Assembly (NCBI GenBank): GCA_945936135.1
Contig: CAMESG010000006.1
Span: 1-64,000, forward strand
DNA: 64,000 nucleotides
Source of the DNA: an uncultured Mollicutes bacterium
Lineage (GTDB): Bacteria > Bacillota_I > Bacilli_A > RFN20 > CAG-826
Reading direction: 5' to 3'
Shown here in pieces: positions 1 through 64,000 of the stretch (position 1 is its first letter; the number at the start of each line of letters is the position of its first letter). The translations under genes were made by a program, and so were the position numbers. The notes below the pieces were generated by a model. That model was not told where the DNA came from and made no database searches. It saw nothing but the letters and a program-made list of their open reading frames with translations.

Positions 1-105
1 AGGGGACAAAAAGATGCGATGGCGGCTAGAAAACAACGGACCAAGCCATCCCTTATGTGCAATTAAGAGTTTATTTTGTATTTATAGCGACCTTTATTTC
101 TCAAT

Positions 106-1662
106 TAGAACTTTCCCAGTCCGATAGATTATAGAGCCTGTTTTCTGGGTCTTCCGCACTTTCTCTTCGGCTGCGGTCCGTCCACGGGAAGAAGGCCCAG
201 TTTCTTCAGCCTCTCCTCCTCGGCCGGGTTGATTCCGACAAGTTTCCACTCATCTCCGATCCGCGCCTTCTTCGCCCTCTTCAGGGCCTTGAGCATCTTC
301 GAATAGGTCTGCGTCTCGAGCAGGCCTTTTTCCTTGAACCTGTTGATCATGCGGCAGGTCAGCGCCTCGCTGAGGAAGTCGACGAACTCGCTTGCGTAGA
401 CCGAGTAGTCCGTGTGCTCCCTCGTGTCGTCGAAGCCGAGGGCATGCTCGTAGAACCTCATCACGAGCTCGATCTCCCATCTCGAGGCATAGCACCGCCA
501 TGCCCGGGAAGGCGTGAGGTCGGCGTCGCCGACGAAGACGATCGCGCCGAAGCTTCCGCTCTTCTTCCCGTAGTTATCGGCATCGTAGCCGCTGTTCCTC
601 TTCCGGCTGCGGAGGTAGTCGCCCTCCTCCTTCGGCGCCCTGGCCGGATCGCGGAACGAGTAGAGGAACCTGCCGTCCGGAAGGGAGCGCTTCCTGTACT
701 GTATGCCCTCCCTTTCGTTCGCAAGGATTCCCTCGAGCGGAAGCATGTCGCGATCCTTTATCGTGAGGTCGTTCCTCCTCGGCGGGGAGAGGCGGCGGAG
801 GCCTCCCCCGCCCTTCGGCCGGTTCCCTGTCGCGGGCACCGGGAAACCCTTGTCGGCGACGACGATCCCCTTGGAAACGCCGCGTTTCTCGATGAAATCT
901 GAGTACGAGGTGACGTCCAGCGTGTTTCCCGGATAGCGGAGCGAGCAGACCGGCCCCTGCCTTTCCAGGCCGAAGGCGCAGAGGGCGGATATGCCGTTGC
1001 GGTTCTTCGGCCTCGCCTTGTGGGAGAAGCCGGGAAGAGAGCTCGCCGTCGAACCGCCGCCCTTCAGCGTCCCGCCGATGAGGAGACGGCGGCCGGCGCC
1101 TGCCTTCTCCGCCCTGTTCTGCATGAACTCGTAGACGAGGGGAAGCCGCTTTCCGATGTCGGAAAGGAACTTAGAGACGGCGTTCCTGGACAGCGGGATG
1201 CCGGGATGGAGCACGGAAAGAAAGGAGTCCGCGTATCTCTCATGAAGCTCGCAGCCCTTCGCGTCGGGATCGCATACCCCGAGCACCGCCATGGCATAGA
1301 GCTTCATTGCGTCGCCATGGGAATAGACCTCCTCAAGCTCCGGAATCATGTCGGAGAAGAGATCATCGCAGAGCCGGGCGTCGGCCCAGTCGAGAAGGGC
1401 CGGAGCCATCGAAGACGCATCCTTCTTTTTCTCTTCGGTGGGGACGTATTTCCAGTCTATGATGTGGCCGACCGTCGGTCCGTTCACCGGCCTGTTCTTG
1501 CCGTTCACGTACCGGCAGCCGATCCTCTTCTTCACTCCGTAGTTGCCTGCGGATGTCGCGTAGACGACGGTGTTGGTCGGCCTTTCGGGTGCCAGGATCT
1601 CCTTCGGCATGGGCATATTCGGAGCCCGCTTTTCTATAGTCTATCGGGCTGGGAAAGTTCTA
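106..1662 (-). mobile_element. IS4/IS1634-like insertion sequence with 30-bp terminal inverted repeats
   Basis: The left end (106-135) and the right end (1633-1662, reverse complement) match at all but two positions over about 30 bases and both begin TAGAACTTTCCCAG. They enclose one transposase gene whose stop codon lies inside the left repeat. No target-site duplication is obvious: the left flank ends TCAAT and the right flank begins CTTAA. The element is visibly richer in G+C than the lic genes beside it, which suggests recent arrival. It sits at the very 3' end of licD. Confidence 0.85.
129..1616 (-). CDS. IS4-type DDE transposase, probably catalytically damaged
   Basis: A 495-residue protein with the layout of IS4/IS1634-type transposases. 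It has an N-terminal region containing KRIGCRYVNGK, a central RNase H-like core with VVADKGFP around the second catalytic Asp, and the C-terminal signature YASRWEIELVMRFYE carrying the catalytic Glu (YREK-type). Family members normally have a DGT motif at the first catalytic Asp; here the matching segment reads LLIGGTLKGGG, so Gly stands where Asp is expected. The GC-rich codon use differs from the neighbours. The C-terminus is basic. I recognise the family but not the specific IS name. Activity is doubtful because of the substitution. Confidence 0.85.
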   Translation of the reverse strand: MPMPKEILAPERPTNTVVYATSAGNYGVKKRIGCRYVNGKNRPVNGPTVGHIIDWKYVPTEEKKKDASSMAPALLDWADARLCDDLFSDMIPELEEVYSHGDAMKLYAMAVLGVCDPDAKGCELHERYADSFLSVLHPGIPLSRNAVSKFLSDIGKRLPLVYEFMQNRAEKAGAGRRLLIGGTLKGGGSTASSLPGFSHKARPKNRNGISALCAFGLERQGPVCSLRYPGNTLDVTSYSDFIEKRGVSKGIVVADKGFPVPATGNRPKGGGGLRRLSPPRRNDLTIKDRDMLPLEGILANEREGIQYRKRSLPDGRFLYSFRDPARAPKEEGDYLRSRKRNSGYDADNYGKKSGSFGAIVFVGDADLTPSRAWRCYASRWEIELVMRFYEHALGFDDTREHTDYSVYASEFVDFLSEALTCRMINRFKEKGLLETQTYSKMLKALKRAKKARIGDEWKLVGINPAEEERLKKLGLLPVDGPQPKRKCGRPRKQAL

Positions 1663-2565
1663 CTTAACACGAAATTGATATTGCCCAAAATCAACCGAAA
1701 TAAACGAATGAGTTTCTCGTTTGTCGGGTGAAGGGAGTTCCATATACCGATCGCCATAACATTCGCGCAAGCACAATTCGCTGTCGGACGGGATCGGAAA
1801 CATTTCGTTTTCGAAAGAAGACATTTTCGCGGGACAAAAAACGTTTTGTCGAATCAAATTTTTGCTCATGGTGCCAAATTGCATCTCGACGGCGATCCCT
1901 CCGTTTTTGTAAGGTTTGTGAAAAATCGTTTTTCTTAAACGATGCATAAGATATCGCCTTGGAATAAGGTGCGCGAAGAAACCGATAACCCGCCTCTTTT
2001 TATAGTACCTGCCGATAGCGCCATCAAAGGTTAACAATCTTTCGGGAGGATATTTATATTCGTAAGAAAATGCCAATAAATGGCAAAGCGTTTTGTATTT
2101 TATTCCATTCATTTTTCTTCGGATTCCCTTTGGGACATTCCGAATAGGGAAGAGATCTATATTAATCCCTCGGACAAAAGGATAGCCTTCCGCCGAAGCC
2201 TCTACGATGCTTGTTCCGGCTAAATTCATCTTCAATCCAGCAAAAGGATCTTCGAATGAATCCAGACCAAGACCAGTGAAAAAATATTTATCCGGGTAAT
2301 CCTCTTCCACCGCCGCCTTCACTTTGAGCAAATCTTCGGCATCGATCGCAACGTCTATATCATCATCCCAAGGGATAAAACCAGAATGCCGAATTGAACC
2401 CAATAAGGTACCAAAAAATAGATAGAAACTTATGTTTCTCTTCGCACAAGCTTCGCGAAGATCCTTCAGCATGGATACTAAAACTGCCTTTTGAATATTC
2501 ATCTCATCGTTCGATAACGACTGGCCAATGGGGTTTTCCGCCAAAATGGTTTTTGACGCTTTCAT
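1660..2565 (-). CDS. licD: LicD-family phosphocholine transferase
   Basis: LicD-family nucleotidyltransferase-fold enzyme, about 301 residues. The family transfers phosphocholine or a related group from CDP-choline to cell-surface glycans. The motifs LFFGTLLGSIRHSGF and IPWDDDIDVAID near residues 55-80 are the family hallmark, with the Asp residues binding metal. I chose the ATG at 2565 (MKASKTILAEN) because AAAGGA lies just upstream; an open frame continues 39 codons further up without support. The stop codon TAG is made by the terminal repeat of the adjoining insertion sequence. Without the element the frame would end about three codons later, so the enzyme is probably intact. It is the last gene of the minus-strand lic cluster. 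Confidence 0.85.
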   Translation of the reverse strand: MKASKTILAENPIGQSLSNDEMNIQKAVLVSMLKDLREACAKRNISFYLFFGTLLGSIRHSGFIPWDDDIDVAIDAEDLLKVKAAVEEDYPDKYFFTGLGLDSFEDPFAGLKMNLAGTSIVEASAEGYPFVRGINIDLFPIRNVPKGIRRKMNGIKYKTLCHLLAFSYEYKYPPERLLTFDGAIGRYYKKRRVIGFFAHLIPRRYLMHRLRKTIFHKPYKNGGIAVEMQFGTMSKNLIRQNVFCPAKMSSFENEMFPIPSDSELCLRECYGDRYMELPSPDKRETHSFISVDFGQYQFRVK

Positions 2566-2785
2566 AAATAATTCCTTTCGTTTTGCAAAACACGAATTTG
2601 ATTGCAAGAAGCAAAGGGCGAACACTTTCGCTTTGCATAATGAAGTGGCTCTGAGAGTTAGAACCATGCGCACATAATGCAACCCGGTTTTGTCTTTGTA
2701 GTTTAACTGCTTTTGGTCCCGTTTTCTATCTGAACATTTTTAAAAGAGCGTGAGACAACGAGACTCGACAACTTGCAAAGAGACA

Positions 2786-4543
2786 TTAATGATTCGCAAT
2801 CTCCGACAAAACCACCGCCATCTTATACCAGCGATACAGCGCTTCCCCCATGATCGCTCCGCGGCTTTCCTTGTAAAGAGCCCAAATAAACCAGTAATTC
2901 GAAACAAGCGCCGCCACGCCGATATAATGTCGGCAGAGCTGCTCGGTGTATTTCTCTCCTAAATATTCTTTTATAAGTTTTTTGGCCTCTTCTAATGTGA
3001 ATTCTCCATCTACGATAAAGTAGCCAACATCTACCGCGGGATCGCTCATACCGCCATATTCCCAATCGATAAGATAGGTATCGCCTCCTGCAAACATCCA
3101 ATTCGGGGCATAGGTGTCGCAATGGCAGAGGCATTCGGGAACGTTGTCCGTCTTCAATTCCGCGTTCAATATACGAATTCTTTCCTGCAGCTCCGAATAT
3201 CCACTCATGGTTATTGGGCCAACTTCTTTGATTTTCGCCTCTAAAGCCAAAGCGTCTTCGTACGGACGGAAACGCCAATCCACTCTCTCCGGGATCGAAT
3301 GTAGTTTTTTCAGCATTTCAAAAACGCGAAGCCGATCGCCTTTGTTTCGATAATCCGGCTCGCGAATGTCCCTAATATACTTCGATATCTTCCAGCCTTT
3401 TTGTTCATCCATTTCAAAAAAGGATGGATCCAAACCATACTTTAACGCCAGCTTCAGCATCGTATGCTCGTGTTGACGGTTAATGATGGAATTGCTCCCA
3501 ACTCCTGGATGGCGATACACGTATTCATTGCCGAAAACAGAAAAGACAAAGGATGTATTCGTCAAACCTTTTTTGATGGTCCGAATACCAACGATGTCTT
3601 TCGGTTCGCAATGGAACACATTGCAGATGTTATCGAATATCTCGGAATCAACGTTGTTGATATACTCGGAATCGAATTGGCGAAGTTCTTCCAAACTATT
3701 AAAGTCGTAGACTTCTCCTTCCGACAAAGGATTGGATTCAACAACGGGCAATTCTTCCAAATAATCACCCCACAGCCTTTCCCAAAAATTCCGATCGTAA
3801 TCGCCAAGCTCTCGATGTTCTTCGATTAACTCAAGGAAGGCTTTCGAAAACTCGGAAGACCAAAAAGCATGTCCTGTTAACGCCATCCCCATTCCGCGTT
3901 TACGCTCAACAGAAACAATGCGTTGTCTCGCGCCAATCTTTGCAAATGAGGCATTTCGTTCCGTCTTCACGGGCTCGACATCAATGAAAGAGGAATACTC
4001 AAATAAATGAAAAGGGTTATGAAGGAAATATTGGTCGCAGGAACAAATGTAGGTATTGCTTATATATTTTCTTGCCAGCCAAAGCGTTTCAATGTTGTTC
4101 TTCTCCAGAAATTCGGGGTTAACAATGATTTTAACGTCCATCTTCGCTTCCAAATAAAAGAGAGCTTCCTTCTTGAATCCGGTGACAATGGTGATGTCCC
4201 GAATTCCCGCATCCTGCAATTGCCTGATTTGTCGCTCAATCAATACTTCTCCACGAACGCGAAGCAATGCCTTAGGAATATCGTAAGAAAGAGGAACAAA
4301 ACGCGTGGAAGCACCTGCGGCCATGATAACCGCGGAATCCACGCGATAAGGCACCAACGCCCCTGCCCCCTCCTTGGTAAGTTTCGCATCCGACGATAGG
4401 AGCCCTTTCTCTTTTAGCGAGGAAACAGCGTTCGAAACCGATCCGAGGGATAAGCCCAAGCGCGATGCGAGGCCGCGGACGCTTTCATAAGTCTCTTCCG
4501 CAACCGCGCGTAATACCAAAAACTCTTTTTTGCTCAAGGCCAT
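2786..4543 (-). CDS. Fusion: winged-helix domain + LicC-like cytidylyltransferase + LicA-like choline kinase
   Basis: A three-domain protein of about 585 residues. Residues 1-65 form a MarR-like winged helix (LASRLGLSLGSVSNAVSSL). Residues 70-300 are a nucleotidyltransferase with AVIMAAGASTRF and PKALLRVRGE, as in LicC-type CTP:phosphocholine cytidylyltransferases. Residues 320-585 are a choline/ethanolamine kinase-like domain with the Brenner motif HCDTYAPNW and IDWEYGGMSDPA. Together they would phosphorylate an amino alcohol and activate it as a CDP derivative for LicD. LicC-LicA fusions are known in Treponema and some other bacteria; the winged helix may sense substrate or bind DNA. The upstream amidohydrolase ends inside this gene's start region. 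The start could also be the GTG at 4549. Confidence 0.85.
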   Translation of the reverse strand: MALSKKEFLVLRAVAEETYESVRGLASRLGLSLGSVSNAVSSLKEKGLLSSDAKLTKEGAGALVPYRVDSAVIMAAGASTRFVPLSYDIPKALLRVRGEVLIERQIRQLQDAGIRDITIVTGFKKEALFYLEAKMDVKIIVNPEFLEKNNIETLWLARKYISNTYICSCDQYFLHNPFHLFEYSSFIDVEPVKTERNASFAKIGARQRIVSVERKRGMGMALTGHAFWSSEFSKAFLELIEEHRELGDYDRNFWERLWGDYLEELPVVESNPLSEGEVYDFNSLEELRQFDSEYINNVDSEIFDNICNVFHCEPKDIVGIRTIKKGLTNTSFVFSVFGNEYVYRHPGVGSNSIINRQHEHTMLKLALKYGLDPSFFEMDEQKGWKISKYIRDIREPDYRNKGDRLRVFEMLKKLHSIPERVDWRFRPYEDALALEAKIKEVGPITMSGYSELQERIRILNAELKTDNVPECLCHCDTYAPNWMFAGGDTYLIDWEYGGMSDPAVDVGYFIVDGEFTLEEAKKLIKEYLGEKYTEQLCRHYIGVAALVSNYWFIWALYKESRGAIMGEALYRWYKMAVVLSEIANH

Positions 4544-4545
4544 AG

Positions 4546-6066
4546 TCACTTCACCAAAGGTCGATATGGCTCGCCGCCAAGAATCAGCTGTTCCACCTTT
4601 ACGTCCATCAACTCCTGGACGGGCAACGCATACAAATTCTTAGACAGAATCACCATGTCCGCTCGTTTTCCTACTTCAAGGGAACCATTCGTCTTTTCGT
4701 CAAATGTCGTCCAATAGCCATTGTATGTACACATGCGCAGGGCTTTTTGAATATTGATAGATTGCTTGGGGTTCGAATTATTGCAAGCCTTGTACATCCA
4801 ATAGATCGGATCGGGATCTGTGCAGGGACCGTCCGATCCAGCGGAAACGACAATGCCGGCGTCCATGAAATCTCTAACGGGATTTAAACGGGACGCCCGT
4901 TCCTTGCCCAAGATTTCCACGGTATAGGCATCCGGTTCCTGTGGCCAATCGATAAACGCGGTTTGAACTGGCATCTGGATCCCATATTTGGCGCAAATTT
5001 CGATTCCTTCTTTGGTTGGCAAACAATCGTGGATAATCCCATGACGAGCATTAGGGCGAGGATAATCATCCAAGGCCGCCTTCAAAGCTTTCGTAGCCTG
5101 CTCAAAAGCCGCATCACCTATAGCGTGCATCTCAATCTGTAATCCTTTGCGATTCGCTTCCTTGCAGAAGTTGATAACTTTTTCATCCGAATAATAGAGA
5201 ACGCCCGAATTATTAGGGTCGTTGGCGTAGGGTTCAAGCAAAGCCGCATCTTGAGAGCCGAAGCACCCATCCAAAGCGCATTCAAAGCAACCGCCGATTC
5301 GAGGCATATGACGGCTTGTAGCCACTTTCACATTCATCGATTGAGGAAAAACGCGAATCTGAAAACCGTTCTTAAGATGTTTCGCAAACCAGTTTTCCAT
5401 GGTGATATCCATGTTAAATACAAAACCGATCCCCGACACATCATGCACCATCGCAATGCCTTTGCTCGCTTCGTAATCAACCGCCTTTTTCATGGCTTTG
5501 ATCAATTTGGGGATCGAAAGGGATCCGCTGATATAGTCGGATACGGCGAAAAACGCTTCTTGATTCATCTCGCCAGTTTCGGGGTGATAACCGCGAAGAT
5601 TTTTTAACTTCTTATCTAGTTTCTTCAACAAGACGCTATTGAGGACACAGGCATGGCCATCATATTTCCCCATGAAGAAGGGACGGTCCGGACAAACCTC
5701 ATCAAGCTCTTGTCTAGACAAGAGTCTCCCTTCCTTCACGGAATAGGGAGAGGCCCCGAAAGCAATGAGCAATTTATCCTTGCATTTGGAAACAAAGTCC
5801 TTGACCAAAGTCTTGATTTCTTCGTTACTTCGGGCGTTCATGACATTCAAACCGGAATGGAACGAAGCGAAGGAAGCGAAATGCTGATGCGAGTCAACGA
5901 ACGATGGGCAGAGAGCCCTTTCAGCCAAATCGATCGTTTCGACGTCTTTGTATTTCTCTGGCAATTCATCGCCTACAAAAACAATTTTGCCATTGTCTTC
6001 GACAAGGTGGTGAAAGACGTGATCTTCTCTATCGACAGTTAATATCGTCCCGAAATAATGTTTCAT
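4546..6066 (-). CDS. YtcJ-like metal-dependent amidohydrolase (amidohydrolase_3)
   Basis: About 506 residues, an amidohydrolase-superfamily TIM barrel. The N-terminal beta-sandwich contains FGTILTVDRED. FVDSHQHF carries the HxH metal ligands, EMHAIGDAAFEQ a later His ligand, and VSAGSDGPCTDPDP the terminal Asp. The YtcJ-like group acts on N-acyl or exocyclic amides; the substrate here is unknown. The start at 6066 follows GGAGGGAATCCC. It is translationally coupled to the downstream licC-licA fusion by overlap. Its place in a lic cluster suggests that it releases or trims an amino-alcohol precursor, but that is inference. Confidence 0.82.
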   Translation of the reverse strand: MKHYFGTILTVDREDHVFHHLVEDNGKIVFVGDELPEKYKDVETIDLAERALCPSFVDSHQHFASFASFHSGLNVMNARSNEEIKTLVKDFVSKCKDKLLIAFGASPYSVKEGRLLSRQELDEVCPDRPFFMGKYDGHACVLNSVLLKKLDKKLKNLRGYHPETGEMNQEAFFAVSDYISGSLSIPKLIKAMKKAVDYEASKGIAMVHDVSGIGFVFNMDITMENWFAKHLKNGFQIRVFPQSMNVKVATSRHMPRIGGCFECALDGCFGSQDAALLEPYANDPNNSGVLYYSDEKVINFCKEANRKGLQIEMHAIGDAAFEQATKALKAALDDYPRPNARHGIIHDCLPTKEGIEICAKYGIQMPVQTAFIDWPQEPDAYTVEILGKERASRLNPVRDFMDAGIVVSAGSDGPCTDPDPIYWMYKACNNSNPKQSINIQKALRMCTYNGYWTTFDEKTNGSLEVGKRADMVILSKNLYALPVQELMDVKVEQLILGGEPYRPLVK

Positions 6067-6139
6067 GGGATTCCCTCCAGAATGAAACAACTATATACCA
6101 CTTGTTCAAAAATGTGAAATTGATAAAATTTTTGAACAA

Positions 6140-6838
6140 TTAGCAAACGTATTGTTTGTAAGAGGGGTCGAACTCAGCAAGTTCTTCGATCGTGTCGATT
6201 TCCGTGATGTCGCCTAGATGAAAAGGCTTGATGCGAACCGAATAATGTTCCTTGAACAAAACAAGCGGGATAAATTCCCAAAAATAGTCCTTTCCCTGAG
6301 GATTTTTCAATAGTTCAGACAGATCCGAAATCAACATCTTCGCATCCCCGGGCGTCCAATAGGATAGCCCACACGCCTGGAAGCAATGTTCCCCGCCTTT
6401 TTGATAATTCGTGGCCTTTCTGTTTTCTTCTTGGAAACACCAATCATCCGTTTTTTCCACCGGGGTCCCAAGATAATAGGAAGACATAGGATGGACCTCG
6501 ATGACATCAGGATTATTTACAAACAGATCCGCTTCAGCAATATATCCGCCTTGAGGAAACTCAGATGCCATCTTCTCAAAGGAAAGGATGTTATTCCCTT
6601 TGTCGTAATCGTCGTTATCGATGAAACGAAGGAAAGGGTATTTTTCTAGCAGACGATCGAAGCATTCTTTCTTATATCCACGGACAACGTAGATATCTGA
6701 GATACCTTTGGAGAGAAACGCCTCGATGATCGTCTCGATAAACGAAACCCCGTTTACCGACACCAAAGGCTTTGGCGTTTCATACGTTAACGGAACCATC
6801 CGAGATCCGAACCCTGCGGCAAGAATAAAAGCTTTCAT
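6140..6838 (-). CDS. LicC-like nucleotidyltransferase
   Basis: A stand-alone nucleotidyltransferase of about 232 residues. AFILAAGFGSRMVPLTYETPK is the nucleotide-binding start (G-x-G-x-R), VSVNGVSFIETII follows, and GGYIAEADLFV supplies a metal-binding acidic residue in the usual place. It resembles LicC-type cytidylyltransferases and the middle domain of the fusion at 2786-4543, so the cluster carries two such activities. They may use different alcohols. I prefer the ATG at 6838; no good ribosome binding site is visible for it or for the upstream TTG at 6856. It lies between the broken cyclodeaminase gene and the amidohydrolase. Confidence 0.78.
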   Translation of the reverse strand: MKAFILAAGFGSRMVPLTYETPKPLVSVNGVSFIETIIEAFLSKGISDIYVVRGYKKECFDRLLEKYPFLRFIDNDDYDKGNNILSFEKMASEFPQGGYIAEADLFVNNPDVIEVHPMSSYYLGTPVEKTDDWCFQEENRKATNYQKGGEHCFQACGLSYWTPGDAKMLISDLSELLKNPQGKDYFWEFIPLVLFKEHYSVRIKPFHLGDITEIDTIEELAEFDPSYKQYVC

Positions 6839-6888
6839 AAGAAGATCATAGAACAATGATGGTCAGAATCGATAGAAAAAAATTCGTC

Positions 6889-7850
6889 TCAATTCTCTCC
6901 TACCCAATATTTCGCAGGGGCATCGCCTTCCGAAATGTCCGGGAGTTTCTTTTCCAAAAGCTTGTAGATTTTCCCAGCATAATAGAAATCCCGCGCCGCG
7001 ATGCCAATGTTATAAGCGATGATGCGCTCATCATCAGAACTTCTTCCCTTTCCCGGATCCGCAAGAACCTCGTTTAATTCGGCACAATAACGGAATTCCG
7101 AAAAATGGGCAAAGGATTTCACGTGCCCGTTTTTATCGTCGACGATGATGCGATCAAAGCAAGTATCGCAATCCTGGAAACCCCTCGTATGAATGGGAAC
7201 AAGCAAAGTCCCGGGTTTATAAACGGATGGTTCGGCGAATTGCTCATGCGCGATGGTGACGGCGCTAGCGATGACATCGCAGCATGAAGCCATCTCCTTA
7301 AAATCGTCGTGGAACACGATTTCATTCGAATAGCCCTTCCTTCTAAGCATTTCCGCAACTTCGATTTCCAAACCGTGGTAACGGCCGAGATGGATCGTCA
7401 GACGTTTAGATTCCGGAAGAGCCAATAAGCAAAAAAAGATAGGCTCGCCCTACGTTGCCTAAGCCGACAAGACCCACGGAAGAATAATTTGTTTTCGCCA
7501 AAAGATGCGTGGCAATTGCCCCCATCGAACCCGTTCGCCAAGCGGTGATATAGGTCGCGTCCATAACCGCGAGAAGATCATCGCTCTCCGAATCAAACAG
7601 CATGAGGCTCCCGGAAAGCGAAGGAAAATGATTGGGGTTTCGAATGATCATTTTTACACCCGCAACCTGGACGGAAGACAAATAGCGGGCATCACATTAA
7701 AAAGCCTTCGCCATCATAATAAGGGATGCTGATCTTGCGGGGCACCAGGTACGTCTTCTGTTCCTGCAACATCCCAACGGTCCATTCATTGAATAGAGAC
7801 GGAGTTAGGCTCGTTTCATTTTGAAGATCGTCAAACTTGATATATTTCAT
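6889..7850 (-). pseudogene. Ornithine cyclodeaminase / mu-crystallin-like gene with two frameshifts
   Basis: Three minus-strand pieces in different frames together rebuild one protein. The N-terminal piece (7850 down to about 7692, MKYIKFDDLQ after GAGGAG) ends in YYDGEGFLM. The middle piece (about 7690 to 7430) carries ARYLSSVQVAGVKMI and the Rossmann motif VGLVGLGNVGRAY. The C-terminal piece (about 7428 to 6889) starts LALPESKRL and carries ASAVTIAH and the late family motifs. The first break lies near 7690-7697 and the second in a run of seven A (7431-7437). The family is NAD(P)-dependent and acts on amino acids. Either the gene is dead or one break is a sequencing error in the homopolymer; the other break would still disrupt it. 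Confidence 0.78.
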
Positions 7851-7891
7851 GCGCAATTCTCCTCGTGGCCGTTGAAAGATTCCGATTGAAT

Positions 7892-9007
7892 TTATACCTT
7901 CTTTATATACGACCTTCTTCTCTTGTGCTGAATGTTGTCGAAGTTCTTCCACATATTCAGGATACTTTGATTATTCTCAAGATTAAGGTTGGTCTCGAAG
8001 TATTGGAGTCCATCCATCGCTAAATACTCTTGGACTTTATCAAAGAGGATCGCCGGAACCCCCATGTTCACATAAAAGGGATCCACACCGATCAAGGCAA
8101 AGTCGATCTTCGTCGGCTTCTTAATCGCCTTCAAGAGCCTGATCAACGTCGGTAACGTCAACCTACCACCCGATTTTTGGATGGCCTCCCCAATCGAAGG
8201 GAACATCAAACCAAAGCAAACGGGTTTCTCTTCTTCGTTAAGAACCAACGCGACGAAGCGAAGATCAATAATCAGCAAGAAACTCTTAATCAGGTTCTTT
8301 TTGATGTTGTCGGTAAACGGAACCGTCATATAGAGGTTCTCGTAGGTCTTCTCGCACAAACCAAGGAGTTCGTTCCCGTAACGTTTAATGAAAGCTTTCT
8401 TCGATTTCGCGGTCGCGAAATGAAGGTGGTAACGCTTCATCACGCCTTCCGCGATGCGATGCATCCTGGGATCCCGTTCCTTCTTCGGGAAGATGCGATG
8501 TTCCAACCAGTCGATTTCTTTGACGTATCCGTGATTCTCAATAAGGGTCTGGTAATATGGGGCGTTGTATTGCTCTTCGAAGGTATTGAGGTAGTCAAAA
8601 CCTTCGATCAACAATCCTTCGCGTTCCATATCGCTGAAACCAAGAGGCCCGACGACTTCTTCCATTCCTTTTTCTTTGGCCCAGGCTTCAACCGTAGACA
8701 ACAATAGATCCGCGACTTCTTGGGAATCGATGCAGTCAAAACGATTTAAACGGACGCGCTTCTGCTTCCACTTCGCGTTGGACGCGAGTTGGAGGATCGC
8801 GGTCACGCGACCTACAACTTTCTTGCCGTCATAGACAACCCAAGACTCGTATTCCGCTTGATCGCGATATAGATAGTCCTTCTTGAACATCGCCTTCTCG
8901 TCCCCATATAAACACGGGACAAAATATGGGTTGTTCTTATAGAGCTTCAAAGGGAACTCGATAAAGTCCTTAATCTCTTTTCGGGTGCGGACGGGGCGGA
9001 TATTCAT
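7892..9007 (-). CDS. YghO-like GNAT-fold protein of unknown substrate
   Basis: A 371-residue soluble protein starting MNIRPVRTRKEIKDFIEFP. It resembles the widespread family often labelled YghO or N-acetyltransferase-like. PLKLYKNNPYFVPCL and the central GPLGFSDMEREGLLIEGFD are the recognisable segments, and there are two acetyltransferase-like halves. No function is established that I can rely on. It is the first gene of the minus-strand run leading into the lic cluster, with 41 bases to the next start, so it is likely co-transcribed. An acyl or aminoacyl transfer role in surface decoration would fit the neighbours but is not shown. Confidence 0.7.
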   Translation of the reverse strand: MNIRPVRTRKEIKDFIEFPLKLYKNNPYFVPCLYGDEKAMFKKDYLYRDQAEYESWVVYDGKKVVGRVTAILQLASNAKWKQKRVRLNRFDCIDSQEVADLLLSTVEAWAKEKGMEEVVGPLGFSDMEREGLLIEGFDYLNTFEEQYNAPYYQTLIENHGYVKEIDWLEHRIFPKKERDPRMHRIAEGVMKRYHLHFATAKSKKAFIKRYGNELLGLCEKTYENLYMTVPFTDNIKKNLIKSFLLIIDLRFVALVLNEEEKPVCFGLMFPSIGEAIQKSGGRLTLPTLIRLLKAIKKPTKIDFALIGVDPFYVNMGVPAILFDKVQEYLAMDGLQYFETNLNLENNQSILNMWKNFDNIQHKRRRSYIKKV

Positions 9008-9095
9008 AACGGCTCTCGATTCTTTCTATAGGGCATCTAGCCCTCTTGCTGGTGCTATTCTACGACAAAAAGAGGGGCTTTTGTTTAAATTTCTT

Positions 9096-9542
9096 GCTAG
9101 ATATGGGTGCAAGTAAGGGATAGATTTTGGATCACTTGGAGCTTTTCCGGAACGAATCCGCGTAAACGTGGCTCTTCGGCGTCCCGCAGACCCTCGAAAC
9201 CACGCAGGCAATGGCGTCTATCATGCCCCCTTTCCGGACGGGCGACCATCGGCACAAAATAATCGGCGTAGGCTTCCAGCTTGGCGAACTTGATGCCGTC
9301 GTGCGTCAACGCGGCTCCCGGCTCCACGCCCCCGGAAAGCGCGTCGAGCTCTTCGTCCCACATCGCGGACAATTCTGATTCGGCGAGCATCGAAAACCCC
9401 TTCCCGGCGATTGGGAGGCGCCCGAGGGGAAAGGGCTATCGCCAAACAACCAGGCCCGGGGCGCCTCCCAACCGTCTCTGATTGTTTGGCGGGGTCATTA
9501 TACCGCTAGTGTGGCTATCCAACATTTGCACCTATATCTAGC
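9096..9542. mobile_element. MITE-like element with 28-bp imperfect terminal inverted repeats
   Basis: The ends at 9096-9123 and 9515-9542 are inverted repeats matching at 23 of 28 positions and begin GCTAGATAT. The interior is GC-rich and holds a perfect 13-bp inverted repeat (9411-9423 and 9459-9471). No transposase is present, only a small minus-strand ORF that ends in the left repeat. A TATAAT-like box (9497-9502, minus) lies just inside the right repeat and points inward. The size, ends and base composition suggest a non-autonomous mobile element; I do not recognise the family. Confidence 0.55.
9097..9390 (-). CDS. Small ORF inside the MITE-like element, unrecognised
   Basis: A 97-codon frame starting MLAESELSAMWDEELDAL, with AAGGGG a few bases before the ATG. 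Its stop codon lies in the left terminal repeat (final residues SLTCTHI). The second half is Arg-rich. I recognise no domain. It could be a real cargo peptide or a remnant of a longer gene carried by the element; the ribosome binding site is the only positive sign. Confidence 0.3.
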   Translation of the reverse strand: MLAESELSAMWDEELDALSGGVEPGAALTHDGIKFAKLEAYADYFVPMVARPERGHDRRHCLRGFEGLRDAEEPRLRGFVPEKLQVIQNLSLTCTHI

Positions 9543-9559
9543 TTTCTTTCCCGCCAAAC

Positions 9560-9588
9560 TTGCCCCGCCGTTCAAAAACACTTATAGT
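9560..9588 (+). promoter_or_regulatory. Promoter for the sugar transferase, likely near-leaderless
   Basis: TTGCCC at 9560-9565 and TATAGT at 9583-9588 are separated by 17 bases. The ATG at 9602 lies 13 bases after the -10 box and no Shine-Dalgarno sequence is present, so the transcript would have only a few untranslated bases. Confidence 0.5.
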
Positions 9589-9601
9589 TCTAACCGACCA
9601 T

Positions 9602-10210
9602 ATGAGAACCTCCCAAAAGATTTATCTCCCCTTCAAACGATTCCTCGGAATCCTCGGGTCTTTGATCGGAATCACCTTGTCCGCCGCCCTTTTCTGGTGG
9701 TGGATCATCCCCGTCAACGCCATCGTGACGAAAGGGCACCCCTTCTTTCTTCATGAGCGCCTCGGGAAAAACAAAAAGGTCTTCCACGTCATCAAATTCC
9801 GTTCGATGAAGATGAACGCGAACGCCTATCTCTCCCCAAGCGACATGAGCGCCTCCATCCAACATGCGATGGAGACGAAATTCGGGAGCTTCCTTCGCAA
9901 GTCATCCTTGGACGAAACGCCCCAGCTTCTCAACGTCTTCATCGGCCAGATGGCCTTCATCGGCCCTCGCCCCGGCGCCGCGAAGAACGAAGAGGAATTG
10001 ATAGAGCTTCGCGAATCCTACACCCCGAACGCTTATGATGTCCGTCCTGGATTATCCGGCTACGCCCAAATGAAGATGAACCGCGACCCAGATCCTGCGA
10101 AAAAAGCCCTCTACGATCATGAGTATGTCGCGAAGCTCTCCTTCTGGTTCGACTTCAAGATCTTCTGGTGGACGATCTTCAAGATCTTCGGCCTTGCCAA
10201 AGGAAGATAA
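9602..10210 (+). CDS. Undecaprenyl-phosphate sugar phosphotransferase (bacterial sugar transferase)
   Basis: About 202 residues, a PF02397-type polyprenyl-phosphate hexose-1-phosphate transferase of the compact PglC/WcaJ-C-terminal form. A hydrophobic N-terminal segment (residues 15-35) inserts into the membrane. VIKFRSMKMNA, KSSLDETPQLLNV and GPRPGA are the family motifs, the Asp-Glu pair being catalytic. It starts lipid-linked assembly of a surface glycan. The ATG at 9602 is preferred to the in-frame TTG at 9560; neither has a ribosome binding site. No other glycan genes flank it, but LicD substrates made in the neighbouring cluster could be glycans of this kind. Confidence 0.85.
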   Translation: MRTSQKIYLPFKRFLGILGSLIGITLSAALFWWWIIPVNAIVTKGHPFFLHERLGKNKKVFHVIKFRSMKMNANAYLSPSDMSASIQHAMETKFGSFLRKSSLDETPQLLNVFIGQMAFIGPRPGAAKNEEELIELRESYTPNAYDVRPGLSGYAQMKMNRDPDPAKKALYDHEYVAKLSFWFDFKIFWWTIFKIFGLAKGR

Positions 10211-10218
10211 ACAATCGA

Positions 10219-10242
10219 TGAGGCCTCAAGCCTCATTTTTTT
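10219..10242 (+). terminator. Terminator of the sugar transferase gene
   Basis: A short stem GAGGC/GCCTC with a five-base loop is followed by seven T, eight bases after the stop codon. Confidence 0.7.
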
Positions 10243-10250
10243 GATGCATC

Positions 10251-10273
10251 AAAAAAGGCGGTCTCGCCGCCTT
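10251..10273 (-). terminator. Terminator of the zinc-ribbon gene
   Basis: On the minus strand the stem AAAGGCGG/CCGCCTTT ends in six T. It lies 18 bases downstream of the stop at 10292. Confidence 0.7.
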
Positions 10274-10291
10274 TAAGATGATTGCAAAATC

Positions 10292-10636
10292 TTATTGCTC
10301 AGGATCGACGAGCATCAAGATGCCCGCGATCAAGTTCACGAAGATCAAAGAGCAGATCTTGAAGCCCGTGGTGCACTTCTCGCCGTTATTGGCCTTCTTG
10401 AAGTAAGAGATCGTCATGGGAAGCGTCCACGCGAGAGGGATCAAGGCCCAGCCGGTGCTGATGCAGCCGATGACCATGAAGATCTTCGCGATCGTCTTCA
10501 TGATCTGGGAAGAATCGTCTTTGACGACCTTGTTGGGCGTGACGACGGTTTGATTCGAGGAAACGGGGCAGCCGCATTTCGGGCAGATCACGGCTTCGTC
10601 CATGATCTCGTTGCCGCAGTGGGAACAATATTTCAT
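10292..10636 (-). CDS. Zinc-ribbon small membrane protein
   Basis: 114 residues. The N-terminus MKYCSHCGNEIMDEAVICPKC is a two-CxxC zinc ribbon. A linker with NQTVVTPNKV follows, then two hydrophobic segments (about residues 48-72 and 92-110). Such zinc_ribbon_2 proteins are common in Firmicutes and have no assigned role. The start at 10636 has AAGGAG upstream and a clear promoter at 10663-10690. It stands alone between terminator and gap. Confidence 0.75.
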   Translation of the reverse strand: MKYCSHCGNEIMDEAVICPKCGCPVSSNQTVVTPNKVVKDDSSQIMKTIAKIFMVIGCISTGWALIPLAWTLPMTISYFKKANNGEKCTTGFKICSLIFVNLIAGILMLVDPEQ

Positions 10637-10662
10637 AGGTTTTTCTCCTTTTTGTTGGATTA

Positions 10663-10690
10663 AGTATAGGCTTAGAGCAAGTGACGTCAA
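10663..10690 (-). promoter_or_regulatory. Promoter of the zinc-ribbon gene
   Basis: Read on the minus strand, TTGACG (10690-10685) and TATACT (10668-10663) are separated by 16 bases, close to the sigma-A consensus. Confidence 0.7.
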
Positions 10691-11180
10691 GAAGGGGGCG
10701 ATTCTCTCAAGGCCGCAGTCTCTTAGACGCGCGGAAAAGCAAGGCTTTGCCATCCTTCGCCACCGAAGCAGCGGAAACGAAATCGCTCAACCTCCGATCT
10801 TCCGTTGTTTGTGATTCATTGCTCCTCTTTCCCTTTCGGCGCTCGGCTCATCTGCGCCCTTTCGCAAACGAGCTCCACCGAGAGATTCCGTCGGAGCCTC
10901 GCAAGTTTGATTTGCCCCCCATCCGTTCCAAGATGTTCTCCGTCCTCGGGAACAAAAGCACTTTTTTACCCTTATTCATATTATCATTTAACAATTATTA
11001 TTATGAATAAAGTTTGGTTTTATCAATAATACTATGCATTACAGCTAGATATTAACGTAGATAATCAGGTCACTGAATCGTCGGATCTGACAAACTGATT
11101 GGGAAAGAGCTTTTGCATGGTGCAGAAGGAATCCGAATCCCTATCGAACTTCGATTTCACATCGCTGGGATTCGCGAAAA
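10691..11180. other. Gene-free stretch
   Basis: About 490 bases between the zinc-ribbon promoter and the end of the first DUF4143 ATPase gene. Frames are short and unconvincing. The part from 10970 to 11060 is markedly AT-rich. I see no RNA gene or mobile-element end. Confidence 0.5.
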
Positions 11181-12470
11181 TCAACGTTCGGTGAAGGATT
11201 CGTCGAGCAAGAAATCCTGAATGCCAACGCACAGGATTCCGTTCTCGTCTTGACGTGGGATGATGTCTTCCTTGATCACCAGGATCTTTTTAAACGAATC
11301 ATTGATAAGCTTGAATCCTCGGGTCTCTTGAAGTTTCTTTTCGGCGTCTTGAATCGCGTAAGCCGATTGGATGTAATACTTTTCGTTCCCCTTTCGACAG
11401 ACGAAATCGATTTCGAGCCGTTTTCTTTGGCTCTTCTTCTCTTCGTCTTTGTAATTCCAATCCACCACTCCGACGTCCACGTCGAAGCCGCGATACCTCA
11501 ACTCGTTGTAGAGGACATTCTCCATGATATGGGTTTCTTCGAGCTCGCTGAAGTTCAAACGGGCATTCCTTAATCCGATATCCTCGAAATAGTATTTCAA
11601 TGGGCTTCCTATATACCGCTTTCCTCGAATGTCATACCTTTTGGCCGACTCGATCAAGAACGAGTCTATGAAATAGCCCAAATACTTCTCGATCGTGTTC
11701 GGATTCATCGAAAGCCGGCGAACCGATTGAAACGCATGAGAGAGTTTCAAAGGGTTCGTCAAGGAGCCGATGGACGAGGAAACGATATTGAGCAGGTCGT
11801 CCAAAACCCCTTTGTCGTTCCGCACGTCGTTTCGATCGATGATGTCTTTGAGATAGACTTCCGAAAACAGGTTCTTCAGATAATTTGACTTGTCTTCGTA
11901 AGATGCAAGCGAAAGAATGCGAGGCATCCCGCCATAAAGGATGTATTCCTGCCACGCCTTCGCTTTGTCGTCCGGGGCATCGTAAAACTCGCGGAACGAA
12001 AGTGGTCGAAGGTGGATTTGGTCGCCGCGGCCCCTGAATTTGGACAAAATGTCTTTCGAAAGCATTTCCGAATTGCTGCCGGTGACGTAAACGTCGACGT
12101 TCGGGATTTTTAGGAGGCCGAGCACAACGTCGGTGAACCCCACCTTGCTCCCTTTCAGATAGGGATTCTCCACTTCCTTGACGAGCTGGATCTCGTCGAT
12201 AAAGACGTAGTTGGTTTTTTGTCCGGGGATAAGTCTGCTTCGTAGGTATGAATCCAATTCGTTGGGGTTCCAGTAGCGTTGGTTGCTGATATCATCCAAA
12301 GAGATAGCAATGATGTGGCTTTCGTCCACACCGGAATTCAAAAGATGGTCTTTGAATAGGTTGAACAGCAGAAAGGTTTTCCCGCATCTCCTCAGACCGA
12401 CAATGACTTTGACCATGCCATTTTCCTTTTTGCGAATGAGCTGATTCAGGTACTTGTCTCGTCTGATCAT
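11181..12470 (-). CDS. AAA ATPase with DUF4143 domain (first of three)
   Basis: A 429-residue ATPase of the AAA_14/DUF4143 family. Walker A is VGLRRCGKTF (about residues 24-33), Walker B is YVFIDEIQ, and VTGSNSEMLS is the sensor-1 region. The DUF4143 half follows, ending in a nuclease-like stretch with EIDFVCRKGNEKYYIQ. The family is abundant in anaerobes and archaea; its role is not established. GGAGGAAAG precedes the ATG at 12470. A long palindrome lies immediately upstream. Paralogues sit at 17873 and 30916; all three are solitary genes, and their sequences differ enough to suggest separate acquisition. Confidence 0.85.
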   Translation of the reverse strand: MIRRDKYLNQLIRKKENGMVKVIVGLRRCGKTFLLFNLFKDHLLNSGVDESHIIAISLDDISNQRYWNPNELDSYLRSRLIPGQKTNYVFIDEIQLVKEVENPYLKGSKVGFTDVVLGLLKIPNVDVYVTGSNSEMLSKDILSKFRGRGDQIHLRPLSFREFYDAPDDKAKAWQEYILYGGMPRILSLASYEDKSNYLKNLFSEVYLKDIIDRNDVRNDKGVLDDLLNIVSSSIGSLTNPLKLSHAFQSVRRLSMNPNTIEKYLGYFIDSFLIESAKRYDIRGKRYIGSPLKYYFEDIGLRNARLNFSELEETHIMENVLYNELRYRGFDVDVGVVDWNYKDEEKKSQRKRLEIDFVCRKGNEKYYIQSAYAIQDAEKKLQETRGFKLINDSFKKILVIKEDIIPRQDENGILCVGIQDFLLDESFTER

Positions 12471-12481
12471 TCTTTCCTCCG

Positions 12482-12513
12482 AATAATTTTTGCGTATTTA
12501 CGCAATAATTATT
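12482..12513. promoter_or_regulatory. Palindromic operator candidate upstream of the first DUF4143 ATPase
   Basis: The core TTGCGTATTTACGCAA (12490-12505) has two perfect 7-base arms around TT. It is flanked by AATAATT and AATTATT, extending the dyad to about 32 bases. It begins 12 bases upstream of the ATG, over the likely promoter and leader. Autoregulation or a dedicated repressor is plausible. Confidence 0.5.
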
Positions 12514-13235
12514 CTTAGAAGGATTCATTGCCCTTTTGTTCGCGAGCAAAGCATCCTAAACAAGCGATCTCCGCGGAAAAGATTGAGACCAACGGAGCGC
12601 AGGCCCAAGAAGCAAATTTATCGAGCGAAATGCGTCTTACCCAAGAATAGAGTCTCGCGTTCAACGCCCTTTCTTGACGAACGCGGATGCTGGGTCGCCG
12701 TTTTTTTGTCGTATTCGCAAGATGGCTTGCGGATTTATTCGATCTTCGTTTTGTGATCTTGGGCTTGAATCCTATTTTCGGATCCGCCAAAACACAAAGG
12801 AAATTCAACGATAGTATCGATGACCGTGAAAATAAAAACTCTATGTTGAAATATGAATTCCAAAGATGCTGCGTGGCATGCGCTCAAATCGAAAAAGTCG
12901 AATCAATGCAGACAGGAAAATCAAGTTCTCCAATTCGAAGAGTCTGTACATTCCGCGATTGTGCGAGATCAGTATAGAACGACTTTTTTTCGTAGATGGG
13001 ATGGCCGGAACGGCCTTACAATCAACAAAGTTTCAAGTGGCGTTTGAAACTTTTCATTATTTTTGCATTTATTTCAAACACCAGTTGAAAAAATCAAAGC
13101 ACACTTGCTCTGAAGTTTCATGGCCGAGGCGTTGACGAAAAGGGCAATCGAAGGATCGAATCCTCAAATCCTCGGATATCCTCGATTCATCGCCCTGTCA
13201 AAAGATCCCGTCAACCTCGTTGTTTTTCTTCGGAC
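12514..13235. other. Gene-free stretch with a long weak hairpin
   Basis: About 720 bases with no convincing coding frame or recognised remnant. At 13144-13200 the segments beginning GGGCAATCGAAGGAT and ending ATCGCCC can pair imperfectly, downstream of the lipoprotein gene that ends at 13236; this might act as a transcript end but has no T run. Confidence 0.4.
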
Positions 13236-14567
13236 TTATTCAAATATGGCGTATCCTTGGAAATACTTGTTCGTATGCCAAAGGTAGGGGACGAAGGTAA
13301 TGTCGATGGGCTCGTTGGGTTCGCAGGAAGCGAGATAGCTATAGCTTAAGTCCTTCTCCGTCTTCAGGTTGTTTTCGGATTCGTTCTTGAGGAAAAGGCA
13401 TTTCTCATCCCTCGCGTTCGTATAGGCGGCAAACCCGTTTGGATAGGGTTTATCCGCGATCACGAAATAGATAGAGGCGTCCTTTTGATAATAGGTCGGA
13501 TATCCCTTAACGACATACGAGGATCGGAAGACGTCTTCATAAGCGCTCGCATGATCGGTTACGTTGTTCTTGTAGGTCCACCCATAGGTATCCGCGGCTT
13601 TGGCGGCTTTTGAAGGCGATGGGGTATCGAACGTTTTCTCGATGGCCTCGGCGAAAAGCAATTCCGCGCTAGGGGCGTAGATGTATTCATCGGGCACGAC
13701 GTAGAGGCGGTAGCTATGCCCAACGGTCAAACCCGAAAACGCCGTTTTGGTCCCGTGAACCTTGAGGTAATTCTTCCCGTCCGAGAAGAGAAAGACGGCA
13801 TCGTCCATCTTAGCGATCAATTCCCCTTCGACGATTTTCGGCTCGGCGTAGGCGCAGCCTTTGACGTTCAAGGGCAAGACGCTGATCGAATCGTAGATGG
13901 CTTGGAAGCTTTCAATTCCTTCTTCGATCCATTCCTTCGCCTCTTCGTTCGTCAAGGCAAAAGACGGGGAAGCGATAAACGAATAAGAGTTCACTTCGAC
14001 GATCAGGCGGCCACGGAAGGAAGCGAGCGTCCCCTTAACGTCGAAGTATTGGTTCTCCTGCCCGGCGTATTTCGACGCGTTGCCTTGATAAAGCGAAAGC
14101 GGGATCGCGGCGTAGATGTACCCCGATTCATCGCCCATGAAAGACCAATAGGGATTCCCCGCCCCCGAGGCGCTAGAAATCATGTTCCCGTAGAAAAAGC
14201 TGCGCGCCGTGAAAGCAACTTCAACGTCAAAGAAGGCATAGCCTTTGTCGTTATAGACAGCGTTTTCAAGCAGCGGAGCGGACGCATTTTTGATCGCTTG
14301 GATATCGCCTTCCAACCCCATATCCCAAGAAGAGCTCATATCAGGGGTCGAGGGCTCTTCAACGGAACTGCTTGAAGAACCCGAGCCCGATGAAGATTCC
14401 GACGTCGTACCCGAGGACTCGGAAGCGTTTGGAATTTCTGGGCTCGATGTTCCTTCGAAAGGCCCGCTTGAGGAAGAAGGAAGATCCAAGGATCCGCTGG
14501 AAGAAGGCGCATCCGTGCAGGAAGCCAAGAGCAAAGGCAATAAGAGAAAGAAGATTCGTCTGTTCAT
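13236..14567 (-). CDS. Secreted lipoprotein with Ser-rich linker
   Basis: 443 residues. The signal peptide MNRRIFFLLLPLLLASC ends in a clear lipobox (LLASC), so the protein should be anchored to the outer face of the membrane by lipid. Residues 20-80 are a Ser/Gly/Glu-rich flexible spacer. The folded part (about 85-443) has segments such as YFDVKGTLASFRGRLIVEV that suggest an OB-like beta barrel. I do not recognise a specific family. It is followed downstream by the GH13 glucosidase gene in the other direction of reading order (both minus, glucosidase upstream by 23 bases), so the two may be co-transcribed. Confidence 0.75.
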   Translation of the reverse strand: MNRRIFFLLLPLLLASCTDAPSSSGSLDLPSSSSGPFEGTSSPEIPNASESSGTTSESSSGSGSSSSSVEEPSTPDMSSSWDMGLEGDIQAIKNASAPLLENAVYNDKGYAFFDVEVAFTARSFFYGNMISSASGAGNPYWSFMGDESGYIYAAIPLSLYQGNASKYAGQENQYFDVKGTLASFRGRLIVEVNSYSFIASPSFALTNEEAKEWIEEGIESFQAIYDSISVLPLNVKGCAYAEPKIVEGELIAKMDDAVFLFSDGKNYLKVHGTKTAFSGLTVGHSYRLYVVPDEYIYAPSAELLFAEAIEKTFDTPSPSKAAKAADTYGWTYKNNVTDHASAYEDVFRSSYVVKGYPTYYQKDASIYFVIADKPYPNGFAAYTNARDEKCLFLKNESENNLKTEKDLSYSYLASCEPNEPIDITFVPYLWHTNKYFQGYAIFE

Positions 14568-14590
14568 AACAACACCATAATACGCGATTT

Positions 14591-16180
14591 CTACGCGTTC
14601 TTCTTGTAAATCGCCGCCTCAAAGGGGAGGAAGACTTCTCGCTCCCCTTCAACGTTGCCCAAGACCTTGGTATAGCCCTTTGGCGCTTCGATCTTGCTTT
14701 CCTTATCGTAGTTCACCGCGATCCAATAGATCTCGCCTTCATAACGGCGCTCATAGATAAAGCAATCCTTCCTCGATCCCGTAAGGTCATAGAACCATCC
14801 TTGACGAAGCGCAGGCGTCGCATTCCTTAAGGCGATCACCTTCTGGAAATAACGGAAGATGGATCGAGAGGATTCCAAATCCTGCTTCAACGAGAACTTG
14901 CCAAGGCTCGAATGGAGAGGCAGCCACGGCTTATGGCCGTCGTTAAAGCCTCCCGTAGGGCTATCGTCCCAAACCATCGGACGACGTCCGTTGTCCCTGG
15001 AATCGTAATTGATAAGGTCCATCAATTCTTCTTCATCCATGACCCCGTGGTTACGGGCATAGAAGTTCTTGCTTTCGACATCATCAAAGGAATCAATCGT
15101 TGGATAGGAGGCATCCATCGTCCCGAATTCCTGTCCCTGAAGGCAGAAAGGCGTTCCCCTTAACGTATAGAGGATCGTCGCGTAGAAGGTCGCGCATTCA
15201 TAACGCAACTCCCTGTCGTTCCCAAATTTCGAGATCGTCCTCGTAAGGTCGTGGTTCTCAAAGAACGGGGCGAAGATCAAATCGTTCTCCTGATAAAGTT
15301 CCATTTTCCGCGCGAAGTGGCGGTGGATTTGATCGTAATCGATGACGTTGACCTTTTCAAAACGCGGGGTCGCGTGGGCCAAGTCTCCCGCGACGAACGC
15401 GGTCACGAGCTCCCCGCGGTCTTCTCCCGTGAGTTCCTTGACCTTCGACGTCGGAGTGTTCCAGCACTCCCCGACTAAGTACATGTCCTTCATGTGCGGA
15501 CGGTCAAAGATCTCCTTCAAGAATTCATGGAGACGGGGACCATCCCCGTTTTTGCCTTCCTTGAAGTCCTTGGAGACCATGTCGAGGACGTCGCAACGGA
15601 AGCCGTCAACGCCTAAGCCTACCCAGAAGTCGACGATACCCTTCACTTCTTCTCTGACCTTTGGGTTTTCCCAATTTAAGTCCGCTTGTTCCTTCGCGAA
15701 GCTATGGAGGTAATATTGTCCAAGCGTAGGGACATATTCGTAGGCGGAGCCCCCGAACACGCTGTTCCAATCGTTGGGAATCTCATCAAACCAATAGAAG
15801 TAATCATGATAGGGATTCTCTTTCCCCTTCAAGGCTTCTTTGAACCAGATATGTTCGGTAGAGCAATGGTTCACGACCAAATCGACGATCACCTTGATCC
15901 CGAAGGAATGGAAGGTATCCAACATATCTTTAAATTCTTCCATCGTCCCGAATTCCTTGCCAACCATCCGATAATCGGAAATGTCGTAGCCGGAATCGAC
16001 GTTAGGAGACGCGAAGCAAGGCGAAAGCCACACGCCTTTGACGCCCAAAGATGCCAAATAAGGAACTTTCTCCTTGATGCCGAGGAAATCCCCGATGCCA
16101 TCGTTGTTCGCGTCCTTAAAGGACTTCGGGTAGATTTGATAGAAATTGAGATCGAGGAATTTCAGGTAACGTTCTTCCAT
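14591..16180 (-). CDS. GH13 alpha-glucosidase (oligo-1,6-glucosidase type)
   Basis: A 529-residue intracellular glycoside hydrolase of family 13. FYQIYPKSFKDANNDGIGD opens the barrel, DLVVNHCS is conserved region I, DGFRCDVLD carries the nucleophile Asp, LVGECW the acid/base Glu and FFENHDLTR the third Asp. The QIYPRSF-like start and the size fit oligo-1,6-glucosidase, sucrase-isomaltase or trehalose-6-phosphate hydrolase; the exact substrate cannot be fixed here. It would split short alpha-glucosides to glucose. A starch-related surface protein is encoded 7 kb away (23383). The gene is transcribed away from the carboxypeptidase at 16313. Confidence 0.88.
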   Translation of the reverse strand: MEERYLKFLDLNFYQIYPKSFKDANNDGIGDFLGIKEKVPYLASLGVKGVWLSPCFASPNVDSGYDISDYRMVGKEFGTMEEFKDMLDTFHSFGIKVIVDLVVNHCSTEHIWFKEALKGKENPYHDYFYWFDEIPNDWNSVFGGSAYEYVPTLGQYYLHSFAKEQADLNWENPKVREEVKGIVDFWVGLGVDGFRCDVLDMVSKDFKEGKNGDGPRLHEFLKEIFDRPHMKDMYLVGECWNTPTSKVKELTGEDRGELVTAFVAGDLAHATPRFEKVNVIDYDQIHRHFARKMELYQENDLIFAPFFENHDLTRTISKFGNDRELRYECATFYATILYTLRGTPFCLQGQEFGTMDASYPTIDSFDDVESKNFYARNHGVMDEEELMDLINYDSRDNGRRPMVWDDSPTGGFNDGHKPWLPLHSSLGKFSLKQDLESSRSIFRYFQKVIALRNATPALRQGWFYDLTGSRKDCFIYERRYEGEIYWIAVNYDKESKIEAPKGYTKVLGNVEGEREVFLPFEAAIYKKNA

Positions 16181-16268
16181 GCTTGCCTTGCCTTTCGTTG
16201 ATTGACGTTATTCTAACGAAGAGGAAAGAGATTTGAAGCGAAAGAAATCATTTCGCGATGTTTTCCGC

Positions 16269-16274
16269 TATAAT
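16269..16274 (+). promoter_or_regulatory. -10 box of the M32 carboxypeptidase gene
   Basis: A perfect TATAAT lies 38 bases before the ATG at 16313. No good -35 element is seen at the usual spacing. GAAGAAAG before the start can serve as the ribosome binding site. Confidence 0.5.
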
Positions 16275-16312
16275 GGCGCACGCGAACCGAATGAAGAAAG
16301 AAGGCGCGACCC

Positions 16313-17782
16313 ATGAATGAATCCTTTGAAGCATTGACCCCCTATCTAGAAAAGAAACGCAGACTCCATTACCTGATCTGCCTCCTGAATTACGATATCG
16401 CGACCGCGTGTCCCGAAGATTCCATCGAGGATCTATCGGACATCTTTGGATCGATCGATGTCGAGGCCGCGTCGATCCTGCAAGATCCCGAGTACATCGC
16501 GTTGATCAAAAATGCGGCGAAGGATCCTAACCTTAACGACTTAGAACGCCGCCTCGTGGAGCATGAACTCGAATCGATCGAATTCATGGAGAAGGTAAGC
16601 CCGAAGCAATTGGCCCTTTGGAACAAGCACGCCTCCAAATCGGGTGAAATCTGGAGGAAAGCCAAGGCAAAAGGCGACTTCTCGATGTGGCTTCCCCATT
16701 TGAAGAACGTGGTCGAGGACGCTAGAGAGAAGGCGAAGATCCGTCAAAAGGAAGGGCAAACCCTTTACGATGCCTGCCTTTCCTTCTATGAGCCCGACTG
16801 CAACGAAGCCTTCCTCGATTCGATCTTCGATCCCTTGAAGGAATACCTTCTTAAGAAGATCCCTGAGGTTCTATCGAAAAAGAAAACGATTGAAATGCCG
16901 AATCTCGCCTATCCCAAAGTGAAACAGGAAGCCTTGTCCTATCGCCTTTTGAATCTCATCGGCTATAACTTGAAGAAAGGGGCTCTGCGCGAATCCGAGC
17001 ATCCCTTCAGCGACAACCTCTCGCGAAACGATGCACGCATCACGACGAACTACGACTTGAACGACTTCCGTTCCTCAATGTTCAGCGTCCTTCACGAAGG
17101 CGGGCACGCCCTTGAGTTCCAACATTGGCCGAAGGAGCAATACGAATCTTACGTCGAAGGCTTTGCCTCGATGGCGATCTGCGAGACCCATTCCCGGTTC
17201 TTCGAGAACATCCTCGGACGTAGCAAGGCCTTGATGCCAATGTATCGAAAGATCCTTTCCGAAACCTTGGATCCTAGTTTCGAATCCTTGAGCGATGAAG
17301 AGCTTTTCACCCTCTTCAACGACGTGAAGCTGATCGCGAATCGATGCGATTCCGACGAGCTCACCTACTCCCTCCACATCATCCTCCGTTATGAGATCGA
17401 AAAGGATCTGATCAACGGGAAATTGAACGTTGAAGATATCCCCGCAAGGTGGAACCAATTGACCAAGGAATACCTTGGGGTAGAAATAACAAACGATCGA
17501 GACGGCTGCATGCAGGACGTCCATTGGACGGACGGAAGCTTCGGCTACTTCCCTTCCTATGCTTTGGGGAACCTCTATGGGGCGATGATCCTAGAGAGGA
17601 TGAAAGAGGATATCGATGTCGATGCCTTGTTATTCAAAGGCGACTTCAAGCCCATCCTCGATTGGCTAAGCAAGCATGACTTCGCCTACGATTACCGGAA
17701 GCCCAACGAATGGATCCGGAAGGTAACGGGCAAGTCTTTGGATCCGAACGCCTTCGTCCGTTATCTCGAGCAAAAATACTGA
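16313..17782 (+). CDS. M32-family metallocarboxypeptidase (carboxypeptidase Taq)
   Basis: 489 residues, an all-helical zinc carboxypeptidase of family M32. VLHEGGHALEFQHW (about residue 260) holds the HEXXH zinc motif and ETHSRFFENILGRS the third ligand Glu. MNESFEALTPYLEKKRRLHYL is the usual N-terminus and the length is standard. The enzyme removes C-terminal amino acids from peptides in the cytoplasm. It is a single gene with its own TATAAT box. It pairs functionally with oligoendopeptidase F at 32393. Confidence 0.9.
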   Translation: MNESFEALTPYLEKKRRLHYLICLLNYDIATACPEDSIEDLSDIFGSIDVEAASILQDPEYIALIKNAAKDPNLNDLERRLVEHELESIEFMEKVSPKQLALWNKHASKSGEIWRKAKAKGDFSMWLPHLKNVVEDAREKAKIRQKEGQTLYDACLSFYEPDCNEAFLDSIFDPLKEYLLKKIPEVLSKKKTIEMPNLAYPKVKQEALSYRLLNLIGYNLKKGALRESEHPFSDNLSRNDARITTNYDLNDFRSSMFSVLHEGGHALEFQHWPKEQYESYVEGFASMAICETHSRFFENILGRSKALMPMYRKILSETLDPSFESLSDEELFTLFNDVKLIANRCDSDELTYSLHIILRYEIEKDLINGKLNVEDIPARWNQLTKEYLGVEITNDRDGCMQDVHWTDGSFGYFPSYALGNLYGAMILERMKEDIDVDALLFKGDFKPILDWLSKHDFAYDYRKPNEWIRKVTGKSLDPNAFVRYLEQKY

Positions 17783-17872
17783 ATCTTTCCTTCTCTTTCT
17801 TGCGGAATCAAAGGTTCCGGTCGAACAACACCACGAATTTTTGGTGGTATTGATCGTTATGACTTGTCTCGT

Positions 17873-19150
17873 TCAAAGCAGCGTGCGGATTTTCCCCGCG
17901 AGATACAACGGGATCTTCGTGAAGTCGCCGTCTTTTCGATAGCCTCGAAGGGACAAACGCAAGGCGTGTTTTGGCTTATGCTCCGTTATATATCGTTTGA
18001 AGCTAGGCGCGGGCTTGCCCTCCCCGCCTTTGACTTCCAGGGGGATGATCTCCGTCCCGCTTTGCAAAAGGAAGTCGATCTCGCCGTTATTGTCCGCGTA
18101 ATATCTAGGTTCCACCTCGAATTGCCCCAACAACTGCTGCAAGACGAAGTTCTCCGTCAATGGGCCTTTAAATTGGTCGTCCATCGGAAGCAAGATCGCA
18201 TCGTTAGCGACACCCGCCATATGCTTTAGGAGGCCCGTATCGAAGAAATAGAGTTTGAATTGGCTCAACCGATCATAGGCCGACAAGGGATAGCCGATCT
18301 TGGATACGTTGTGGACGCGAACGACCAGTCCAGAAGAGACCAGCCACTCGATGGCTTCTTCGAATTCCCTGGCCCTAGCGCCTCCCTTCAATGCGCCGTA
18401 GACAAATTTCTCGTTGGGCTTGGAAAGTTGGGAGACAATGCTACGGAAAACAAGGAGAAGACGGCCCCGGTTGATTTTCCCGCCGTGTTTGGAAAGATCG
18501 TTCTCGTAAACCTCGATGAGCGCCTTTTGGATCTTTTCAACCTTTTTGGGATCCTTATCCTTGACCCAGGAAGCCACGGCTTCGGGCATACCCCAGATGA
18601 TCAGGTAATAACGGTATGCTTCCAATAGATAATGATGGAAGATATCTTCGATGGATTGTCCCTTTTCAATTCGTTCATAATACGAAAAGAGCTTCGGATC
18701 GACCGCTTCTAAAAACTCATCGAAAAAGAGAGGATGGATCGTCAAAAGATCGACCATCCCGACGGGATAGGATTTGGGCTCCGATAAAACCGTGCCAAGG
18801 AAGCTGCCCGCAACGATCACGTGGTATTCGTTGGCTTTTTCCCTGAAATACTTCAAAACATTCAAGGCCTCGGGGCATTCTTGGATCTCGTCAAAGATCA
18901 ATAAGGTGGTCCCTGGATTGATCTTCTCGCCGCAGACCAACGAAAGCGTAGTTAAGATGCGAAAGGGATCTTTGCTGATTTTGAACATGGATTTGAGCCC
19001 TTCCTCTTCGACAAAGTTGAAATAGGCATAATCCTCATAGTGGTTCCGGCCAAACTCTTTCAAAAGCCAGGTTTTCCCAACGCCATGCGGACCTTTCACG
19101 ATCAAAGGCTTGCGATCAGAACCGTTCTTCCATTCAATGAGTTCCTTCAT
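17873..19150 (-). CDS. AAA ATPase with DUF4143 domain (second of three)
   Basis: About 425 residues. Walker A is VKGPHGVGKTWLLKEF, Walker B TLLIFDEIQECPEAL, sensor VAGSFLGTVL; the C-terminal part has the DUF4143 segments GPLTENFVLQQLLG and EIDFLLQSGTEIIPLEVK, the last being nuclease-like (D-x(n)-ExK). I prefer the second ATG (19150) because AAAAGGA stands five bases before it; the first ATG at 19165 has no ribosome binding site. Function is unknown. Repeats resembling those before the third paralogue lie upstream (19203-19258). The gene is convergent with the M32 gene. Confidence 0.85.
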   Translation of the reverse strand: MKELIEWKNGSDRKPLIVKGPHGVGKTWLLKEFGRNHYEDYAYFNFVEEEGLKSMFKISKDPFRILTTLSLVCGEKINPGTTLLIFDEIQECPEALNVLKYFREKANEYHVIVAGSFLGTVLSEPKSYPVGMVDLLTIHPLFFDEFLEAVDPKLFSYYERIEKGQSIEDIFHHYLLEAYRYYLIIWGMPEAVASWVKDKDPKKVEKIQKALIEVYENDLSKHGGKINRGRLLLVFRSIVSQLSKPNEKFVYGALKGGARAREFEEAIEWLVSSGLVVRVHNVSKIGYPLSAYDRLSQFKLYFFDTGLLKHMAGVANDAILLPMDDQFKGPLTENFVLQQLLGQFEVEPRYYADNNGEIDFLLQSGTEIIPLEVKGGEGKPAPSFKRYITEHKPKHALRLSLRGYRKDGDFTKIPLYLAGKIRTLL

Positions 19151-19202
19151 CGCGTTCCTTTTCATAAAACATCGGTGCTTTCTGCATTATTCGCTTACTT
19201 CA

Positions 19203-19258
19203 AATAACATCTTGCACATTTTTGTCGCCTTTTCGGTACCAGCTTTACACATTTTTGA
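19203..19258 (-). repeat. Two direct copies of an AATGTGCAA-type motif, 33 bp apart
   Basis: On the minus strand AATGTGTAAAG (about 19256-19246) and AATGTGCAAGATGTTAT (19219-19203) lie in the same orientation as the ATPase gene at 17873-19150 and upstream of it. The second is nearly the same as AATGTACAAGATATTAA at 30799-30815 upstream of the third ATPase. Confidence 0.45.
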
Positions 19259-19278
19259 AAAATTCAGTGTCAAGACGA

Positions 19279-19304
19279 TGCACTGGTAACCTAAAAGTAG
19301 ACAT
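19279..19304 (-). repeat. Copy A of a 26-bp repeat shared with 57710-57736
   Basis: On the minus strand this reads ATGTCTACTTTTAGGTTACC followed by AGTGCA. The second copy, at 57710-57736 on the plus strand, differs only in the central T/A run. The sequence looks like an insertion-sequence end (IS21-like ends often contain TGTC-ACTTTT units), but no transposase is near either copy. Confidence 0.5.
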
Positions 19305-19411
19305 CTCAAAACAAAGGCGGAGACACCTGAGCGATGAAAGGGACACCGGGAGCACGAAACGTGGCTTCGGAGAACGCCGATGGTCTATCGTCCGAATCAG
19401 CAGGCAGAACA

Positions 19412-19508
19412 TTTTTGCCACTTTGTTGTCCATCAAGCCACATTTTTGCCAAACCGAAGGTGCGTTTTGGCAAAAATCTACCTGCTTTGGCAAAAACGAT
19501 GGCAAAAA
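19412..19508. repeat. Five copies of TTTTTGCCA / TGGCAAAAA within 97 bp
   Basis: TTTTTGCCA occurs at 19412-19420 and 19443-19451; the reverse complement TGGCAAAAA occurs at 19468-19476, 19488-19496 and 19500-19508. The cluster lies just past the 3' end of the broken Fic gene. It resembles multiple transposase-binding repeats at an element end or a protein-binding array. Confidence 0.55.
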
Positions 19509-19538
19509 TCTTTCTCAGGAATCAAGTCTTCTCCAACA

Positions 19539-20457
19539 CTACTCCTTCATAAAGGCTTTGATGGGATCCATGTTGCCACTTTCATAGTACTCAACCAAGA
19601 GTTTCTTGAAGGCAGGTACTTCTTTCTCCGGGACAACGATTAAACCTTCCCCTTTCGATATTAGATAATGATTCGAGAATGTCGTTGCTGCCCTCTTGTT
19701 GCCGTCATGGAAGATTTGGGTTCTCATACAGTAAAGGCAAAGCTCAATCGCCTTATCGATATCCACCCCTTCTTTTGAAACAATATCTTGGATGCTTTGT
19801 TTTACCTCAATCTCATTTGGGGTAGGAGGGCGATAAGAAGATCCTCCAATGGAAACGGGGACTCCACGGATCCTTCCTCCTTCTGCATAAAACGCTTCAT
19901 TCACGAGTCTGGCGATATAGCAAAGAATCGAGTAATCCGTTCCACGCTGGATCATGTCCTTTCGTAAGATGAATTCCCACGCTCGTCTTAGAGATTCAAG
20001 ATCTTGATAACGTCTTAGGAACGTAACCCATTAACAATGCCGTTATCCAAGACCTCTTCTATTTGAAAGAAGTCTCCTCGAATACCTTCAAAGACGGCTT
20101 GATCATAGAGGATGGACTTTAGATTGATGCTCGCGAAATCAAGGTTTCGTTGAACCCTAATTGAAAGTTCATCATCCCTATATCCAAGCAAGCCAAATTC
20201 TTTTTCAATACGCCGAATCGATGTTTTTAGTTCTTTCGCTTCTTTCGTTGATCGTAAAAGCGATTGATGATAAAGATCATCCGAATATTTATCGACATAG
20301 ATTGATTTCAATCGCCCGTGTTCGCGAGAACGGACATAGAGGTATTTTCCGCTTCGATTCTCTTTGATCTCAAGGGTTCCTTGATAAGGGATTTCAATCT
20401 TGCCTGGAGATCTTCCTTTGTCTGAAGCAGTTCTAGAATCTTCGTTGATTCATCCAT
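19539..20457 (-). pseudogene. Fic/DOC-family gene with two frameshifts
   Basis: Three frames rebuild one protein. The N-terminus MDESTKILELLQTKEDLQAR (ATG at 20457, AAAGGA upstream) shifts near 20400 into a frame with IPYQGTLEIKENRSGKYLY and GRLKSIYVDKYSDDL. That frame ends near 20015, where the last frame resumes with RRYQDLESLRRAWEFILRKD and then the Fic core: PVSIGGSSYRPP and QIFHDGNKRAATTF. The Fic active-site motif normally begins with His; here Gln occupies that place, which may be a subfamily trait. Fic enzymes AMPylate or otherwise modify proteins and often act as toxins. With two breaks the gene is probably dead. Confidence 0.72.
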
Positions 20458-20625
20458 TCTGCATCCTTTCTGTTTGGGGAAGATTTCTATAACAAATATA
20501 GGTCAATATTCCCTAAAATCGATGGCGTCCGGGAACGAAGATCCGCGGTAATCATTAAATAAGCGCCATTGAAGCCCGACAACAGCCCGAGACGAACAAT
20601 AGCTTTCCCATCAAGGAACCCCCCG

Positions 20626-20653
20626 AATCCGCGTCTCCAATACGCGGATTTTT
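20626..20653 (+). terminator. Rho-independent terminator or attenuator with no gene upstream
   Basis: AATCCGCG (20626-20633) and CGCGGATT (20643-20650) form a perfect 8-bp stem followed by TTTTT. No plus-strand gene ends nearby. ATCCGCGG at 20541-20548 could pair instead with the 3' arm, an arrangement like an antiterminator. Confidence 0.5.
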
Positions 20654-20700
20654 CGTTTTCTCACTCCCTTTTTACTGCCTAACCCTTTAAAAAGTAAGCA

Positions 20701-20718
20701 AGAGAGAGAGAGAGAGAG
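20701..20718 (+). repeat. (AG)9 dinucleotide tract
   Basis: Nine AG units, about 90 bases upstream of the promoter of the fibre operon. It is outside any gene. Confidence 0.8.
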
Positions 20719-20782
20719 AATTGAAACCGCTCACCAGTTCTAAACTTATTTTCCAATCGGCATTTTTCGCCCTTGAAAAGTA

Positions 20783-20796
20783 TGAAAGCGCTTACA
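20783..20796 (+). promoter_or_regulatory. CcpA-type cre site
   Basis: TGAAAGCGCTTACA matches the catabolite-responsive element consensus TGWAANCGNTNWCA at every position. It ends eight bases before the -35 hexamer of the proposed fibre-operon promoter, a position known in other Firmicutes for activation, though repression is also possible. Confidence 0.65.
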
Positions 20797-20804
20797 ATTT
20801 TCGA

Positions 20805-20833
20805 TGTACAACCCAAAATTCGAGTCCTATAGT
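20805..20833 (+). promoter_or_regulatory. Promoter of the SipW fibre operon
   Basis: TGTACA (20805-20810) and TATAGT (20828-20833) are separated by 17 bases. The predicted leader to the first gene is about 155 bases and can fold. Confidence 0.5.
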
Positions 20834-20842
20834 AAGGGCACT

Positions 20843-20959
20843 ATGAAGCCAATTGGTCGCGGGCTTTATCAAGGAAAACCCGACAAGGTAATTTGTTTTC
20901 AATACGTTTGTCCCCGTTTTTCTTTGTCACCCCTTGAACTTCTTTAAGGGCCAGCGACC
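20843..20959 (+). promoter_or_regulatory. Structured leader with possible 34-codon upstream ORF
   Basis: GGTCGC (20855-20860) can pair with GCGACC (20954-20959) to close a domain of about 105 bases. Inside, CGGGCTTT pairs with AAAACCCG with one mismatch, and CAAGG with CCTTG. An ORF from the ATG at 20843 (MKPIGRGLYQGKPDK) runs to a stop at 20945-20947. I do not recognise a known riboswitch class. Confidence 0.3.
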
Positions 20960-20995
20960 TGTTTTTTCGTAATGGAAGGAGGATAACAAAACACT

Positions 20996-21910
20996 ATGAA
21001 AAAATACCCGCTAGTCGTTGGGCTTGGGATGCTCGCGACCTGTGGAGCAGTTTTCGCGGCGTGGTCGTTCACTACGAGGGGAACCTCGTTTGAAACGCAA
21101 GAAAAGTCCGTCACGGTTACCATTGACGATGAAGTCACCCATGTTGGTAACCACGGTACTTTGACGCTTAAGAAGCCGACTGCCCCTGAACTCTATATCA
21201 CCCAAAACGTCGCGAGTGGCAATTCCGCGACCCTCAAGACCCGTTCCGGAACTGAACATGCTTATACCTACCACACCTATCTCGGGACATCGGAGGCCCA
21301 GAACGCAATCTTCGAACTCACCTACGCCCCTGCGGCGAAGGATGAGCCAGAAATCTACACCTTCAAGGTCAATTGGGAATTAAGCCTTTCTTCCTCGGTT
21401 ACCGATGTCACACTCGAAAATCCGACCGGAAGCTTGATCGTTTCTCAGAATTCTTTGAAAGCCAGCATTTCGTTGGATGAGATCCTTTCGACGGTCAAAT
21501 TCCCGACCACCCTCGATACCTATACCAAAGCACACGCTTGGGTTGATGCGATCCCTGAGAATTTAAAGATCAACATCACCTTTAAGAGCGCGGAACTCGT
21601 CCGCACCATGACGAAGAACGGCTACGGATACTCCGTCAACAATGGCGATATCATGCCAATGGTTGCTAACGACGGAAATAGGAATGAGGTCATGGCGCAA
21701 GGCTTGGCCCTCAAGGCGGGAGATATGATCCAGATCCACGAAAAGAAGGCCGATGGATTCTATAGCTATCCCCTCACCCCAAAAGAAGGAACGGGCAACT
21801 TAGTTACACTCGAAGAAGGGTCAACGTACAACAAAGTTACACAAAACGTTGAAAACTACGGGCTTTACGTTGATATCGTCAGCGAAACCAAAACCATCTG
21901 GTTGTCGTAA
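20996..21910 (+). CDS. TasA/CalY-like secreted fibre subunit with SipW-type signal peptide (long form)
   Basis: 304 residues. MKKYPLVVGLGMLATCGAVFA followed by AW is a signal peptide of the SipW-dependent type (TasA, CalY/camelysin), with cleavage expected after GAVFA. The mature part is rich in Thr, Ser and Val with alternating polarity, as in TasA-like beta proteins. About residues 60-195 resemble the second subunit; the last hundred residues are an extra domain. GGAAGGAGG precedes the ATG. The second subunit follows after 14 bases, then the SipW peptidase. In Bacillus, TasA forms biofilm fibres; the role here is inferred from that. Confidence 0.75.
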   Translation: MKKYPLVVGLGMLATCGAVFAAWSFTTRGTSFETQEKSVTVTIDDEVTHVGNHGTLTLKKPTAPELYITQNVASGNSATLKTRSGTEHAYTYHTYLGTSEAQNAIFELTYAPAAKDEPEIYTFKVNWELSLSSSVTDVTLENPTGSLIVSQNSLKASISLDEILSTVKFPTTLDTYTKAHAWVDAIPENLKINITFKSAELVRTMTKNGYGYSVNNGDIMPMVANDGNRNEVMAQGLALKAGDMIQIHEKKADGFYSYPLTPKEGTGNLVTLEEGSTYNKVTQNVENYGLYVDIVSETKTIWLS

Positions 21911-21924
21911 AGGAGGAACGAACA

Positions 21925-22485
21925 ATGAAAAAATATCCATTCATCGCGGGCCTCGGTTTGCTCGCAACCTGTGGAGCCGTCTTCGCGGCTTGGAGTTTCG
22001 GTTACACGCCGACAAACGAGATTGACGATTCCCTCCCCATCAACATCGGTGTTGATACCGATTGGGATGCCATCGGAATGCACGGCACCCTCGCTTTGGA
22101 AAGCCCGGCAGCGTTCACGACCGTCCAAATCGTCCAAAACGATGCCAAGAATTCTGCGAAATTCAATTACACCGGCAGCGATGTTTATACCTTGAAATAC
22201 ACCGCCCCGACCGATGGGAACCCCGATCCAGAAACGTTCAACTTCACCGTCAACGCCACGGTGACCTCGAATTTGTCTGTCGTTTCGGAAATCACCGTCA
22301 GCAGCGCGGTTTCCACTCTCACCATCAGCAACGCTTCGGCTACCGCAAGCGTTTCCGTTAGCGATCTTCTCGGCAAGATCACCTTCGGGACCATCGACAC
22401 CGAAGCGAAGGCCGATGCTTTCGTCGCCGCCGTCAAAAAGGTCAAAAATCCGACCATCACCTTCACCTTCGCCGCTGCCGCCTAA
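21925..22485 (+). CDS. TasA/CalY-like secreted fibre subunit with SipW-type signal peptide (short form)
   Basis: 186 residues, with signal peptide MKKYPFIAGLGLLATCGAVFA then AW, almost the same as that of the upstream gene. The mature chain is a compact Thr/Ala/Val-rich beta protein containing ALESPAAF, YTLKYTAPTDGNPDPETFNF and a C-terminal stretch ending FTFAAAA. A strong AAAGGAGG lies eight bases before the ATG, better than for its neighbours, so this may be the most highly made product. A 12-bp hairpin follows the stop. It is probably the main filament subunit, by analogy with TasA/CalY. Confidence 0.75.
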   Translation: MKKYPFIAGLGLLATCGAVFAAWSFGYTPTNEIDDSLPINIGVDTDWDAIGMHGTLALESPAAFTTVQIVQNDAKNSAKFNYTGSDVYTLKYTAPTDGNPDPETFNFTVNATVTSNLSVVSEITVSSAVSTLTISNASATASVSVSDLLGKITFGTIDTEAKADAFVAAVKKVKNPTITFTFAAAA

Positions 22486-22501
22486 TTCTTTTTTACCCCA
22501 T

Positions 22502-22530
22502 GGCCACGCTTAGCTCGTCTAGGCGTGGCC
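22502..22530 (+). terminator. Intergenic hairpin between fibre subunit and sipW
   Basis: GGCCACGCTTAG and CTAGGCGTGGCC form a 12-bp stem with one G-T pair and a CTCGT loop. Only a weak T-rich stretch follows (TATTCCCATTTT). It could be a partial terminator or an RNA-stabilising end that makes subunit mRNA exceed peptidase mRNA. Confidence 0.55.
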
Positions 22531-22547
22531 TATTCCCATTTTCTACC

Positions 22548-23399
22548 ATGACCGGAATCGAACTCTTTTCCACCATACTTCTCGTCTTCGTCTGCATTTT
22601 CGTCGCTCTTGCGATCGGCTATTTGGTCTATTTGCTTTTCAAGACAAAAACGCGGTTGATCGCCGGCGGCCTAGACGATGCGAAGTGCAAGAAACATTAC
22701 GATGAGGATCACGCGAAGAGCGCCACTTTTTATAAAGTCGCCGGTGTTTTTGTAAACACATTAATCGGCGTCCTGTTCACCGGTCTATTCGCTTATTCGG
22801 TCTACGTGAACGTCATCGCTTTCGATGAACCCATTTCCTTGGCTTCGCCGAAAGTCGTTATGTCCGGCTCCATGTCCGAGAAGCATAAAGACGCGACCTA
22901 TTTGGTCAAGAACAACCTGAACGACCAATTTCAGGTCTACGATATCGTAATCCTTGAGAAATTGCCCGATGAATTCGAGCTCAAGCAGTACGATATCGTG
23001 GTTTATACGATCGAAGACACCCAAGTCATCCACCGCATCATCAACATCGAAGAGCCTACAGCAGAACACCCAGGTCACCGTTGGTTCCAACTTCGCGGGG
23101 ACGCGAATCCCAGGGCCGATAGCAAGCCCGTGATCTATAGCCAGATGAAAGGCATCTATCGCGGCAATCGAATCCAATACGTAGGCTTATTCGTCGCCTT
23201 CTTTCAATCCGCGTTAGGATATTTGACCTTCGCGATCATCCTCACCTACTTGTTCATCAGCCCCTTCGCGGAACGCAAATACGAGATCGTGATCTATACC
23301 CGTCTCGCGGAGATCGGCTACATCGAGCAAGAAGAATTGGAAGCCTTGAAGTATCACACGAAATACAAGAAGAAAGGCCAAGATGAAAAGAGGCCTTAA
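22548..23399 (+). CDS. sipW: SipW-type (ER/archaeal-like) signal peptidase I
   Basis: About 283 residues. An N-terminal membrane helix (MTGIELFSTILLVFVCIFV) is followed by a second one near residue 70. VVMSGSMSEKH contains the catalytic Ser, QVIHRIINI the His that replaces Lys in SipW-type enzymes, and LRGDANPRADSKPV the later conserved Asp box. A C-terminal hydrophobic segment (about 220-250) ends in a charged tail. It should cleave the GAVFA-type signal peptides of its three neighbours. No ribosome binding site is visible before this ATG or the one at 22500. Its 3' end overlaps the next gene by 17 bases. Confidence 0.85.
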   Translation: MTGIELFSTILLVFVCIFVALAIGYLVYLLFKTKTRLIAGGLDDAKCKKHYDEDHAKSATFYKVAGVFVNTLIGVLFTGLFAYSVYVNVIAFDEPISLASPKVVMSGSMSEKHKDATYLVKNNLNDQFQVYDIVILEKLPDEFELKQYDIVVYTIEDTQVIHRIINIEEPTAEHPGHRWFQLRGDANPRADSKPVIYSQMKGIYRGNRIQYVGLFVAFFQSALGYLTFAIILTYLFISPFAERKYEIVIYTRLAEIGYIEQEELEALKYHTKYKKKGQDEKRP

Positions 23400-24213
23400 G
23401 GTATTCGCCAGTTTGCCCATCTTGGGCTTCGCCCTCTCTTTGGGGGCGGTTTTCGCTTCTTGGCAATATGCTTCGGGCGATGGACCTTCTTTCGATGAGC
23501 GCCAAGAAACCGCGAACGTCGGGATCGACGATGTCTGGGCCTTTCCGAAGAACATCGTCGCGAGCGTGCACTCCCACGACACGAACACAACTGCGGAAGT
23601 CGCGCTTCAAGAGGTCGACGTCCCCGATGAAGGCTATATCCAGCAATGGGAAGCAGATATCGTCACGACAGATTCGGATCACGCGGACATCATGTTCACC
23701 TTAGATGGGGCGGATTTCGTCTACCGATACGACGACGATACCAAGTGGCACGTCGCGGACGACGGGCGTTTTAACGAAACGAATTTGGACAATAAGCAAA
23801 CCTACTATTCCTTCCGTGCCTTTTACGGGGCGACCTACCACTTTAAAGTACGTTACGACGGCGCTTCTTATTCCGTGTCTTGCTCGGACGACAACCCGAC
23901 GAACTACTCGGTCTTGATTTTAAACGTCAACAGCAAATATCCCCACGTTTATCTTTGGAAAGATCAAACAGAAATCAAAAACGACAAATGGCCTGGCATC
24001 ACCCTTTCTTCGCCTTGGGTGTCCAGCCAAAGCAACAAACCTCTTTATTATTTGATATTCCCCAAAGGAACTTACGACCGCTTAATTATCAACAACAAGA
24101 ACGCGGGCAGCGATGCCGGCGAGCAGACTCCCGACATCGTGATCAACTCGGGAGCCCCCTTTGCCTATCAAAGGTTTTGGCTGGATAGCACCACAAGCTT
24201 CGGGTGGTATTGA
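23383..24213 (+). CDS. SipW-type secreted protein with CBM26-like starch-binding module
   Basis: 276 residues. The signal MKRGLKVFASLPILGFALSL then GAVFA and SW matches the SipW type. An N-terminal domain (residues 30-165) has segments QQWEADIVTT and YYSFRAFYGATYHF. The C-terminal domain (about 175-276) shows the CBM26 pattern: VYLWKD, WPGITL, YYLIFPKGTYDRLIINN and GEQTPDIV. CBM26 modules bind starch granules. The start lies inside the end of sipW, so translation is coupled. The protein could be a starch-binding tip or side subunit of the fibre; binding is inferred from the motif, not shown. Confidence 0.65.
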   Translation: MKRGLKVFASLPILGFALSLGAVFASWQYASGDGPSFDERQETANVGIDDVWAFPKNIVASVHSHDTNTTAEVALQEVDVPDEGYIQQWEADIVTTDSDHADIMFTLDGADFVYRYDDDTKWHVADDGRFNETNLDNKQTYYSFRAFYGATYHFKVRYDGASYSVSCSDDNPTNYSVLILNVNSKYPHVYLWKDQTEIKNDKWPGITLSSPWVSSQSNKPLYYLIFPKGTYDRLIINNKNAGSDAGEQTPDIVINSGAPFAYQRFWLDSTTSFGWY

Positions 24214-24270
24214 CCCGCATCTTGAAACGTCTCGCCCTGTCATAAAAACAAAAGAGGATTTACGCTTGTT

Positions 24271-25668
24271 TTACTTGCCAGCCGAACGATGACCTTTCTT
24301 CAGGTGTTTTCCCACTTCTTTTTCGTTGCCTTCGCCGATGATTTCTTGAATGCGTCTTTGGCCATTCAAGATGAAATCGCAAATATACGCCCGATCAACG
24401 GGAATCGGGATTTCATCCAAACAGATCTCGATCATCTCAGGGGTCGCTTTCTTCCATTTCATTTCGCGATACATCTTTCGCGAATCCGGACATTCTTCGA
24501 GGAATTCCGCGAAAAAGCGGATCAACCCATCGTTTTTACGGCTTCGATCTTTTGGATAGCCGCGCGAAATCAAGGCGATGTTGTTATCGAAATTCGGCGC
24601 GAGAGCAAGGATGTTTCCGCTTTCGACATCCCGAAGAACTCCGAAATTTTCCGTGTGGCGATCCATGTTGAAGCAAAGCGTGTCCATGTAAATCAGGCGC
24701 AGGTATTCTTTTGCGAGCAAAGGAGATAGACCGAACAGGGTTTCAAAGCATCGTTGATAGTCGTCATCTTCACCCGTAAGACCTTTCATCGGCTCGAAAT
24801 TGACGCTGGCCCCGTCCGTGAAATCTTTGGAAATCAAACAATCCCCGTTCAAATCGTAATGCGCCATAGGAAAGCCGAGCGCCTCCCCGAGGCGACAGAT
24901 GAAGAGCTCGGAGAACAACTCTTCCGGATTCCCTCTTTTTACTAACCACCAAAAGCCATCCTTTCTTTTCCAACATTTCTCGAAACTTCCGATATTCGTC
25001 AATTCAGGAGTTGGGGCGGGCCGCAAGGCGAAGGCATTGGAATCCCCGCGGAGGGCAAGCTCGTCAAACGCGTTGCTTGAAAACCGGATGTCTCGATAGG
25101 TTTTGCCGGATCCCACCGGCCGAAACCAATATCGATCCGTGATGGTCGCGGCATAGACAGCGATCGCGGAAGAGAAATCGTCCGTCTTTTTAAGGCGAAG
25201 GACGCGTTTCAACAAGCGGGAATTCGTTCGGTGCCGGTCGATTGCCCGAGACGCGATCCATTCTTCGACATCTCGGGTTCTTTTGACGAAAAAAGGAAGC
25301 AGACTCTCTTTGGCATCAACGATCTGCCCCTTATCGACCCTGGCGATCTCGATATCTCCCGACATCAACCATCCCGTAAGTTCTCGGAGGTTGCGATCCG
25401 CTTTCTTTTCGTTTCGGGCAAGGGACTTCGCTTCCGGGGTCGCCTTCCATTCCTTTAGCTTTTCTTGAAGCGCCAATCGATGGTTCAGGATCTCTCTCGC
25501 TTTCGGAAGATCCCCTTCTTTGATGTATCGGCTTCTCAAACGTCCGTTTTCAAGCCATTGCCAATAATAACGGTCTTTCCCTTGAATCTTCTTCCGCGAA
25601 ATATAGCCGTTCGGGCATTCGGAAAGCTCTTTCTTCAATCTCGTGATTTCTTCGTCCGCATTGTCCAT
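24271..25668 (-). CDS. HipA-like kinase with N-terminal module shared with the Fic gene
   Basis: About 465 residues. The N-terminal 70 residues (CPNGYISRKKIQGKDRYYWQ, then GRLRSRYIKEGDL) resemble the N-terminus of the broken Fic protein at 19539-20457. A linker follows. The C-terminal half (about 215-440) has HipA-like kinase motifs: NMDRHTENFGVL for the catalytic Asp and LAPNFDNNIAL for the metal-binding Asp. HipA kinases phosphorylate translation factors and are usually paired with a HipB repressor; no HipB gene is beside it. The second ATG (25668) is preferred because AAAGGGG is well spaced from it. An inverted repeat lies over its promoter. Confidence 0.65.
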   Translation of the reverse strand: MDNADEEITRLKKELSECPNGYISRKKIQGKDRYYWQWLENGRLRSRYIKEGDLPKAREILNHRLALQEKLKEWKATPEAKSLARNEKKADRNLRELTGWLMSGDIEIARVDKGQIVDAKESLLPFFVKRTRDVEEWIASRAIDRHRTNSRLLKRVLRLKKTDDFSSAIAVYAATITDRYWFRPVGSGKTYRDIRFSSNAFDELALRGDSNAFALRPAPTPELTNIGSFEKCWKRKDGFWWLVKRGNPEELFSELFICRLGEALGFPMAHYDLNGDCLISKDFTDGASVNFEPMKGLTGEDDDYQRCFETLFGLSPLLAKEYLRLIYMDTLCFNMDRHTENFGVLRDVESGNILALAPNFDNNIALISRGYPKDRSRKNDGLIRFFAEFLEECPDSRKMYREMKWKKATPEMIEICLDEIPIPVDRAYICDFILNGQRRIQEIIGEGNEKEVGKHLKKGHRSAGK

Positions 25669-25695
25669 GGTCATCCCCTTTGAAACTCTACCTTC

Positions 25696-25729
25696 ATTAT
25701 AACCTATATTTTATTTGCAAGAATAGGTT
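25696..25729 (-). promoter_or_regulatory. Promoter and inverted-repeat operator of the HipA-like gene
   Basis: On the minus strand TATAAT occupies 25701-25696. AACCTAT (25701-25707) and ATAGGTT (25723-25729) form a perfect 7-base inverted repeat with 15 bases between, placed over the promoter spacer and -35 region. This is a typical repressor layout. Confidence 0.5.
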
Positions 25730-25734
25730 ATACG

Positions 25735-26160
25735 ATATTTTCCACGTGTAAGGCGATTTTCTTTATTTGGATCAGATCGCGATTTCGGAGAATGGCCAAT
25801 CATCCACGACTTACCCTTCTAATGATGATTTTCGCCAAATCGCCTTCGCGAAAAAGGCCTCATTTGCTCGGAACGATACTGCTCTTGTTCCTTCCAATTC
25901 GGTCATCTTGCGCAATTTCCTTTCGGCCCTTGAACTTGCTTGCTACGGGTTCCGAACGTTTTCGATCGGTGAGGTAATTGCAAAAAAACGAAAAGCGATT
26001 TTCGCATTTCGGCACGGCATTTTTTGTATTCGAAATATCGAAGCGCACGAAAGAATTCTCGGCAATCCATAGGCCCCACCTCCGCCTATCGGGCGAGGTG
26101 AAGGGGTTTCGATCGCGATTTAAATATTGAATCGCTCGCCATTTTCGCCTACGTCAAAAT
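25735..26160. other. Stretch without a supported gene; one strong hairpin
   Basis: No convincing coding frame. CCCCACCTCCGCC and GGGCGAGGTGAAGGGG (about 26075-26106) form a long, nearly perfect hairpin without a T run. Its purpose is unclear. Confidence 0.4.
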
Positions 26161-26978
26161 CGTTTCAAGCGGAAAAAATTAGCGAAAGCAAATCATTTAA
26201 AAAATCTAGCCCTTTTTCTAGTTGTTTTTTCTCGTTCCGCTTCATCTGCAAGCTGCGGATTTTCGATCCTTCCCAAAGCCGCGCGAACGCTAGCAGATTC
26301 AGGAGTTTGCGTCACCGATTCTTTCGAAGCGGGATGCAATGCCTACGGTTTTGCCTTCAGTTCGGACTGGTCTCCTTTGAAAACTCCCGGTTTCTTATGC
26401 GGAGCTTACGCCCAAACGGATCATGACGAGCTCCAGTATCAAACCGATATCGAGGATATCCTGTTAAAGAATAAAAATGCTGGAAGGTATATTGCTACGC
26501 TTATAGAGTGGTTCAAACCGCTTATCAGCCCGGAAGAAACCCGGGGTTTCTAGGTATCGGAAGCTATGGCGATGATTGGTTCGCTAGAGGCATACGCGTT
26601 ACGGCAGATCTAAACGAAGAATACAATTACGCATTGACCGATTGGTCGCCGCAAAACGTGCCAAAGAACGATTCCTACAATGTTGGGATTTCCTTTGGCG
26701 CTTCCGGATTCCAAGTATCGATGCCTCTACAGATAAATCAAAACGAATTATCAATCGAGAGTTTAGTCAAACTTCCCACAAGGCATTTCGAAATCAATTA
26801 TTCCGTCATGGGTTTCTCAGAATATAGCATGAACTCTTTGTGCCTTTACGGCATGTTCGTGTTCGCGACTCCTACAACTCCTTATCGCGAACCCTATGTT
26901 TCCGTGAAATTCGAAAGCCGTTATTTCGGCCAGGCATACCACGGGCTAGTTCAGCAAGATTTTACACGGGCCCTTTGA
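26161..26978 (+). pseudogene. Decayed gene for a probable secreted protein
   Basis: Two frames appear to belong together. The first has a hydrophobic run NLALFLVVFSRSASSASCGF resembling a signal peptide, then GVCVTDSFEAGCNAYGFAFS, and stops at 26551-26553. The second, from about 26487, reads YRVVQTAYQPGRNPGFLGIG and continues to 26978 with NVGISFGASGFQVSMPL and other beta-like segments. No start codon is seen in the first frame. I do not recognise the family. The second frame alone could be read from a GTG at 26508, but it would lack a signal peptide. Confidence 0.35.
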
Positions 26979-26998
26979 TTTTGCGTTATCATCATCCT

Positions 26999-29248
26999 AT
27001 GTCAACCAAGTTTTTAACCGCGCGACATCTGCGGAAGTCCTTTCCCTCGGGTGGTGACACCATCGCCGCCGTCGACGGCTTTTCCTATTCCTTCCCTTCT
27101 TCCGGACTATATTGCTTTACGGGCGAATCCGGCTCGGGAAAAACCACCTTGCTTCACGTCTTATCGGGCTTATCAAAGCCCGACCAAGGCGAGGTGGTTC
27201 TACAAGGCGAGTCAATCTACGCGGATCGCAAGGAAACGAAACGGCTTAGGCAATCGTTTGGCTACGTCTTCCAGGAAGGGAACCTTCTGGAAGATCGAAC
27301 CGTCAAAGAAAACATGTTTCTCGTATCCACCGATAAAGAAAGGATGTGCGAATCCCTGAAGCGATTTGGGGTTCTCAATAAGCTCGATGTCCCCGTCGCC
27401 CGCCTCTCGGGTGGAGAGAAGCAAAGGGTCGCGATCGCGCGCTGCTTTTTCAAAGGAGCGAAAATCCTCGTTCTCGACGAGCCCACAGCAAGTTTGGACG
27501 AGCGGAACGGAACATTGGTCTTCGATGCCATCAAGCAAGCGAGCGAAGAGGTCCTTTGCCTCGTTTCGACGCACAATCAAAAGCTCGCCTCCGCCTATGC
27601 CGACGTCTGTTTTTTCTTGAAAAAAGGGATGGTAGAGGAAAAGACAGGGGAACCTATATCTGCTCAAGAAAACGATCCGATCGACGCAAAACCCGTCTCG
27701 AAAGGGAAAATGCCTCTGTTTTACGGCTGGAGAAACCTTTGGAAGAAGAAAGGGAAGGCGATTGCCACGACCATCGTCTCGACGCTTTCGCTCTTTTTCT
27801 TGATCGCGGGCGCTTCCTTCGCCTTCTTCGATGCGACGCCCGCTTTCGAGAGTGCCTTAAAGGAAAGCGATACATGGTTTTTGCCTTTGAACCAATACGC
27901 GAGGAGCGAAGAGGGGAACTTCTGGGGGAATCCGATTTCCGGCGGGAAATACTACAAAGAATCGATTCAAGGCGCTTTCGGCGAGACGTTCGCCTACCGC
28001 ATTGGGCACAACGTTTCCGCCGAAGGGACGCACACCACGCTGAACGTCATCCCCTATTTCGAAGGGCTTGAAATCCACAAGACGAAGATTCGAGCGCCGC
28101 AAAGCGGGGAGGCCGTCGTCTCCTCCTTCTTCCACGATCTCGTCGGGAGCTCTTTCTCCGTGACCGTCGAAGGCACTGAAAAATCTTTTGAAACACGTCA
28201 AATCGTTCCCGTATCCTATGAGCCCGAAGAATTGACCTTGCACAAAGAAAACGTCGATTATCAACAGGAAAACGAAGGACGTTTTTCCTCTTATTACACC
28301 TACCTCATCGTCTCTGCGGAAGACTTTTCTTCCTTCCGCGACTCCTCCGAAGGCGTTTCCCTTCGCGCCGCAAATTGCTTTTACGAAGGCACAGACCTCA
28401 ACGCCTACGTCAATAATACAACCCATTTCCAAGCCTACCAAGGCCAAGAGCTTTTGCTCGGGAGGGCTCCTGAAAACGAAGGAGAAATCGTCGCGCCTCG
28501 TTCTCTTTTGGACTCGTCTCGAGCAATGGAATCCTATTTGGGCACCGACGCGCGCTTCATCGATCTAAATCAAACTTCGGATCCACGCCGCTATTCTTCT
28601 TTCCTGAACGTATACGACATCGTGCCGAACCTAAAAATCGTCGGCGTGGCCGACGGAATCTTCGCTTACCTCCATCCTGACCTTCTTGAGCGCTTCAGCA
28701 TGGCGGACTGGGAAAACGGAACGAGGGTTTCCGTCGATGTGAAAGACGTCAAAAAAGTCGCTTCCAAGTTTGGGGAGATGGAATTCCGTTCCAACGACGC
28801 CCTTTTTAGGCCCATTTACGAATTCGAGCAAATCAAGAATTCAGGGTTGGGCATCGCCTTCATGGCCATCGAGGCCCTTTTGGCCGTGATGTCCGCCGCC
28901 GTTGGCTTCTCGCTGGGGCAAGATGGCATCACCGGCAAGGAAAAAGAAATCGCCCTTCTTCTAACGCTTGGCCAGGAGGAAAAGGATTTCTTGGCACGTT
29001 ATTTTCTCGGCTGCGGCGTTTTCTTGGGCATCGCCTTCCTCTTGGCTCTTGCTTTCTCCTTCTTCGCCTTATGGATGGCCAATCTCTTGGCGGTTCCAAG
29101 CCACGCCTATGCCTTGTTTCAATTGTCCTATAAAGGGATCCTTCTCGCGATTGCGGTATCTTTCTTGACGGCCTTCCTTTCTTCCCTTGGCTCGCTTCAT
29201 CGTCTGAACCGTTTGCAAATCGCCGATATCTTCCGCGGCAAGGAATAG
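26999..29248 (+). CDS. MacB-like ABC transporter, ATPase fused to FtsX-type permease
   Basis: About 749 residues. The N-terminal ATPase (residues 1-225) has TGESGSGKTTLL (Walker A), RLSGGEKQRVAIARC (signature) and ILVLDEPTASLD (Walker B). A linker leads to a membrane helix (IVSTLSLFFLIAGASFAFF, about 265), a large extracellular domain of some 300 residues, and three C-terminal helices ending in RLNRLQIADIFRGKE, as in FtsX/MacB permeases. Such transporters move substrates from or through the periplasmic-side domain; the cargo is unknown. The start at 26999 has no ribosome binding site. Longer upstream frames lack support. Confidence 0.85.
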   Translation: MSTKFLTARHLRKSFPSGGDTIAAVDGFSYSFPSSGLYCFTGESGSGKTTLLHVLSGLSKPDQGEVVLQGESIYADRKETKRLRQSFGYVFQEGNLLEDRTVKENMFLVSTDKERMCESLKRFGVLNKLDVPVARLSGGEKQRVAIARCFFKGAKILVLDEPTASLDERNGTLVFDAIKQASEEVLCLVSTHNQKLASAYADVCFFLKKGMVEEKTGEPISAQENDPIDAKPVSKGKMPLFYGWRNLWKKKGKAIATTIVSTLSLFFLIAGASFAFFDATPAFESALKESDTWFLPLNQYARSEEGNFWGNPISGGKYYKESIQGAFGETFAYRIGHNVSAEGTHTTLNVIPYFEGLEIHKTKIRAPQSGEAVVSSFFHDLVGSSFSVTVEGTEKSFETRQIVPVSYEPEELTLHKENVDYQQENEGRFSSYYTYLIVSAEDFSSFRDSSEGVSLRAANCFYEGTDLNAYVNNTTHFQAYQGQELLLGRAPENEGEIVAPRSLLDSSRAMESYLGTDARFIDLNQTSDPRRYSSFLNVYDIVPNLKIVGVADGIFAYLHPDLLERFSMADWENGTRVSVDVKDVKKVASKFGEMEFRSNDALFRPIYEFEQIKNSGLGIAFMAIEALLAVMSAAVGFSLGQDGITGKEKEIALLLTLGQEEKDFLARYFLGCGVFLGIAFLLALAFSFFALWMANLLAVPSHAYALFQLSYKGILLAIAVSFLTAFLSSLGSLHRLNRLQIADIFRGKE

Positions 29249-29253
29249 CGGGG

Positions 29254-29640
29254 AAGGCGCGATGAAAACGACATTCCCGTTTTCGTCCTGCACGCCTTCA
29301 TTCCCGGTTCGAAATTTGCCAGCGTTCGGTATCACCTCATCCCCGATAACACCACGAATTCTAAGAGGGCCTTCTTTAGAATATGGATCAATCCGTTTAA
29401 TATCATCGTACGCCTTCACGGCATTTTTGACTTCAATGATGTCTTTTCGGGGACCAACAACCGCTTTCCTGTTGATGACATCGTTTACTTGTTCTGACGA
29501 AACGAGTTTGCTTCGATAGCGCAGCTTGAATGAATGGATCGAATGCGGTTTTGTTTCCTTAAAACTGGAAGCTTGTCAAGTTCGTTGAAAACATTAATGT
29601 TCCCCTCTTTTCCATGATATCGGAAACGAGGTTCATATTT
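29254..29640 (-). pseudogene. Fic-family gene remnant
   Basis: Two minus-strand frames match the N-terminal and central parts of a different Fic subfamily. The first reads YEPRFRYHGKEGNINVFNEL, then RIRSIHSSCAIEANS, and hits a stop. The second continues EQVNDVINRKAVVGPRKDII, VKNAVKAYDDIKRIDPYS and AGKFRTGNEGVQDENGNVVF. A single-base change near 29505 separates them. The catalytic HPFxDGNGR part is absent; homology ends where the ABC transporter gene ends. The gene is dead. Confidence 0.7.
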
Positions 29641-29767
29641 TTCCATGTCTCCATTTTCTCGAAAAGCAGAGAAAGCTTCTACTATCTTGCATGTTGACGT
29701 TGAAAATCCAAGAACGGATCCTTACAGACATCGCTAAAAATGCCAAGCCTCTCCTTTCGAAATCGAG

Positions 29768-29773
29768 TAAAAT
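29768..29773 (+). promoter_or_regulatory. -10 box of the NERD gene (leaderless)
   Basis: TAAAAT ends nine bases before the ATG at 29783, and no Shine-Dalgarno sequence exists. Confidence 0.4.
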
Positions 29774-29782
29774 CGCATAGGC

Positions 29783-30601
29783 ATGATTCTCCTTTTTCTC
29801 CTTATCATCGGCTTCGTTGCCTTCTTTATCGGCCTCTTTTTTTATTACCGAAGCAAGAACTCCGATCCAGACCACAAAACCCGAAGCGATTCTAAGAAAC
29901 CGGAAGAAAAGACCGCGAAATCCGTTCCAACCGCGGAAGAGGAAGGCGAGAATGAAACCCCGTATTCCAACCCTGACGAAGACTACGTTGGACGTATCCT
30001 GAAACAAGAAAGCGGAATCCTCCTCTCCAATTGGATCGGAAGGGACGCTCATGACGTCACCCACGAAATCGATCACATCTTCCTATCCCGGCGCGGTATC
30101 TTCGTCTTCGAGGTCAAAGGGCAATCGGGAAATATCTACGGATCGCCCCATGAAAGAAAATGGTCTCAAATCACAGAAGCCGGACACACACACTCTTTTT
30201 ATAACCCTTTGTGGCAAAACAAGGCACAGAAAAAGTTCGTTGAGCGGGTGTTGGGCCTAGAGAACGAACCCTTCCCATGCGTCTACTCGTTTGTCGTCTT
30301 CGTTCGCGGAGATCTTCGCTGCATCGAGGATGATCACTGTCTCGATCCCGACGAAATCTACGATGTCATCGAAGAAAAGGAAGAGATTCTCACGGATCAG
30401 GAGATCGAGAAATTCGCCAAGACCCTAGAAAATCTCCGCGAACCCGAATCCGTCCGCAAGGAGCACATCGCCCAAATCCAAGAAAGGGAACGTTGCGTTC
30501 AGAGAGGCATCTGCCCGCTTTGCCATTCGCGCTTGCGCGAAGAGTTGGACGGAAGCATTGCCTGCAGCAACCCTTCCTGCCATTTCGAGATCGAAGGCTA
30601 A
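29783..30601 (+). CDS. Membrane-anchored NERD nuclease-related protein with zinc ribbon
   Basis: 272 residues. One N-terminal membrane helix (MILLFLLIIGFVAFFIGLFF), a charged linker, then a NERD domain (about 65-185) with HEIDHIFLSRRGIFVFEVKG, the D...ExK pattern of restriction-endonuclease folds. The C-terminus has a topoisomerase-type zinc ribbon: CPLCHSRLREE and CSNPSCHFEIEG. NERD proteins are linked to DNA processing, but their substrate is not established. It is a single gene with a likely leaderless start. Confidence 0.8.
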   Translation: MILLFLLIIGFVAFFIGLFFYYRSKNSDPDHKTRSDSKKPEEKTAKSVPTAEEEGENETPYSNPDEDYVGRILKQESGILLSNWIGRDAHDVTHEIDHIFLSRRGIFVFEVKGQSGNIYGSPHERKWSQITEAGHTHSFYNPLWQNKAQKKFVERVLGLENEPFPCVYSFVVFVRGDLRCIEDDHCLDPDEIYDVIEEKEEILTDQEIEKFAKTLENLREPESVRKEHIAQIQERERCVQRGICPLCHSRLREELDGSIACSNPSCHFEIEG

Positions 30602-30800
30602 AGAAAATCCGCCGACGCGGAGCGAACCTTCCTTACCAAATCGACCATTTTCGGTTCACTTCATCGAATTTATTTTTCAAAAACGGCTAAGACCAACTTA
30701 AATGTTAAAGAGCCCATTTTCTCTCTTTTCTCTCGCGTTTGATTTTGTTTGGTTGTCAGGTGTCCGCTTTTGGGCCGCCAGTCCACCGTCCATGTAATAA

Positions 30801-30882
30801 TGTACAAGATATTAAAGTTGCATTCTTGAAATAATGTGCAATATATGATGAGCATTATTTTGCAAAAACGTGCAATATATGA
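30801..30882 (+). repeat. Three direct repeats of GTGCAATATATGA at exact 34-bp spacing
   Basis: The copies begin at 30802 (GTACAAGATATTA), 30836 (GTGCAATATATGA) and 30870 (GTGCAATATATGA), so the period is exactly 34 bases. The last copy ends 34 bases before the ATG of the third DUF4143 ATPase. Copies two and three are identical over 13 bases. A related pair lies before the second ATPase. Confidence 0.65.
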
Positions 30883-30915
30883 GAAAATCAAAATCGGATA
30901 AAGGTAAGAACATTA

Positions 30916-32271
30916 ATGGAAAGAAAGTATTTAGCAAATCTTCTGGAATGGAATTCCGATGAGGATCGAAAGCCTCTTTTGGTTCTCGGCGCCAGACAAG
31001 TTGGGAAAAGTTATTTGATTGAAGAACTTTTCGCTAAGGAATATTACAAAAATCGCTATCTAAGAATCGATTGTTCGGATGATACGGATTTCGTGAATTT
31101 TGCTATGCGAAACGATTCGCTAGATAAAGTTCTCGATTACATTCAAATTCATTACGACTTCATCCCCGACGCGAACCATCTCTTGATTTTCGACGAAGCG
31201 CAAGAATGCCTTCCCATCATTAAAATGATGAAACATTTTTGCGAAAGAAAAAGGGACATACCCTTGATTGTCTCCGGATCCCTCGTCCGCATCAAAATCC
31301 ATCGCCACACCCACAAAAGAGGAGGATTAGCCGATAAAGGTTTCCTTTTCCCCGTTGGGAAAATCAATCAGCTCATCGTTTACCCGCTCACGTTTGATGA
31401 ATTTTTGCTCAATTACAAAAAACCGACGTATGATTTTTTGTTGGAACATTATCAAAACAAAAAAAGTATTCCTACCGATTTGCATCAAGAACTTCTCCGT
31501 ATCTTCAATAACTACCTGTTCGTCGGAGGTATGCCGGAATCGGTCCAAACTTTCCTCAGGCACAAAGAAAACCCAACGATTGCTTACGAAAAAACGTCAG
31601 CAAGGATAAAAGAAATCTATTCCAACTACTTAAGCGACATGGAGCTCTATCAAGTCTCCGCCGAGTCCATCATGAAGAGTCGTTTGATTTTTCGAAACAT
31701 TTTTTCGCAGCTCAACAAAGAAAACAAGAATTTTAAATATTCCGAAATCAACGAAAAATACCGGAGCAGGGACGTTGCTACGCCTATCGAATGGTTGCAG
31801 ACGGCAAACATAGTCAACAAAGCCCACCTCGTAAAAGAACACGTGACCAGCCCCCTTATCGAAGACGAGGATTCTCTTTTCCGCTTGTACCTGTCCGATG
31901 TGGGTCTGTTTACCTATCAAAGCGGCCTGAACGCTAAGACATTCGCGTCCAGCAAAGACAACGCTCTATCTGGAATCTATTATGAGAACTTCGTTGCCTG
32001 CGAGCTGGCCGCAAGAGGAATCGAATTGTTCTACTGGAAGGGAAAACGAGACAGTGAACTGGAATTCCTTTTGAACGTTGATGGCGAAATCCTCCCCATC
32101 GACGTCAAGAAAACGAAAGGATCTTTGAAATCGATGCAGGAATTCCGGTCCCACAACAAGCGCAGCACCATCATAAAAGTATCCGCCAATCAATACGGAT
32201 ACAATGAAGAACACGACATATTGACGATCCCATATTATTTCTTTTCCTTTTTCCTAAACGAACGCTTTTAA
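30916..32271 (+). CDS. AAA ATPase with DUF4143 domain (third of three)
   Basis: 451 residues. Walker A VLGARQVGKSYL, Walker B LLIFDEAQECLP, sensor VSGSLVRIKI, then the DUF4143 part with GIYYENFVACELAARG and the nuclease-like DSELEFLLNVDGEILPIDVK. It is a fuller version of the paralogue at 17873 and more distant from that at 11181. AAAGGTAAG precedes the start at some distance. The upstream 34-bp repeats suggest regulation by a multimeric protein or origin from a mobile element. Function is unknown. Confidence 0.85.
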   Translation: MERKYLANLLEWNSDEDRKPLLVLGARQVGKSYLIEELFAKEYYKNRYLRIDCSDDTDFVNFAMRNDSLDKVLDYIQIHYDFIPDANHLLIFDEAQECLPIIKMMKHFCERKRDIPLIVSGSLVRIKIHRHTHKRGGLADKGFLFPVGKINQLIVYPLTFDEFLLNYKKPTYDFLLEHYQNKKSIPTDLHQELLRIFNNYLFVGGMPESVQTFLRHKENPTIAYEKTSARIKEIYSNYLSDMELYQVSAESIMKSRLIFRNIFSQLNKENKNFKYSEINEKYRSRDVATPIEWLQTANIVNKAHLVKEHVTSPLIEDEDSLFRLYLSDVGLFTYQSGLNAKTFASSKDNALSGIYYENFVACELAARGIELFYWKGKRDSELEFLLNVDGEILPIDVKKTKGSLKSMQEFRSHNKRSTIIKVSANQYGYNEEHDILTIPYYFFSFFLNERF

Positions 32272-32345
32272 CCACGCGAAAAATCGGAACAGCCCTTGTC
32301 CGCGTGGCCCGTAAGCGTCGACGCTCTCGCGGTCCACGGCAAGCG

Positions 32346-32377
32346 AAAAGGCCGTCAGGACTTCCCGGCGGCCTTTT
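32346..32377. terminator. Bidirectional terminator between ATPase and pepF
   Basis: AAAAGGCCG and CGGCCTTTTT pair around a short GC-rich loop, with A run before and T run after. It serves the convergent genes on both sides. Confidence 0.65.
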
Positions 32378-32392
32378 TCCGATTCGCTGAGG

Positions 32393-34108
32393 TTACTCCC
32401 CTTCGAGCACGTAGGAATCTAGGACCTTCACCAAGGGACGGACCGTGGATTTCACGACGCCGGGGGCGAAAGGATCCTTCATGTGGGATCGCAAGACCAA
32501 TTCGCGGAAAGGATATTTTCCACCCATCTCGCAGAGCTTGACGTAGCGTTTCCAGGCCAAGGCGTGGTTCTTCCGATCCAAATTGAAGAATTGGAAGGCC
32601 ATCACCTGGGCCAAGGTGTAATCGATGTAGTAGAAAGGCATCTCGAAGATGTGGGCTTGGGTCAGCCAGCGCTTGCCTTCCTGGCGATATTTGCAATCCT
32701 TGAAGGTCGACGCGGCGACCGGGGTGTAATAGTCTTCAAGTTCTCTCCACTTGGCCTTGCGCTCCTCCTTGCTGGCCTCGGGATGTTCGTAGACCCATTC
32801 CTGGAAGTGATCGACGGTCACGCCATAGGGCAAGAAGGTGATCGAATCCGCAAGGTGGGCGTAGCGGTACTTCTCGGGCTCGTCGAAGAAGAGATCCATC
32901 CAAGGATGGGCGAAGAACTCCATCGACATCGAGTCGATCTCGCAGGATTCGGAGGTCGGCTGGCGGTATTCGGGGATCTTGATCTTTCTCGCCGCATAGG
33001 CTTGGAAGCTATGCCCGAACTCGTGGGTCAAGACGTCGACGTCCCCCGAGGTGCCGTTGAAGTTCGAAAAGATAAACGGGGTCCCATAGGTCGGGAAATA
33101 GGTCATATAGCCCCCGCCTTGCTTGCCTTTCTTGGCTTCGAGATCCAAGACGTGGTGATCCGCCATGAAACGGAAGAAATAACCGGTGTCCTCCGAGAGT
33201 TCATCGTACATCTTCTTCGCAGCTTCGATCTTGTCCGCGGTCGTTCCCTTGGGCAAGGGGTTCCCGGATTTGAAGGCCAAGGAAAGATCGTAGATCTCGG
33301 GGCTGCGGATGCCCGTACGCTTGAACTGAGCCTTCAGGATTTTGCTCGCGATCGGGGTCACGACCTCGTGGATGGCTTCGCGATACGCCTTTACGTCTTC
33401 TTCGTTGTAGTCATAACGTTGCATTCTCAGATACCCGAGGGGCACATAGTTCTTATAGCCAAGCTTCTTGGCCATCGCGTCGCGCACCTTGACCAATTTG
33501 TCGTAGATCTCTTCTAGGTCGCTAGAAGCCTCTTCCAGGGCCTCGTAATAGGCCTTGGACGCTTCCTTGCGCGTTTCACGATCGAGATCTTGGAGGAACT
33601 TCCCCATTTGGGAGAGGTTATAGGTCTCGCCGCGGAAGGGAACCATGACGGCAGCGAGCCTCGCCCCGTATTCGGTCGTGAGCTTGTTCTCCTCGATGCT
33701 TTCTTCAACGATGCGCTCGTCGAAGGACTTGAGGGAATATTCCACCATCTTGAAGTAATGCGCGCCTAGTTTCTTCTCCAAGTAGGGACGATGGTTGGAT
33801 TTCAATAGCGCATCCGTGAAGCGGTTCTCCAAGGCGGACAAGGGAGGCATCTCTTCGTTTACCTTGTTCATGACCTTCGCGTATTTCTTGTTCGTCGTAT
33901 CGAGGGTGAACAAGACCTGGGCGTGGGTCAAGGCGTTGGACAATTTGTCCATGGTCTTCGCGTGGCGTTTGATGACCTTGAAAGCTTCTTCGCCCGTTTG
34001 GGCGTTTTGAAGGTCTAGGATGTCTTTTTCGATCTTCTTCTTGGTCGTTTCAATCGGCGGATTCTTAAACGGCCATTCCTCGAACACTGGGATGTCTTTT
34101 TGATTCAT
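32393..34108 (-). CDS. Oligoendopeptidase F family (M3) metallopeptidase
   Basis: 571 residues. VLTHEFGHSFQAY (about residue 345) is the M3 zinc motif HEXXH, with the downstream ligand in SCEIDSMSMEFF. NFNGTSGDVD precedes it as usual, and the C-terminal IDYTLAQVMAFQFF is typical of PepF-like enzymes. It degrades short peptides in the cytoplasm. GGAGACA lies before the ATG. It is probably followed in function by the M32 carboxypeptidase. The small winged-helix-like gene at 34126 lies just upstream. Confidence 0.88.
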   Translation of the reverse strand: MNQKDIPVFEEWPFKNPPIETTKKKIEKDILDLQNAQTGEEAFKVIKRHAKTMDKLSNALTHAQVLFTLDTTNKKYAKVMNKVNEEMPPLSALENRFTDALLKSNHRPYLEKKLGAHYFKMVEYSLKSFDERIVEESIEENKLTTEYGARLAAVMVPFRGETYNLSQMGKFLQDLDRETRKEASKAYYEALEEASSDLEEIYDKLVKVRDAMAKKLGYKNYVPLGYLRMQRYDYNEEDVKAYREAIHEVVTPIASKILKAQFKRTGIRSPEIYDLSLAFKSGNPLPKGTTADKIEAAKKMYDELSEDTGYFFRFMADHHVLDLEAKKGKQGGGYMTYFPTYGTPFIFSNFNGTSGDVDVLTHEFGHSFQAYAARKIKIPEYRQPTSESCEIDSMSMEFFAHPWMDLFFDEPEKYRYAHLADSITFLPYGVTVDHFQEWVYEHPEASKEERKAKWRELEDYYTPVAASTFKDCKYRQEGKRWLTQAHIFEMPFYYIDYTLAQVMAFQFFNLDRKNHALAWKRYVKLCEMGGKYPFRELVLRSHMKDPFAPGVVKSTVRPLVKVLDSYVLEGE

Positions 34109-34125
34109 GAGTTGTCTCCTTTGCT

Positions 34126-34497
34126 TTATCGATCTAAGGGCAAGAATTCTTCGGGGGCGCGGCGCGGTTGCTTGCTCCGTTTATGGGGTTTTGACAAATA
34201 CGCGGAAGCGACTTCCTTCCCTTCGCGCGTGAGATAGAGGTATGCCTCGCCGTTATCTTCCTCGCTTGCGTCAAGCAGGAAGTCCTTCTTCAGGCGGGCC
34301 AAGATCATTCCAAGCCTCTTCCGCCCCATGGAGGGATAGCCCCCACATAGGGAAAGGCCGTCGTAACGAAGCGCCAAGCCCTCGCCTCTTAGAAAGTGAT
34401 AGAGCCCTAGAAATGAGGGAGCGACGCCTTCGTAGCCAAGTTCCAAGATCGAGGCCAGGACCTTGGTTTCCGCGCTGCTTCTCTTTCTAGATTCCAT
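34126..34497 (-). CDS. Small basic protein, possible winged-helix regulator
   Basis: About 123 residues starting MESRKRSSAETKVLASILEL. The part GYPSMGRKRLGMILARLKKD followed by YLYLTREGKEVASAY looks like a winged helix with wing strands, and the C-terminus is basic. I do not recognise a named family. There is no ribosome binding site; a TACAAT box ends seven bases before the ATG, so the mRNA may be leaderless. It is divergent from nfu and lies 17 bases upstream of pepF. Confidence 0.55.
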   Translation of the reverse strand: MESRKRSSAETKVLASILELGYEGVAPSFLGLYHFLRGEGLALRYDGLSLCGGYPSMGRKRLGMILARLKKDFLLDASEEDNGEAYLYLTREGKEVASAYLSKPHKRSKQPRRAPEEFLPLDR

Positions 34498-34504
34498 CGC
34501 GCTT

Positions 34505-34510
34505 ATTGTA
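34505..34510 (-). promoter_or_regulatory. -10 box of the small winged-helix gene (leaderless)
   Basis: TACAAT on the minus strand lies seven bases before the ATG at 34497. No convincing -35 is present. Confidence 0.4.
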
Positions 34511-34560
34511 GTCGTAACCCCAAGGTTTCGCATCCCTTTTCGCTAGGGTTATCACTTTCG

Positions 34561-34588
34561 TTGACGAGGAGAAAGAAGAGACTATAAT
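34561..34588 (+). promoter_or_regulatory. Consensus promoter of nfu (leaderless)
   Basis: TTGACG (34561-34566), 16 bases, TATAAT (34583-34588). The ATG is ten bases after the -10 box and lacks a Shine-Dalgarno sequence, so transcription should start within a few bases of the start codon. Confidence 0.7.
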
Positions 34589-34598
34589 CCCCCTTGTT

Positions 34599-34883
34599 AT
34601 GGACGAAGCAGAAACCATCAAACTCATCGAGGCGACGATCGACAAGGTGCGCCCCTTCCTTCAACGCGATGGAGGCGATATCGATTTCGTCGGCTTCCGC
34701 GATGGCGTGGTCTATGTCTTGATGGCGGGTGCCTGCGAAGGCTGCACCATGGCGGGCGCGGACATCGCCGCGGGCGTCGAGATCATCTTGATGGAAGAGG
34801 TTCCCGGGGTGATCCGCGTGACCCAGGACGACATCCCCGTCGATCTCATGGAAGAATATTTGGAACGGAAGAAAAACCGCTAG
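34599..34883 (+). CDS. nfu: NifU C-terminal-domain iron-sulfur scaffold
   Basis: 94 residues covering the whole Nfu domain. RPFLQRDGGDIDFVGFRDGV is the family opening and ACEGCTMAGADI carries the CxxC that binds a [4Fe-4S] cluster. Nfu proteins carry clusters to target enzymes. Here the targets could include MiaB at 53270, which needs two clusters. It has its own consensus promoter, a leaderless start and a terminator. Confidence 0.9.
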   Translation: MDEAETIKLIEATIDKVRPFLQRDGGDIDFVGFRDGVVYVLMAGACEGCTMAGADIAAGVEIILMEEVPGVIRVTQDDIPVDLMEEYLERKKNR

Positions 34884-34903
34884 CCAAGCGCAAATCAATC
34901 CTT

Positions 34904-34928
34904 CGGCCGCGCGATGGCGGCCTTTTTT
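34904..34928 (+). terminator. Terminator of nfu
   Basis: GGCCGC and GCGGCC (34905-34922) form a 6-bp stem, followed by seven T. Confidence 0.75.
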
Positions 34929-34938
34929 TGTTCCAAGG

Positions 34939-34968
34939 AAAAGGGGCCTCCCGTGAAGGAAGCCCCCA
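34939..34968 (-). terminator. Terminator of the large secreted repeat protein
   Basis: On the minus strand GGGGC and GCCCC pair and TTTT follows, about 20 bases past the stop at 34990. Confidence 0.5.
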
Positions 34969-34989
34969 AGGATGAGTGATGAGGAAGGA

Positions 34990-37900
34990 TTATTCGACGA
35001 AGGTTAGAACGGCAGAGAAGCTTTGCATGCCGCAATAGCCGCTAACCGTCAAAGTGCCATCTTCGTTGACGATGATCGTACCCGTCACGGTGGCATCATC
35101 CCATGTATTATAGAGATCTACTCCAGAGAAAGAGTATTGTCCTTCTCCCTTCTTCGTGATCTTCAGGTCTTCTACCCAGAAATCACCATTAGACAAGAAT
35201 CCGGTAGACCCCCCCTCGTCAACGGTCAAGTCCAAGCCATCGCCCGTGTAATCTCCAACTTTCAAACCAGAGGGATCCTCGGGTTTAGGATCGTCAGGAA
35301 TCGGAGTTTCGTCTTTCCAGCTCGGGCTGGTGAACGCCGCGCCATCCAACTTGTAAGCACTATTCGTCGTCGTATCTTCAATAACGCTCAACGTATGCGC
35401 CGTTTCGTCGATGCGGAAGGAAACCGTGTGGCCAGACATCGAACCCGCGCCAGCGAAGTCTTTGCCGTGATACGTAATAGTGAGGACATCGCCATCAATC
35501 GCACCGGTGAAGGTCATCGTGCCATAGGCGCCGTATTTGACAACGCCGGATATCGCCGCGGAGTCATCGAAGACAATCGTCGCGGTGGTGGAATCGCCAA
35601 ACGAGTCTTTATAGGTGCCAGTGAAGGTCATGCCCGCGAACTTCGAAGCGGTCGCAACCGTGTAGGTCTTGGCTTCGAGATCCAAGGTGTAGAAGAGTTT
35701 TTCTCCATCGAGAGTCACGGCAACAAGCGTCGAATCCATGACCTCGTAGGTCGCATCCTTGGCGCCAACCTTCGCATCGCCCCAGCCCGTGAGGACGAGG
35801 GTGCCGTTCGCGCCTTCATAGGTTCCTTCCTTCCCGTCAAGAACCATGGTATAGGTGTGGGCAGCTCCGTCGATCGCGACAGAGTAAGATCTGCCATCCA
35901 ACGTGAAGGTGATCGTGGACTCTTTGCTTGCGTAGGTCGCTTTCGCCTCGCCGACTTGGACGTTGCCAAGGCCATCGAGGACAATCGCGGTTTCAACGCC
36001 TTTGAAGGTGCCCGTGTAGGTTCCAGCCTTGCCGTCATTGCGAATTAACGACTTGCCATCGCCGCCCCAAGTGCCTACGACTGCTTCGCCAGATTTGATA
36101 ACAACGTTCTGCGCGTAGGATGTTCCGTTATGGACCGAACCAAAGGTGTTGCCTTGGTCCGTTTCAATCGAAACGTTCGCGTAAACGCGGTCCAAAGTCG
36201 CATCAACATACGAGACATAGGTCGCGATGACTGCGTCGCCCTTCTTGATGGTCGTTTCAATCAAGGTTGCTTCTTTGCCAACAATCGTGGTTTCGACGAA
36301 GCTCGCCGTTTCATCGGCATCCTTGAGTTGGACGCGGAAGTCAATATCGCCAGGGATGGGGTCGCTTCCCGGGGTGCCGAATTTGCACGCCATAAAGTAA
36401 CGTCCATCTTCTGCGACGTCGAAGGCGATCTTCTTCGTGCCTTCAAGCGTCAAGACGCCATCGACGATTTGATCGCCAGCGCCGTATTCCGCCAAGACGG
36501 TGTCACCCATCTTGAACTGGCCTTCCGAGGTGAAGGAGGCTGCGCGTTCATTCGACAACGAATAGTTCTTACGGCCGCTGGAGTACAAGACGTTGCATCC
36601 AGCGTAGCCAGCGCCCTTCGCATAAGCAGGCTTTTCTTCCCACTTTGCATAGACCGTGGTGTCTTCGGTGATTCCGCCAGAGACATACGGGGTGTCGAAG
36701 GTCGAATCCGTGTACCAACCGCCGAAGAGGTAATTGTCGTTCTTCGGCATGGTCAATTTCGGTGTGTCGCCTTCTTTCATCTTCGAAGTTACACTGTCTT
36801 CGCCGTTGTTCTTCACGATCGTCATGGTACAGGCTTTGGCCCATTTCGCGTAAAGGGTGAAGGATGCCAAAGGTTTGGAGGTGCCGACCGCATTCTTCAA
36901 TTCGGCGTCCGTGTACCAGCCGATGAAGAACCATTCGCCGTCATCCGACATGCCGTCCTGGATGGTGGCATAATCGTCGTAATAGACCCAAGCGCCGCCA
37001 CCAACGAAGGTTTGGGTGTTGCCATCCAAAGGATACTTCGACCCACCGGATTCAACAAGAGTCGCCGCTTTCCCGCCGAGATCGTAAGTAACAACAACCG
37101 TCGGGATGTGTTCTTCGAACGTCTTACCTTTAAGATTCAAGATATACTCAAAAGCGTCGCCGCCCGAAGCGTATTTCAAAGTGTGGTTTTCTTTATCGGC
37201 CGTATAATTGAGATTGCTCGATTTGGTGCCGTTTTTCACGGTTTTGAAGATGCCATTGCCGGAGACGATGATCTTCGTGGTTTCGCTGTTTTCGACCGAG
37301 GAAGAGTAGACACCATAGTAAGCATCGGTGACTTCCTTGAAGGCTTTGCCATCGTAACCAACAGTCGCGAGTTTGGTGGAACCTTCGAAGACTTCGAAGC
37401 CGGTGTTTTCACGAGAGGCTCCGTTCGTAAGTTTAACGAAATCCGTGCAGGTATCGGGTTCCAACGGAACGTAGGTGACTTCCGCGTGAAGCACATTCGT
37501 GGTTTTGTTGACATAGGCCGTGCGAATCGTTTCATTCGCGTCCTTGTATTGAAGCATGAGACCATCCGACCAAGATTGCTGTTTCAAGCCGAGAGCGGAA
37601 TTACCTTTGACAAGGATGAACGCGTAGCTAGAAGTCTCAACCGGTTGGATCGTAACGATATCGCCATCAATGGTGACCGCGTTGCCGGCTTCGCCGAAGA
37701 CGGTCGCGCCGTCAACAACGGCGCCAAAGCTGCCCGTAACGGCGGTAGAACCCGTCTTCAAAGACACCATGCCGTGGTGGTCAACGGTGCAGGAGAATTC
37801 GCTATAGCCAGCGGAGGAAGAGTCGGCGTCAATCGAAATCGCCATGTAATCGCCCATCAAGGGGTGGCATTCTTTGACGTCGAACCATTTCGCGTAGAGT

Positions 37901-38970
37901 TTTGTCGCTTCACCAACATTGGTTCCAACGACCACTTTTTCTTTGGGAGCGAAGGTATTCGAGGTATACCAACCATCAAAGATGTAACCATCTCTGACCG
38001 GATCTTCCGGCAAGGTTTGGATGATATTGTTGATCTTGATCACCGGGATAAGATCGACATCGGCACCCATCAAATCAAACGAAACGAGGCCGGTCTCGTA
38101 ACTTCCGAGCAACTTCACGTCGACGCCATCATAATCGGCGCCGTCTTTCTTGCCCCAGCCGCTGCCATCCGCCGTTTTCACGAAGGAAAGGACATCCCCT
38201 TCTTCAACATCGAGCTGCACGGTTTCTTGATAACCGGTTTTCGGGTTCTTGTCTTTGGTCGTATAAACGCTGGCTTTTGTATTTTGGGCATCCGATCTCG
38301 TCCAGCCCGTGACGGTCGAATTCTTGAACACGGACATGTAGTCGTAACCGACTTCGCACCAAATCTCGACATCAAAGGCAAGCGTTCCCGCCTTGGTGAT
38401 CGTCACCGTCATCGCCGTGGCGTAGGTTCCACCGGAGGGTTTTATCCCTCTGCCCGAATGGTAGACGCCCGTAGCCTCGTCATGCGTCCAAGGCACGCCC
38501 GTGGTTTGGAGAACGGGTTCTGCCCATTCCGCCGTCGAAGTTCCCGGTTTCTTGATGCTGTTCTGTGGGGTTTCGTACACCCATTCGCCGCAATCGGGGC
38601 ACTGGGTGTTGACGCCAAGGGTGCCTTCGCCCTCGACAATCTGCCAGGCGCCATGGTTGTGCGTCCCTAATGGAGCGATGTAGGCGGGGTGCTCTTCTTC
38701 CAGCGTGCCCGCGTAGATCCCCCCTTCGGTCCAGTGGCCCGTAGCTGGCTCTTCGATAAACTTCTCGTGGCAATCGCAACAGACCCAGAATTCCCTGTTG
38801 CCCGCGCTTACGCAAGTCGCGGCCTTGGCCTGATAGTGATTCCCTGTCGTATGTTGGCATCCATCGGCGTGAAAGCCGGTGCCACCCTTCACGCTCGGCG
38901 CGATCGCAAGGGCGTAGGTCAAAACCGTCGCTGCGCCCGCCGAGGTGAGGAGAATCCATTTTTTCTTCAT
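34990..38970 (-). CDS. Large secreted repeat protein with Listeria-Bacteroides (InlB B-type) repeats
   Basis: About 1327 residues. MKKKWILLTSAGAATVLTYA is a signal peptide. The N-terminal part is Cys/His-rich (GCQHTTGNH, WVCCDCHEKF, CPDCGEW), resembling metal- or disulfide-stabilised domains. Three Listeria-Bacteroides repeats follow: IFDGWYTSNTF with LYAKW, FFIGWYTDAEL with LYAKW, and LFGGWYTDSTF with VYAKW. The C-terminal 450 residues hold repeated beta units such as GTYTGTFKG, GTYEGANGT and MTFTGTY. No LPxTG or membrane anchor is seen at the C-terminus, so it is either released or held non-covalently. The start at 38970 has AAAGGGA upstream. A surface adhesin is likely. Confidence 0.75.
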   Translation of the reverse strand: MKKKWILLTSAGAATVLTYALAIAPSVKGGTGFHADGCQHTTGNHYQAKAATCVSAGNREFWVCCDCHEKFIEEPATGHWTEGGIYAGTLEEEHPAYIAPLGTHNHGAWQIVEGEGTLGVNTQCPDCGEWVYETPQNSIKKPGTSTAEWAEPVLQTTGVPWTHDEATGVYHSGRGIKPSGGTYATAMTVTITKAGTLAFDVEIWCEVGYDYMSVFKNSTVTGWTRSDAQNTKASVYTTKDKNPKTGYQETVQLDVEEGDVLSFVKTADGSGWGKKDGADYDGVDVKLLGSYETGLVSFDLMGADVDLIPVIKINNIIQTLPEDPVRDGYIFDGWYTSNTFAPKEKVVVGTNVGEATKLYAKWFDVKECHPLMGDYMAISIDADSSSAGYSEFSCTVDHHGMVSLKTGSTAVTGSFGAVVDGATVFGEAGNAVTIDGDIVTIQPVETSSYAFILVKGNSALGLKQQSWSDGLMLQYKDANETIRTAYVNKTTNVLHAEVTYVPLEPDTCTDFVKLTNGASRENTGFEVFEGSTKLATVGYDGKAFKEVTDAYYGVYSSSVENSETTKIIVSGNGIFKTVKNGTKSSNLNYTADKENHTLKYASGGDAFEYILNLKGKTFEEHIPTVVVTYDLGGKAATLVESGGSKYPLDGNTQTFVGGGAWVYYDDYATIQDGMSDDGEWFFIGWYTDAELKNAVGTSKPLASFTLYAKWAKACTMTIVKNNGEDSVTSKMKEGDTPKLTMPKNDNYLFGGWYTDSTFDTPYVSGGITEDTTVYAKWEEKPAYAKGAGYAGCNVLYSSGRKNYSLSNERAASFTSEGQFKMGDTVLAEYGAGDQIVDGVLTLEGTKKIAFDVAEDGRYFMACKFGTPGSDPIPGDIDFRVQLKDADETASFVETTIVGKEATLIETTIKKGDAVIATYVSYVDATLDRVYANVSIETDQGNTFGSVHNGTSYAQNVVIKSGEAVVGTWGGDGKSLIRNDGKAGTYTGTFKGVETAIVLDGLGNVQVGEAKATYASKESTITFTLDGRSYSVAIDGAAHTYTMVLDGKEGTYEGANGTLVLTGWGDAKVGAKDATYEVMDSTLVAVTLDGEKLFYTLDLEAKTYTVATASKFAGMTFTGTYKDSFGDSTTATIVFDDSAAISGVVKYGAYGTMTFTGAIDGDVLTITYHGKDFAGAGSMSGHTVSFRIDETAHTLSVIEDTTTNSAYKLDGAAFTSPSWKDETPIPDDPKPEDPSGLKVGDYTGDGLDLTVDEGGSTGFLSNGDFWVEDLKITKKGEGQYSFSGVDLYNTWDDATVTGTIIVNEDGTLTVSGYCGMQSFSAVLTFVE

Positions 38971-39095
38971 GTCGGATGTTCCCTTTCTTATCCGAATACG
39001 TGCCAAAGCACGTCTCAGATTGCCTTATTTAAACCCAACGCGAAAAAAGCACAAGAAAAAGTTTCAGAAACTTGTGAAAAATCCGCGCGGAATAC

Positions 39096-39122
39096 GAAAA
39101 AGCGCCCCCAAGAGGGGACGCG
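39096..39122 (-). terminator. Terminator of the small membrane-protein gene
   Basis: On the minus strand GCGTCCCC, a TCTT loop and GGGGGCGC form a tight stem followed by five T. Confidence 0.8.
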
Positions 39123-39138
39123 ATTTCGATGTAAGGAC

Positions 39139-39375
39139 TTAGGCTTTGAACCAGAAGATGCGATTCGTAAGCAAGATGCTGACGAGATCGAGGATCCAAA
39201 GAACCGTGCCGCCGACGAAGATCCAGAGGATGCCAAGGACGACGTGGAGCATGTTCTTGTTGCCAACGCCTTCGGCGATGCGGTAGATCGCCCAGACGAT
39301 GTCGAGAACCGGCAAGCAGAGAACGACCTTGACCCACTTTGGAAGCGCGTCGAGTGCTTTGCAGAAACCTTTCAT
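39139..39375 (-). CDS. Small two-helix membrane protein
   Basis: 78 residues starting MKGFCKALDALPKWVKVVL, with AGGAGG nine bases upstream. Two hydrophobic segments (about residues 14-30 and 39-64) span the membrane. It resembles conserved hypothetical proteins of uncultured Firmicutes; no function is known to me. It is monocistronic with its own terminator. Confidence 0.65.
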   Translation of the reverse strand: MKGFCKALDALPKWVKVVLCLPVLDIVWAIYRIAEGVGNKNMLHVVLGILWIFVGGTVLWILDLVSILLTNRIFWFKA

Positions 39376-39448
39376 TTTGTTAAAACCCTCCTGAAATTGG
39401 TTATACCCCATTATAGGCGCCCAAGCGCAAAGAAGGAACAAAGAATTG

Positions 39449-40243
39449 TCATTCTTCCAAAAAGAGATTCGACGCGTCGTTCGCCATCACGTAGCCGTCG
39501 CGATTATAGACATCATCGCGATTATAGGTGAACTTCCTCCCGTTCGGCGCGACCATGATGCCGCCGGCTTCCGAGAGAATGATGTCGCCCGCGGCGACGT
39601 CCCATTCCTTGGTCCCGTTCCCGAAGCGGTAAAAGAAGTCCTTCTTCCCTTCCGCGAGCAGGCAGAACTTATAGGCCGCCCCGACGGCTTCGATCTCCGA
39701 TTCAAACACGGAGGAATGCTCTTGGTAGAACTTCTCTTCCTCGGGCCGGAAATGGGAGATGCTGCGCATTGCCCTTAGATGGTCCTTGCGATCCGAGACG
39801 TGAATCCTGACGGGTTCTTTCCCGGGCGCCAATTTATAAGCCCCTTCTCCCTTGACCGCATAATAAGAGATCCCGCTTGTTGGGAGGTGGATCACCCCAA
39901 CGACGACTTCCCCGTCTTTTGCAAGCGCGACGTTCGTGCAGAATTGCCCATCCCGCGCGACGAAATCCTTTGTCCCGTCCACGGGATCGATGATGAAGAT
40001 ATAATGATGGTTCTTTCGTTCGCCCGTATCCTTGCTCTCTTCCGTAAGGAAGCCATAATCCGGGAAGAGCTTGGATAGATATTCTCTCAGGATCTTATCC
40101 GCGCCTTGGTCGGCTTCCGTCACAGGGCTATTGTCGCTTTTGATCTCCACGTCGAAATTCGTGTGATAGACCTTCATGATATGTTTTTCCGCGAGACGCA
40201 CCGCCTCCAACATCGCCCTCAATTCCACTTCGTACATGTTCAT
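39449..40243 (-). CDS. cysQ: 3'(2'),5'-bisphosphate nucleotidase, CysQ type
   Basis: 264 residues of the inositol monophosphatase superfamily. FLTEESKD holds the metal-binding Glu, DPVDGTKDF the DPxDxT motif, and WDVAAGDIILSEAGG the C-terminal WDxAAG motif. The GTKDF form and the size fit CysQ, which removes the 3' phosphate of pAp left by sulfation or coenzyme A use. Its start overlaps the end of nrnA by four bases (ATGA), so the two are co-translated. Confidence 0.82.
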   Translation of the reverse strand: MNMYEVELRAMLEAVRLAEKHIMKVYHTNFDVEIKSDNSPVTEADQGADKILREYLSKLFPDYGFLTEESKDTGERKNHHYIFIIDPVDGTKDFVARDGQFCTNVALAKDGEVVVGVIHLPTSGISYYAVKGEGAYKLAPGKEPVRIHVSDRKDHLRAMRSISHFRPEEEKFYQEHSSVFESEIEAVGAAYKFCLLAEGKKDFFYRFGNGTKEWDVAAGDIILSEAGGIMVAPNGRKFTYNRDDVYNRDGYVMANDASNLFLEE

Positions 40244-41193
40244 TCATCCCCATTCACCCGATTCAACGCTTTCACGATCTCCATCGGATCCGGCTTCCCA
40301 TGGATCACCGTCGATCCGCTCGCGTAACGATGGCCGCCGCCCCCGAAGGAACGGGCAACTTCGACGACCGGATAATTCGCGTTCGAGCGGTATTCAACCC
40401 TTGTCCAGCCATCCTCTCGTTCACAGAAATAGACGTAGATCTTCGCTTCGAATAGGCCATCCAAGGCATTGACCAAGGACGAAGCCTTCTCGAATTCCAG
40501 CCCATAGGCTTGGTAGTCCTTTGGATAGGCTCTTAGATAACAGACCTGCCCCTCCTTCTTCGCGTTCTTCTTCATCCACTTCTTGTATTCGGTGACCTTC
40601 GGGTCTTCCGCGTAATAGGTATCCAAGATCTTCCGCGCCGGGATATCGAAGGTGAAGAATTCATCCAATAGATCGCAGGTATGGCGCGTGACCCCTTCAA
40701 AATAGAGGCCTCCTGAATCGGTTAGGATGCCCGTATAGAAGGATGACGCCGCCAAAGCATTGAAGCCAAAGCCCCATTCAATGCAAAGATCCCCAAGGAT
40801 CTCCGCGCAGGAAATGCGGCTCGTATCGACGATCGCAGGCCCGGGAAAGGGGTCGTCGTTTGGTCCCATCTCGTGATGGTCGATCTTGGCGAATTCTTCG
40901 CACGCCTTCCATAAAGGAGATTCGACGCGGACAAGGGTTGAGACATCGACCAAGATCCCCAAGGCATCTTTAAGGTCTTCTTCCTTTATTTGATCCATCT
41001 CTCCTAGAATGGGAAAGAGCTTTGGGACCCCGCTCCCTAGCGCGTATATCTTCTTATTGGGATAATGCGCGCGTAATAAGGAGCGTAGGCCCATCTGGCA
41101 GCCATAACAGTCCCCATCGGGATATCCGTGCGCGAAGATCGCGATCACGTCGTGTTTCTCAATGAGGGCAAGAATCTCTTTCGCGTTTTCCAT
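40240..41193 (-). CDS. nrnA: NrnA-type DHH phosphoesterase (oligoribonuclease / pAp phosphatase)
   Basis: 317 residues. AHGYPDGDCYGCQMGL is the first DHH-family motif, KIDHHEMGPNDD the DHH motif itself, and RSFGGGGHRYASG the DHHA1 substrate-binding motif. NrnA degrades 2-5-base RNAs and also hydrolyses pAp. Coupling with cysQ places two pAp-handling enzymes in one operon. The change of the usual HxxPDGDA to GYPDGDC is noted; the metal-binding Asp residues are kept. Confidence 0.87.
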   Translation of the reverse strand: MENAKEILALIEKHDVIAIFAHGYPDGDCYGCQMGLRSLLRAHYPNKKIYALGSGVPKLFPILGEMDQIKEEDLKDALGILVDVSTLVRVESPLWKACEEFAKIDHHEMGPNDDPFPGPAIVDTSRISCAEILGDLCIEWGFGFNALAASSFYTGILTDSGGLYFEGVTRHTCDLLDEFFTFDIPARKILDTYYAEDPKVTEYKKWMKKNAKKEGQVCYLRAYPKDYQAYGLEFEKASSLVNALDGLFEAKIYVYFCEREDGWTRVEYRSNANYPVVEVARSFGGGGHRYASGSTVIHGKPDPMEIVKALNRVNGDE

Positions 41194-41289
41194 AGCTTTT
41201 TATTTTAAAGGATTTGAAGAAGGTTAAGCAAACGCGGAATGAAGGGACAAGAAAAGAGGCACGCGGCCTCTTTCGTTGTTTGTTTATTC

Positions 41290-41694
41290 TTACTCGGAGA
41301 AGAGTTCGTCTTCTTCGTCTTCGGAAGGATTGTCGTCGCGTTCGGTCGAGAGGGTGCCTTCGGTCGCGGCGTCGTATTCTTCGCTTTCCTTCTTTTCGTC
41401 GGCGTCTTCCGAATCCTTCTCTTGTTCGATCTCGTCATAGATGACGTTGGTATCGACGTTCGGCTTATAGACGTGGCGCTTGGAAAGGTCCCACGTGTTG
41501 TTGTCGGAGACGACAACGTCGCCGGAAAGGGAAAGATCGGTATAGAAATAGCCGATGCGGTCCTTCTCTTCTTCGGGGGTGATCTCAAGGGTTTCCTTGA
41601 CGATGCTCCAAAGCTCGGTGAAGGACATCGCGCCTCCTCTTTCTTCGAGGGCGCGAAGGGCGACCTCCATCATGCTTCCATTGTTGATATTCAT
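41290..41694 (-). CDS. rpoE: RNA polymerase delta subunit
   Basis: 134 residues. The N-terminal domain (1-80) contains MSFTELWSIVKETLEITPEE and LSGDVVVSDNNTWDLSKR, as in Firmicute RpoE. The tail (about 85-134) is almost wholly Asp, Glu, Ser and Lys, the usual disordered acidic part that displaces RNA and tunes polymerase recycling. It lies 52 bases downstream of argS and may share its transcript. Confidence 0.9.
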   Translation of the reverse strand: MNINNGSMMEVALRALEERGGAMSFTELWSIVKETLEITPEEEKDRIGYFYTDLSLSGDVVVSDNNTWDLSKRHVYKPNVDTNVIYDEIEQEKDSEDADEKKESEEYDAATEGTLSTERDDNPSEDEEDELFSE

Positions 41695-41746
41695 TGTGCG
41701 TTATCTCTTTTCTACCTATCGAGGTTTGGTCAATTCGGATTATATA

Positions 41747-43372
41747 TCACATCTTCTCGGGCGAAGAAACCCCAAGAATCGCTAACGCGTTGCAAATCGC
41801 GATTTTCGAGGCCTTCGCAAGGGCAAGGCGGCTGGAGGTCGTCGCGATGTCGTCGCGATCGATGATCCTGCAGTTCGTGTAGAAGGAATGGATCGCGGTC
41901 GCCATCTTCTGGATGTAGGCGGCGACTTTATGCGGGGCGCGTTCTGCGGCGGCGCTTTCGATCATCCCGGGGTAATCCGCGAGGATGCGAAGCAACGACA
42001 TCTCCGCTTCTTCTTTTAAGGCAGGGGCCTTTGGATCCAAGGGGATATCCGACCCAAGCGAGAGGACGGAGCAACAGCGGGCATGCGCGTATTGAGCATA
42101 ATAGACCGGATTGCTGGATGAACGTTCCATCGCAAGGTTGTAATTGAAATCCAAGTGGGAGGAGGCGCTGCGCTCGGTGAAGAAATAGCGGACGGCATCG
42201 ACCCCGACGTCTTCGACGAGCTCGCGATGGGCGATCGCTTTGCCCGTGCGCTTGCTCATGCGCACTTCTTGGCCATCGCGATAGACGCGGACGACCTGGA
42301 CGAATTCGGCATCAAGGGCGTCTTCTTTGTATCCCTTCATCACCAAGGCGGACTTCATGCGTCCGATGTAGCCATGGTGATCGGCGCCTAAGACGTCGAT
42401 CAACTTATCATAGCCCCTCGCCATCTTGTCGTAGTGGTAGCAGATGTCGGGCATGAAGTAGGTGTAAGCCCCATCGGCCTTGATCACCGGGCGGTCCTTG
42501 TCGTCTAAGAACTCGGAGGTCTTTAGATAGGTCGCCCCATCCTGAACATAGAGGTAAGGCTTCAAGAATTCCAAGGTCTTCTCGATCGAGCCGTTCTTGC
42601 GGATGTCCGATTCGTAGCTGATCTTGTCGAAATGGACGCGGAAGGCGGAGAGGTCGTCTTGGATCTTCTTAAGTTCCGCGTCGATGCCGAAACGGATGAA
42701 GAAATCGTGGGATTCCTGGTTCTCTTCGAGGTATTTATCCCCATAGAGGTCTTTGATCTCTTTGGCGATCTCGATGAGGTCGGCACCATGGTAATCGTCT
42801 TCGTCCAAAGCGACCGTACCATTCGAGAAGAGCTCGCAATAACGGGCATGCAAGGAATGGCCCAAGTGCTCGATTTGGTTGCCGCAATCGTTCACGTAGT
42901 ATTCGCGGGTCACGTCGTACCCCGCCGTATCGAGCAAGGAAGCGATGGAATCGCCAACCGCCGCGATGCGGGTATGGCCTAAATGCAAGTCGCCCGTTGG
43001 GTTCGCAGAGACGTATTCGACGTTGATCTTGATGCCTTTGCGAGGCAAACGCCCATAGGCTTTGCCTTCGTTGAGGATCTTCTCGACGACGCCTTGAAGG
43101 GCATCTTGCTTCAAGAAGAAATTGATGAAGCCAGGGCCGGCGATCTCGACTTTTTCAAGGAAAGGATCGGAGATCGAATCGACAAGCTTGTTGGCCAAAT
43201 CGATCGGCTTCATGCCGGAAAGGCGAGCAAAGCGCATCGCGACGTTCGTGCTGTAATCCCCGTGAGAGGTATCGCGGGAATGCTCGATCACGATCGAAGA
43301 AGGATCAATCGTTAAGCCCAAGGCCTTCGTCGCGTCAAAGACGATGGCGCGAAGTTTTTCTTCGTTGGTCAT
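41747..43372 (-). CDS. argS: Arginyl-tRNA synthetase
   Basis: 541 residues, class I. VSANPTGDLHLGHTRIAAVG holds the HIGH-type motif (HLGH), and RMSKRTGKAIAHREL the KMSKS-equivalent region, unusual in form as in many ArgRS. The N-terminal Add1 domain (1-100) and the C-terminal anticodon domain ending ISSPEKM-like are present; length is normal. It charges tRNA-Arg. The start overlaps the end of ispF by four bases, so it is in an operon with ychF and ispF. Confidence 0.93.
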   Translation of the reverse strand: MTNEEKLRAIVFDATKALGLTIDPSSIVIEHSRDTSHGDYSTNVAMRFARLSGMKPIDLANKLVDSISDPFLEKVEIAGPGFINFFLKQDALQGVVEKILNEGKAYGRLPRKGIKINVEYVSANPTGDLHLGHTRIAAVGDSIASLLDTAGYDVTREYYVNDCGNQIEHLGHSLHARYCELFSNGTVALDEDDYHGADLIEIAKEIKDLYGDKYLEENQESHDFFIRFGIDAELKKIQDDLSAFRVHFDKISYESDIRKNGSIEKTLEFLKPYLYVQDGATYLKTSEFLDDKDRPVIKADGAYTYFMPDICYHYDKMARGYDKLIDVLGADHHGYIGRMKSALVMKGYKEDALDAEFVQVVRVYRDGQEVRMSKRTGKAIAHRELVEDVGVDAVRYFFTERSASSHLDFNYNLAMERSSSNPVYYAQYAHARCCSVLSLGSDIPLDPKAPALKEEAEMSLLRILADYPGMIESAAAERAPHKVAAYIQKMATAIHSFYTNCRIIDRDDIATTSSRLALAKASKIAICNALAILGVSSPEKM

Positions 43373-43857
43373 AGGATTTTCCTTTCTAGCAAGAGTACGG
43401 CCGTGGCGCGGATGGCCTTGCCCTCGCCGACGGCATCGAGGCCTTCATTCGTCATCAATTGGATCCCGACGTTCTCGACGTTGATATCCAAGGCCGCGGC
43501 GATGTTTTTGCGCATATCCGTGACAAAAGTGGAAAGGCTTGGCTTCTCTGCGCTGATCGCGACATCGATGTTCACGAGCCTATAACGAAGCACCTTGACC
43601 ATCGAGTAGCAGCGCTTCAAGATGATCGAGGAATCCATGCCTTCGCAATCCGGGGAGTCCGAGGGGAAATACTGTCCGATGTCCCCGATGGCCGCGGCGC
43701 CAAGAAGCGCATCGGCGATCGCGTGGTAGACAACGTCGGCGTCGCTATGGCCATCAAGGCCAAAGGAACAGGGGATTTTGACGCCCGCGAGAATCAGGGG
43801 GCGTCCAACTTTCGTGCGGTGAATGTCTTCACCATATCCAATGCGTAAACGGCTCAT
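43369..43857 (-). CDS. ispF: 2-C-methyl-D-erythritol 2,4-cyclodiphosphate synthase
   Basis: 162 residues. RIGYGEDIHR has the first metal ligands, DGHSDADVVYHAIADALLGA the next, and IGDIGQYFP the substrate loop; TNEGLDAVGEGKAIRATAVL closes the trimer fold. This is a step of the MEP isoprenoid pathway, implying that the organism makes isoprenoids from pyruvate and glyceraldehyde 3-phosphate. It overlaps argS downstream and ychF upstream by four bases each. Confidence 0.93.
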   Translation of the reverse strand: MSRLRIGYGEDIHRTKVGRPLILAGVKIPCSFGLDGHSDADVVYHAIADALLGAAAIGDIGQYFPSDSPDCEGMDSSIILKRCYSMVKVLRYRLVNIDVAISAEKPSLSTFVTDMRKNIAAALDINVENVGIQLMTNEGLDAVGEGKAIRATAVLLLERKIL

Positions 43858-44963
43858 ACGTTAAACCGGAAGAAGACGATATCGCCGTCTTTCATCCGAT
43901 ACTCCTTTCCTTCCTGGCGAAGCTTGCCGGCCTCTTTGACCGCGGCTTCGCTCTTATATGCATGCAAGGCGTCGAAGTCATAGACCTCGGCCTTGATGAA
44001 TCCTTTTTGGAAATCGGTGTGGATGACCCCGGCGCATTCTGGCGCGGTCATCCCGTTGTGGAACGTCCAGGCGCGGCATTCGTCGGTGCCGCAGGTGAAG
44101 AAGGTGCTTAGGTTCAATAAACGGTAAGCGGCCTTCACGAGCTTATCTAGACCCGATTCCGTGGTTCCAAGTTCTTCCAAGAACGCCTTGCGATCTTCTT
44201 TCCCGAGTTCCGAGATCTCGTATTCGATCTGGCAGGAGACGGGAATGCATTGCGCCCCTTGGGCTTCGGCGATGTCCTTGACGGCCTCGTAATGAACGCA
44301 ATGCTCGATATCCGAATAATCTTCCGGGGCGACGTTCGCGACGTAGATGATGGGTTTCAGGGTCAGCAAGAAGAAATTCTTTCGCGCGTACTCGACTTGT
44401 TCTTCATTTAAGCTCTTGACCGAACGGGCCGGGAGCCCTTGTTCCAAGGCTTTCGCGATCGGTTCGAGGATCGCCATTTCATAGGCCGCAACCTTATCCT
44501 TCGCGACCCTGGCTTTGATCGATTGACGGCCCATGATCTTGTTGACGGTCTCTAGGTCCGCCATCGCGAGTTCAAGATCGATCGTCTCGATGTCGCGCTT
44601 TGGGTCGACCGTTGAATCGACGTGGATGATCTCCGAAGATTCAAAGCAGCGCACGACCTCGCAGATCGCGTCGCATTCGCGGATCGCGGCGAGGAATTGG
44701 TTGCCGAGCCCTTCTCCTTTCGACGCCCCTTTGACGAGCCCTGCGATATCGTAGAACTCGAAGGTCGCGTTGATGGTGCGGGCGGGGTGCCATATTTCGG
44801 TCAACTCATCGAGCCTCTCATCGGGGACGATGACGACGCCCGTGTTCGGCTTGATGGTCGCGAAAGGGTAATTCGCCGCCTCGACGTGCGAATTGGTGAT
44901 GGCGTTGAAGAGGGTGCTCTTCCCCACGTTAGGAAGGCCCACGATTCCAGCTTTTAAAGGCAT
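43854..44963 (-). CDS. ychF: Ribosome-associated YchF/OLA1-type ATPase
   Basis: About 369 residues. [20 protein letters not shown] is the P-loop; [20 protein letters not shown] is switch II; the coiled insertion and the C-terminal TGS-like domain with [20 protein letters not shown] are present, ending [10 protein letters not shown] as usual. It prefers ATP and binds ribosomes. The start at 44963 (MPLKAG, GGAG upstream) replaces a longer frame without support. Confidence 0.93.
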
Positions 44964-45043
44964 AAGCGACGTAACTCCTTTGCAACGGGGCAATTGTAGT
45001 CTTATCTTCCTTAAGAAGATAGCCTTTTTTTATCCCGAAGACG

Positions 45044-45070
45044 AAAAACCGCCCTCCGACGGGAGAGCGG
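45044..45070 (-). terminator. Terminator of the cold-shock gene
   Basis: On the minus strand CCGCTCTCC and GGAGGGCGG pair around CGTC and are followed by five T. Confidence 0.8.
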
Positions 45071-45086
45071 ATGAATCCGAGGTGAC

Positions 45087-45284
45087 TTAGATTTTCTTGA
45101 TGTTCTTGGCGCGAGGCCCACGTTCCGAATCTTCGACTTCGAATTCCACATTCTCGCCCTTTTCGGCGGTCTTGTAGGCATCCATCACAAGTTCGGAATA
45201 GTGGAAGAAATAATCACGGTTGTCTTCGGCGTGAATGAAACCGTAACCTTTCTCCTTGTTGAACATTTTGACTGTTCCCTTCAT
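45087..45284 (-). CDS. Cold-shock domain RNA chaperone
   Basis: 65 residues, a single cold-shock domain. KGYGFIHAEDNRDYFFHYSE carries RNP1 (KGYGFI) and RNP2 (DYFFHYS); the latter has Tyr-Phe-Phe where DIFVHFS is usual. It binds single-stranded nucleic acids. A TATAAT box on the minus strand (45338-45333) gives a short leader of roughly 40 bases, without the long cold-box leader of enterobacterial cspA. It is monocistronic with its own terminator. Confidence 0.9.
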   Translation of the reverse strand: MKGTVKMFNKEKGYGFIHAEDNRDYFFHYSELVMDAYKTAEKGENVEFEVEDSERGPRAKNIKKI

Positions 45285-45566
45285 GAGAGTCCTAACCTTC
45301 CTGGCGTTTTACGAAAAAACTATCCAACGCGTATTATAGGCGCGTAGGCGAAAGGTTCCTCAAAAAAGGGCGAACAAAACTTTACTCTTGCCCCCGTTTT
45401 ATTAATGGAGCCAGGTAATGCTGAGTTGATATGCGGGGAACCGAAAGAAAAACAAGAGGGCTTTCCCGTTTCTTCTTTTTCAAAAGCAAACAAGGAAACA
45501 AGCGATGAAACGGGGAACAATCGCGTTTTTCTAAAGAGAAATCCTCGCTTGATCCAAACGTTTTCG
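45285..45566. other. Intergenic stretch
   Basis: Apart from the TATAAT box of the cold-shock gene near 45333-45338 I see no gene. Several short inverted repeats are present (for example around 45440-45475), none with a recognised RNA signature. Confidence 0.4.
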
Positions 45567-48380
45567 TCAGGGCGATCGCTTTTCTTTTCCTTTCGATGAA
45601 AACCATGAAAACTTTTTCCTTACTTTTCCCGTCTTTTCCTCGCTCAAAAACGGGGCGAAAAAACGAATAAACCCAATGAAAACCAACGTGAAAAGCAATA
45701 AAACGAAAAACGGCAAAAGTGAGATCCTGATCTTTACCGCGGTTTTGAAAATCGAAGCAAGGACAAAGGAAACGGCGATCTCAACAACGAGCAAGGCAAG
45801 GAAGGCGCCAAGAAATCCACTTCCAATTCTTAAATAGCTATTCCAAAAGGTGAACCTCGACACTTCCTTTTCCGATAACCCCAATACCCTTAAGGAATGC
45901 GCTTCTTTCTTTCCTTCCTGGAGATCGACGAACCAAACGAAGATGAAGAGGAGGGTGCTAGAACCCAACGTGATACCCGAGAATAAAAGCAAGACGGAGG
46001 ATAGGTACGAAGTCGTATCCTTCAGGCTTCCTTCGATCAAAGCGCTCGGTGAGCCAAAGCGAAATTCCGGGAAGAGTTTGGATAGGCGTTCTGTTTCCAT
46101 ACTTTCCGACGCTCCTTCCTCGCAATAGAAGATCGCCCCCGTTGGTTCGCACACTAACGGGGAACATCCTAAAGAGTTCACGAAGAAATCCACCGTCCAA
46201 TCGCTAGGGACATAAAGCACTTCCTGTTCTGTTTCCTTTATCTCCGCAATTTGGACTTCCTTCCTTGCAAAACTCCGACTAAGCGTCTGATGAACGACTT
46301 CCTGCGCGGTTTCCGCGACGACGTAAATCGAGGAGGGTTTGCCTAGCTTTTCGAATAATCCGCGCGACAAGGAAACTTCATCCAATCCCAGCTCCTTCTT
46401 CTTTTGCCAGCTTAAATCCGCGGAGATCTTCATCCCTCCTGAACCCGAGGAAAGAACGCTTCCTTCAACGGTCTGCTCAGGTAGGCTTCCTAATAACCCC
46501 GCTTCTTCTAATGGCAGATCGGAATAGGCACGTTCTAACAGAGTCGCCTTCTCTTCCCCGTTCGTTAGAAAGAAGCGTCCCGAGAATCCGGAGATCGCGC
46601 TTTCGACGCTCGCGAAGTATCCTCCGTTCCACGTAGGAAGACGTCCTTTCAAAACCGAAGATCGTTCCATCGCTTGATCTAAGGAAGCGAATGGAATCCC
46701 TCGATTCGAGGATTCATAAAGAAAGAGACGGGAATAAGATGTGGCTTTCCCTGCCTCACAAAGGCTTGGGGCGTTTTCCCCATTCACGACGTCGAAACCA
46801 AAACTCCCCATCCCTTCTTTGGTTCTGATTTTCTTTAGGAAATCACCGGTTGACCCCTTCAATTCAAGAAAGGGGAGGCTTTGGGCCTCTTGGGCCGTCG
46901 TTGGGACTTCCGTTCCTGCATCCTTCAAATGGAAGTAGTCCCCAAAGACCTTTTGATTCCATAAAGGATCGACGTGGTAGATCAAAGGGAGTTTGGAAGG
47001 GACGACTCCTATGGCTTGAAGAAGGAGGTTCTCTTCAAGGTTCCAGGATAGATTCGCCAAACGAAAATCAAGATCTAACGGCTTTTGTTCTAACCTTCGT
47101 CCTAGATACTCGTAGCCTTTCGCCACGCCGAAATCCCGGCAGAGCAAGGCCATCGTATCGTAAGGAAGGCCCAAGACGACTTCATCCCAAGCCAAGGAGC
47201 CAATCGAAGTTGGATAGACTTCAACATCATCCTTTAGGAAAAGGAAATCATTGATGTTCCGCGCGGAAAAGAGGGGAAGCATCTTCTCGCTCACGCCACT
47301 TCGATAATAGAAATATCGATCGTCAACAAAGGAATCTTCAAAGTCATAGAGATAGCTTTGCCCTACCGCATAGACTTCTTCAGGGAAAGTTTCTTGGATC
47401 AAACGCGCTTCTTCTTTGCTTCCCAAGGACCATTCAACGTTCCCTTGGCTCTCTTTTTCCATCACGATCGCATGAGGCGGGATAAAGGAAGAAAACGCCG
47501 ATCTAATCTCCTTTTGGAGACTTGAGGATAAATAGGCCGAAAACCCTAAGCCCAATAACCCAAAGGATAAACTCGCCTCGATCAGGCGGCACCGCCAAGG
47601 ATGGGCTTTCCGTTTCCTCAAGGCATAGGAAAGGATGCTTTTCAAAGGAAGCGAAGCCTTCTCCTTCTTCTTTTCCAGAGGCGTCAAATTCAATCTCGAT
47701 CCGCGCGGTCTTTCAAATCTCTCGTCTTTTACGATCTTCCCATCTTCTAAGGTCAACAACCGATCGACGTATCGTTTCATCCTGGCCCCATCATGGCTCA
47801 CGAGCAAGACCAAACGCGTCTTCGATAGCCTTGCAAACAAGGAAAGCGCTTCTTCGGAACGCTCTTCGTCCAAGGCGCTCGTCGGTTCATCCAACAAGAG
47901 GATCTTCGGAGAGGTCACCAGGGATCGCGCGAGGTTCACGCGCTGCTTTTCTCCTCCGGAGAGGGTGAGGACATCCGCTTTCTCTTTGTCCTTCATCCCC
48001 AAAAGGAACAAAGGGGCTTTGGCCTTCTTCTCTTGCCCGTTCCCGTTTTCTAACGCTTTCAAAGGCAAAGCAACGTTAGAAAGCGAATCTTCCAAGCCCA
48101 GGAGTTCATCCTTTTGGATCGAAAACCCGATGTGTTCCAACCGAAAGGCATCGCTTTCTTCTAAAGTCCAATTCCTTGTTTCGTTCTCTCCATAAAAGAT
48201 CGACCCTTCATCTGGCTTTTGGAGCAAGGCAATCAAAGAAAGCAAGGTGCTCTTTCCGCATCCAGAAGGCCCTTGGATACCAATGAATCCGGTCCCAGGA
48301 AAACGGAGGGTGATGTTCGAAAGCACCTTTCGCCCGTCAAAGGACTTCGAGACGTGAAGCAAGGCAAGAAGGCTATTCAT
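45567..48380 (-). CDS. MacB-like ABC transporter, ATPase fused to FtsX-type permease (large)
   Basis: 937 residues. The ATPase (1-225) has IQGPSGCGKSTLL, LTLSGGEKQRVNLARS and ILLLDEPTSALDEERS. A membrane helix lies near residue 265, then about 500 residues of extracytoplasmic domain, then three helices near the C-terminus (for example LLLFSGITLGSSTLLFIFVW). The final residues are very basic. It overlaps the upstream ABC gene by eight bases, so the two are translated together and may form one heterodimeric exporter. Substrate unknown; lipoprotein or antimicrobial-peptide export are family possibilities. Confidence 0.85.
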   Translation of the reverse strand: MNSLLALLHVSKSFDGRKVLSNITLRFPGTGFIGIQGPSGCGKSTLLSLIALLQKPDEGSIFYGENETRNWTLEESDAFRLEHIGFSIQKDELLGLEDSLSNVALPLKALENGNGQEKKAKAPLFLLGMKDKEKADVLTLSGGEKQRVNLARSLVTSPKILLLDEPTSALDEERSEEALSLFARLSKTRLVLLVSHDGARMKRYVDRLLTLEDGKIVKDERFERPRGSRLNLTPLEKKKEKASLPLKSILSYALRKRKAHPWRCRLIEASLSFGLLGLGFSAYLSSSLQKEIRSAFSSFIPPHAIVMEKESQGNVEWSLGSKEEARLIQETFPEEVYAVGQSYLYDFEDSFVDDRYFYYRSGVSEKMLPLFSARNINDFLFLKDDVEVYPTSIGSLAWDEVVLGLPYDTMALLCRDFGVAKGYEYLGRRLEQKPLDLDFRLANLSWNLEENLLLQAIGVVPSKLPLIYHVDPLWNQKVFGDYFHLKDAGTEVPTTAQEAQSLPFLELKGSTGDFLKKIRTKEGMGSFGFDVVNGENAPSLCEAGKATSYSRLFLYESSNRGIPFASLDQAMERSSVLKGRLPTWNGGYFASVESAISGFSGRFFLTNGEEKATLLERAYSDLPLEEAGLLGSLPEQTVEGSVLSSGSGGMKISADLSWQKKKELGLDEVSLSRGLFEKLGKPSSIYVVAETAQEVVHQTLSRSFARKEVQIAEIKETEQEVLYVPSDWTVDFFVNSLGCSPLVCEPTGAIFYCEEGASESMETERLSKLFPEFRFGSPSALIEGSLKDTTSYLSSVLLLFSGITLGSSTLLFIFVWFVDLQEGKKEAHSLRVLGLSEKEVSRFTFWNSYLRIGSGFLGAFLALLVVEIAVSFVLASIFKTAVKIRISLLPFFVLLLFTLVFIGFIRFFAPFLSEEKTGKVRKKFSWFSSKGKEKRSP

Positions 48381-50415
48381 CCTTCAACTCCTCGATGTAG
48401 TTTTTCTTCATGGATCGTTTCAAAGGCAAGGCCACGGAACCCCAAGATAGAAGCAAGGCGAAAAGCAAGAAGACCAAGATCCAAAATCCAGGAACGTTTA
48501 AGAAACGAAAGGGAAGGCGAATCAGGTTCTCAATCCCAAAGGTCGAAAGAAAAAATCGGTTCAACACATCGGATAGGATCGGATAAAAAGCAAATCCAAA
48601 GATAAGGCCTAGTATCGCGATGAAGGCGCATTCGTTCTCAAACAAGGACCCGACGTCTTTTTGCCTTGCCCCCAAGGTCATGAGGATCGCCCATTCTTTC
48701 TTGTGGGCGCTGAAACAGGCTAGGCCATTCATCCCTAAAAGAAGGGCTAAACTCAAGAAGCCAATGACCATGAACAAGCCAAGCGCCATCTCAAAGCCAT
48801 CACATAAAGAAAGAAAGGCGGAAGCTTGCAAAAACAAGGGAGAAGAGACGCTGTAGCCTTCAAAATCTCCTTGCAGTTCTTCCATTTTCCTATGCAAATT
48901 CAAGGCGGATCTTTCGTTTAACGCATAAACCAAGCAGGCGTTCCCTAGATAGGGAGAATCGTTAGGAAGTTCATCTAGAAAAGACAATAGGTTCCCGTGA
49001 TCCGGGAACGCCTTCTCTAGGATCGGCAAGGGCAAGTTCCTAAGAAACGACTCTAACCCATCATAGGAATAATAAAGCCTCGGCTCTCCTAGAAAAGGGA
49101 AGTCCTTGACCTTTCCTAGAACGGAGAAAGGCAACGTCAACGACACTTCTTCGTTCACCCCTTTATAGGAAAAAGACATCGACCAAGGGACTTCATAGAC
49201 GTCTCCTAGGCTTGCCCCATAGGTAGCAAAGAAGGCCTCGTTTCCCAAGACGCCTTCAAAGGAATCGTGAATTAAACTATCTCCTTCCATGACCAAGGAA
49301 GAACCATCCCCATAAAGAGGAAGGAACCTGCAAGAGGATAGGGCTTCTCCGCCTTTTTGAAGGACATGGTATTCCCCAAAGAAAGATCGATAATCCCTTA
49401 GATAAAGAAGGGATCCGCAATCGGATAGCAAGGCGCTCGCTTCTTCGATGCTTGCTCTTTCTTCTTTCACCAAGGTCAAAGGAGAGTTCTCTAGTTTCAC
49501 CGTCTCTTTCCGTTTCACCTCCGCGTAACCGAAGTTCGGGCTAGACGAAACGCTGCGTTCCATCGCTTCTTTCGCACCCAGCATGAAGCCAAGAGACAGT
49601 AGCGAAGAAGAAAAAGCAACCGCGGAAGCGAGGAACCCTAGAAGCGCCTTCCCTCGATCCTGCTTCAAATTCCGTTCAAGGAAAGGCCATCTCCAGGAAG
49701 ATCTGCTCTTTCTTATCTTCTTCTCCTTAACGATAGGGAATGGGGTATCTAAAACTTCTCTAGGGTGTTCTAATCGCCCTTCTTTTAAGATCAGGCGATA
49801 GCCCCCATATCTAGAAGCGAATTCCTTATCGTGGGTCACGAGGATCACCAAGCGTTTCTTGCCTTCTTCTTGAAGGCGCTTCATCACTTCTTCGCCCCGT
49901 TTCTTATCCAAGGCCCCGGTAGGTTCATCCGCGAAGAGAATCTTTGGAGACGTAACCAGGGCCCTTGCTAAACCAACGCGCTGCCGCTCTCCTCCCGACA
50001 TCGTCGAGACGTTTTGTTTCTCTTTCCCTTGTAACCCAAGTTCCTTTAACAAGGGGGCAATTCTCTTCTTTTGCTCTCCTTTTGGAATCGAGGCAAGGTT
50101 CAACGGAAGGGCGACGTTTTCATAAACCGATGCGCCTTCGATCAATTCGTAATGCTGAAAGAGAATGGAGATGTCAAGGCTATGGAAGGCACTTCTTTCC
50201 TTCTCATTCATGGAAGAAAGATCCTTCCCTTCAAAGAAAACCCTTCCTTCCTTGGGGGATAAGTTCCCCGAGAGAAGATGAAGCAAGGTGCTTTTCCCCG
50301 ATCCCGAGGAGCCAAGGATCACGAAGACCCCCAAAGAAGGGAAAACAAAATTCACGTGACGAAAGAAAAACTCGCCTTCCGCGTAGCCCATTCCTAGATC
50401 CCGACATTCAAGCAT
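48373..50415 (-). CDS. MacB-like ABC transporter, ATPase fused to FtsX-type permease (small)
   Basis: 680 residues. VILGSSGSGKSTLLHLLSG is Walker A, STMSGGERQRVGLARAL the signature, and ILFADEPTGALDKKRGE Walker B. One helix near residue 260 precedes an extracytoplasmic domain of about 250 residues, then three C-terminal helices including LGLFMVIGFLSLALLLGM. The tail LPLKRSMKKNYIEELKDE is cytoplasmic. AGGAGG lies before the ATG. The partner at 45567 is translationally coupled. Confidence 0.85.
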   Translation of the reverse strand: MLECRDLGMGYAEGEFFFRHVNFVFPSLGVFVILGSSGSGKSTLLHLLSGNLSPKEGRVFFEGKDLSSMNEKERSAFHSLDISILFQHYELIEGASVYENVALPLNLASIPKGEQKKRIAPLLKELGLQGKEKQNVSTMSGGERQRVGLARALVTSPKILFADEPTGALDKKRGEEVMKRLQEEGKKRLVILVTHDKEFASRYGGYRLILKEGRLEHPREVLDTPFPIVKEKKIRKSRSSWRWPFLERNLKQDRGKALLGFLASAVAFSSSLLSLGFMLGAKEAMERSVSSSPNFGYAEVKRKETVKLENSPLTLVKEERASIEEASALLSDCGSLLYLRDYRSFFGEYHVLQKGGEALSSCRFLPLYGDGSSLVMEGDSLIHDSFEGVLGNEAFFATYGASLGDVYEVPWSMSFSYKGVNEEVSLTLPFSVLGKVKDFPFLGEPRLYYSYDGLESFLRNLPLPILEKAFPDHGNLLSFLDELPNDSPYLGNACLVYALNERSALNLHRKMEELQGDFEGYSVSSPLFLQASAFLSLCDGFEMALGLFMVIGFLSLALLLGMNGLACFSAHKKEWAILMTLGARQKDVGSLFENECAFIAILGLIFGFAFYPILSDVLNRFFLSTFGIENLIRLPFRFLNVPGFWILVFLLFALLLSWGSVALPLKRSMKKNYIEELKDE

Positions 50416-50536
50416 TCTCCAACCCTCCTTTCAAAGGAGTTATTGACAAAAGAAAGAAAGAAACGCGGGAAGAATGGAAAGACATCCAAAAGAAAAGAAG
50501 GGACGCGCCCTTCTCTTCCTTAGGGTTTGTGACAAT

Positions 50537-50776
50537 TTACTCTTGCTTGCCCGTATCCCCATAATAGGGCATCAAGGGCGCCTCGTGATGGGCGATCACC
50601 TTCTTGACCCTAGAATGGAACTTATCGCGATCGATCATCAAGACGTTGCCACAACCTAGGCAGATGACTTTGACGTCCGCCCCAAGACGGACGATCTGGA
50701 AGCGCTTGCTCCTGGAGGAACAAGGATGAGGGCGTTTCAATTCGACCTCATCGTACAAGGCGAGTTCGATTACCAT
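50537..50776 (-). CDS. DUF951 family protein
   Basis: 79 residues. DEVELKRPHPCSSRS, FQIVRLGADVKVICLGCGNV and LMIDRDKFHSRVKKV are the conserved segments of DUF951 (YyzM-like), a small Firmicute protein with a CxxC that probably binds metal. Its role is unknown. It overlaps the end of fhs by seven bases and so is coupled to it. Confidence 0.85.
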   Translation of the reverse strand: MVIELALYDEVELKRPHPCSSRSKRFQIVRLGADVKVICLGCGNVLMIDRDKFHSRVKKVIAHHEAPLMPYYGDTGKQE

Positions 50777-52380
50777 GGTTCCTCTTCCATTCTCTTGGCC
50801 GCGGGGACTTTTGGGAGTCCTGGCATCGTCATCACGTTGCCGGTCAAGGGGATCACGAAGTTGGCGCCGGCGCTAAGCCTCACCTCGCGGATATGGACCG
50901 TGAAGTTCCTTGGCGCGCCCAAGACCTTTGGATCATCGCTTAAGGAAGCCGGGGTCTTGGCCATGCAGATATAGGCATCGGAGAAGCCAAGACGATCGTA
51001 TTCTTCGAGTTGTTTCAAGGCCGTTTCCTCGTATTGGACCTCGCTTGCGTGGTAGATTTCCTTGCAAATCGTGAAGATCTTTTCCTTCAACGGCATGTGA
51101 CGATCGTAAATCGGGCGATAGAAGGAGGGTTCTTCCTTCAACAAACGCACGACTTGTCTTGCCAAATCCTTCGCCCCATCTCCTCCTTTTAGATAGCCAT
51201 CTAGGAAGGAATAGGCGATATCTCTTTCCTCGCACCACTTTTCCAAGAAGGCGACTTCTTCTTCGCTATCCTGAGCAAAATGGTTGATCGCGACGATGAA
51301 GGGGACGCCGTATTTTTTGATGTTCTCGATATGGGCTTCTAGATTCACCACGCCCTTGGACAAGGCGTCCACATTTGGGGTCGCAAGATCTTCAAACAAG
51401 GCGCCTCCGTGCATCTTCAACGCGCGGATCGTCGCGACCAAGACGACGGCATCCGGATGTAAGTTCCCTTCTTGGCATTTGATGTCCAAGAACTTCTCGG
51501 CGCCTAGATCCGCCCCAAAGCCCGCCTCGGTCACGGTGATCGGGGCCAAATGCAAAGCAAGGTTCGTCGCGATGATCGAGTTGCATCCATGCGCGATGTT
51601 CGCGAAAGGTCCGCCGTGGATCAAGCAGGGGTTCCCTTCTAAGGTCTGCACCAAATTCGGAAGCAAGGCCTTCTTCATGAGTTTCATGATCGCGTGGGTG
51701 ATCTTTAGGTCCTTCACGGTCACGGGCTTGCCTTCATAGGTATAGGCGACGATGATTTTGCCGATCCGATCCAGGAAATCTTCTTCGTTTCTCGCTAGGC
51801 AAAGGATCGCCATGAGCTCGCTTGCCACGGTGATTTGGAATTCTTCGTGACGTTCGGGGCTCTTCGCGCCATTGCCTTTAAGCAAGACATCCCGAAGAAC
51901 GCGATCGTTCATGTCCAAGGCTCTTTTCCATACGACCTTTTCGGGATCGATATTCAACTCGTTCCCTTGGAACAATTCGTTATCGATAACCGCGGAGATC
52001 AAGTTGATGGAACTCGTTAAGGCGTGCATGTCCCCCGTGAAATGAAGGTTGATGTCTTCGCTAGGAACGACGCTTGCCTTTCCGCCGCCGGTCGCGCCGC
52101 CTTTGATGCCAAAGACGGGGCCAAGGCTAGGTTCGCGAAGGCAAAGCAAAGCTTTTTGATCGATCTTGCCAAAGCCTTCCGCCAAGGCGATCGAGGTCGT
52201 GGTCTTGCCCTCCCCCGCCTTCGTTGGGGTGATCGCGGTCACCAAGACCAACTTCCCAACGGGGTTCTTCTCCGCTTCTTTTAAGAAAGCGCAAGAGATT
52301 TTGGCTTTGTCGTTCCCATAAGGTTCCAAGGCTTCTAGGGGGATCCCCGCCTTCTTGGCAATTTCTTGAATCGGTAACAT
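50770..52380 (-). CDS. fhs: Formate-tetrahydrofolate ligase
   Basis: 536 residues. VTAITPTKAGEGKTTTSIAL is the ATP-binding loop and EPSLGPVFGIKGGATGGGKA the substrate region; the length is slightly short but normal. It makes 10-formyl-tetrahydrofolate from formate and ATP, feeding purine synthesis and Met-tRNA formylation. It is followed by DUF951 and preceded by miaA with 14 bases between, in a long minus-strand run. Confidence 0.95.
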   Translation of the reverse strand: MLPIQEIAKKAGIPLEALEPYGNDKAKISCAFLKEAEKNPVGKLVLVTAITPTKAGEGKTTTSIALAEGFGKIDQKALLCLREPSLGPVFGIKGGATGGGKASVVPSEDINLHFTGDMHALTSSINLISAVIDNELFQGNELNIDPEKVVWKRALDMNDRVLRDVLLKGNGAKSPERHEEFQITVASELMAILCLARNEEDFLDRIGKIIVAYTYEGKPVTVKDLKITHAIMKLMKKALLPNLVQTLEGNPCLIHGGPFANIAHGCNSIIATNLALHLAPITVTEAGFGADLGAEKFLDIKCQEGNLHPDAVVLVATIRALKMHGGALFEDLATPNVDALSKGVVNLEAHIENIKKYGVPFIVAINHFAQDSEEEVAFLEKWCEERDIAYSFLDGYLKGGDGAKDLARQVVRLLKEEPSFYRPIYDRHMPLKEKIFTICKEIYHASEVQYEETALKQLEEYDRLGFSDAYICMAKTPASLSDDPKVLGAPRNFTVHIREVRLSAGANFVIPLTGNVMTMPGLPKVPAAKRMEEEPW

Positions 52381-52394
52381 AGGCTAACGCTCCT

Positions 52395-53273
52395 TTATTT
52401 ACTTTCGCTTAATGCGTTGAGGATATCTTGTTCATCCTTCACCCAAATCACGGGGAATTGATGACGGAAGAAGGTTTCTTGTCGCTTCACGTAATGACGC
52501 GTCGCGAGTTTGATGTCTTCCTTGCATTCTTCTAGGCTCTTCGCCCCATCAAGATAGGGGAGGAGTTCCTTCACCCCGATCGCCTGGAAGGCATGAGGGG
52601 TTCTGCCGTATTTTTGAATCAAGGCGAGATCTTCTTCAACGAGCCCTTCCTCGAACATCTCTTCTACCCTTTGCTCGACGCGTTGATACAAAGGGGCGCG
52701 TTCTTTTTCAAGGGCGAAGAAGCGGACATCGAACAAAGGTTCATGTCTTTGTTCTTTTTCGATGTCGCTTTTCTTTTTGCCGGTCGTCAAATAGATCTCG
52801 ATTGCCCTACGAACGCGGATGCGGTTGTTTGGATGGATCGCTTTCGCCGCGTCAGGATCGATATCCACTAATTTATCGTAGAGCTCTTGATCACTTAAAG
52901 AATCATAGGAAGACATGTCGACTTTCGTCGGTTCTTCTTCAAACGAATAATCGTATAAGCCGGCGCGAAGATATAGCCCCGTGCCTCCCGCGATGATCGC
53001 GACCTTGCCTTCTTTTTCAACTTCTTGGAGGGTCCTTCTTAAATCGAGTTGATATTCCGCGACGGAATAATCATGATCCAAGGGAACGAAGTCAAAAAGC
53101 AAATGAGGAACCATGGCCCTTTCTTCAGGGGTCGGCTTTGCCGTTGCGATATTGAGCTCTTGGTAGACTTGAAAAGCGTCCGCGTTGATCACGACCCCAT
53201 TAAGTTTTCGGGCAAGGGAAATCGCGATCTTGCTCTTCCCCGACGCCGTTGGACCCGTCAAGACCAAGATCAT
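52395..53273 (-). CDS. miaA: tRNA dimethylallyltransferase
   Basis: 292 residues. LVLTGPTASGKSKIAISLA is the P-loop, INADAFQVYQELNIATAKPT and VPHLLFDFVPLDHDYSVAEY are the family motifs, and AGGTGLYLRAGLYDY follows. It adds a prenyl group to A37 of tRNAs reading UNN codons. MiaB, encoded immediately upstream with a four-base overlap, then adds the methylthio group, so both steps of ms2i6A synthesis are co-expressed. Confidence 0.95.
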   Translation of the reverse strand: MILVLTGPTASGKSKIAISLARKLNGVVINADAFQVYQELNIATAKPTPEERAMVPHLLFDFVPLDHDYSVAEYQLDLRRTLQEVEKEGKVAIIAGGTGLYLRAGLYDYSFEEEPTKVDMSSYDSLSDQELYDKLVDIDPDAAKAIHPNNRIRVRRAIEIYLTTGKKKSDIEKEQRHEPLFDVRFFALEKERAPLYQRVEQRVEEMFEEGLVEEDLALIQKYGRTPHAFQAIGVKELLPYLDGAKSLEECKEDIKLATRHYVKRQETFFRHQFPVIWVKDEQDILNALSESK

Positions 53274-55018
53274 TCAAAGAAGGCCTCCGCTTCAAGTAGC
53301 AAGGGTTCTAGATCCTTCTTCCTTGCCTCCAAATTCAAGACGAGAGGATCCTCTTGATAGGCTTTTTCCAGGGCTTTTGCGTGGTTTCTTTCTTTGATGA
53401 AAGCCGCATCGTCCCCGTCTTTAACGGCGTTCTGCATGCTTTCTTTGGCCTTGAGGATTTCTTGCTTGAGTTCGTTTAACGCCAAAGATTCTTCGACCGC
53501 TTTCTTGGCAAGAAGGTATTCTTTCGCCGGGGCTTCGCTTAGAAGCAATCTCCCCGCGCGCTTGGCTAACGCAAGAATGGGATCGTCGACCAAGGTGCCC
53601 TTCATGGAGAAGGCGTGGTCTTCTTCGACCAAGACGTTGACGATGCACCCCTTCAAGGCCTTTGGCCCTTTGAAGTGGACAAGTTTTCCATTCTCCGCGT
53701 AACCCGAAAGGAAGTCTGGGTCCTTTTTGGATGGTCCATCGACGAGAATCGAATAGACGTGCCCAAGCATTTGGGAACTATGGAAGGTGACGCCTTCTTC
53801 GACCGCTTTCAAGAGACGGTTGAAGCGTTCTTTCTTGACCTCCATCGCGACGTCGTCCTTCATCTTCGCCGCCGGGGTGCCCTTACGAGGCGAATAGATG
53901 AAGGTGAAGGCCGCGTCGTACTTGACTTCGTTGACCAGGCTTAACGTATCTTCAAACTGCTCTTCCGTTTCGCCAGGGAAGCCGACGATGATGTCCGTTG
54001 TGATCGCGCAGCCAGGGATCTTGGTTTTGATCTTGTTCACCAAGGCTAAATAGTCTTCCCTGCTATAGCGACGGCCCATGATGCGGAGCATCGAGGTCGA
54101 ACCCGATTGGACGGGAAGATGGATGCAAGGCATGATGTTCTTGTTTTTCGCGATCACATCGAGCATCTCGTCGGAAAAATCCCAAGGGTGGCTCGTCATG
54201 AAGCGAAGGCGCGGAATCCCTAGATCCGCGACCTCTTGGAGAATGGTCGCAAAGCTCGTCCCGTCCTTGAAGTCCTTGCCATAGCTATTGACGTTTTGCC
54301 CAAGTAAGGTGATCTCTTGATAGCCTTCTTCGATCAGGGCCTTGCATTCTTTCAAGATATCTTCCTTGGCCCTGCTCCGTTCTCTGCCCCTCGTATAAGG
54401 GACGATGCAGTAGGTGCAGAATTTATCGCACCCATAGGTGATGTTCACGAAGGCCTTATAGGAATCCAAACGGGTGGAAGGCAAGTTCTCGACGATGTCC
54501 CCGGGATAGGAAACGATGTCGACGATGTCTTTCTTCCGTTCCAACGCCTCGGCGATCAAATTCAAAAGGTTCGATAGGTTATGGGTTCCAAAGATCAAAT
54601 TGACGTAAGGATAGGAGGCCTTCACGGCTTTCGCGACCCCCTCTTCTTGCATCATGCATCCGCAGACGGCAAGGAAAAAGGAAGGATCGGCCTTGCGGTT
54701 GGCCTTGAATTTGCCGATCTCGCCATAGACCTTCTCTTCGGCGTTCTCTCTGACCGCACAGGTATTGATGATCACTAGACCCGCTTCAGCTTCGACGTCG
54801 GTCCGTGTCATCCCCGCGAGTTCGAGATAGCCTGCCATCACTTCTTCATCGCGCACGTTGCCTTGGCAGCCAAAGGTTTTGATGAAGTATTTACGGCCTT
54901 GTCCAAACGCTTTGACGCTTTCAGGGACAACAGCATCTTCGCGGATGGTCTTCGGATCAAGGCGCTTGGTACGAGCCTTCGATAAGTCAGGGAGAGATTT
55001 ATAAATGGTGCGTGACAT
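53270..55018 (-). CDS. miaB: MiaB methylthiotransferase with fused YlbF-like C-terminal domain
   Basis: About 582 residues, longer than the usual 440-510. The UPF0004 domain (about 45-165) has KTFGCQGNVRDEE, VINTCAVRENAEEK and AVCGCMMQEEG with the first three cluster Cys. The radical-SAM motif is YGCDKFCTYCIVPYTRG. A TRAM domain lies near 400-470. The last 90 residues (PAKEYLLAKKAVEESLALNE onward, with YQEDPLVLNLEARKKDLEPL) look like a YlbF/YmcA domain. In Bacillus, ymcA follows miaB as a separate gene and its product acts with YlbF and YaaT on RNase Y. Start at 55018; it overlaps ymdB by 20 bases. Confidence 0.85.
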   Translation of the reverse strand: MSRTIYKSLPDLSKARTKRLDPKTIREDAVVPESVKAFGQGRKYFIKTFGCQGNVRDEEVMAGYLELAGMTRTDVEAEAGLVIINTCAVRENAEEKVYGEIGKFKANRKADPSFFLAVCGCMMQEEGVAKAVKASYPYVNLIFGTHNLSNLLNLIAEALERKKDIVDIVSYPGDIVENLPSTRLDSYKAFVNITYGCDKFCTYCIVPYTRGRERSRAKEDILKECKALIEEGYQEITLLGQNVNSYGKDFKDGTSFATILQEVADLGIPRLRFMTSHPWDFSDEMLDVIAKNKNIMPCIHLPVQSGSTSMLRIMGRRYSREDYLALVNKIKTKIPGCAITTDIIVGFPGETEEQFEDTLSLVNEVKYDAAFTFIYSPRKGTPAAKMKDDVAMEVKKERFNRLLKAVEEGVTFHSSQMLGHVYSILVDGPSKKDPDFLSGYAENGKLVHFKGPKALKGCIVNVLVEEDHAFSMKGTLVDDPILALAKRAGRLLLSEAPAKEYLLAKKAVEESLALNELKQEILKAKESMQNAVKDGDDAAFIKERNHAKALEKAYQEDPLVLNLEARKKDLEPLLLEAEAFFE

Positions 55019-55802
55019 GGTTGAACTCCTTTCCATCTAAGAAGCGCATGGGCTCAACGGAAGAGCACTTGCCCGTCAAAGGATCGATGCGCAACAAGAC
55101 GCAATCGATCTCGGCAGGCCCATCTTCTGCAATCGCGAAGCGGTTGCCCTTCTTGTACAAAAGCGCATCGAGGATCGAATCCGGGCGATAACCGATGATC
55201 CCATCCTGCATCCCGCAATAGCCGACATCGGTCAAGAAACCGGAACCTTCGATAATGCAAGGATCCGCGGTTTGAACGTGGGTGTGGGTTCCGATCACCG
55301 CGGAGACCCTGCCTTTGAAGGCTTCCAAAAGCATCTTCTTTTCCGAGGTCGAATCCGCATGGAAATCGACGATCCGGACGCTCGCCTCTGGATCAAGCGC
55401 GTCTTCTAACGCTTCGAAAGGAGAATCGACTTCTTCTTTCATGAAGGCTTGGCCCAAAAGATTGACGACTTGGATCGAGGTACCGCCTAGATCGAAGGTC
55501 AAGGATCCGCTTCCGAGGAAGTAGGTCGGCAAATTCAAAGGCCGAACGAGTTGCTCGGCCTCTTCGATGTAATCGTCGATCTGATCGCGTCCGTGGTAAT
55601 GGTTGCCTAGAGTGACGCAATCAACCCCCAAGGCCAAAAGGCGGCGGTATTCCTTGTAGGTCAAGCCGCTGCCCTTGCAGGTATTCTCCCCGTTGACGAT
55701 CACGAAGTCGGCACCGAGGGCTTTCTTTAGACGCGGAAGGTGCTGCTCCAAAGCCTCTAGGCCAATCTCGCCGACGACATCGCCAAAGAAGAGAACGTTC
55801 AT
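54999..55802 (-). CDS. ymdB: YmdB-type metallophosphoesterase
   Basis: 267 residues. NVLFFGDVVGEIGLEAL, VIVNGENTCKGSGLT, VTLGNHYHGRDQI, FHADSTSEKKML and IGTHTHVQTADP are the conserved blocks with the metal ligands. YmdB hydrolyses cyclic mononucleotides and influences RNase Y, biofilm and sporulation in Bacillus. Here it lies between rny (four bases upstream) and miaB. The start at 55802 replaces a longer unsupported frame. Confidence 0.92.
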   Translation of the reverse strand: MNVLFFGDVVGEIGLEALEQHLPRLKKALGADFVIVNGENTCKGSGLTYKEYRRLLALGVDCVTLGNHYHGRDQIDDYIEEAEQLVRPLNLPTYFLGSGSLTFDLGGTSIQVVNLLGQAFMKEEVDSPFEALEDALDPEASVRIVDFHADSTSEKKMLLEAFKGRVSAVIGTHTHVQTADPCIIEGSGFLTDVGYCGMQDGIIGYRPDSILDALLYKKGNRFAIAEDGPAEIDCVLLRIDPLTGKCSSVEPMRFLDGKEFNHVTHHL

Positions 55803-55806
55803 AGGC

Positions 55807-57399
55807 TTACTTCGCGATCTCCTGCGCGCGGTATTCGCGAATGACCGCGACCTTGATTTGGCCAGGATAGGTGACGTTATGCTCGATGTTGTCGCGGATG
55901 TCCTGGGCCATCTTGACGGCTTCGGCATCGCTCACCTTATCCGGCAAGACGATGACGCGGACTTCGCGACCCGATTGCATGGCATACGCCTGAGCGACGC
56001 CATCGTAGCTCTTGGCGATCGTTTCCAAGGCTTCGATGCGTTTGACGTAGGTTTCTAGGGTTTCCGAACGCGCGCCGGGACGGGCGGCGCTAAGGGTATC
56101 TGCGGCGGCGACCAAGTAAGAGATCACGCAGGTCGCAGGGACATCGCCGTGGTGGCTTTGGATCGCGTTGCAAACAACGTCGTTCTCGCCGCACTTCCGC
56201 GCGATTTCATAGCCCAATTGGACGTGGGTGCCTTCTTGTTCGAAATCGACCGATTTGCCGATGTCGTGGAGAAGACCCGCGCGACGGGCAAGGTTCGTAT
56301 CTAACCCGAGTTCCCCCGCCATAAGGCCGGCGAGATAGGCGACTTCCATCGAATGCATCAAGGCGTTTTGGCCATAGGAAGTACGGTAATGCAAACGCCC
56401 GATCAAGGGGACCAAGTCGCGATGCATGCGCGGCAAGCCGAGCTTGAAGATCGCTTCTTGTCCGTATTTCACGCAGGAATCATCGACTTCTTTTTTCACT
56501 TTCGCGACGACTTCTTCGATGCGGCCCGGTTGAATGCGGCCGTCTTTTACGAGGATTTCGAGGGATTTGCGCGCAATTTCGCGACGGATCGGATCGAAGC
56601 AGGAAACGGTGATCGCTTCCGGGGTATCGTCGATGACGAGATCGACGCCGAGTTGTTGTTCTAAGACGCGGATGTTGCGGCCTTCGCGTCCGATGATGCG
56701 GCCCTTCATCTCATCGTTAGGAAGGGCGACGACCGAGACGGTGCGTTCTGTGACGACGTCTTGGGCGTAGCGTTGGCAGGCGGAGACGAGCAAATCGATG
56801 GCGCGGGCTTGCGCGGTATCGCGGGCTTCGTCTTCCGCGTTCTTGATATAAGCGCTGATCTCCATCGCCATCTTGCTTTCGACGCGCTTCATGATCTCGT
56901 CATGGGCTTCGGCGATCGACATCCCGGAAACCTTCTCAAGTTCTTTGATGATGCTATCGATCTTCTCGTCCAATTCTTCCTTGCGCTTCTTCTGAAGTTC
57001 GAGTTGGCGATCAAGGGAGGCGTTCTTCTGTTCGATGCTTTCCGCGCGGCGAAGCAATTGGGCTTCGCGCTCGGTGAAAGCGTCCATGCGCATGTCGAGC
57101 TTTTGCTGCTCGGAAGCGATTTCCGCCTTGCGCTGGCGGGTGTAATTGTCCGTTTCCTGCTTAGTTTCGAAAGCGGTTTGCTTCGCGTCAAGCTGGGCGT
57201 TTTTGATGATGCGATCGGCTTTGTAGTTCGCATCCTTGATGATGTTGTCGGCTTTGCGGGTTGCCGTAGAACCCTTGCGTCTTCCAAGCAAGAAGACAAT
57301 GAGAACCGTGATGCCGGCGGCAATGGCAGCGGCAGCGACCGCGACGATGATCACGTGCCAGACTTCAATTTGCGTGGCAAATAGGGTCAGGGTAGACAT
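55807..57399 (-). CDS. rny: Ribonuclease Y
   Basis: 530 residues. An N-terminal membrane helix (VIIVAVAAAAIAAGITVLIV) is followed by a long Lys/Glu/Ala-rich coiled coil (about 45-200), a KH domain with GRIIGREGRNIRVLEQQLG, and an HD domain with LLHDIGKSVDFE and IQSHHGDV. It starts mRNA decay as a membrane-bound endonuclease. AAAGGAG precedes the ATG. It is the first gene of the rny-ymdB-miaB-miaA-fhs run. Confidence 0.95.
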   Translation of the reverse strand: MSTLTLFATQIEVWHVIIVAVAAAAIAAGITVLIVFLLGRRKGSTATRKADNIIKDANYKADRIIKNAQLDAKQTAFETKQETDNYTRQRKAEIASEQQKLDMRMDAFTEREAQLLRRAESIEQKNASLDRQLELQKKRKEELDEKIDSIIKELEKVSGMSIAEAHDEIMKRVESKMAMEISAYIKNAEDEARDTAQARAIDLLVSACQRYAQDVVTERTVSVVALPNDEMKGRIIGREGRNIRVLEQQLGVDLVIDDTPEAITVSCFDPIRREIARKSLEILVKDGRIQPGRIEEVVAKVKKEVDDSCVKYGQEAIFKLGLPRMHRDLVPLIGRLHYRTSYGQNALMHSMEVAYLAGLMAGELGLDTNLARRAGLLHDIGKSVDFEQEGTHVQLGYEIARKCGENDVVCNAIQSHHGDVPATCVISYLVAAADTLSAARPGARSETLETYVKRIEALETIAKSYDGVAQAYAMQSGREVRVIVLPDKVSDAEAVKMAQDIRDNIEHNVTYPGQIKVAVIREYRAQEIAK

Positions 57400-57676
57400 A
57401 AAAATAGAACTCCTTTATTCCACCTCAAAGAACGTTGCGCCCTCGACAAAAACAATAGGGGAATATCACTTGCGGAAAAGATAATTCAATGTTTATCGAA
57501 TCCGTTAATTAAGACGTATTACGACCAAGTAAGGGAAGGCACTCTCTGAGTACGCAATTATTTTAACAACATTCCTTCCCTATTTATAGGGGGAGTTCTA
57601 AAACAGGGGAGGATCATAGGTAGCGAAGGCTGATGAAAAGAGGCAATTCCTCTTTTTTTCCTTGCAAAGATCGGAT
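57400..57676. other. Stretch upstream of rny
   Basis: No coding frame is supported. AAGGGAAGG (about 57532-57540) and CCTTCCCT (about 57570-57577) form a distant inverted repeat. AAAAGAGG, CAATT, CCTCTTTTTTT at about 57637-57659 is a terminator-like hairpin with T run on the plus strand, although no plus-strand gene precedes it. Confidence 0.4.
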
Positions 57677-57709
57677 GACAATTGCACGTGTCTCCCAAAA
57701 AGTTTGGAA

Positions 57710-57736
57710 ATGTCTACTTTTTTTGGTTACCAGTGC
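57710..57736 (+). repeat. Copy B of the 26-bp repeat shared with 19279-19304
   Basis: ATGTCTACTTTTTTTGGTTA continuing CCAGTGCA. It abuts the RHS remnant that begins a few bases later, and the other copy abuts the broken Fic gene region. Confidence 0.5.
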
Positions 57737-57739
57737 ACG

Positions 57740-58540
57740 CGACAGGGTGTCTGGTTTCCGTCGGATGCGATCTCGATTCTTCGGGCAACCCGACGAAGCA
57801 CCTCGACGGGTCGCTGGAAACCTTCGCTTTCACCGAATCCACCTTCACGAATGCATGGATCTCGGCGCTCAAAACTGCGACGGCGTCCTCGATTCGGACT
57901 TACTTCGACGAAGTGGGGCGACCAACGGTGAAGGAGATCGCCGACCAAGGGAACGCTCTGAGGAAGAGCTACATTTACAAAACGAATGGGGCGTTCGATA
58001 CGACGAGAATCGAAAGAGAAGTCAACTTCCTCGATCAAACCGCCCTTTACGGCTACGACCCCATGGGAAAAGTAACCTCGATCGGCTATTCGGGCGGGGC
58101 GAACGCCACGGCGCTGCCGAAGAGCAAGACCTACGTTTACGATCCGTTCGGGCGCCTCGTCTCATCCAAGCACGGGACCGCGAACCACGGCTATTCCTAC
58201 GACAAGGACGGAAACATCCTCGTAAAAGATGGCGTGACCTACACCTACGACGCCGCCTTCAAAGGGCGCCTTAGATCCAGGAACGACAACATGCTCCTCG
58301 AATACAACGACGCCTTGCTGGGCAACCGACCATAAAGACCATCGATTCCGCGAAGGGGTTCTTCGTCTCCAAGGTCAGCCACTTCCTGTTCAAGGGATAT
58401 TTCCACGACGAGGAGACGGGATTCTACTACCTCGAATCCCGCTACTACGACCCCGAACTCGCGAGGTTCATCTCGATCGACGAGGCTTCCAACCTTGTCG
58501 ATGCCATCCATCGATTTCTAAAAACTTCCTGCCCTCGTTG
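57740..58540 (+). pseudogene. RHS-repeat protein remnant
   Basis: A frame without a supported start carries RHS/YD-type repeats: FDEVGRPTVKEIADQGN, TALYGYDPMGKVTSIGYSGG, KTYVYDPFGRLVSS and GYSYDKDGNILVKDGVTYTY. It stops near 58335. After a short break the second frame has the RHS core end: FKGYFHDEETGFYYLESRYY, then DPELARFISIDEA, and decays. The middle of the protein is missing. RHS proteins are large secreted toxins or surface proteins. The remnant is GC-rich and bounded on the left by repeat copy B, which suggests damage by a mobile element. Confidence 0.75.
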
Positions 58541-58768
58541 TCATGCGGGCAGTTCCGCCGAAGCATCTTTTGCTTGTGCCATTGTGCCGAGCTTCGTCCA
58601 CCCGCCCCGCAAAATCACGAATGACAGTTGCGATTATGACGTCATGCCTAGAAGCCCATTGAATGTTCTGCGCCTATCGACAGCTAGCGCAATACAGCAA
58701 TGTCTTTCAAAAGGCTCTACTTTTGCAAAGATTTTTCTATATAATGCATTCATAGACAAGGAGTTCAT

Positions 58769-59065
58769 AGGAACAAATCCAATAAAACGACTTCCCTCGT
58801 TTGCGCCATCGTCGGCATTTCCCTCGCGGTGGTCTCCTTCTTCATTTTCACATTCCTCTCCATCCCTTCCTTCATTTTAGGGGTCATCGCCGTCGTGTTT
58901 TTCATAAAGAACAAGAAAGCCGGGAATCCAACGAGCGTCGCGGCTTTGGTCTGTGGCATCATCTCCATCATCCTCGGCCTCGTCGGCTTCGTTTCGATGA
59001 TCGTGAACATGATCATCATCGCCGGAAGCATCGAAAGCGCCACCGCCATCGCCCTTTTGATCTAA
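58769..59065 (+). CDS. DUF4190-like small membrane protein with missing start codon
   Basis: The frame from 58769 (RNKSNKTTSLVCAIVGISLA onward) gives about 98 residues with two or three membrane helices, IPSFILGVIAVVFFIKNKKAG between them, and NPTSVAALVCGIISIILGLV, as in DUF4190 proteins. AAGGAG stands five bases before codon AGG at 58769, exactly where ATG is expected. The next in-frame start, GTG at 58829, would cut into the first helix. A TATAAT box is near 58738-58743. The gene may be silenced by one base change or use an unusual start. Confidence 0.5.
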   Translation, partial: RNKSNKTTSLVCAIVGISLAVVSFFIFTFLSIPSFILGVIAVVFFIKNKKAGNPTSVAALVCGIISIILGLVGFVSMIVNMIIIAGSIESATAIALLI

Positions 59066-59077
59066 TCTTGAAAACGA

Positions 59078-59129
59078 AAAAAAGCCTTCGAGAAATCGAC
59101 GCAAAGCCCGATTTCGAGAAGGCCTTTTC
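59078..59129. terminator. Bidirectional terminator
   Basis: GCCTTCGAGAAATCG and CGATTTCGAGAAGGC form a 15-bp stem, with A run on the left and T run on the right. It serves the DUF4190-like gene and pfk, which converge. Confidence 0.85.
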
Positions 59130-59144
59130 TTTAATCGATGTCCA

Positions 59145-60317
59145 TCATTTATCCGTATAGGTGCAGTATTGGAACACCCCCATCGCATCAAGTTTCAAAG
59201 GCATATCGCCTTTTAACAAAGGCAAGAGGTAATTCGCGAACTTCCGATTCGGCAACCCATCTTCCCCAATCCAATCCAAAGGGAACATCCTTTCCTTGTC
59301 CGCGCATTCGCAGAACGGGTGCATATCCAAGGTGAAATGGAGCTTCTTCTCTTCGCTCCGGCGCAAGCCTAACATCACGCCCGAAACCCCGGAATACGCC
59401 TGATCGACCGCGGCTTCGCCAAGCCATTGGGCTTGATCGCTATCGACCTTGGAAATCGTATAGGGGATCGCGCGGCATAAGGTTCCAAAGACCTGGGCAC
59501 GCACGGGAACCCCAAGTCTCTCTTTGACGATCGCGCCCAAATGGAAGGCCACGCCTTCTTGGGCCTTATGGCCAAAGGAATCGACTTCGCCTAACCCAAG
59601 GGCAGGCAAGTTCAATCCTTCGGAGATCGCGACGAGGACGCAACCTCTCCGATCGTAGATCTCTTTGACTTTCGCTAAGAACTTCTCTTCGTCGAATTCG
59701 CTTTCCGGGAGCAAGAGGATGTCCGGGGTGCAAGGGGCCTTCAATAGACCGATGGACGCGGTCAACCAGCCCGCGTTCCTCCCTTGGATCTCGACGATGT
59801 TGACCTTGCCCCTAGGATAAGCAAGGGCATCCAAGGCAAAGCAAGCGAAAGTATTCATGACCGCGCGGCAGGCGGAAGGATAGCCCGGGCAGAAATCCGT
59901 GCCCATCAAGTCGTTATCGATGGTCTTGGGAACCCCGACGACCTTCAAGCCCCAATCCTTGAAATGCTCATGGAGGCGCATGCCCGTGTTCATCGAGTCG
60001 TTGCCCCCGTTGATGATAAGGTAATCGACGTCGTATTTGATAAGGGTGTCCTCGATCTTCTTCCAATGCTCAAAGTTTTCATCGATCTTATGGCGCGTGG
60101 AGCCTAAGGCCATGCCTGGGGTTTGACGCAGCAAGACCAAGCGGTTGTAGGGCAAGTCCGTGAGCTCGACCACGCGATCGCGGATCAAGCCGTCGATCCC
60201 ATGCAAGGCCCCATAGACTTTTAACCCCAAGTCCCGAGCGCGGCGGATGACCCCGTTCAGGGAAGAGTTGATGACGGTTGTCGGACCGCCAGATTGCAGA
60301 TAGAGAACAGATCCCAT
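59145..60317 (-). CDS. pfp: 6-phosphofructokinase, predicted pyrophosphate-dependent
   Basis: About 390 residues. LYLQSGGPTTVINSSL is the N-terminal phosphate-binding region. GGNDSMNTGMRL has Asp where ATP enzymes have Gly (GGDGS), and VPKTIDNDLMGTD has Lys in place of Gly; both changes mark the PPi-using type. PGYPSACRAV and IVEIQGRNAGWL bind fructose 6-phosphate. It phosphorylates fructose 6-phosphate reversibly with pyrophosphate, saving ATP. The start at 60317 has AGGAG upstream. It lies 47 bases after recA. Confidence 0.87.
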   Translation of the reverse strand: MGSVLYLQSGGPTTVINSSLNGVIRRARDLGLKVYGALHGIDGLIRDRVVELTDLPYNRLVLLRQTPGMALGSTRHKIDENFEHWKKIEDTLIKYDVDYLIINGGNDSMNTGMRLHEHFKDWGLKVVGVPKTIDNDLMGTDFCPGYPSACRAVMNTFACFALDALAYPRGKVNIVEIQGRNAGWLTASIGLLKAPCTPDILLLPESEFDEEKFLAKVKEIYDRRGCVLVAISEGLNLPALGLGEVDSFGHKAQEGVAFHLGAIVKERLGVPVRAQVFGTLCRAIPYTISKVDSDQAQWLGEAAVDQAYSGVSGVMLGLRRSEEKKLHFTLDMHPFCECADKERMFPLDWIGEDGLPNRKFANYLLPLLKGDMPLKLDAMGVFQYCTYTDK

Positions 60318-60364
60318 TGTTTCTACTCCTTTAAAGAAAAAAGGCGTGCAAAGACGCCTTGAAT

Positions 60365-61393
60365 TCATTCTTTCGTTTCTTCGATCTCGCCATCGCTAGA
60401 AAAGGAAGCGCGAATCTTCTTTTCTAGGTCTGCGGTGATTTCGGCATGGTCTTTGAGATAGGCCTTGGCCGCTTCGCGCCCATTGCCGATCTTGTTGCCA
60501 TCGATCGCATACCAGTTGCCGGTCTTATCGATCAAGGAGAGTTCGATGCCTAGATCGAGCAATTCCCCATAACGCGAGATCCCTTCGCCATAGATCAAAT
60601 CGATGACGCAGGATTTGAAGGGCGGGGCGACCTTGTTCTTCACGATCTTGACGCGCACCGTGTTGCCGATGATGTCGGAGCCATTCTTGATGGCTTCGGC
60701 CTTGCGGATATCGATGCGGATCGTCGAATAGAACTTCAGCGCCCTCCCGCCGGTCGTGGTCTCCGGGTTGCCATAGAGCACGCCGACCTTCTCGCGAAGC
60801 TGGTTGATGAAGACGACGACGGTGCCCGTGCGATTCAAGACGCCCGCGATCTTGCGCATGCCCTTTGACATCAAACGGGCTTGCAAGCCAACTTGGTTAT
60901 CCGACATCACGCCATCAAGTTCCGCCTGGGGAACAAGGGCGGCGACGGAGTCCACGACGATGATGTCGAGCGCTCCGCTTTCCGCGAGCATCTCGACGAT
61001 TTCAAGCGCCTGCTCGCCGGAATCTGGCTGAGAAAGGATCAATTCGTCGATGTTGACGCCTAACTTCTCGGCATAATCCGGGTCGATCGCGTGCTCTGCG
61101 TCCACGAAGGCGGCGCGCCCGCCCTTCTTTTGGGCTTGGGCGATCGCTTCGAGGGCAAGGGTGGTCTTGCCGGAGCTTTCCGGACCAAAGATCTCAATGA
61201 TGCGCCCGCGGGGATACCCGCCGACCCCCAGGGCGTAGTCGAGCAAAATGGAGCCCGAAGGAATCACGTCGACGTCGACGCGCGTCCTTTCGCCTAGGCG
61301 CATAACCGCGCCTTTCCCATAGGTCTTCTGGATGGATTTCAGCGCTTCTTCGAGCGCCTGTTGTTTGTTGGTTTCTTCTACTTTATTGGCCAT
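60365..61393 (-). CDS. recA: Recombinase RecA
   Basis: 342 residues. [20 protein letters not shown] is Walker [20 protein letters not shown] Walker B, and [19 protein letters not shown] loop 2. The acidic C-terminal tail is short. ATAGGAGG precedes the ATG. No LexA-type box is visible in the 55 bases after cinA, so damage control is not evident. The order pgsA-cinA-recA is the Firmicute arrangement. Confidence 0.97.
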
Positions 61394-61448
61394 GTTAGAT
61401 TGCCTCCTATCCTAGTTATTGCCAAGAATTTGGCGAATGGACGGAAGA

Positions 61449-61931
61449 TCAGGAATTTTGGATCATCGGAATCAAGGATTCGATGAAGGCAAGCATCGCC
61501 CCAACGGTCTTCTTGCGGATCTCGTTGCGCGTACCTTGGTAGTCCATGGGGATCGTCCAGACGGTGTCTTTGTAGGCAAGGCCTAGATAGACGCGCCCTA
61601 AAGGCGCTTCGCCTTCTTCGACGCTTGGCCCGGCGTTGCCCGTGCAGGAAACGCAGACATCAACGCCAAGGGTCGCCTTGCCGCCGATCGCCATTTGCTT
61701 GGCGACTTCCGCGGAAACGACGCCTTCGGATTGAATCGTCGAGGCCTTAACATTCGCTAGCGCTTCTTTTAATTCAGGCGAATAGGTCACAAGCGCCCCT
61801 TTGAAGACGGCGCTGGCGCCTGGAACCTCGCAAAGCAAAGAAGAGAACAATCCGGCGGTCAGGCTTTCTACCGCCCCGATCGTCAGGCCCTTCTTGGCAA
61901 AGAAAGAGAGGATGTCGTAGGTGTTACTCAT
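61449..61931 (-). CDS. cinA: CinA C-terminal domain protein (nicotinamide-nucleotide amidase)
   Basis: 160 residues, the C-terminal CinA domain only; the N-terminal molybdopterin-binding-like domain of full CinA is absent. IGAVESLTAGLFSSLLCEVP, GALVTYSPELKEALANV and CVSCTGNAGPSVEEGEAPLG are the PncC motifs. It deamidates nicotinamide mononucleotide to the acid form. It overlaps pgsA by eight bases. Confidence 0.92.
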   Translation of the reverse strand: MSNTYDILSFFAKKGLTIGAVESLTAGLFSSLLCEVPGASAVFKGALVTYSPELKEALANVKASTIQSEGVVSAEVAKQMAIGGKATLGVDVCVSCTGNAGPSVEEGEAPLGRVYLGLAYKDTVWTIPMDYQGTRNEIRKKTVGAMLAFIESLIPMIQNS

Positions 61932-62589
61932 GGGTTTGCTCCTTGGTTTCTTTTAGAACGGCTTTATTTTGAACGACATAGATAATGCCGCTAAGAATCG
62001 AAAGAATCGTCGCGATGTAGATGAGGATGTGGGCGATGCTTAAGCCATAAACGCGCCAGGAAGCATCGAAATAGGAGAACGGGAAGCCATTGAGCAAGAC
62101 AACGGGGATCGCGACCATCTGGGCGACCGTCTTCAATTTGCCGAAGATATTCGCCGCCAAGACGACACCTTTGTTCGCCGCGACGAAGCGCAGGGTATCC
62201 ACGACCAAGTCGCGAAGCACCATGAGGATGACGCAGAAAACGGGGATCGTAAGCTGGTTGCTTGCAAAGCTAGAAGGCACGCAAAGGAAGATGAGCATCG
62301 AATTGACGAGCATCTTATCCGCGATCGGATCAAGGAACTTTCCTAAATCCGTAACCATGTTCCACTTCCTCGCGAGATGGCCATCCACCGCATCGGTGCT
62401 CGCCGCGATCACAAAGACGATAAAAGCGATCAAATAGATCAAGGAAATCCCGGTATCGCCAAGGACGATGTCTTCGTAAAGGCCATAGCGTCCCAAGATC
62501 GAAAACACAAGCAAAACCACCAAAAGCACCGCAACCAAGACAATGCGGGCAAGGGTGATTTTCGTTGGGAGATTTATCTTGGTTTTCAT
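61924..62589 (-). CDS. pgsA: CDP-diacylglycerol-glycerol-3-phosphate 3-phosphatidyltransferase
   Basis: 221 residues with several membrane helices. ASTDAVDGHLARKWNMVTDL and GKFLDPIADKM together are the CDP-alcohol phosphotransferase signature DGx2ARx8Gx3Dx3D. It makes phosphatidylglycerol phosphate. The N-terminus is LPTKITLARIVLVAVLLVVL. It is first in the pgsA-cinA-recA unit and lies just below rnpB. Confidence 0.93.
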   Translation of the reverse strand: MKTKINLPTKITLARIVLVAVLLVVLLVFSILGRYGLYEDIVLGDTGISLIYLIAFIVFVIAASTDAVDGHLARKWNMVTDLGKFLDPIADKMLVNSMLIFLCVPSSFASNQLTIPVFCVILMVLRDLVVDTLRFVAANKGVVLAANIFGKLKTVAQMVAIPVVLLNGFPFSYFDASWRVYGLSIAHILIYIATILSILSGIIYVVQNKAVLKETKEQTHE

Positions 62590-62603
62590 TGTTACATTCT
62601 TGA

Positions 62604-62936
62604 TAGCATCCGACCCTATAAGCCATGTTTTGTCTAGGACAGCAATTTATCTCAGGTTTCCCTGGCCCCTTTGGCTTCGTTTCGCCTCCGGAACTTCCCC
62701 TACCAATTTTGGGTTTCTCGCTTGCGGGGTTTGCCTCGTTTCATCTTGGCGTCGCCGCCAAGCTCGTCTCTGTGGTACGTTTATGGGTTCTGGGCCGCGA
62801 GGGTCCTTCGCCTGCCGTTGCGCGCTACCGCACGTAGGGTTATTTTTTCCCCTACCGCAATCACTACCGCCATCGCAGGCGGTGCGAGCATGGACTTTCC
62901 TCTCCTTTGAAGGAGCAGCCATCCGGGTCGGATTGT
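62604..62936 (-). ncRNA. rnpB: RNase P RNA (type B)
   Basis: On the minus strand GAGGAAAGTCCATGCTCGC lies at about 62904-62886, the universal P4 5' segment. GCAAGCGAGAAACCCAAAAT lies in the middle and ACAAAACATGGCTTATAGG near the 3' end. AATCCGACCC at the 5' end pairs with GGGTCGGATG at the 3' end to close P1. Total length is about 333 bases. The ends are placed from P1 and may be off by several bases. It lies directly after gpsB, as in Bacillus. It processes tRNA 5' ends. Confidence 0.95.
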
Positions 62937-62940
62937 TCGC

Positions 62941-63303
62941 TTATTTCAGCGTTCGCGGGTCAATGCCTTTTTGATAGCAGGCCCGCTCCAAGCGGTCGAT
63001 GTATTGGACCGTTTGAATGTCGAGGGTTCGATCCTTGTCGCTGCTTACGCCCTGCAAACGGGCTTGGGCTTTGGCGAGGTCGACGGAACGTTCTCTTGCT
63101 TCATCTTGCATCTTCTTGAGCTTGGTCTCAAGCGATTGGATGTAGTTCTGCACTTCCTTGGCATACTCGTCATACGCCTGGTAATCGGCGATCACGAGAT
63201 CCAAGAACTGATCGACTTCGTCGGGATCATAGCCCTTCACGTTTTTCTTGAACACCTTGTGAAGGATGGATTCCGCGGTCAAATTTAAAGATTTTTCGTC
63301 CAT
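62941..63303 (-). CDS. gpsB: GpsB/DivIVA-family cell-division protein
   Basis: 120 residues. SILHKVFKKNVKGYDPDEVD and QFLDLVIADYQAYDEYAKEV form the DivIVA-type N-terminal membrane-binding coiled coil; a Lys/Glu/Arg linker and a short C-terminal helical part follow, as in GpsB. It moves penicillin-binding proteins during division. Its stop is within a few bases of the 5' end of rnpB, so the two may share a transcript. Confidence 0.88.
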   Translation of the reverse strand: MDEKSLNLTAESILHKVFKKNVKGYDPDEVDQFLDLVIADYQAYDEYAKEVQNYIQSLETKLKKMQDEARERSVDLAKAQARLQGVSSDKDRTLDIQTVQYIDRLERACYQKGIDPRTLK

Positions 63304-63417
63304 CGAATTGCCTCTTGAATATTATAGACGAAGGGGGACGAATTACAAGAATTCGCGCTTTTGGAAAATGAAAGAAAATCCAAAGAAAAATGCCTTCTCT
63401 TCCCCCTTCCTTATCTA

Positions 63418-63426
63418 TGCTACAAT
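63418..63426 (+). promoter_or_regulatory. Extended -10 promoter of the exonuclease gene (leaderless)
   Basis: TGCTACAAT is an extended -10 element. The ATG at 63436 is nine bases later and no Shine-Dalgarno sequence is present. Confidence 0.5.
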
Positions 63427-63435
63427 TTCCGCGCT

Positions 63436-64000
63436 ATGAAACCCCTGCGCGATCGCATTCGAAACAAAAAAGCTCTCTGCTTCATCGACTTAGAAGGAAC
63501 CCAATTGTCCCACGAGATCATCGAGATTGGGGCGTATCGCGTAACCTTGAAAAAAGATGGATCCTTCAGCAAGGTCTATCCGCCCTTTAAGCGTTATGTG
63601 ATCCCAAAGCATAGAATCGGCTCCTTCGTCACGAAGCTCACAGGCATCACCGAGAAGCAGATCGATAGAGAAGCGATCTCCTATCGCCAAATGCTCAATG
63701 ATTTCGTGAAATATCTCGGACGCGATTTCGAATCCACTCTCTTTATCGCCTATGGCAACCAAGACGGGGCGATGTTCACCCACTCCGCGGAGAACAACCT
63801 CGATGCCTCGGAAGAGATCAGCCGTCGCATCTCCAAAAACGTCTTTGACTTCTCGGCCTTCCTTGGCGCCTATCTCCGTAGCGAATCCAACAACATCTAT
63901 AGCCTTGAACACGCCTGCGAGCACTTCAACATTTCCTTCCAAGGACAAGCCCATGACGCTTTAGCAGACGCCAAGAACTTGATGCTCCTCTACCAGAAAG
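63436..64000 (+). CDS. DEDDh 3'-5' exonuclease, cut by the window end
   Basis: 188 codons are visible and the frame is open at the edge. CFIDLEGTQLSHEIIEIGAY holds the first Asp-Glu pair, FIAYGNQDGAMF the second Asp, and GQAHDALADAKNLMLLYQK the His-Asp pair of DEDDh (DnaQ-like) exonucleases. The form resembles KapD-type RNA or DNA trimming enzymes. It is divergent from gpsB, with a likely leaderless start. Confidence 0.85.
   Translation, partial: MKPLRDRIRNKKALCFIDLEGTQLSHEIIEIGAYRVTLKKDGSFSKVYPPFKRYVIPKHRIGSFVTKLTGITEKQIDREAISYRQMLNDFVKYLGRDFESTLFIAYGNQDGAMFTHSAENNLDASEEISRRISKNVFDFSAFLGAYLRSESNNIYSLEHACEHFNISFQGQAHDALADAKNLMLLYQK

What the first reader, a model, noticed from the sequence alone, without database searches (positions are those of the whole stretch)
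24271..25668. The same N-terminal module on a HipA-like kinase and on a Fic protein
HipA-like: CPNGYISRKKIQGKDRYYW then GRLRSRYIKEGDL. Fic: IPYQGTLEIKENRSGKYLY then GRLKSIYVDKYSDDL. Both start with a helix of about 20 residues and continue with another helix. A common adaptor on two unrelated protein-modifying enzymes, both families with toxin members, suggests a shared docking partner.
Basis: partly seen in the sequence, partly recalled or inferred. Interest (0 to 1): 0.6.

Follow-up and report, generated by a model that had tools for sequence, protein, structure and literature searches.

The report
Shared DNA-binding domain on toxin-like enzymes
A kinase and a broken Fic enzyme in this bacterium share a small domain that, judging by matching DNA motifs in front of its genes in many genomes, probably grips DNA and switches off its own gene, and that evolution has attached to many different toxin-like enzymes.

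Summary
The shared module is real. The HipA-like kinase (24271-25674) and a Fic gene (19539-20457, broken by frameshifts) carry homologous N-termini: profile comparison P 1.4e-10, score 59 against at most 29 in 100 shuffles. Both are predicted helix-three strands-helix. They are the only two copies found in the genome. No curated family covers the module; Pfam's DUF6788 matches remotely, below cut-off. Elsewhere it is fused to, or encoded directly before, NTP_transf_8 nucleotidyltransferases, DUF3990, AAA_14 ATPases, small P-loop kinases and AdhE. I find no sign of a shared protein docking partner. Instead, module genes carry operator-like inverted repeats at their promoters (Fic 24/34, hold-out 20/27; HipA-like 10/19; controls 29/311); the window's is TATAACCTAT-N15-ATAGGTTATA. 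HipA-like and stand-alone genes share the half-site AGGTTA, and in Fic one strand residue (Lys or Arg) predicts the half-site (24/24 parsed hold-outs). Most likely the module is a DNA-binding autorepressor fused in cis, in the place that HTH domains hold on sister kinases. DNA binding and toxicity are untested. New variant of a known kind.

The parts
24271..25674 (-). HipA-like kinase gene, 467 aa, carrying the module at its N-terminus
   Evidence: ORF; Pfam HipA_C PF07804 30.8 bits, cut-off 30.5; kinase-type motif residues (DRH, N, D) invariant in 12 of 12 aligned homologues
25435..25674 (-). The module: residues 1-80, helix 3-19, strands 24-30, 33-42, 45-51, helix 53-78
   Evidence: AlphaFold2, pLDDT 87.4, 37 sequences; A7 profile E 2.9e-25
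24565..24960 (-). HipA_C kinase region (residues 239-370)
   Evidence: Pfam
25698..25732 (.). Operator-like inverted repeat TATAACCTAT-N15-ATAGGTTATA ending 23 bp before the start codon of the HipA-like gene
   Evidence: score reached by 1 of 300 shuffles; AACCTA-N14-20-TAGGTT occurs at one place in the 1.23-Mb genome, the reversed control pattern at two matches per strand; same half-site at 25-26 bp in 8 of 8 HipA-like genes that have both halves
19539..20457 (-). Fic gene, broken by at least two frame changes and a stop
   Evidence: three-frame reading; intact relatives of about 305-345 aa
20195..20392 (-). Sheet and second helix of the module in the broken Fic gene
   Evidence: A7 profile E 6.8e-11
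19539..19955 (-). Fic core ORF, motif TQIFHDGNKR with Gln in place of the catalytic His
   Evidence: Pfam Fic PF02661 31.6 bits, cut-off 24; sequence
20472..20518 (.). Degenerate operator-like repeat before the Fic gene, TTTTAGGGAA-N27-TTCCCCAAAC
   Evidence: relative L034 has TTTTAGGGAA-N27-TTCCCTAAAA

Best explanation
The module is a small helix-beta3-helix, sequence-specific DNA-binding domain (remote relative of Pfam DUF6788) that works as an autorepressor. As an inferred dimer it binds an inverted repeat at the promoter of its own gene and limits transcription. In the window it is fused in cis to a HipA-like kinase, and was fused to a now broken Fic protein, so each was a one-gene system with effector enzyme and repressor in one chain. 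In other genomes the same module is a separate gene directly before a toxin-like enzyme, the place of an antitoxin. Shown here by computation: homology, predicted fold, the partner list, enrichment of operator-like repeats, and concordance between strand residues and half-site. Inferred: DNA binding itself, dimerisation, repression, and any neutralisation of the enzyme. Which strand residues touch bases is a guess.
For: Inverted repeats (score 8 or more within 80 bp upstream) precede 24/34 Fic-fused, 10/19 HipA-like, 5/5 NTase-fused, 3/4 NTase-split, 4/5 AAA_14-fused and 3/3 Fic-next genes, against 29/311 other genes in the same loci. Fic genes not used before: 20/27. AGGTTA lies upstream of 11/14 Bacilli-type HipA-like and 19/26 stand-alone (AAA_33-next) genes against 13/311 controls; GGTTAA in 6/6 Clostridia-type upstream sequences against 7/311 (the six include L092, whose kinase is cut by the contig end). 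Half-site spacing is 25 or 26 bp in 8/8 HipA-like genes with both halves, and a half-site falls between the best-scoring -35 and -10 boxes in 11 of the 14 Bacilli-type genes scored (my count of its rows; hexamers taken as half-sites: AGGTTA, TAACCT, AGTTAA, TTAACT). In Fic modules Lys in strand 1 goes with TAGGG/TTGGGG sites (22/22) and Arg with TGTGAAAC (9/9); 3 of 34 had neither. Hold-out: 7/7 and 17/17, 24 of 28 parsed. HipA-like genes without GGTTA have TTAACAA/TTGTTAA sites and a changed strand 1 (4/4), the other 17 have GGTTA. A sister kinase with an HTH (L125) has an unrelated repeat, score 19; one with no N-terminal domain (L126) scores 5; three Fic genes without module score 5, 5, 6. 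The module takes the place of HTH domains in L124 and L125 and of a separate HicB-type gene in L127. The sheet region is basic in all ten groups.
Against: No binding experiment. Related genomes are counted, so P values are inflated, and the Lys/Arg rule follows two clades of whole proteins, so it cannot by itself place specificity in the module. No clear inverted repeat before stand-alone genes next to AAA_33 (3/26; there a single AGGTTA lies downstream of the predicted -10), P-loop kinases (1/6), DUF3990 (1/4) or lone modules (5/23). The HTH-fused sister L124 scores only 4. Fusion to AdhE and a gene 3 bp before a predicted TypA-like GTPase do not look like toxin systems. No significant PDB or viral fold match.
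Confidence: 0.78

Rival explanations
1. Promiscuous antitoxin: the module's main task is to bind and neutralise the enzyme beside it, as reported for the Panacea domain, and any DNA binding is secondary.
For: Separate module genes overlap or abut NTase (4 loci), DUF3990 (4), Fic (2 split pairs and one canonical Fic) genes; a hyperpromiscuous antitoxin domain is precedent (PMC10440598, passages).
Against: The partners share no domain that Pfam sees, so one binding surface would have to suit all; AdhE and a TypA-like neighbour are not toxins; the operator data need a DNA-binding part in any case.
Confidence: 0.3
2. Shared protein docking partner: the module brings different enzymes to one common cellular protein.
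For: One fold on many enzymes, including non-toxin AdhE.
Against: No partner found; operators track the module; HTH and HicB-type components replace it.
Confidence: 0.07
3. RNA-level autoregulation: the module binds its own mRNA leader.
For: In stand-alone genes next to AAA_33 a single AGGTTA lies downstream of the predicted -10, close to the ribosome site.
Against: In most HipA-like genes the upstream half-site lies upstream of the predicted -35, so it would not be transcribed from that promoter.
Confidence: 0.1
4. The repeats belong to other regulators, or are common in AT-rich promoters, and are unrelated to the module.
For: AT-rich genomes; controls reach the same score in 29/311.
Against: Enrichment over controls and dinucleotide shuffles, shared half-sites across different enzyme classes, fixed spacing, hold-out concordance.
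Confidence: 0.08

Closest known systems
HipH (YjjJ) kinases, Hip clade X (PMC8262856, abstract and passages read)
   Same: HipA-homologous kinase from a single gene with an N-terminal DNA-binding extension of about 100 aa, proposed there as possible cis-acting antitoxin
   Different: That extension is a helix-turn-helix; here it is a helix-beta3-helix module that also occurs on other enzymes
HipBA autoregulated operon (PMC8262856, passages)
   Same: Palindromic operator in the promoter; the kinase domain passes the Pfam HipA_C cut-off
   Different: No separate HipB seen; the DNA-binding part is fused and of another fold
Panacea, hyperpromiscuous antitoxin domain (PMC10440598, passages)
   Same: One small domain paired with structurally unrelated toxin domains
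   Different: No sequence link was tested; here operator-like sites point to DNA binding, and neutralisation is untested
Pfam PF20586 DUF6788
   Same: 10 of 18 module sequences match it, best E 1.8e-4; the window match covers profile positions 51-95 of 103
   Different: Window module 15.9 bits against a cut-off of 27.2; the family model finds 0 of 198 class genomes at E<=0.01
Arm-type binding domains of integrases (3jtz, 3rmp) and AP2 domains (6sy0)
   Same: DNA-binding three-stranded sheet packed on a helix (recalled); among the top Foldseek rows for the Fic module
   Different: Matches are not significant (best E 0.22)

Membership tests
HipA-like kinases (HipA_C) | Passes the Pfam HipA_C cut-off | tested here: met
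   30.8 bits against 30.5, barely; CtkA and HipT chains in PDB found by profile A3
HipA-like kinases (HipA_C) | Catalytic and metal-binding motif residues kept (DRH..N, D; roles recalled) | tested here: met
   Invariant in 12 of 12 aligned homologues
HipA-like kinases (HipA_C) | Separate HipB-type HTH antitoxin gene adjacent | tested here: inconclusive
   No obvious one in the ORF list; small ORFs were not scanned for HTH
HipH/YjjJ type kinase | N-terminal helix-turn-helix | tested here: not met
   Predicted helix-beta3-helix
Fic/Doc | Fic domain over the Pfam cut-off | tested here: met
   31.6 bits against 24 for the ORF at 19539-19955
Fic/Doc | Catalytic His of the HxFx(D/E)GN motif (recalled) | tested here: not met
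   Gln in the window and in 40 of 40 distinct Fic proteins of this type in which the motif was read (6 further ORFs gave no motif)
Fic/Doc | Intact reading frame in the window | tested here: not met
   a sequencing or assembly error is not excluded
Pfam DUF6788 | Score over the curated cut-off | tested here: not met
   15.9 bits against 27.2; remote similarity only
Arm-type/AP2-like DNA-binding fold | Significant structural match | tested here: inconclusive
   Foldseek E 0.22 or worse for these entries
Promiscuous antitoxin | Paired with several unrelated enzyme families | tested here: met
Promiscuous antitoxin | Neutralises the partner enzyme | not testable with these tools
   needs a toxicity assay

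The most novel reading that the evidence does not exclude
An undescribed, mobile DNA-addressing domain with a readable protein-to-operator code, attached by evolution to at least seven enzyme types (HipA-like kinase, Fic, NTP_transf_8, DUF3990, AAA_14, P-loop kinase, AdhE), making one-gene toxin circuits in which the enzyme is held at its own promoter and released or relieved by an unknown trigger such as phage attack.
Probability: 0.3. Interest if true: 0.82.

Novelty: new variant of a known kind. Interest (0 to 1): 0.66.

Why it matters
It gives a testable function, sequence-specific autoregulatory DNA binding, to a domain that no searched family library names, and it links HipA-like, Fic, nucleotidyltransferase and DUF3990 systems through one shared part. 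A tie between one strand residue and the operator half-site makes protein-DNA recognition in this fold directly testable. It also suggests that cis-fused repressor-effector genes, known with HTH domains (HipH), have arisen with a second kind of domain.

Tried and rejected
Shared protein docking partner: no evidence found. Named libraries: NCBIfam and PHROGs give only single-member weak hits for the 47-row alignment; Pfam gives only DUF6788 below cut-off in more than two members; the S-layer chains found by sequence align over 37 residues of hairpin and were set aside. Fold searches: PDB and viral Foldseek gave nothing at E<=0.001; VIA-align listed prefoldin-like hairpins (best Z 4.9 for the HipA module) and, for the Fic module, 4nsm at Z 8.7 (69 aligned, rmsd 3.0), then prefoldin at Z 7; I treat these as a common arrangement. 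A DUF6788 search of 198 genomes found none. An IR test on stand-alone (AAA_33-next) genes was negative. No paper in the library names DUF6788; DUF3990/DUF3791 papers (listing only) do not link them to this module as far as titles and abstract starts show. Dropped rows: L033 (N-masked), L036 (identical to L035) and L058 (broken) left out of A6; L225 and L226 gave no start codon in the hold-out; 4 of 28 Fic hold-outs did not parse.

Full report
Observation. ORF 24271-25674 (-) encodes a 467-aa HipA-like kinase (Pfam HipA_C 30.8 bits, cut-off 30.5). Homologous Fic proteins in other genomes of the order are intact and mostly 305-345 aa. The source is a metagenome-type assembly as far as relatives show (same-genus G017 contig equals a 'Bacilli bacterium' MAG contig by length), so an assembly error is possible. 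The genome, 1.23 Mb, holds exactly two matches to the final module profile at E up to 10, these two, about 5 kb apart.

Homology. Thirteen HipA-type and 28 Fic-type N-termini were aligned apart. hhalign gives probability 96.9 and P 1.4e-10 over 71 columns; reversed, shuffled (100) and unrelated alignments stay far below. Each group's HMM finds the other (24/28 and 10/13 at E<0.05), with 0 of 28 reversed decoys. A profile without Fic rows found a Fic protein in a search of 392 genomes at E 2.7e-4. AlphaFold2 gives H3-19 E24-30 E33-42 E45-51 H53-78 for the window module (pLDDT 87.4) and H3-23 E29-35 E38-47 E50-58 H61-90 plus a further helix for a Fic module (pLDDT 85.4).

Distribution and partners. 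Matches: 72 of 146 family genomes with the HipA module, 54 of 147 order genomes with the Fic module, 62 of 395 class genomes with the joint profile. Scanning every fetched locus with small HMMs built here, and Pfam for examples, the module is fused to HipA-like kinases, to Fic, to NTP_transf_8 nucleotidyltransferases (Nitrospirota/Nitrospinota MAGs, E 1e-18 to 5e-22), to AAA_14 ATPases and, in two genomes of one genus, to AdhE. As a separate gene it overlaps or abuts NTP_transf_8 (L086, L087, L198, L204), DUF3990 (L073, L075, L076, L080; Pfam E 2e-48 for one), Fic (L158, L210), a canonical Fic with HPFREGN (L149) and small P-loop kinases; in many Bacilli it sits between pyruvate:ferredoxin oxidoreductase and an AAA_33 kinase followed by uvrA (the names of the first and last are recalled from sequence). 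So the same pair occurs both fused and split for Fic and for NTP_transf_8. PADLOC lists the HipA-like, Fic and AAA_14 parts as phage-defence candidates (PDC-M03A, PDC-S04, PDC-S01).

What stands in its place. Plasmid-borne kinases matched by a module kinase carry, at the same end, an Xre-type HTH (L124), an excisionase-type HTH (L125), a separate upstream HicB-family antitoxin gene overlapping by 4 bp (L127) or nothing (L126) (HTH types by sequence reading and record annotation). Plasmid Fic relatives start after the module.

Operators. Upstream of the window HipA-like gene is a perfect 10-bp inverted repeat with a 15-bp spacer (25698-25732). Best inverted repeats within 80 bp upstream reach score 8 in 24/34 Fic-fused, 10/19 HipA-like, 5/5 NTase-fused, 3/4 NTase-split, 4/5 AAA_14, 3/3 Fic-next, but only 3/26 AAA_33-next, 1/6 P-loop-next, 1/4 DUF3990-next, 5/23 lone, 1/2 AdhE and 0/1 canonical-Fic-next genes; controls 29/311. 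Hold-out Fic genes fetched afterwards: 20/27. AGGTTA is enriched both before HipA-like (11/14) and stand-alone (19/26) genes against 13/311; Clostridia-type sequences have GGTTAA (6/6 against 7/311), NTase fusions TAGTTA (5/5 against 12/311), Fic GGGAAC (14/34 against 3/311). In eight HipA-like genes with both half-sites the spacing is 25 or 26 bp, and in most the downstream half-site lies between the predicted -35 and -10. The pattern AACCTA-N14-20-TAGGTT occurs at one place in the whole genome, against two matches per strand for the reversed control pattern, so the pattern itself is not rarer than chance; its place is what is notable.

Residue and site. In 34 Fic genes, Lys in strand 1 goes with TAGGG/TTGGGG sites (22) and Arg with TGTGAAAC (9), 3 having neither; one of those (L045, Arg) has the intermediate site TGTGGAACA. 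In 24 parsed of 28 hold-outs the rule held without exception (7 Lys, 17 Arg). Four HipA-like genes with TTAACAA/TTGTTAA and no GGTTA have strand 1 changed from GY[IL]x to G[FN]VY. These follow clades, so they support but do not prove contact.

Reading. The simplest account is a DNA-binding autorepressor domain, cis-fused to effectors in the window. The enzymes are toxin-like by family only; toxicity, DNA binding, dimerisation and neutralisation are untested. The Fic enzymes of this type have Gln for the catalytic His (40 of 40 with a readable motif), so their activity is doubtful. Literature: HipH/YjjJ (PMC8262856, passages), HipBA operators (same), Panacea (PMC10440598, passages); Makarova 2009 (PMC2701414, passages) gives the general partner-swapping background. 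A search for the domain name found no paper.

Noticed in passing
19539-19955 and 40 relatives: Fic proteins of this type have Gln for the catalytic His of the Fic motif (QxFxDGNKR) in 40 of 40 distinct sequences with a readable motif; relatives are widespread, also on Enterococcus, Lactobacillus and Campylobacter plasmids (the motif was read only in three of those records).
   Followed up: partly
L133 and L134 (G043, G064): The module is fused to the N-terminus of a bifunctional AdhE-type aldehyde/alcohol dehydrogenase.
   Followed up: partly
L156, L157: A 173-174-aa module protein is encoded 3 bp before a TypA-like GTPase (name recalled from sequence).
   Followed up: no
L110, L111: In Nitrospirota MAGs the module-nucleotidyltransferase gene follows a gene that looks like a 2-oxoacid:ferredoxin oxidoreductase subunit, and in L110 precedes another (names recalled).
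   Followed up: no
20996-24213: Between the two module genes lie three short secreted-type proteins and a signal-peptidase-like gene, reminiscent of a SipW/TasA-type set (by eye).
   Followed up: no
11181-12470, 17873-19165, 30916-32271: Three ATPases that look like AAA_14/DUF4143 proteins lie around the module genes (by eye).
   Followed up: no
L132 (G043:C97): A 1434-aa HipA-like protein with the module and a long Glu/Pro/Val-rich tail with two further repeated domains.
   Followed up: no
L147 (G464): A second broken Fic gene of this type, split by a frame change, in another genome.
   Followed up: no

Follow-up and report, generated by a model that had tools for sequence, protein, structure and literature searches.

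A single open reading frame on the minus strand of the 64,000-nucleotide stretch of DNA analysed here (the window), from an uncultured Mollicutes bacterium, encodes a complete MiaB joined at its C terminus to a YmcA (RicA) domain. YmcA is a helper subunit that directs RNase Y, the main mRNA-cutting enzyme. On the evidence of sequence comparison, we propose with a probability of about 78% that the product is a bifunctional MiaB–RicA protein, the RicA part of which still serves the RNase Y specificity complex (Y-complex). In a group of uncultured bacteria from gut and rumen, this fusion is of long standing and stably kept, and it arose at least four times independently within a single family. 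Its parts are known and apparently stand here in a covalent, recurrent arrangement not described before; no MiaB–RicA fusion is described in the literature found, with subscription full text and protein architecture databases outside the search. The features of the window that bear on this proposal are as follows.

50770–52380, minus strand: fhs-like gene (formate–tetrahydrofolate ligase), named from reading the sequence; its place in the order is kept in most relatives
52395–53273, minus strand: miaA (TIGR00174, 290 bits), the start of which overlaps the fusion gene stop by 4 nt
53270–55018, minus strand: miaB–ymcA fusion gene, 582 aa, an open frame matching TIGR01574 (MiaB, 518 bits)
53273–53584, minus strand: YmcA/RicA-like Com_YlbF domain, residues 485–588 (PF06133, PDB profile match, AF2 and Foldseek)
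53577–53590, minus strand: fusion joint, the site of the ancestral miaB stop/ymcA start overlap, from comparison with unfused relatives
53588–53773, minus strand: TRAM domain, residues 422–483 (Pfam, 28.8 bits)
53936–54448, minus strand: Radical SAM domain, residues 197–367 (Pfam, 102 bits), with cysteines C203, C207 and C210
54587–54892, minus strand: UPF0004, the MiaB N-terminal domain, residues 49–150 (Pfam, 91 bits), with cysteines C57, C93 and C127
54999–55802, minus strand: ymdB-like metallophosphoesterase gene (TIGR00282, 231 bits, slightly below the cut-off of 254)
55807–57399, minus strand: rny, RNase Y (TIGR03319, 651 bits)

These genes form one minus-strand run in the order rny–ymdB–miaB/ymcA–miaA, followed by fhs. 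The original prediction had put rny and ymdB in a run with the fusion gene, and both indeed lie upstream of that gene there; miaA, on which that prediction was silent, belongs to the same run. This run therefore encodes RNase Y together with the RicA delivery subunit and the two i6A/ms2i6A enzymes, and the operon order is unchanged with or without the fusion. A promoter and terminator scan was uninformative, with promoters at chance level. Two other loci nearby were recorded separately: just upstream of rny, on the opposite strand, 57682–58335 (plus strand) holds an open reading frame with YD/RHS-repeat-like sequence, possibly a gene remnant, and 45567–50415 (minus strand) holds two adjoining long genes (937 and 680 aa) that look like fusions of an ABC ATPase with an FtsX/MacB-type permease.

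The fusion gene starts at the ATG at 55018, which is preceded by the Shine–Dalgarno sequence AAAGGAG at 55026–55032; an in-frame ATG further upstream, at 55036, is a less likely alternative, and the residue numbering used here (protein P0001) begins at it, six codons before the 55018 start. Residues up to 484 constitute a complete MiaB by Pfam (UPF0004, Radical_SAM and TRAM), scoring 518.3 bits against NCBIfam TIGR01574, for which the equivalog cut-off is 355.3. The auxiliary-cluster cysteines of the UPF0004 domain (C57, C93 and C127) and the cysteines C203, C207 and C210 are invariant across 134 MiaB rows of relatives. Consistent with this assignment, the MiaB part shares 40% identity with the solved MiaB structure 7mjz and has a TM-score of 0.87 over the 7mjz chain. 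In a full-length structure model the tail again forms a module of five helices, predicted with high local confidence, and the TRAM domain passes into it without a linker, the joint lying at '..GTLV-DDP' in the window's protein. As a side observation, PDB 9a6d appeared in the Foldseek list; it models MtaB, a relative of MiaB, together with a protein called YvfG on the basis of cross-linking, and the known protein partners of methylthiotransferases may not be the full set.

The existence of this frame, with a complete MiaB and a Com_YlbF-type tail, agrees with what had been proposed for 53270–55018. The tail had been described as 90 residues with a YlbF/YmcA pattern; the family match is borne out, but the length is about 101 residues. 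PF06133 scores the window's tail at 24.3 bits alone (E = 4.4e-5; cut-off 23.9) and at 19.1 bits within the full protein, which is below the cut-off. Because this protein's own score is marginal, the Com_YlbF assignment rests on the whole set of tails: PF06133 matches 62 of 62 fused tails and free homologues (alignment A2), and several fused relatives lie above its cut-off, with scores up to 41.2 bits. A profile built from fused tails only and compared with the PDB specifically points to YmcA/RicA, matching RicA 6prh (3.5e-9) and YmcA 2pih (6.2e-9) ahead of RicF (3.6e-4) and YheA (0.34). When the profile is built from the separate YlbF proteins in this family, RicF (1.8e-6) and RicA (2.0e-6) match about equally. 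The AlphaFold model of the tail (mean pLDDT 96.6) has the five helices of the Com_YlbF fold, as opposed to a helical tail unlike YlbF, and the top ten Foldseek matches to it in the PDB are all members of the Com_YlbF family; the best, 6prk, 2pih and 6prh, have TM-scores of 0.72–0.83, and no match has an E-value below 0.001. Fused and free forms share a conserved core that includes an invariant proline (P82) and a near-invariant asparagine (N86; A2 numbering). By profile, fold and position, the tail is YmcA.

The position of the joint indicates how the fusion arose. In Bacillus, ymcA directly follows miaB, as the original prediction noted, a neighbourhood that has been remarked on without explanation (PMC6751060), and the same order is found in relatives of the window's organism. 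Almost all unfused relatives in the family have ymcA immediately after miaB, the two overlapping by 4–29 nt, most commonly 8. These junctions follow the pattern GGAGAA..GT.AATGAATGA, in which the ymcA Shine–Dalgarno sequence lies inside the Gly-Glu codons of miaB and the ymcA ATG lies over the miaB stop. Fused genes have the two frames joined exactly at the old overlap, mostly as '..GEL-x-(D/E)DP..', with no linker. The overlapping miaB and ymcA, which were probably translationally coupled, would thus have had their frames merged at the miaB stop and ymcA start. The GGAG and spaced start of ymcA are present at 29 of 40 unfused junctions versus 7 of 51 fused ones, a loss to which base composition may have contributed in part, in GC-rich fused genomes. 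Because these signals have mostly decayed in the fused clade, production of a separate free RicA is unlikely, and an internal start yielding one was rejected as a candidate.

Relatives had been named as the place to look for the fusion, and it is present there in about 50 distinct sequences. In a tree of 134 MiaB sequences, 48 distinct fused sequences and one re-split sequence form a single clade (SH-aLRT 99), and three further fused sequences (G060, G070 and G155) sit apart among unfused relatives; branches with good support require five changes in total, and beyond the clade the fusion was gained at least three more times. Sampling of the order found the fusion in 8 of 8 genomes of the window's genus (g1), in all 15 of genus g24 and in 2 of 16 of g26. 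It was absent from about 55 genomes representing the order's other families and from the further families sampled in the class and phylum, in which ymcA beside miaB also occurs. Named fused members are metagenome-assembled genomes of uncultured 'Erysipelotrichaceae', 'Bacilli' and Candidatus Alloenteromonas, many of them from the rumen or horse faeces. The re-split species (L062, 7433–7780) lies deep inside the fused clade, with the genes apart again (a stop, 4 nt and an ATG). Inspection eliminated one seemingly fused genome outside the family, G222, which has an in-frame stop between the two genes, and three with long frames that are not fused (G234, G294 and G009).

The partners of the fused module bear on whether it still works as RicA. 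In Bacillus, RicT needs RicA and RicF in order to bind RNase Y stably, and a hand-off has been proposed (PMC10470536). Elsewhere in the window's genome we located both a separate ylbF (L001, C4; 122 aa, PF06133), next to rsmD- and coaD-like genes named by reading, and a single YaaT/RicT (L003, 1294–2487, plus strand; NF041131, 236 bits) with the six-cysteine motif. No other ymcA was detected in this genome, the PF06133 loci being the fused one and ylbF (a laxer search at E 0.05 counts a third weak match that is not among the matches listed), and the fused module is therefore the sole RicA candidate. RicT is encoded in 26 of 26 fused genomes, always with the CX4CCX30CX4CC motif, and RicF in 25, ylbF being undetected in one, G094. 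Genera g9, g10 and g35 have neither a detectable ymcA nor a detectable ylbF (genomes G008, G009, G039, G052, G061 and G072; loci L168 and L252–L254) and retain yaaT and miaB, as well as rny where seen; in g35, miaB directly overlaps miaA. Because genomes without ymcA also lack ylbF, RicA and RicF appear to come and go together. Separately, RicT may act alone in these three genera.

RicT itself differs in length. Among the genomes of the tree sample (RicT loci L003, L227–L251 and L266–L285), it is long, with an open frame of at least 330 aa, in 20 of 26 fused versus 1 of 31 unfused genomes, and the long C-terminal tails that were read are rich in N, Q, K, R and H and probably disordered. Both independent g26 fusions (G070 and G155) also have a long RicT, and their nearest unfused sisters have a short one. 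The association is suggestive, a lead and not a result, because it holds for three of the four fusion events and a few other unfused genomes also have a long RicT.

A second difference, which like the recurrence of the fusion was absent from the original prediction, concerns cluster 2. In Bacillus, C141 of RicA and two cysteines of RicF ligate this Fe–S cluster (PMC6751060). A cysteine occurs within the last 15 residues in none of 51 fused tails and in 2 of 41 free homologues; its loss is therefore not caused by the fusion, because unfused relatives lack it too. RicF has two C-terminal cysteines in the window's genome and mostly one or none in the family (alignment A4; L001 and L197–L221), and its C-terminal cysteine is lost in those genomes of g24 and g26 that were read, while RicT retains all six. 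No fused-specific MiaB cysteine offers a substitute for the missing RicA ligand, as the candidate C231 is common to most unfused relatives that keep ymcA. With the RicA cysteine gone and the RicF cysteines reduced, the complex is not identical to that of Bacillus, and cluster 2, if present in the family, must be bound differently. We therefore class the tail as YmcA on grounds of descent and do not call it a cluster-ligating RicA.

Rates of evolution bear on whether the RicA part still works. At a given MiaB identity, tail identity in fused proteins is about that of free YmcA and slightly lower in some bins (0.27 versus 0.30 at 55–60% MiaB identity; 0.36 versus 0.43 at 70–75%), and most unsaturated pairs of fused tails have a dN/dS well under 0.5, consistent with purifying selection. 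Taken together, the partners, rates and conserved core suggest that the fused module is probably still a working YmcA. We infer a model in which the MiaB part, with its activity intact, methylthiolates i6A37 of tRNA in the usual way once MiaA, the product of the next gene, has acted; the RicA part would form a pair with YlbF (RicF), which is encoded separately, and the two would hold YaaT (RicT) and deliver it to RNase Y as they do in Bacillus. A fused chain would fix MiaB and RicA at 1:1 and put MiaB in or beside the Y-complex.

Whether the covalent bond itself matters is a separate question. It is about an even bet that it does not, MiaB and RicA having merged neutrally and kept independent jobs: overlapping out-of-frame neighbours can fuse by a small indel and persist as neither activity suffers. 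Such a history concerns why the fusion was kept and is compatible with the bifunctional reading. It accords with fusion exactly at the inherited overlap, with a tail rate about that of free YmcA, with an operon order that is the same in both states and with the re-split deep in the fused clade. Against it stand the recurrence of the fusion, gained at least four times in one family and kept in 23 of 23 sampled genomes of two genera; its absence from the other sampled families despite the same neighbour arrangement; and the long RicT tails, which hint at a changed complex. A fusion that recurs and is kept for so long is a strong genomic hint that MiaB and RicA act at the same place, and the natural fusion, its unfused sisters and the re-split together make a simple testable system.

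The physical link between tRNA-modifying and mRNA-decay proteins that had been foreseen is real in that both are, by sequence, a single protein; a link in function we only infer, and regulatory cross-talk between the two processes is speculative. Functional coupling, in which the state of MiaB (its Fe–S clusters, tRNA occupancy or i6A supply) controls RicT delivery to RNase Y, or the tether recruits the Y-complex to tRNA or to ribosomes, strikes us as possible and rather unlikely. MiaB and the Ric complex are both Fe–S proteins (PMC6751060, PMC11448259), the Bacillus Y-complex starts the cleavage of mature rRNA (PMC13230545), nothing separates TRAM from RicA helix 1, and rny, miaB/ymcA and miaA share one run, all of which would suit such coupling; the missing cluster-2 cysteine and the lack of a fused-specific MiaB cysteine argue against it. 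Somewhat more doubtful is the specific form in which the specificity complex of RNase Y is physically attached to the machinery for tRNA ms2i6A, MiaB status (iron–sulfur supply or modification load) gates mRNA choice, and the complex has been remodelled accordingly, with cluster-2 cysteines lost and a long, disordered, basic RicT tail.

A tail no longer in the Y-complex, working for MiaB alone as a domain for dimerisation or tRNA binding, is improbable. Homodimers of RicA can form in Bacillus, and the missing RicA cysteine and the reduced RicF cysteines in g24 would fit such a role; retention of RicF and RicT in nearly all fused genomes, the joint loss of ymcA and ylbF elsewhere and the free-YmcA-like evolution of the tail speak against it. 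That the tail is an unrelated helical segment resembling YlbF by chance, or the product of an assembly frameshift, draws on the marginal Pfam score in the full protein and is already refuted for the fused clade (outside which the singletons G060, G070 and G155 lie) by the PDB and Foldseek matches, the 62 of 62 PF06133 matches and the approximately 50 distinct fused sequences from many sequencing projects, which rule out assembly error.

Compared with known MiaB (PDB 7mjv–7mjz, TIGR01574), the bifunctional protein proposed here is alike in all three domains and the six cysteines (TM-scores of 0.87–0.92 when normalised by the MiaB chain) and differs in its roughly 100 additional C-terminal residues, the RicA domain. 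RicA/YmcA of Bacillus subtilis (PDB 2pih, 6prh and 6prk) has the same five-helix Com_YlbF fold and is the best profile match, its gene likewise lies right after miaB, and its partner genes ylbF and yaaT are likewise in the genome; the domain described here is instead joined to the MiaB C terminus and lacks the C-terminal extension that bears C141. YlbF (RicF) and YheA belong to the same Pfam family, PF06133, but are weaker profile matches than RicA. As for the Y-complex, or RicAFT with RNase Y, its components RicF, six-cysteine RicT and RNase Y are all encoded here, whereas RicA is covalently joined to MiaB and RicT often carries a long, N/Q/K/R-rich C-terminal tail.
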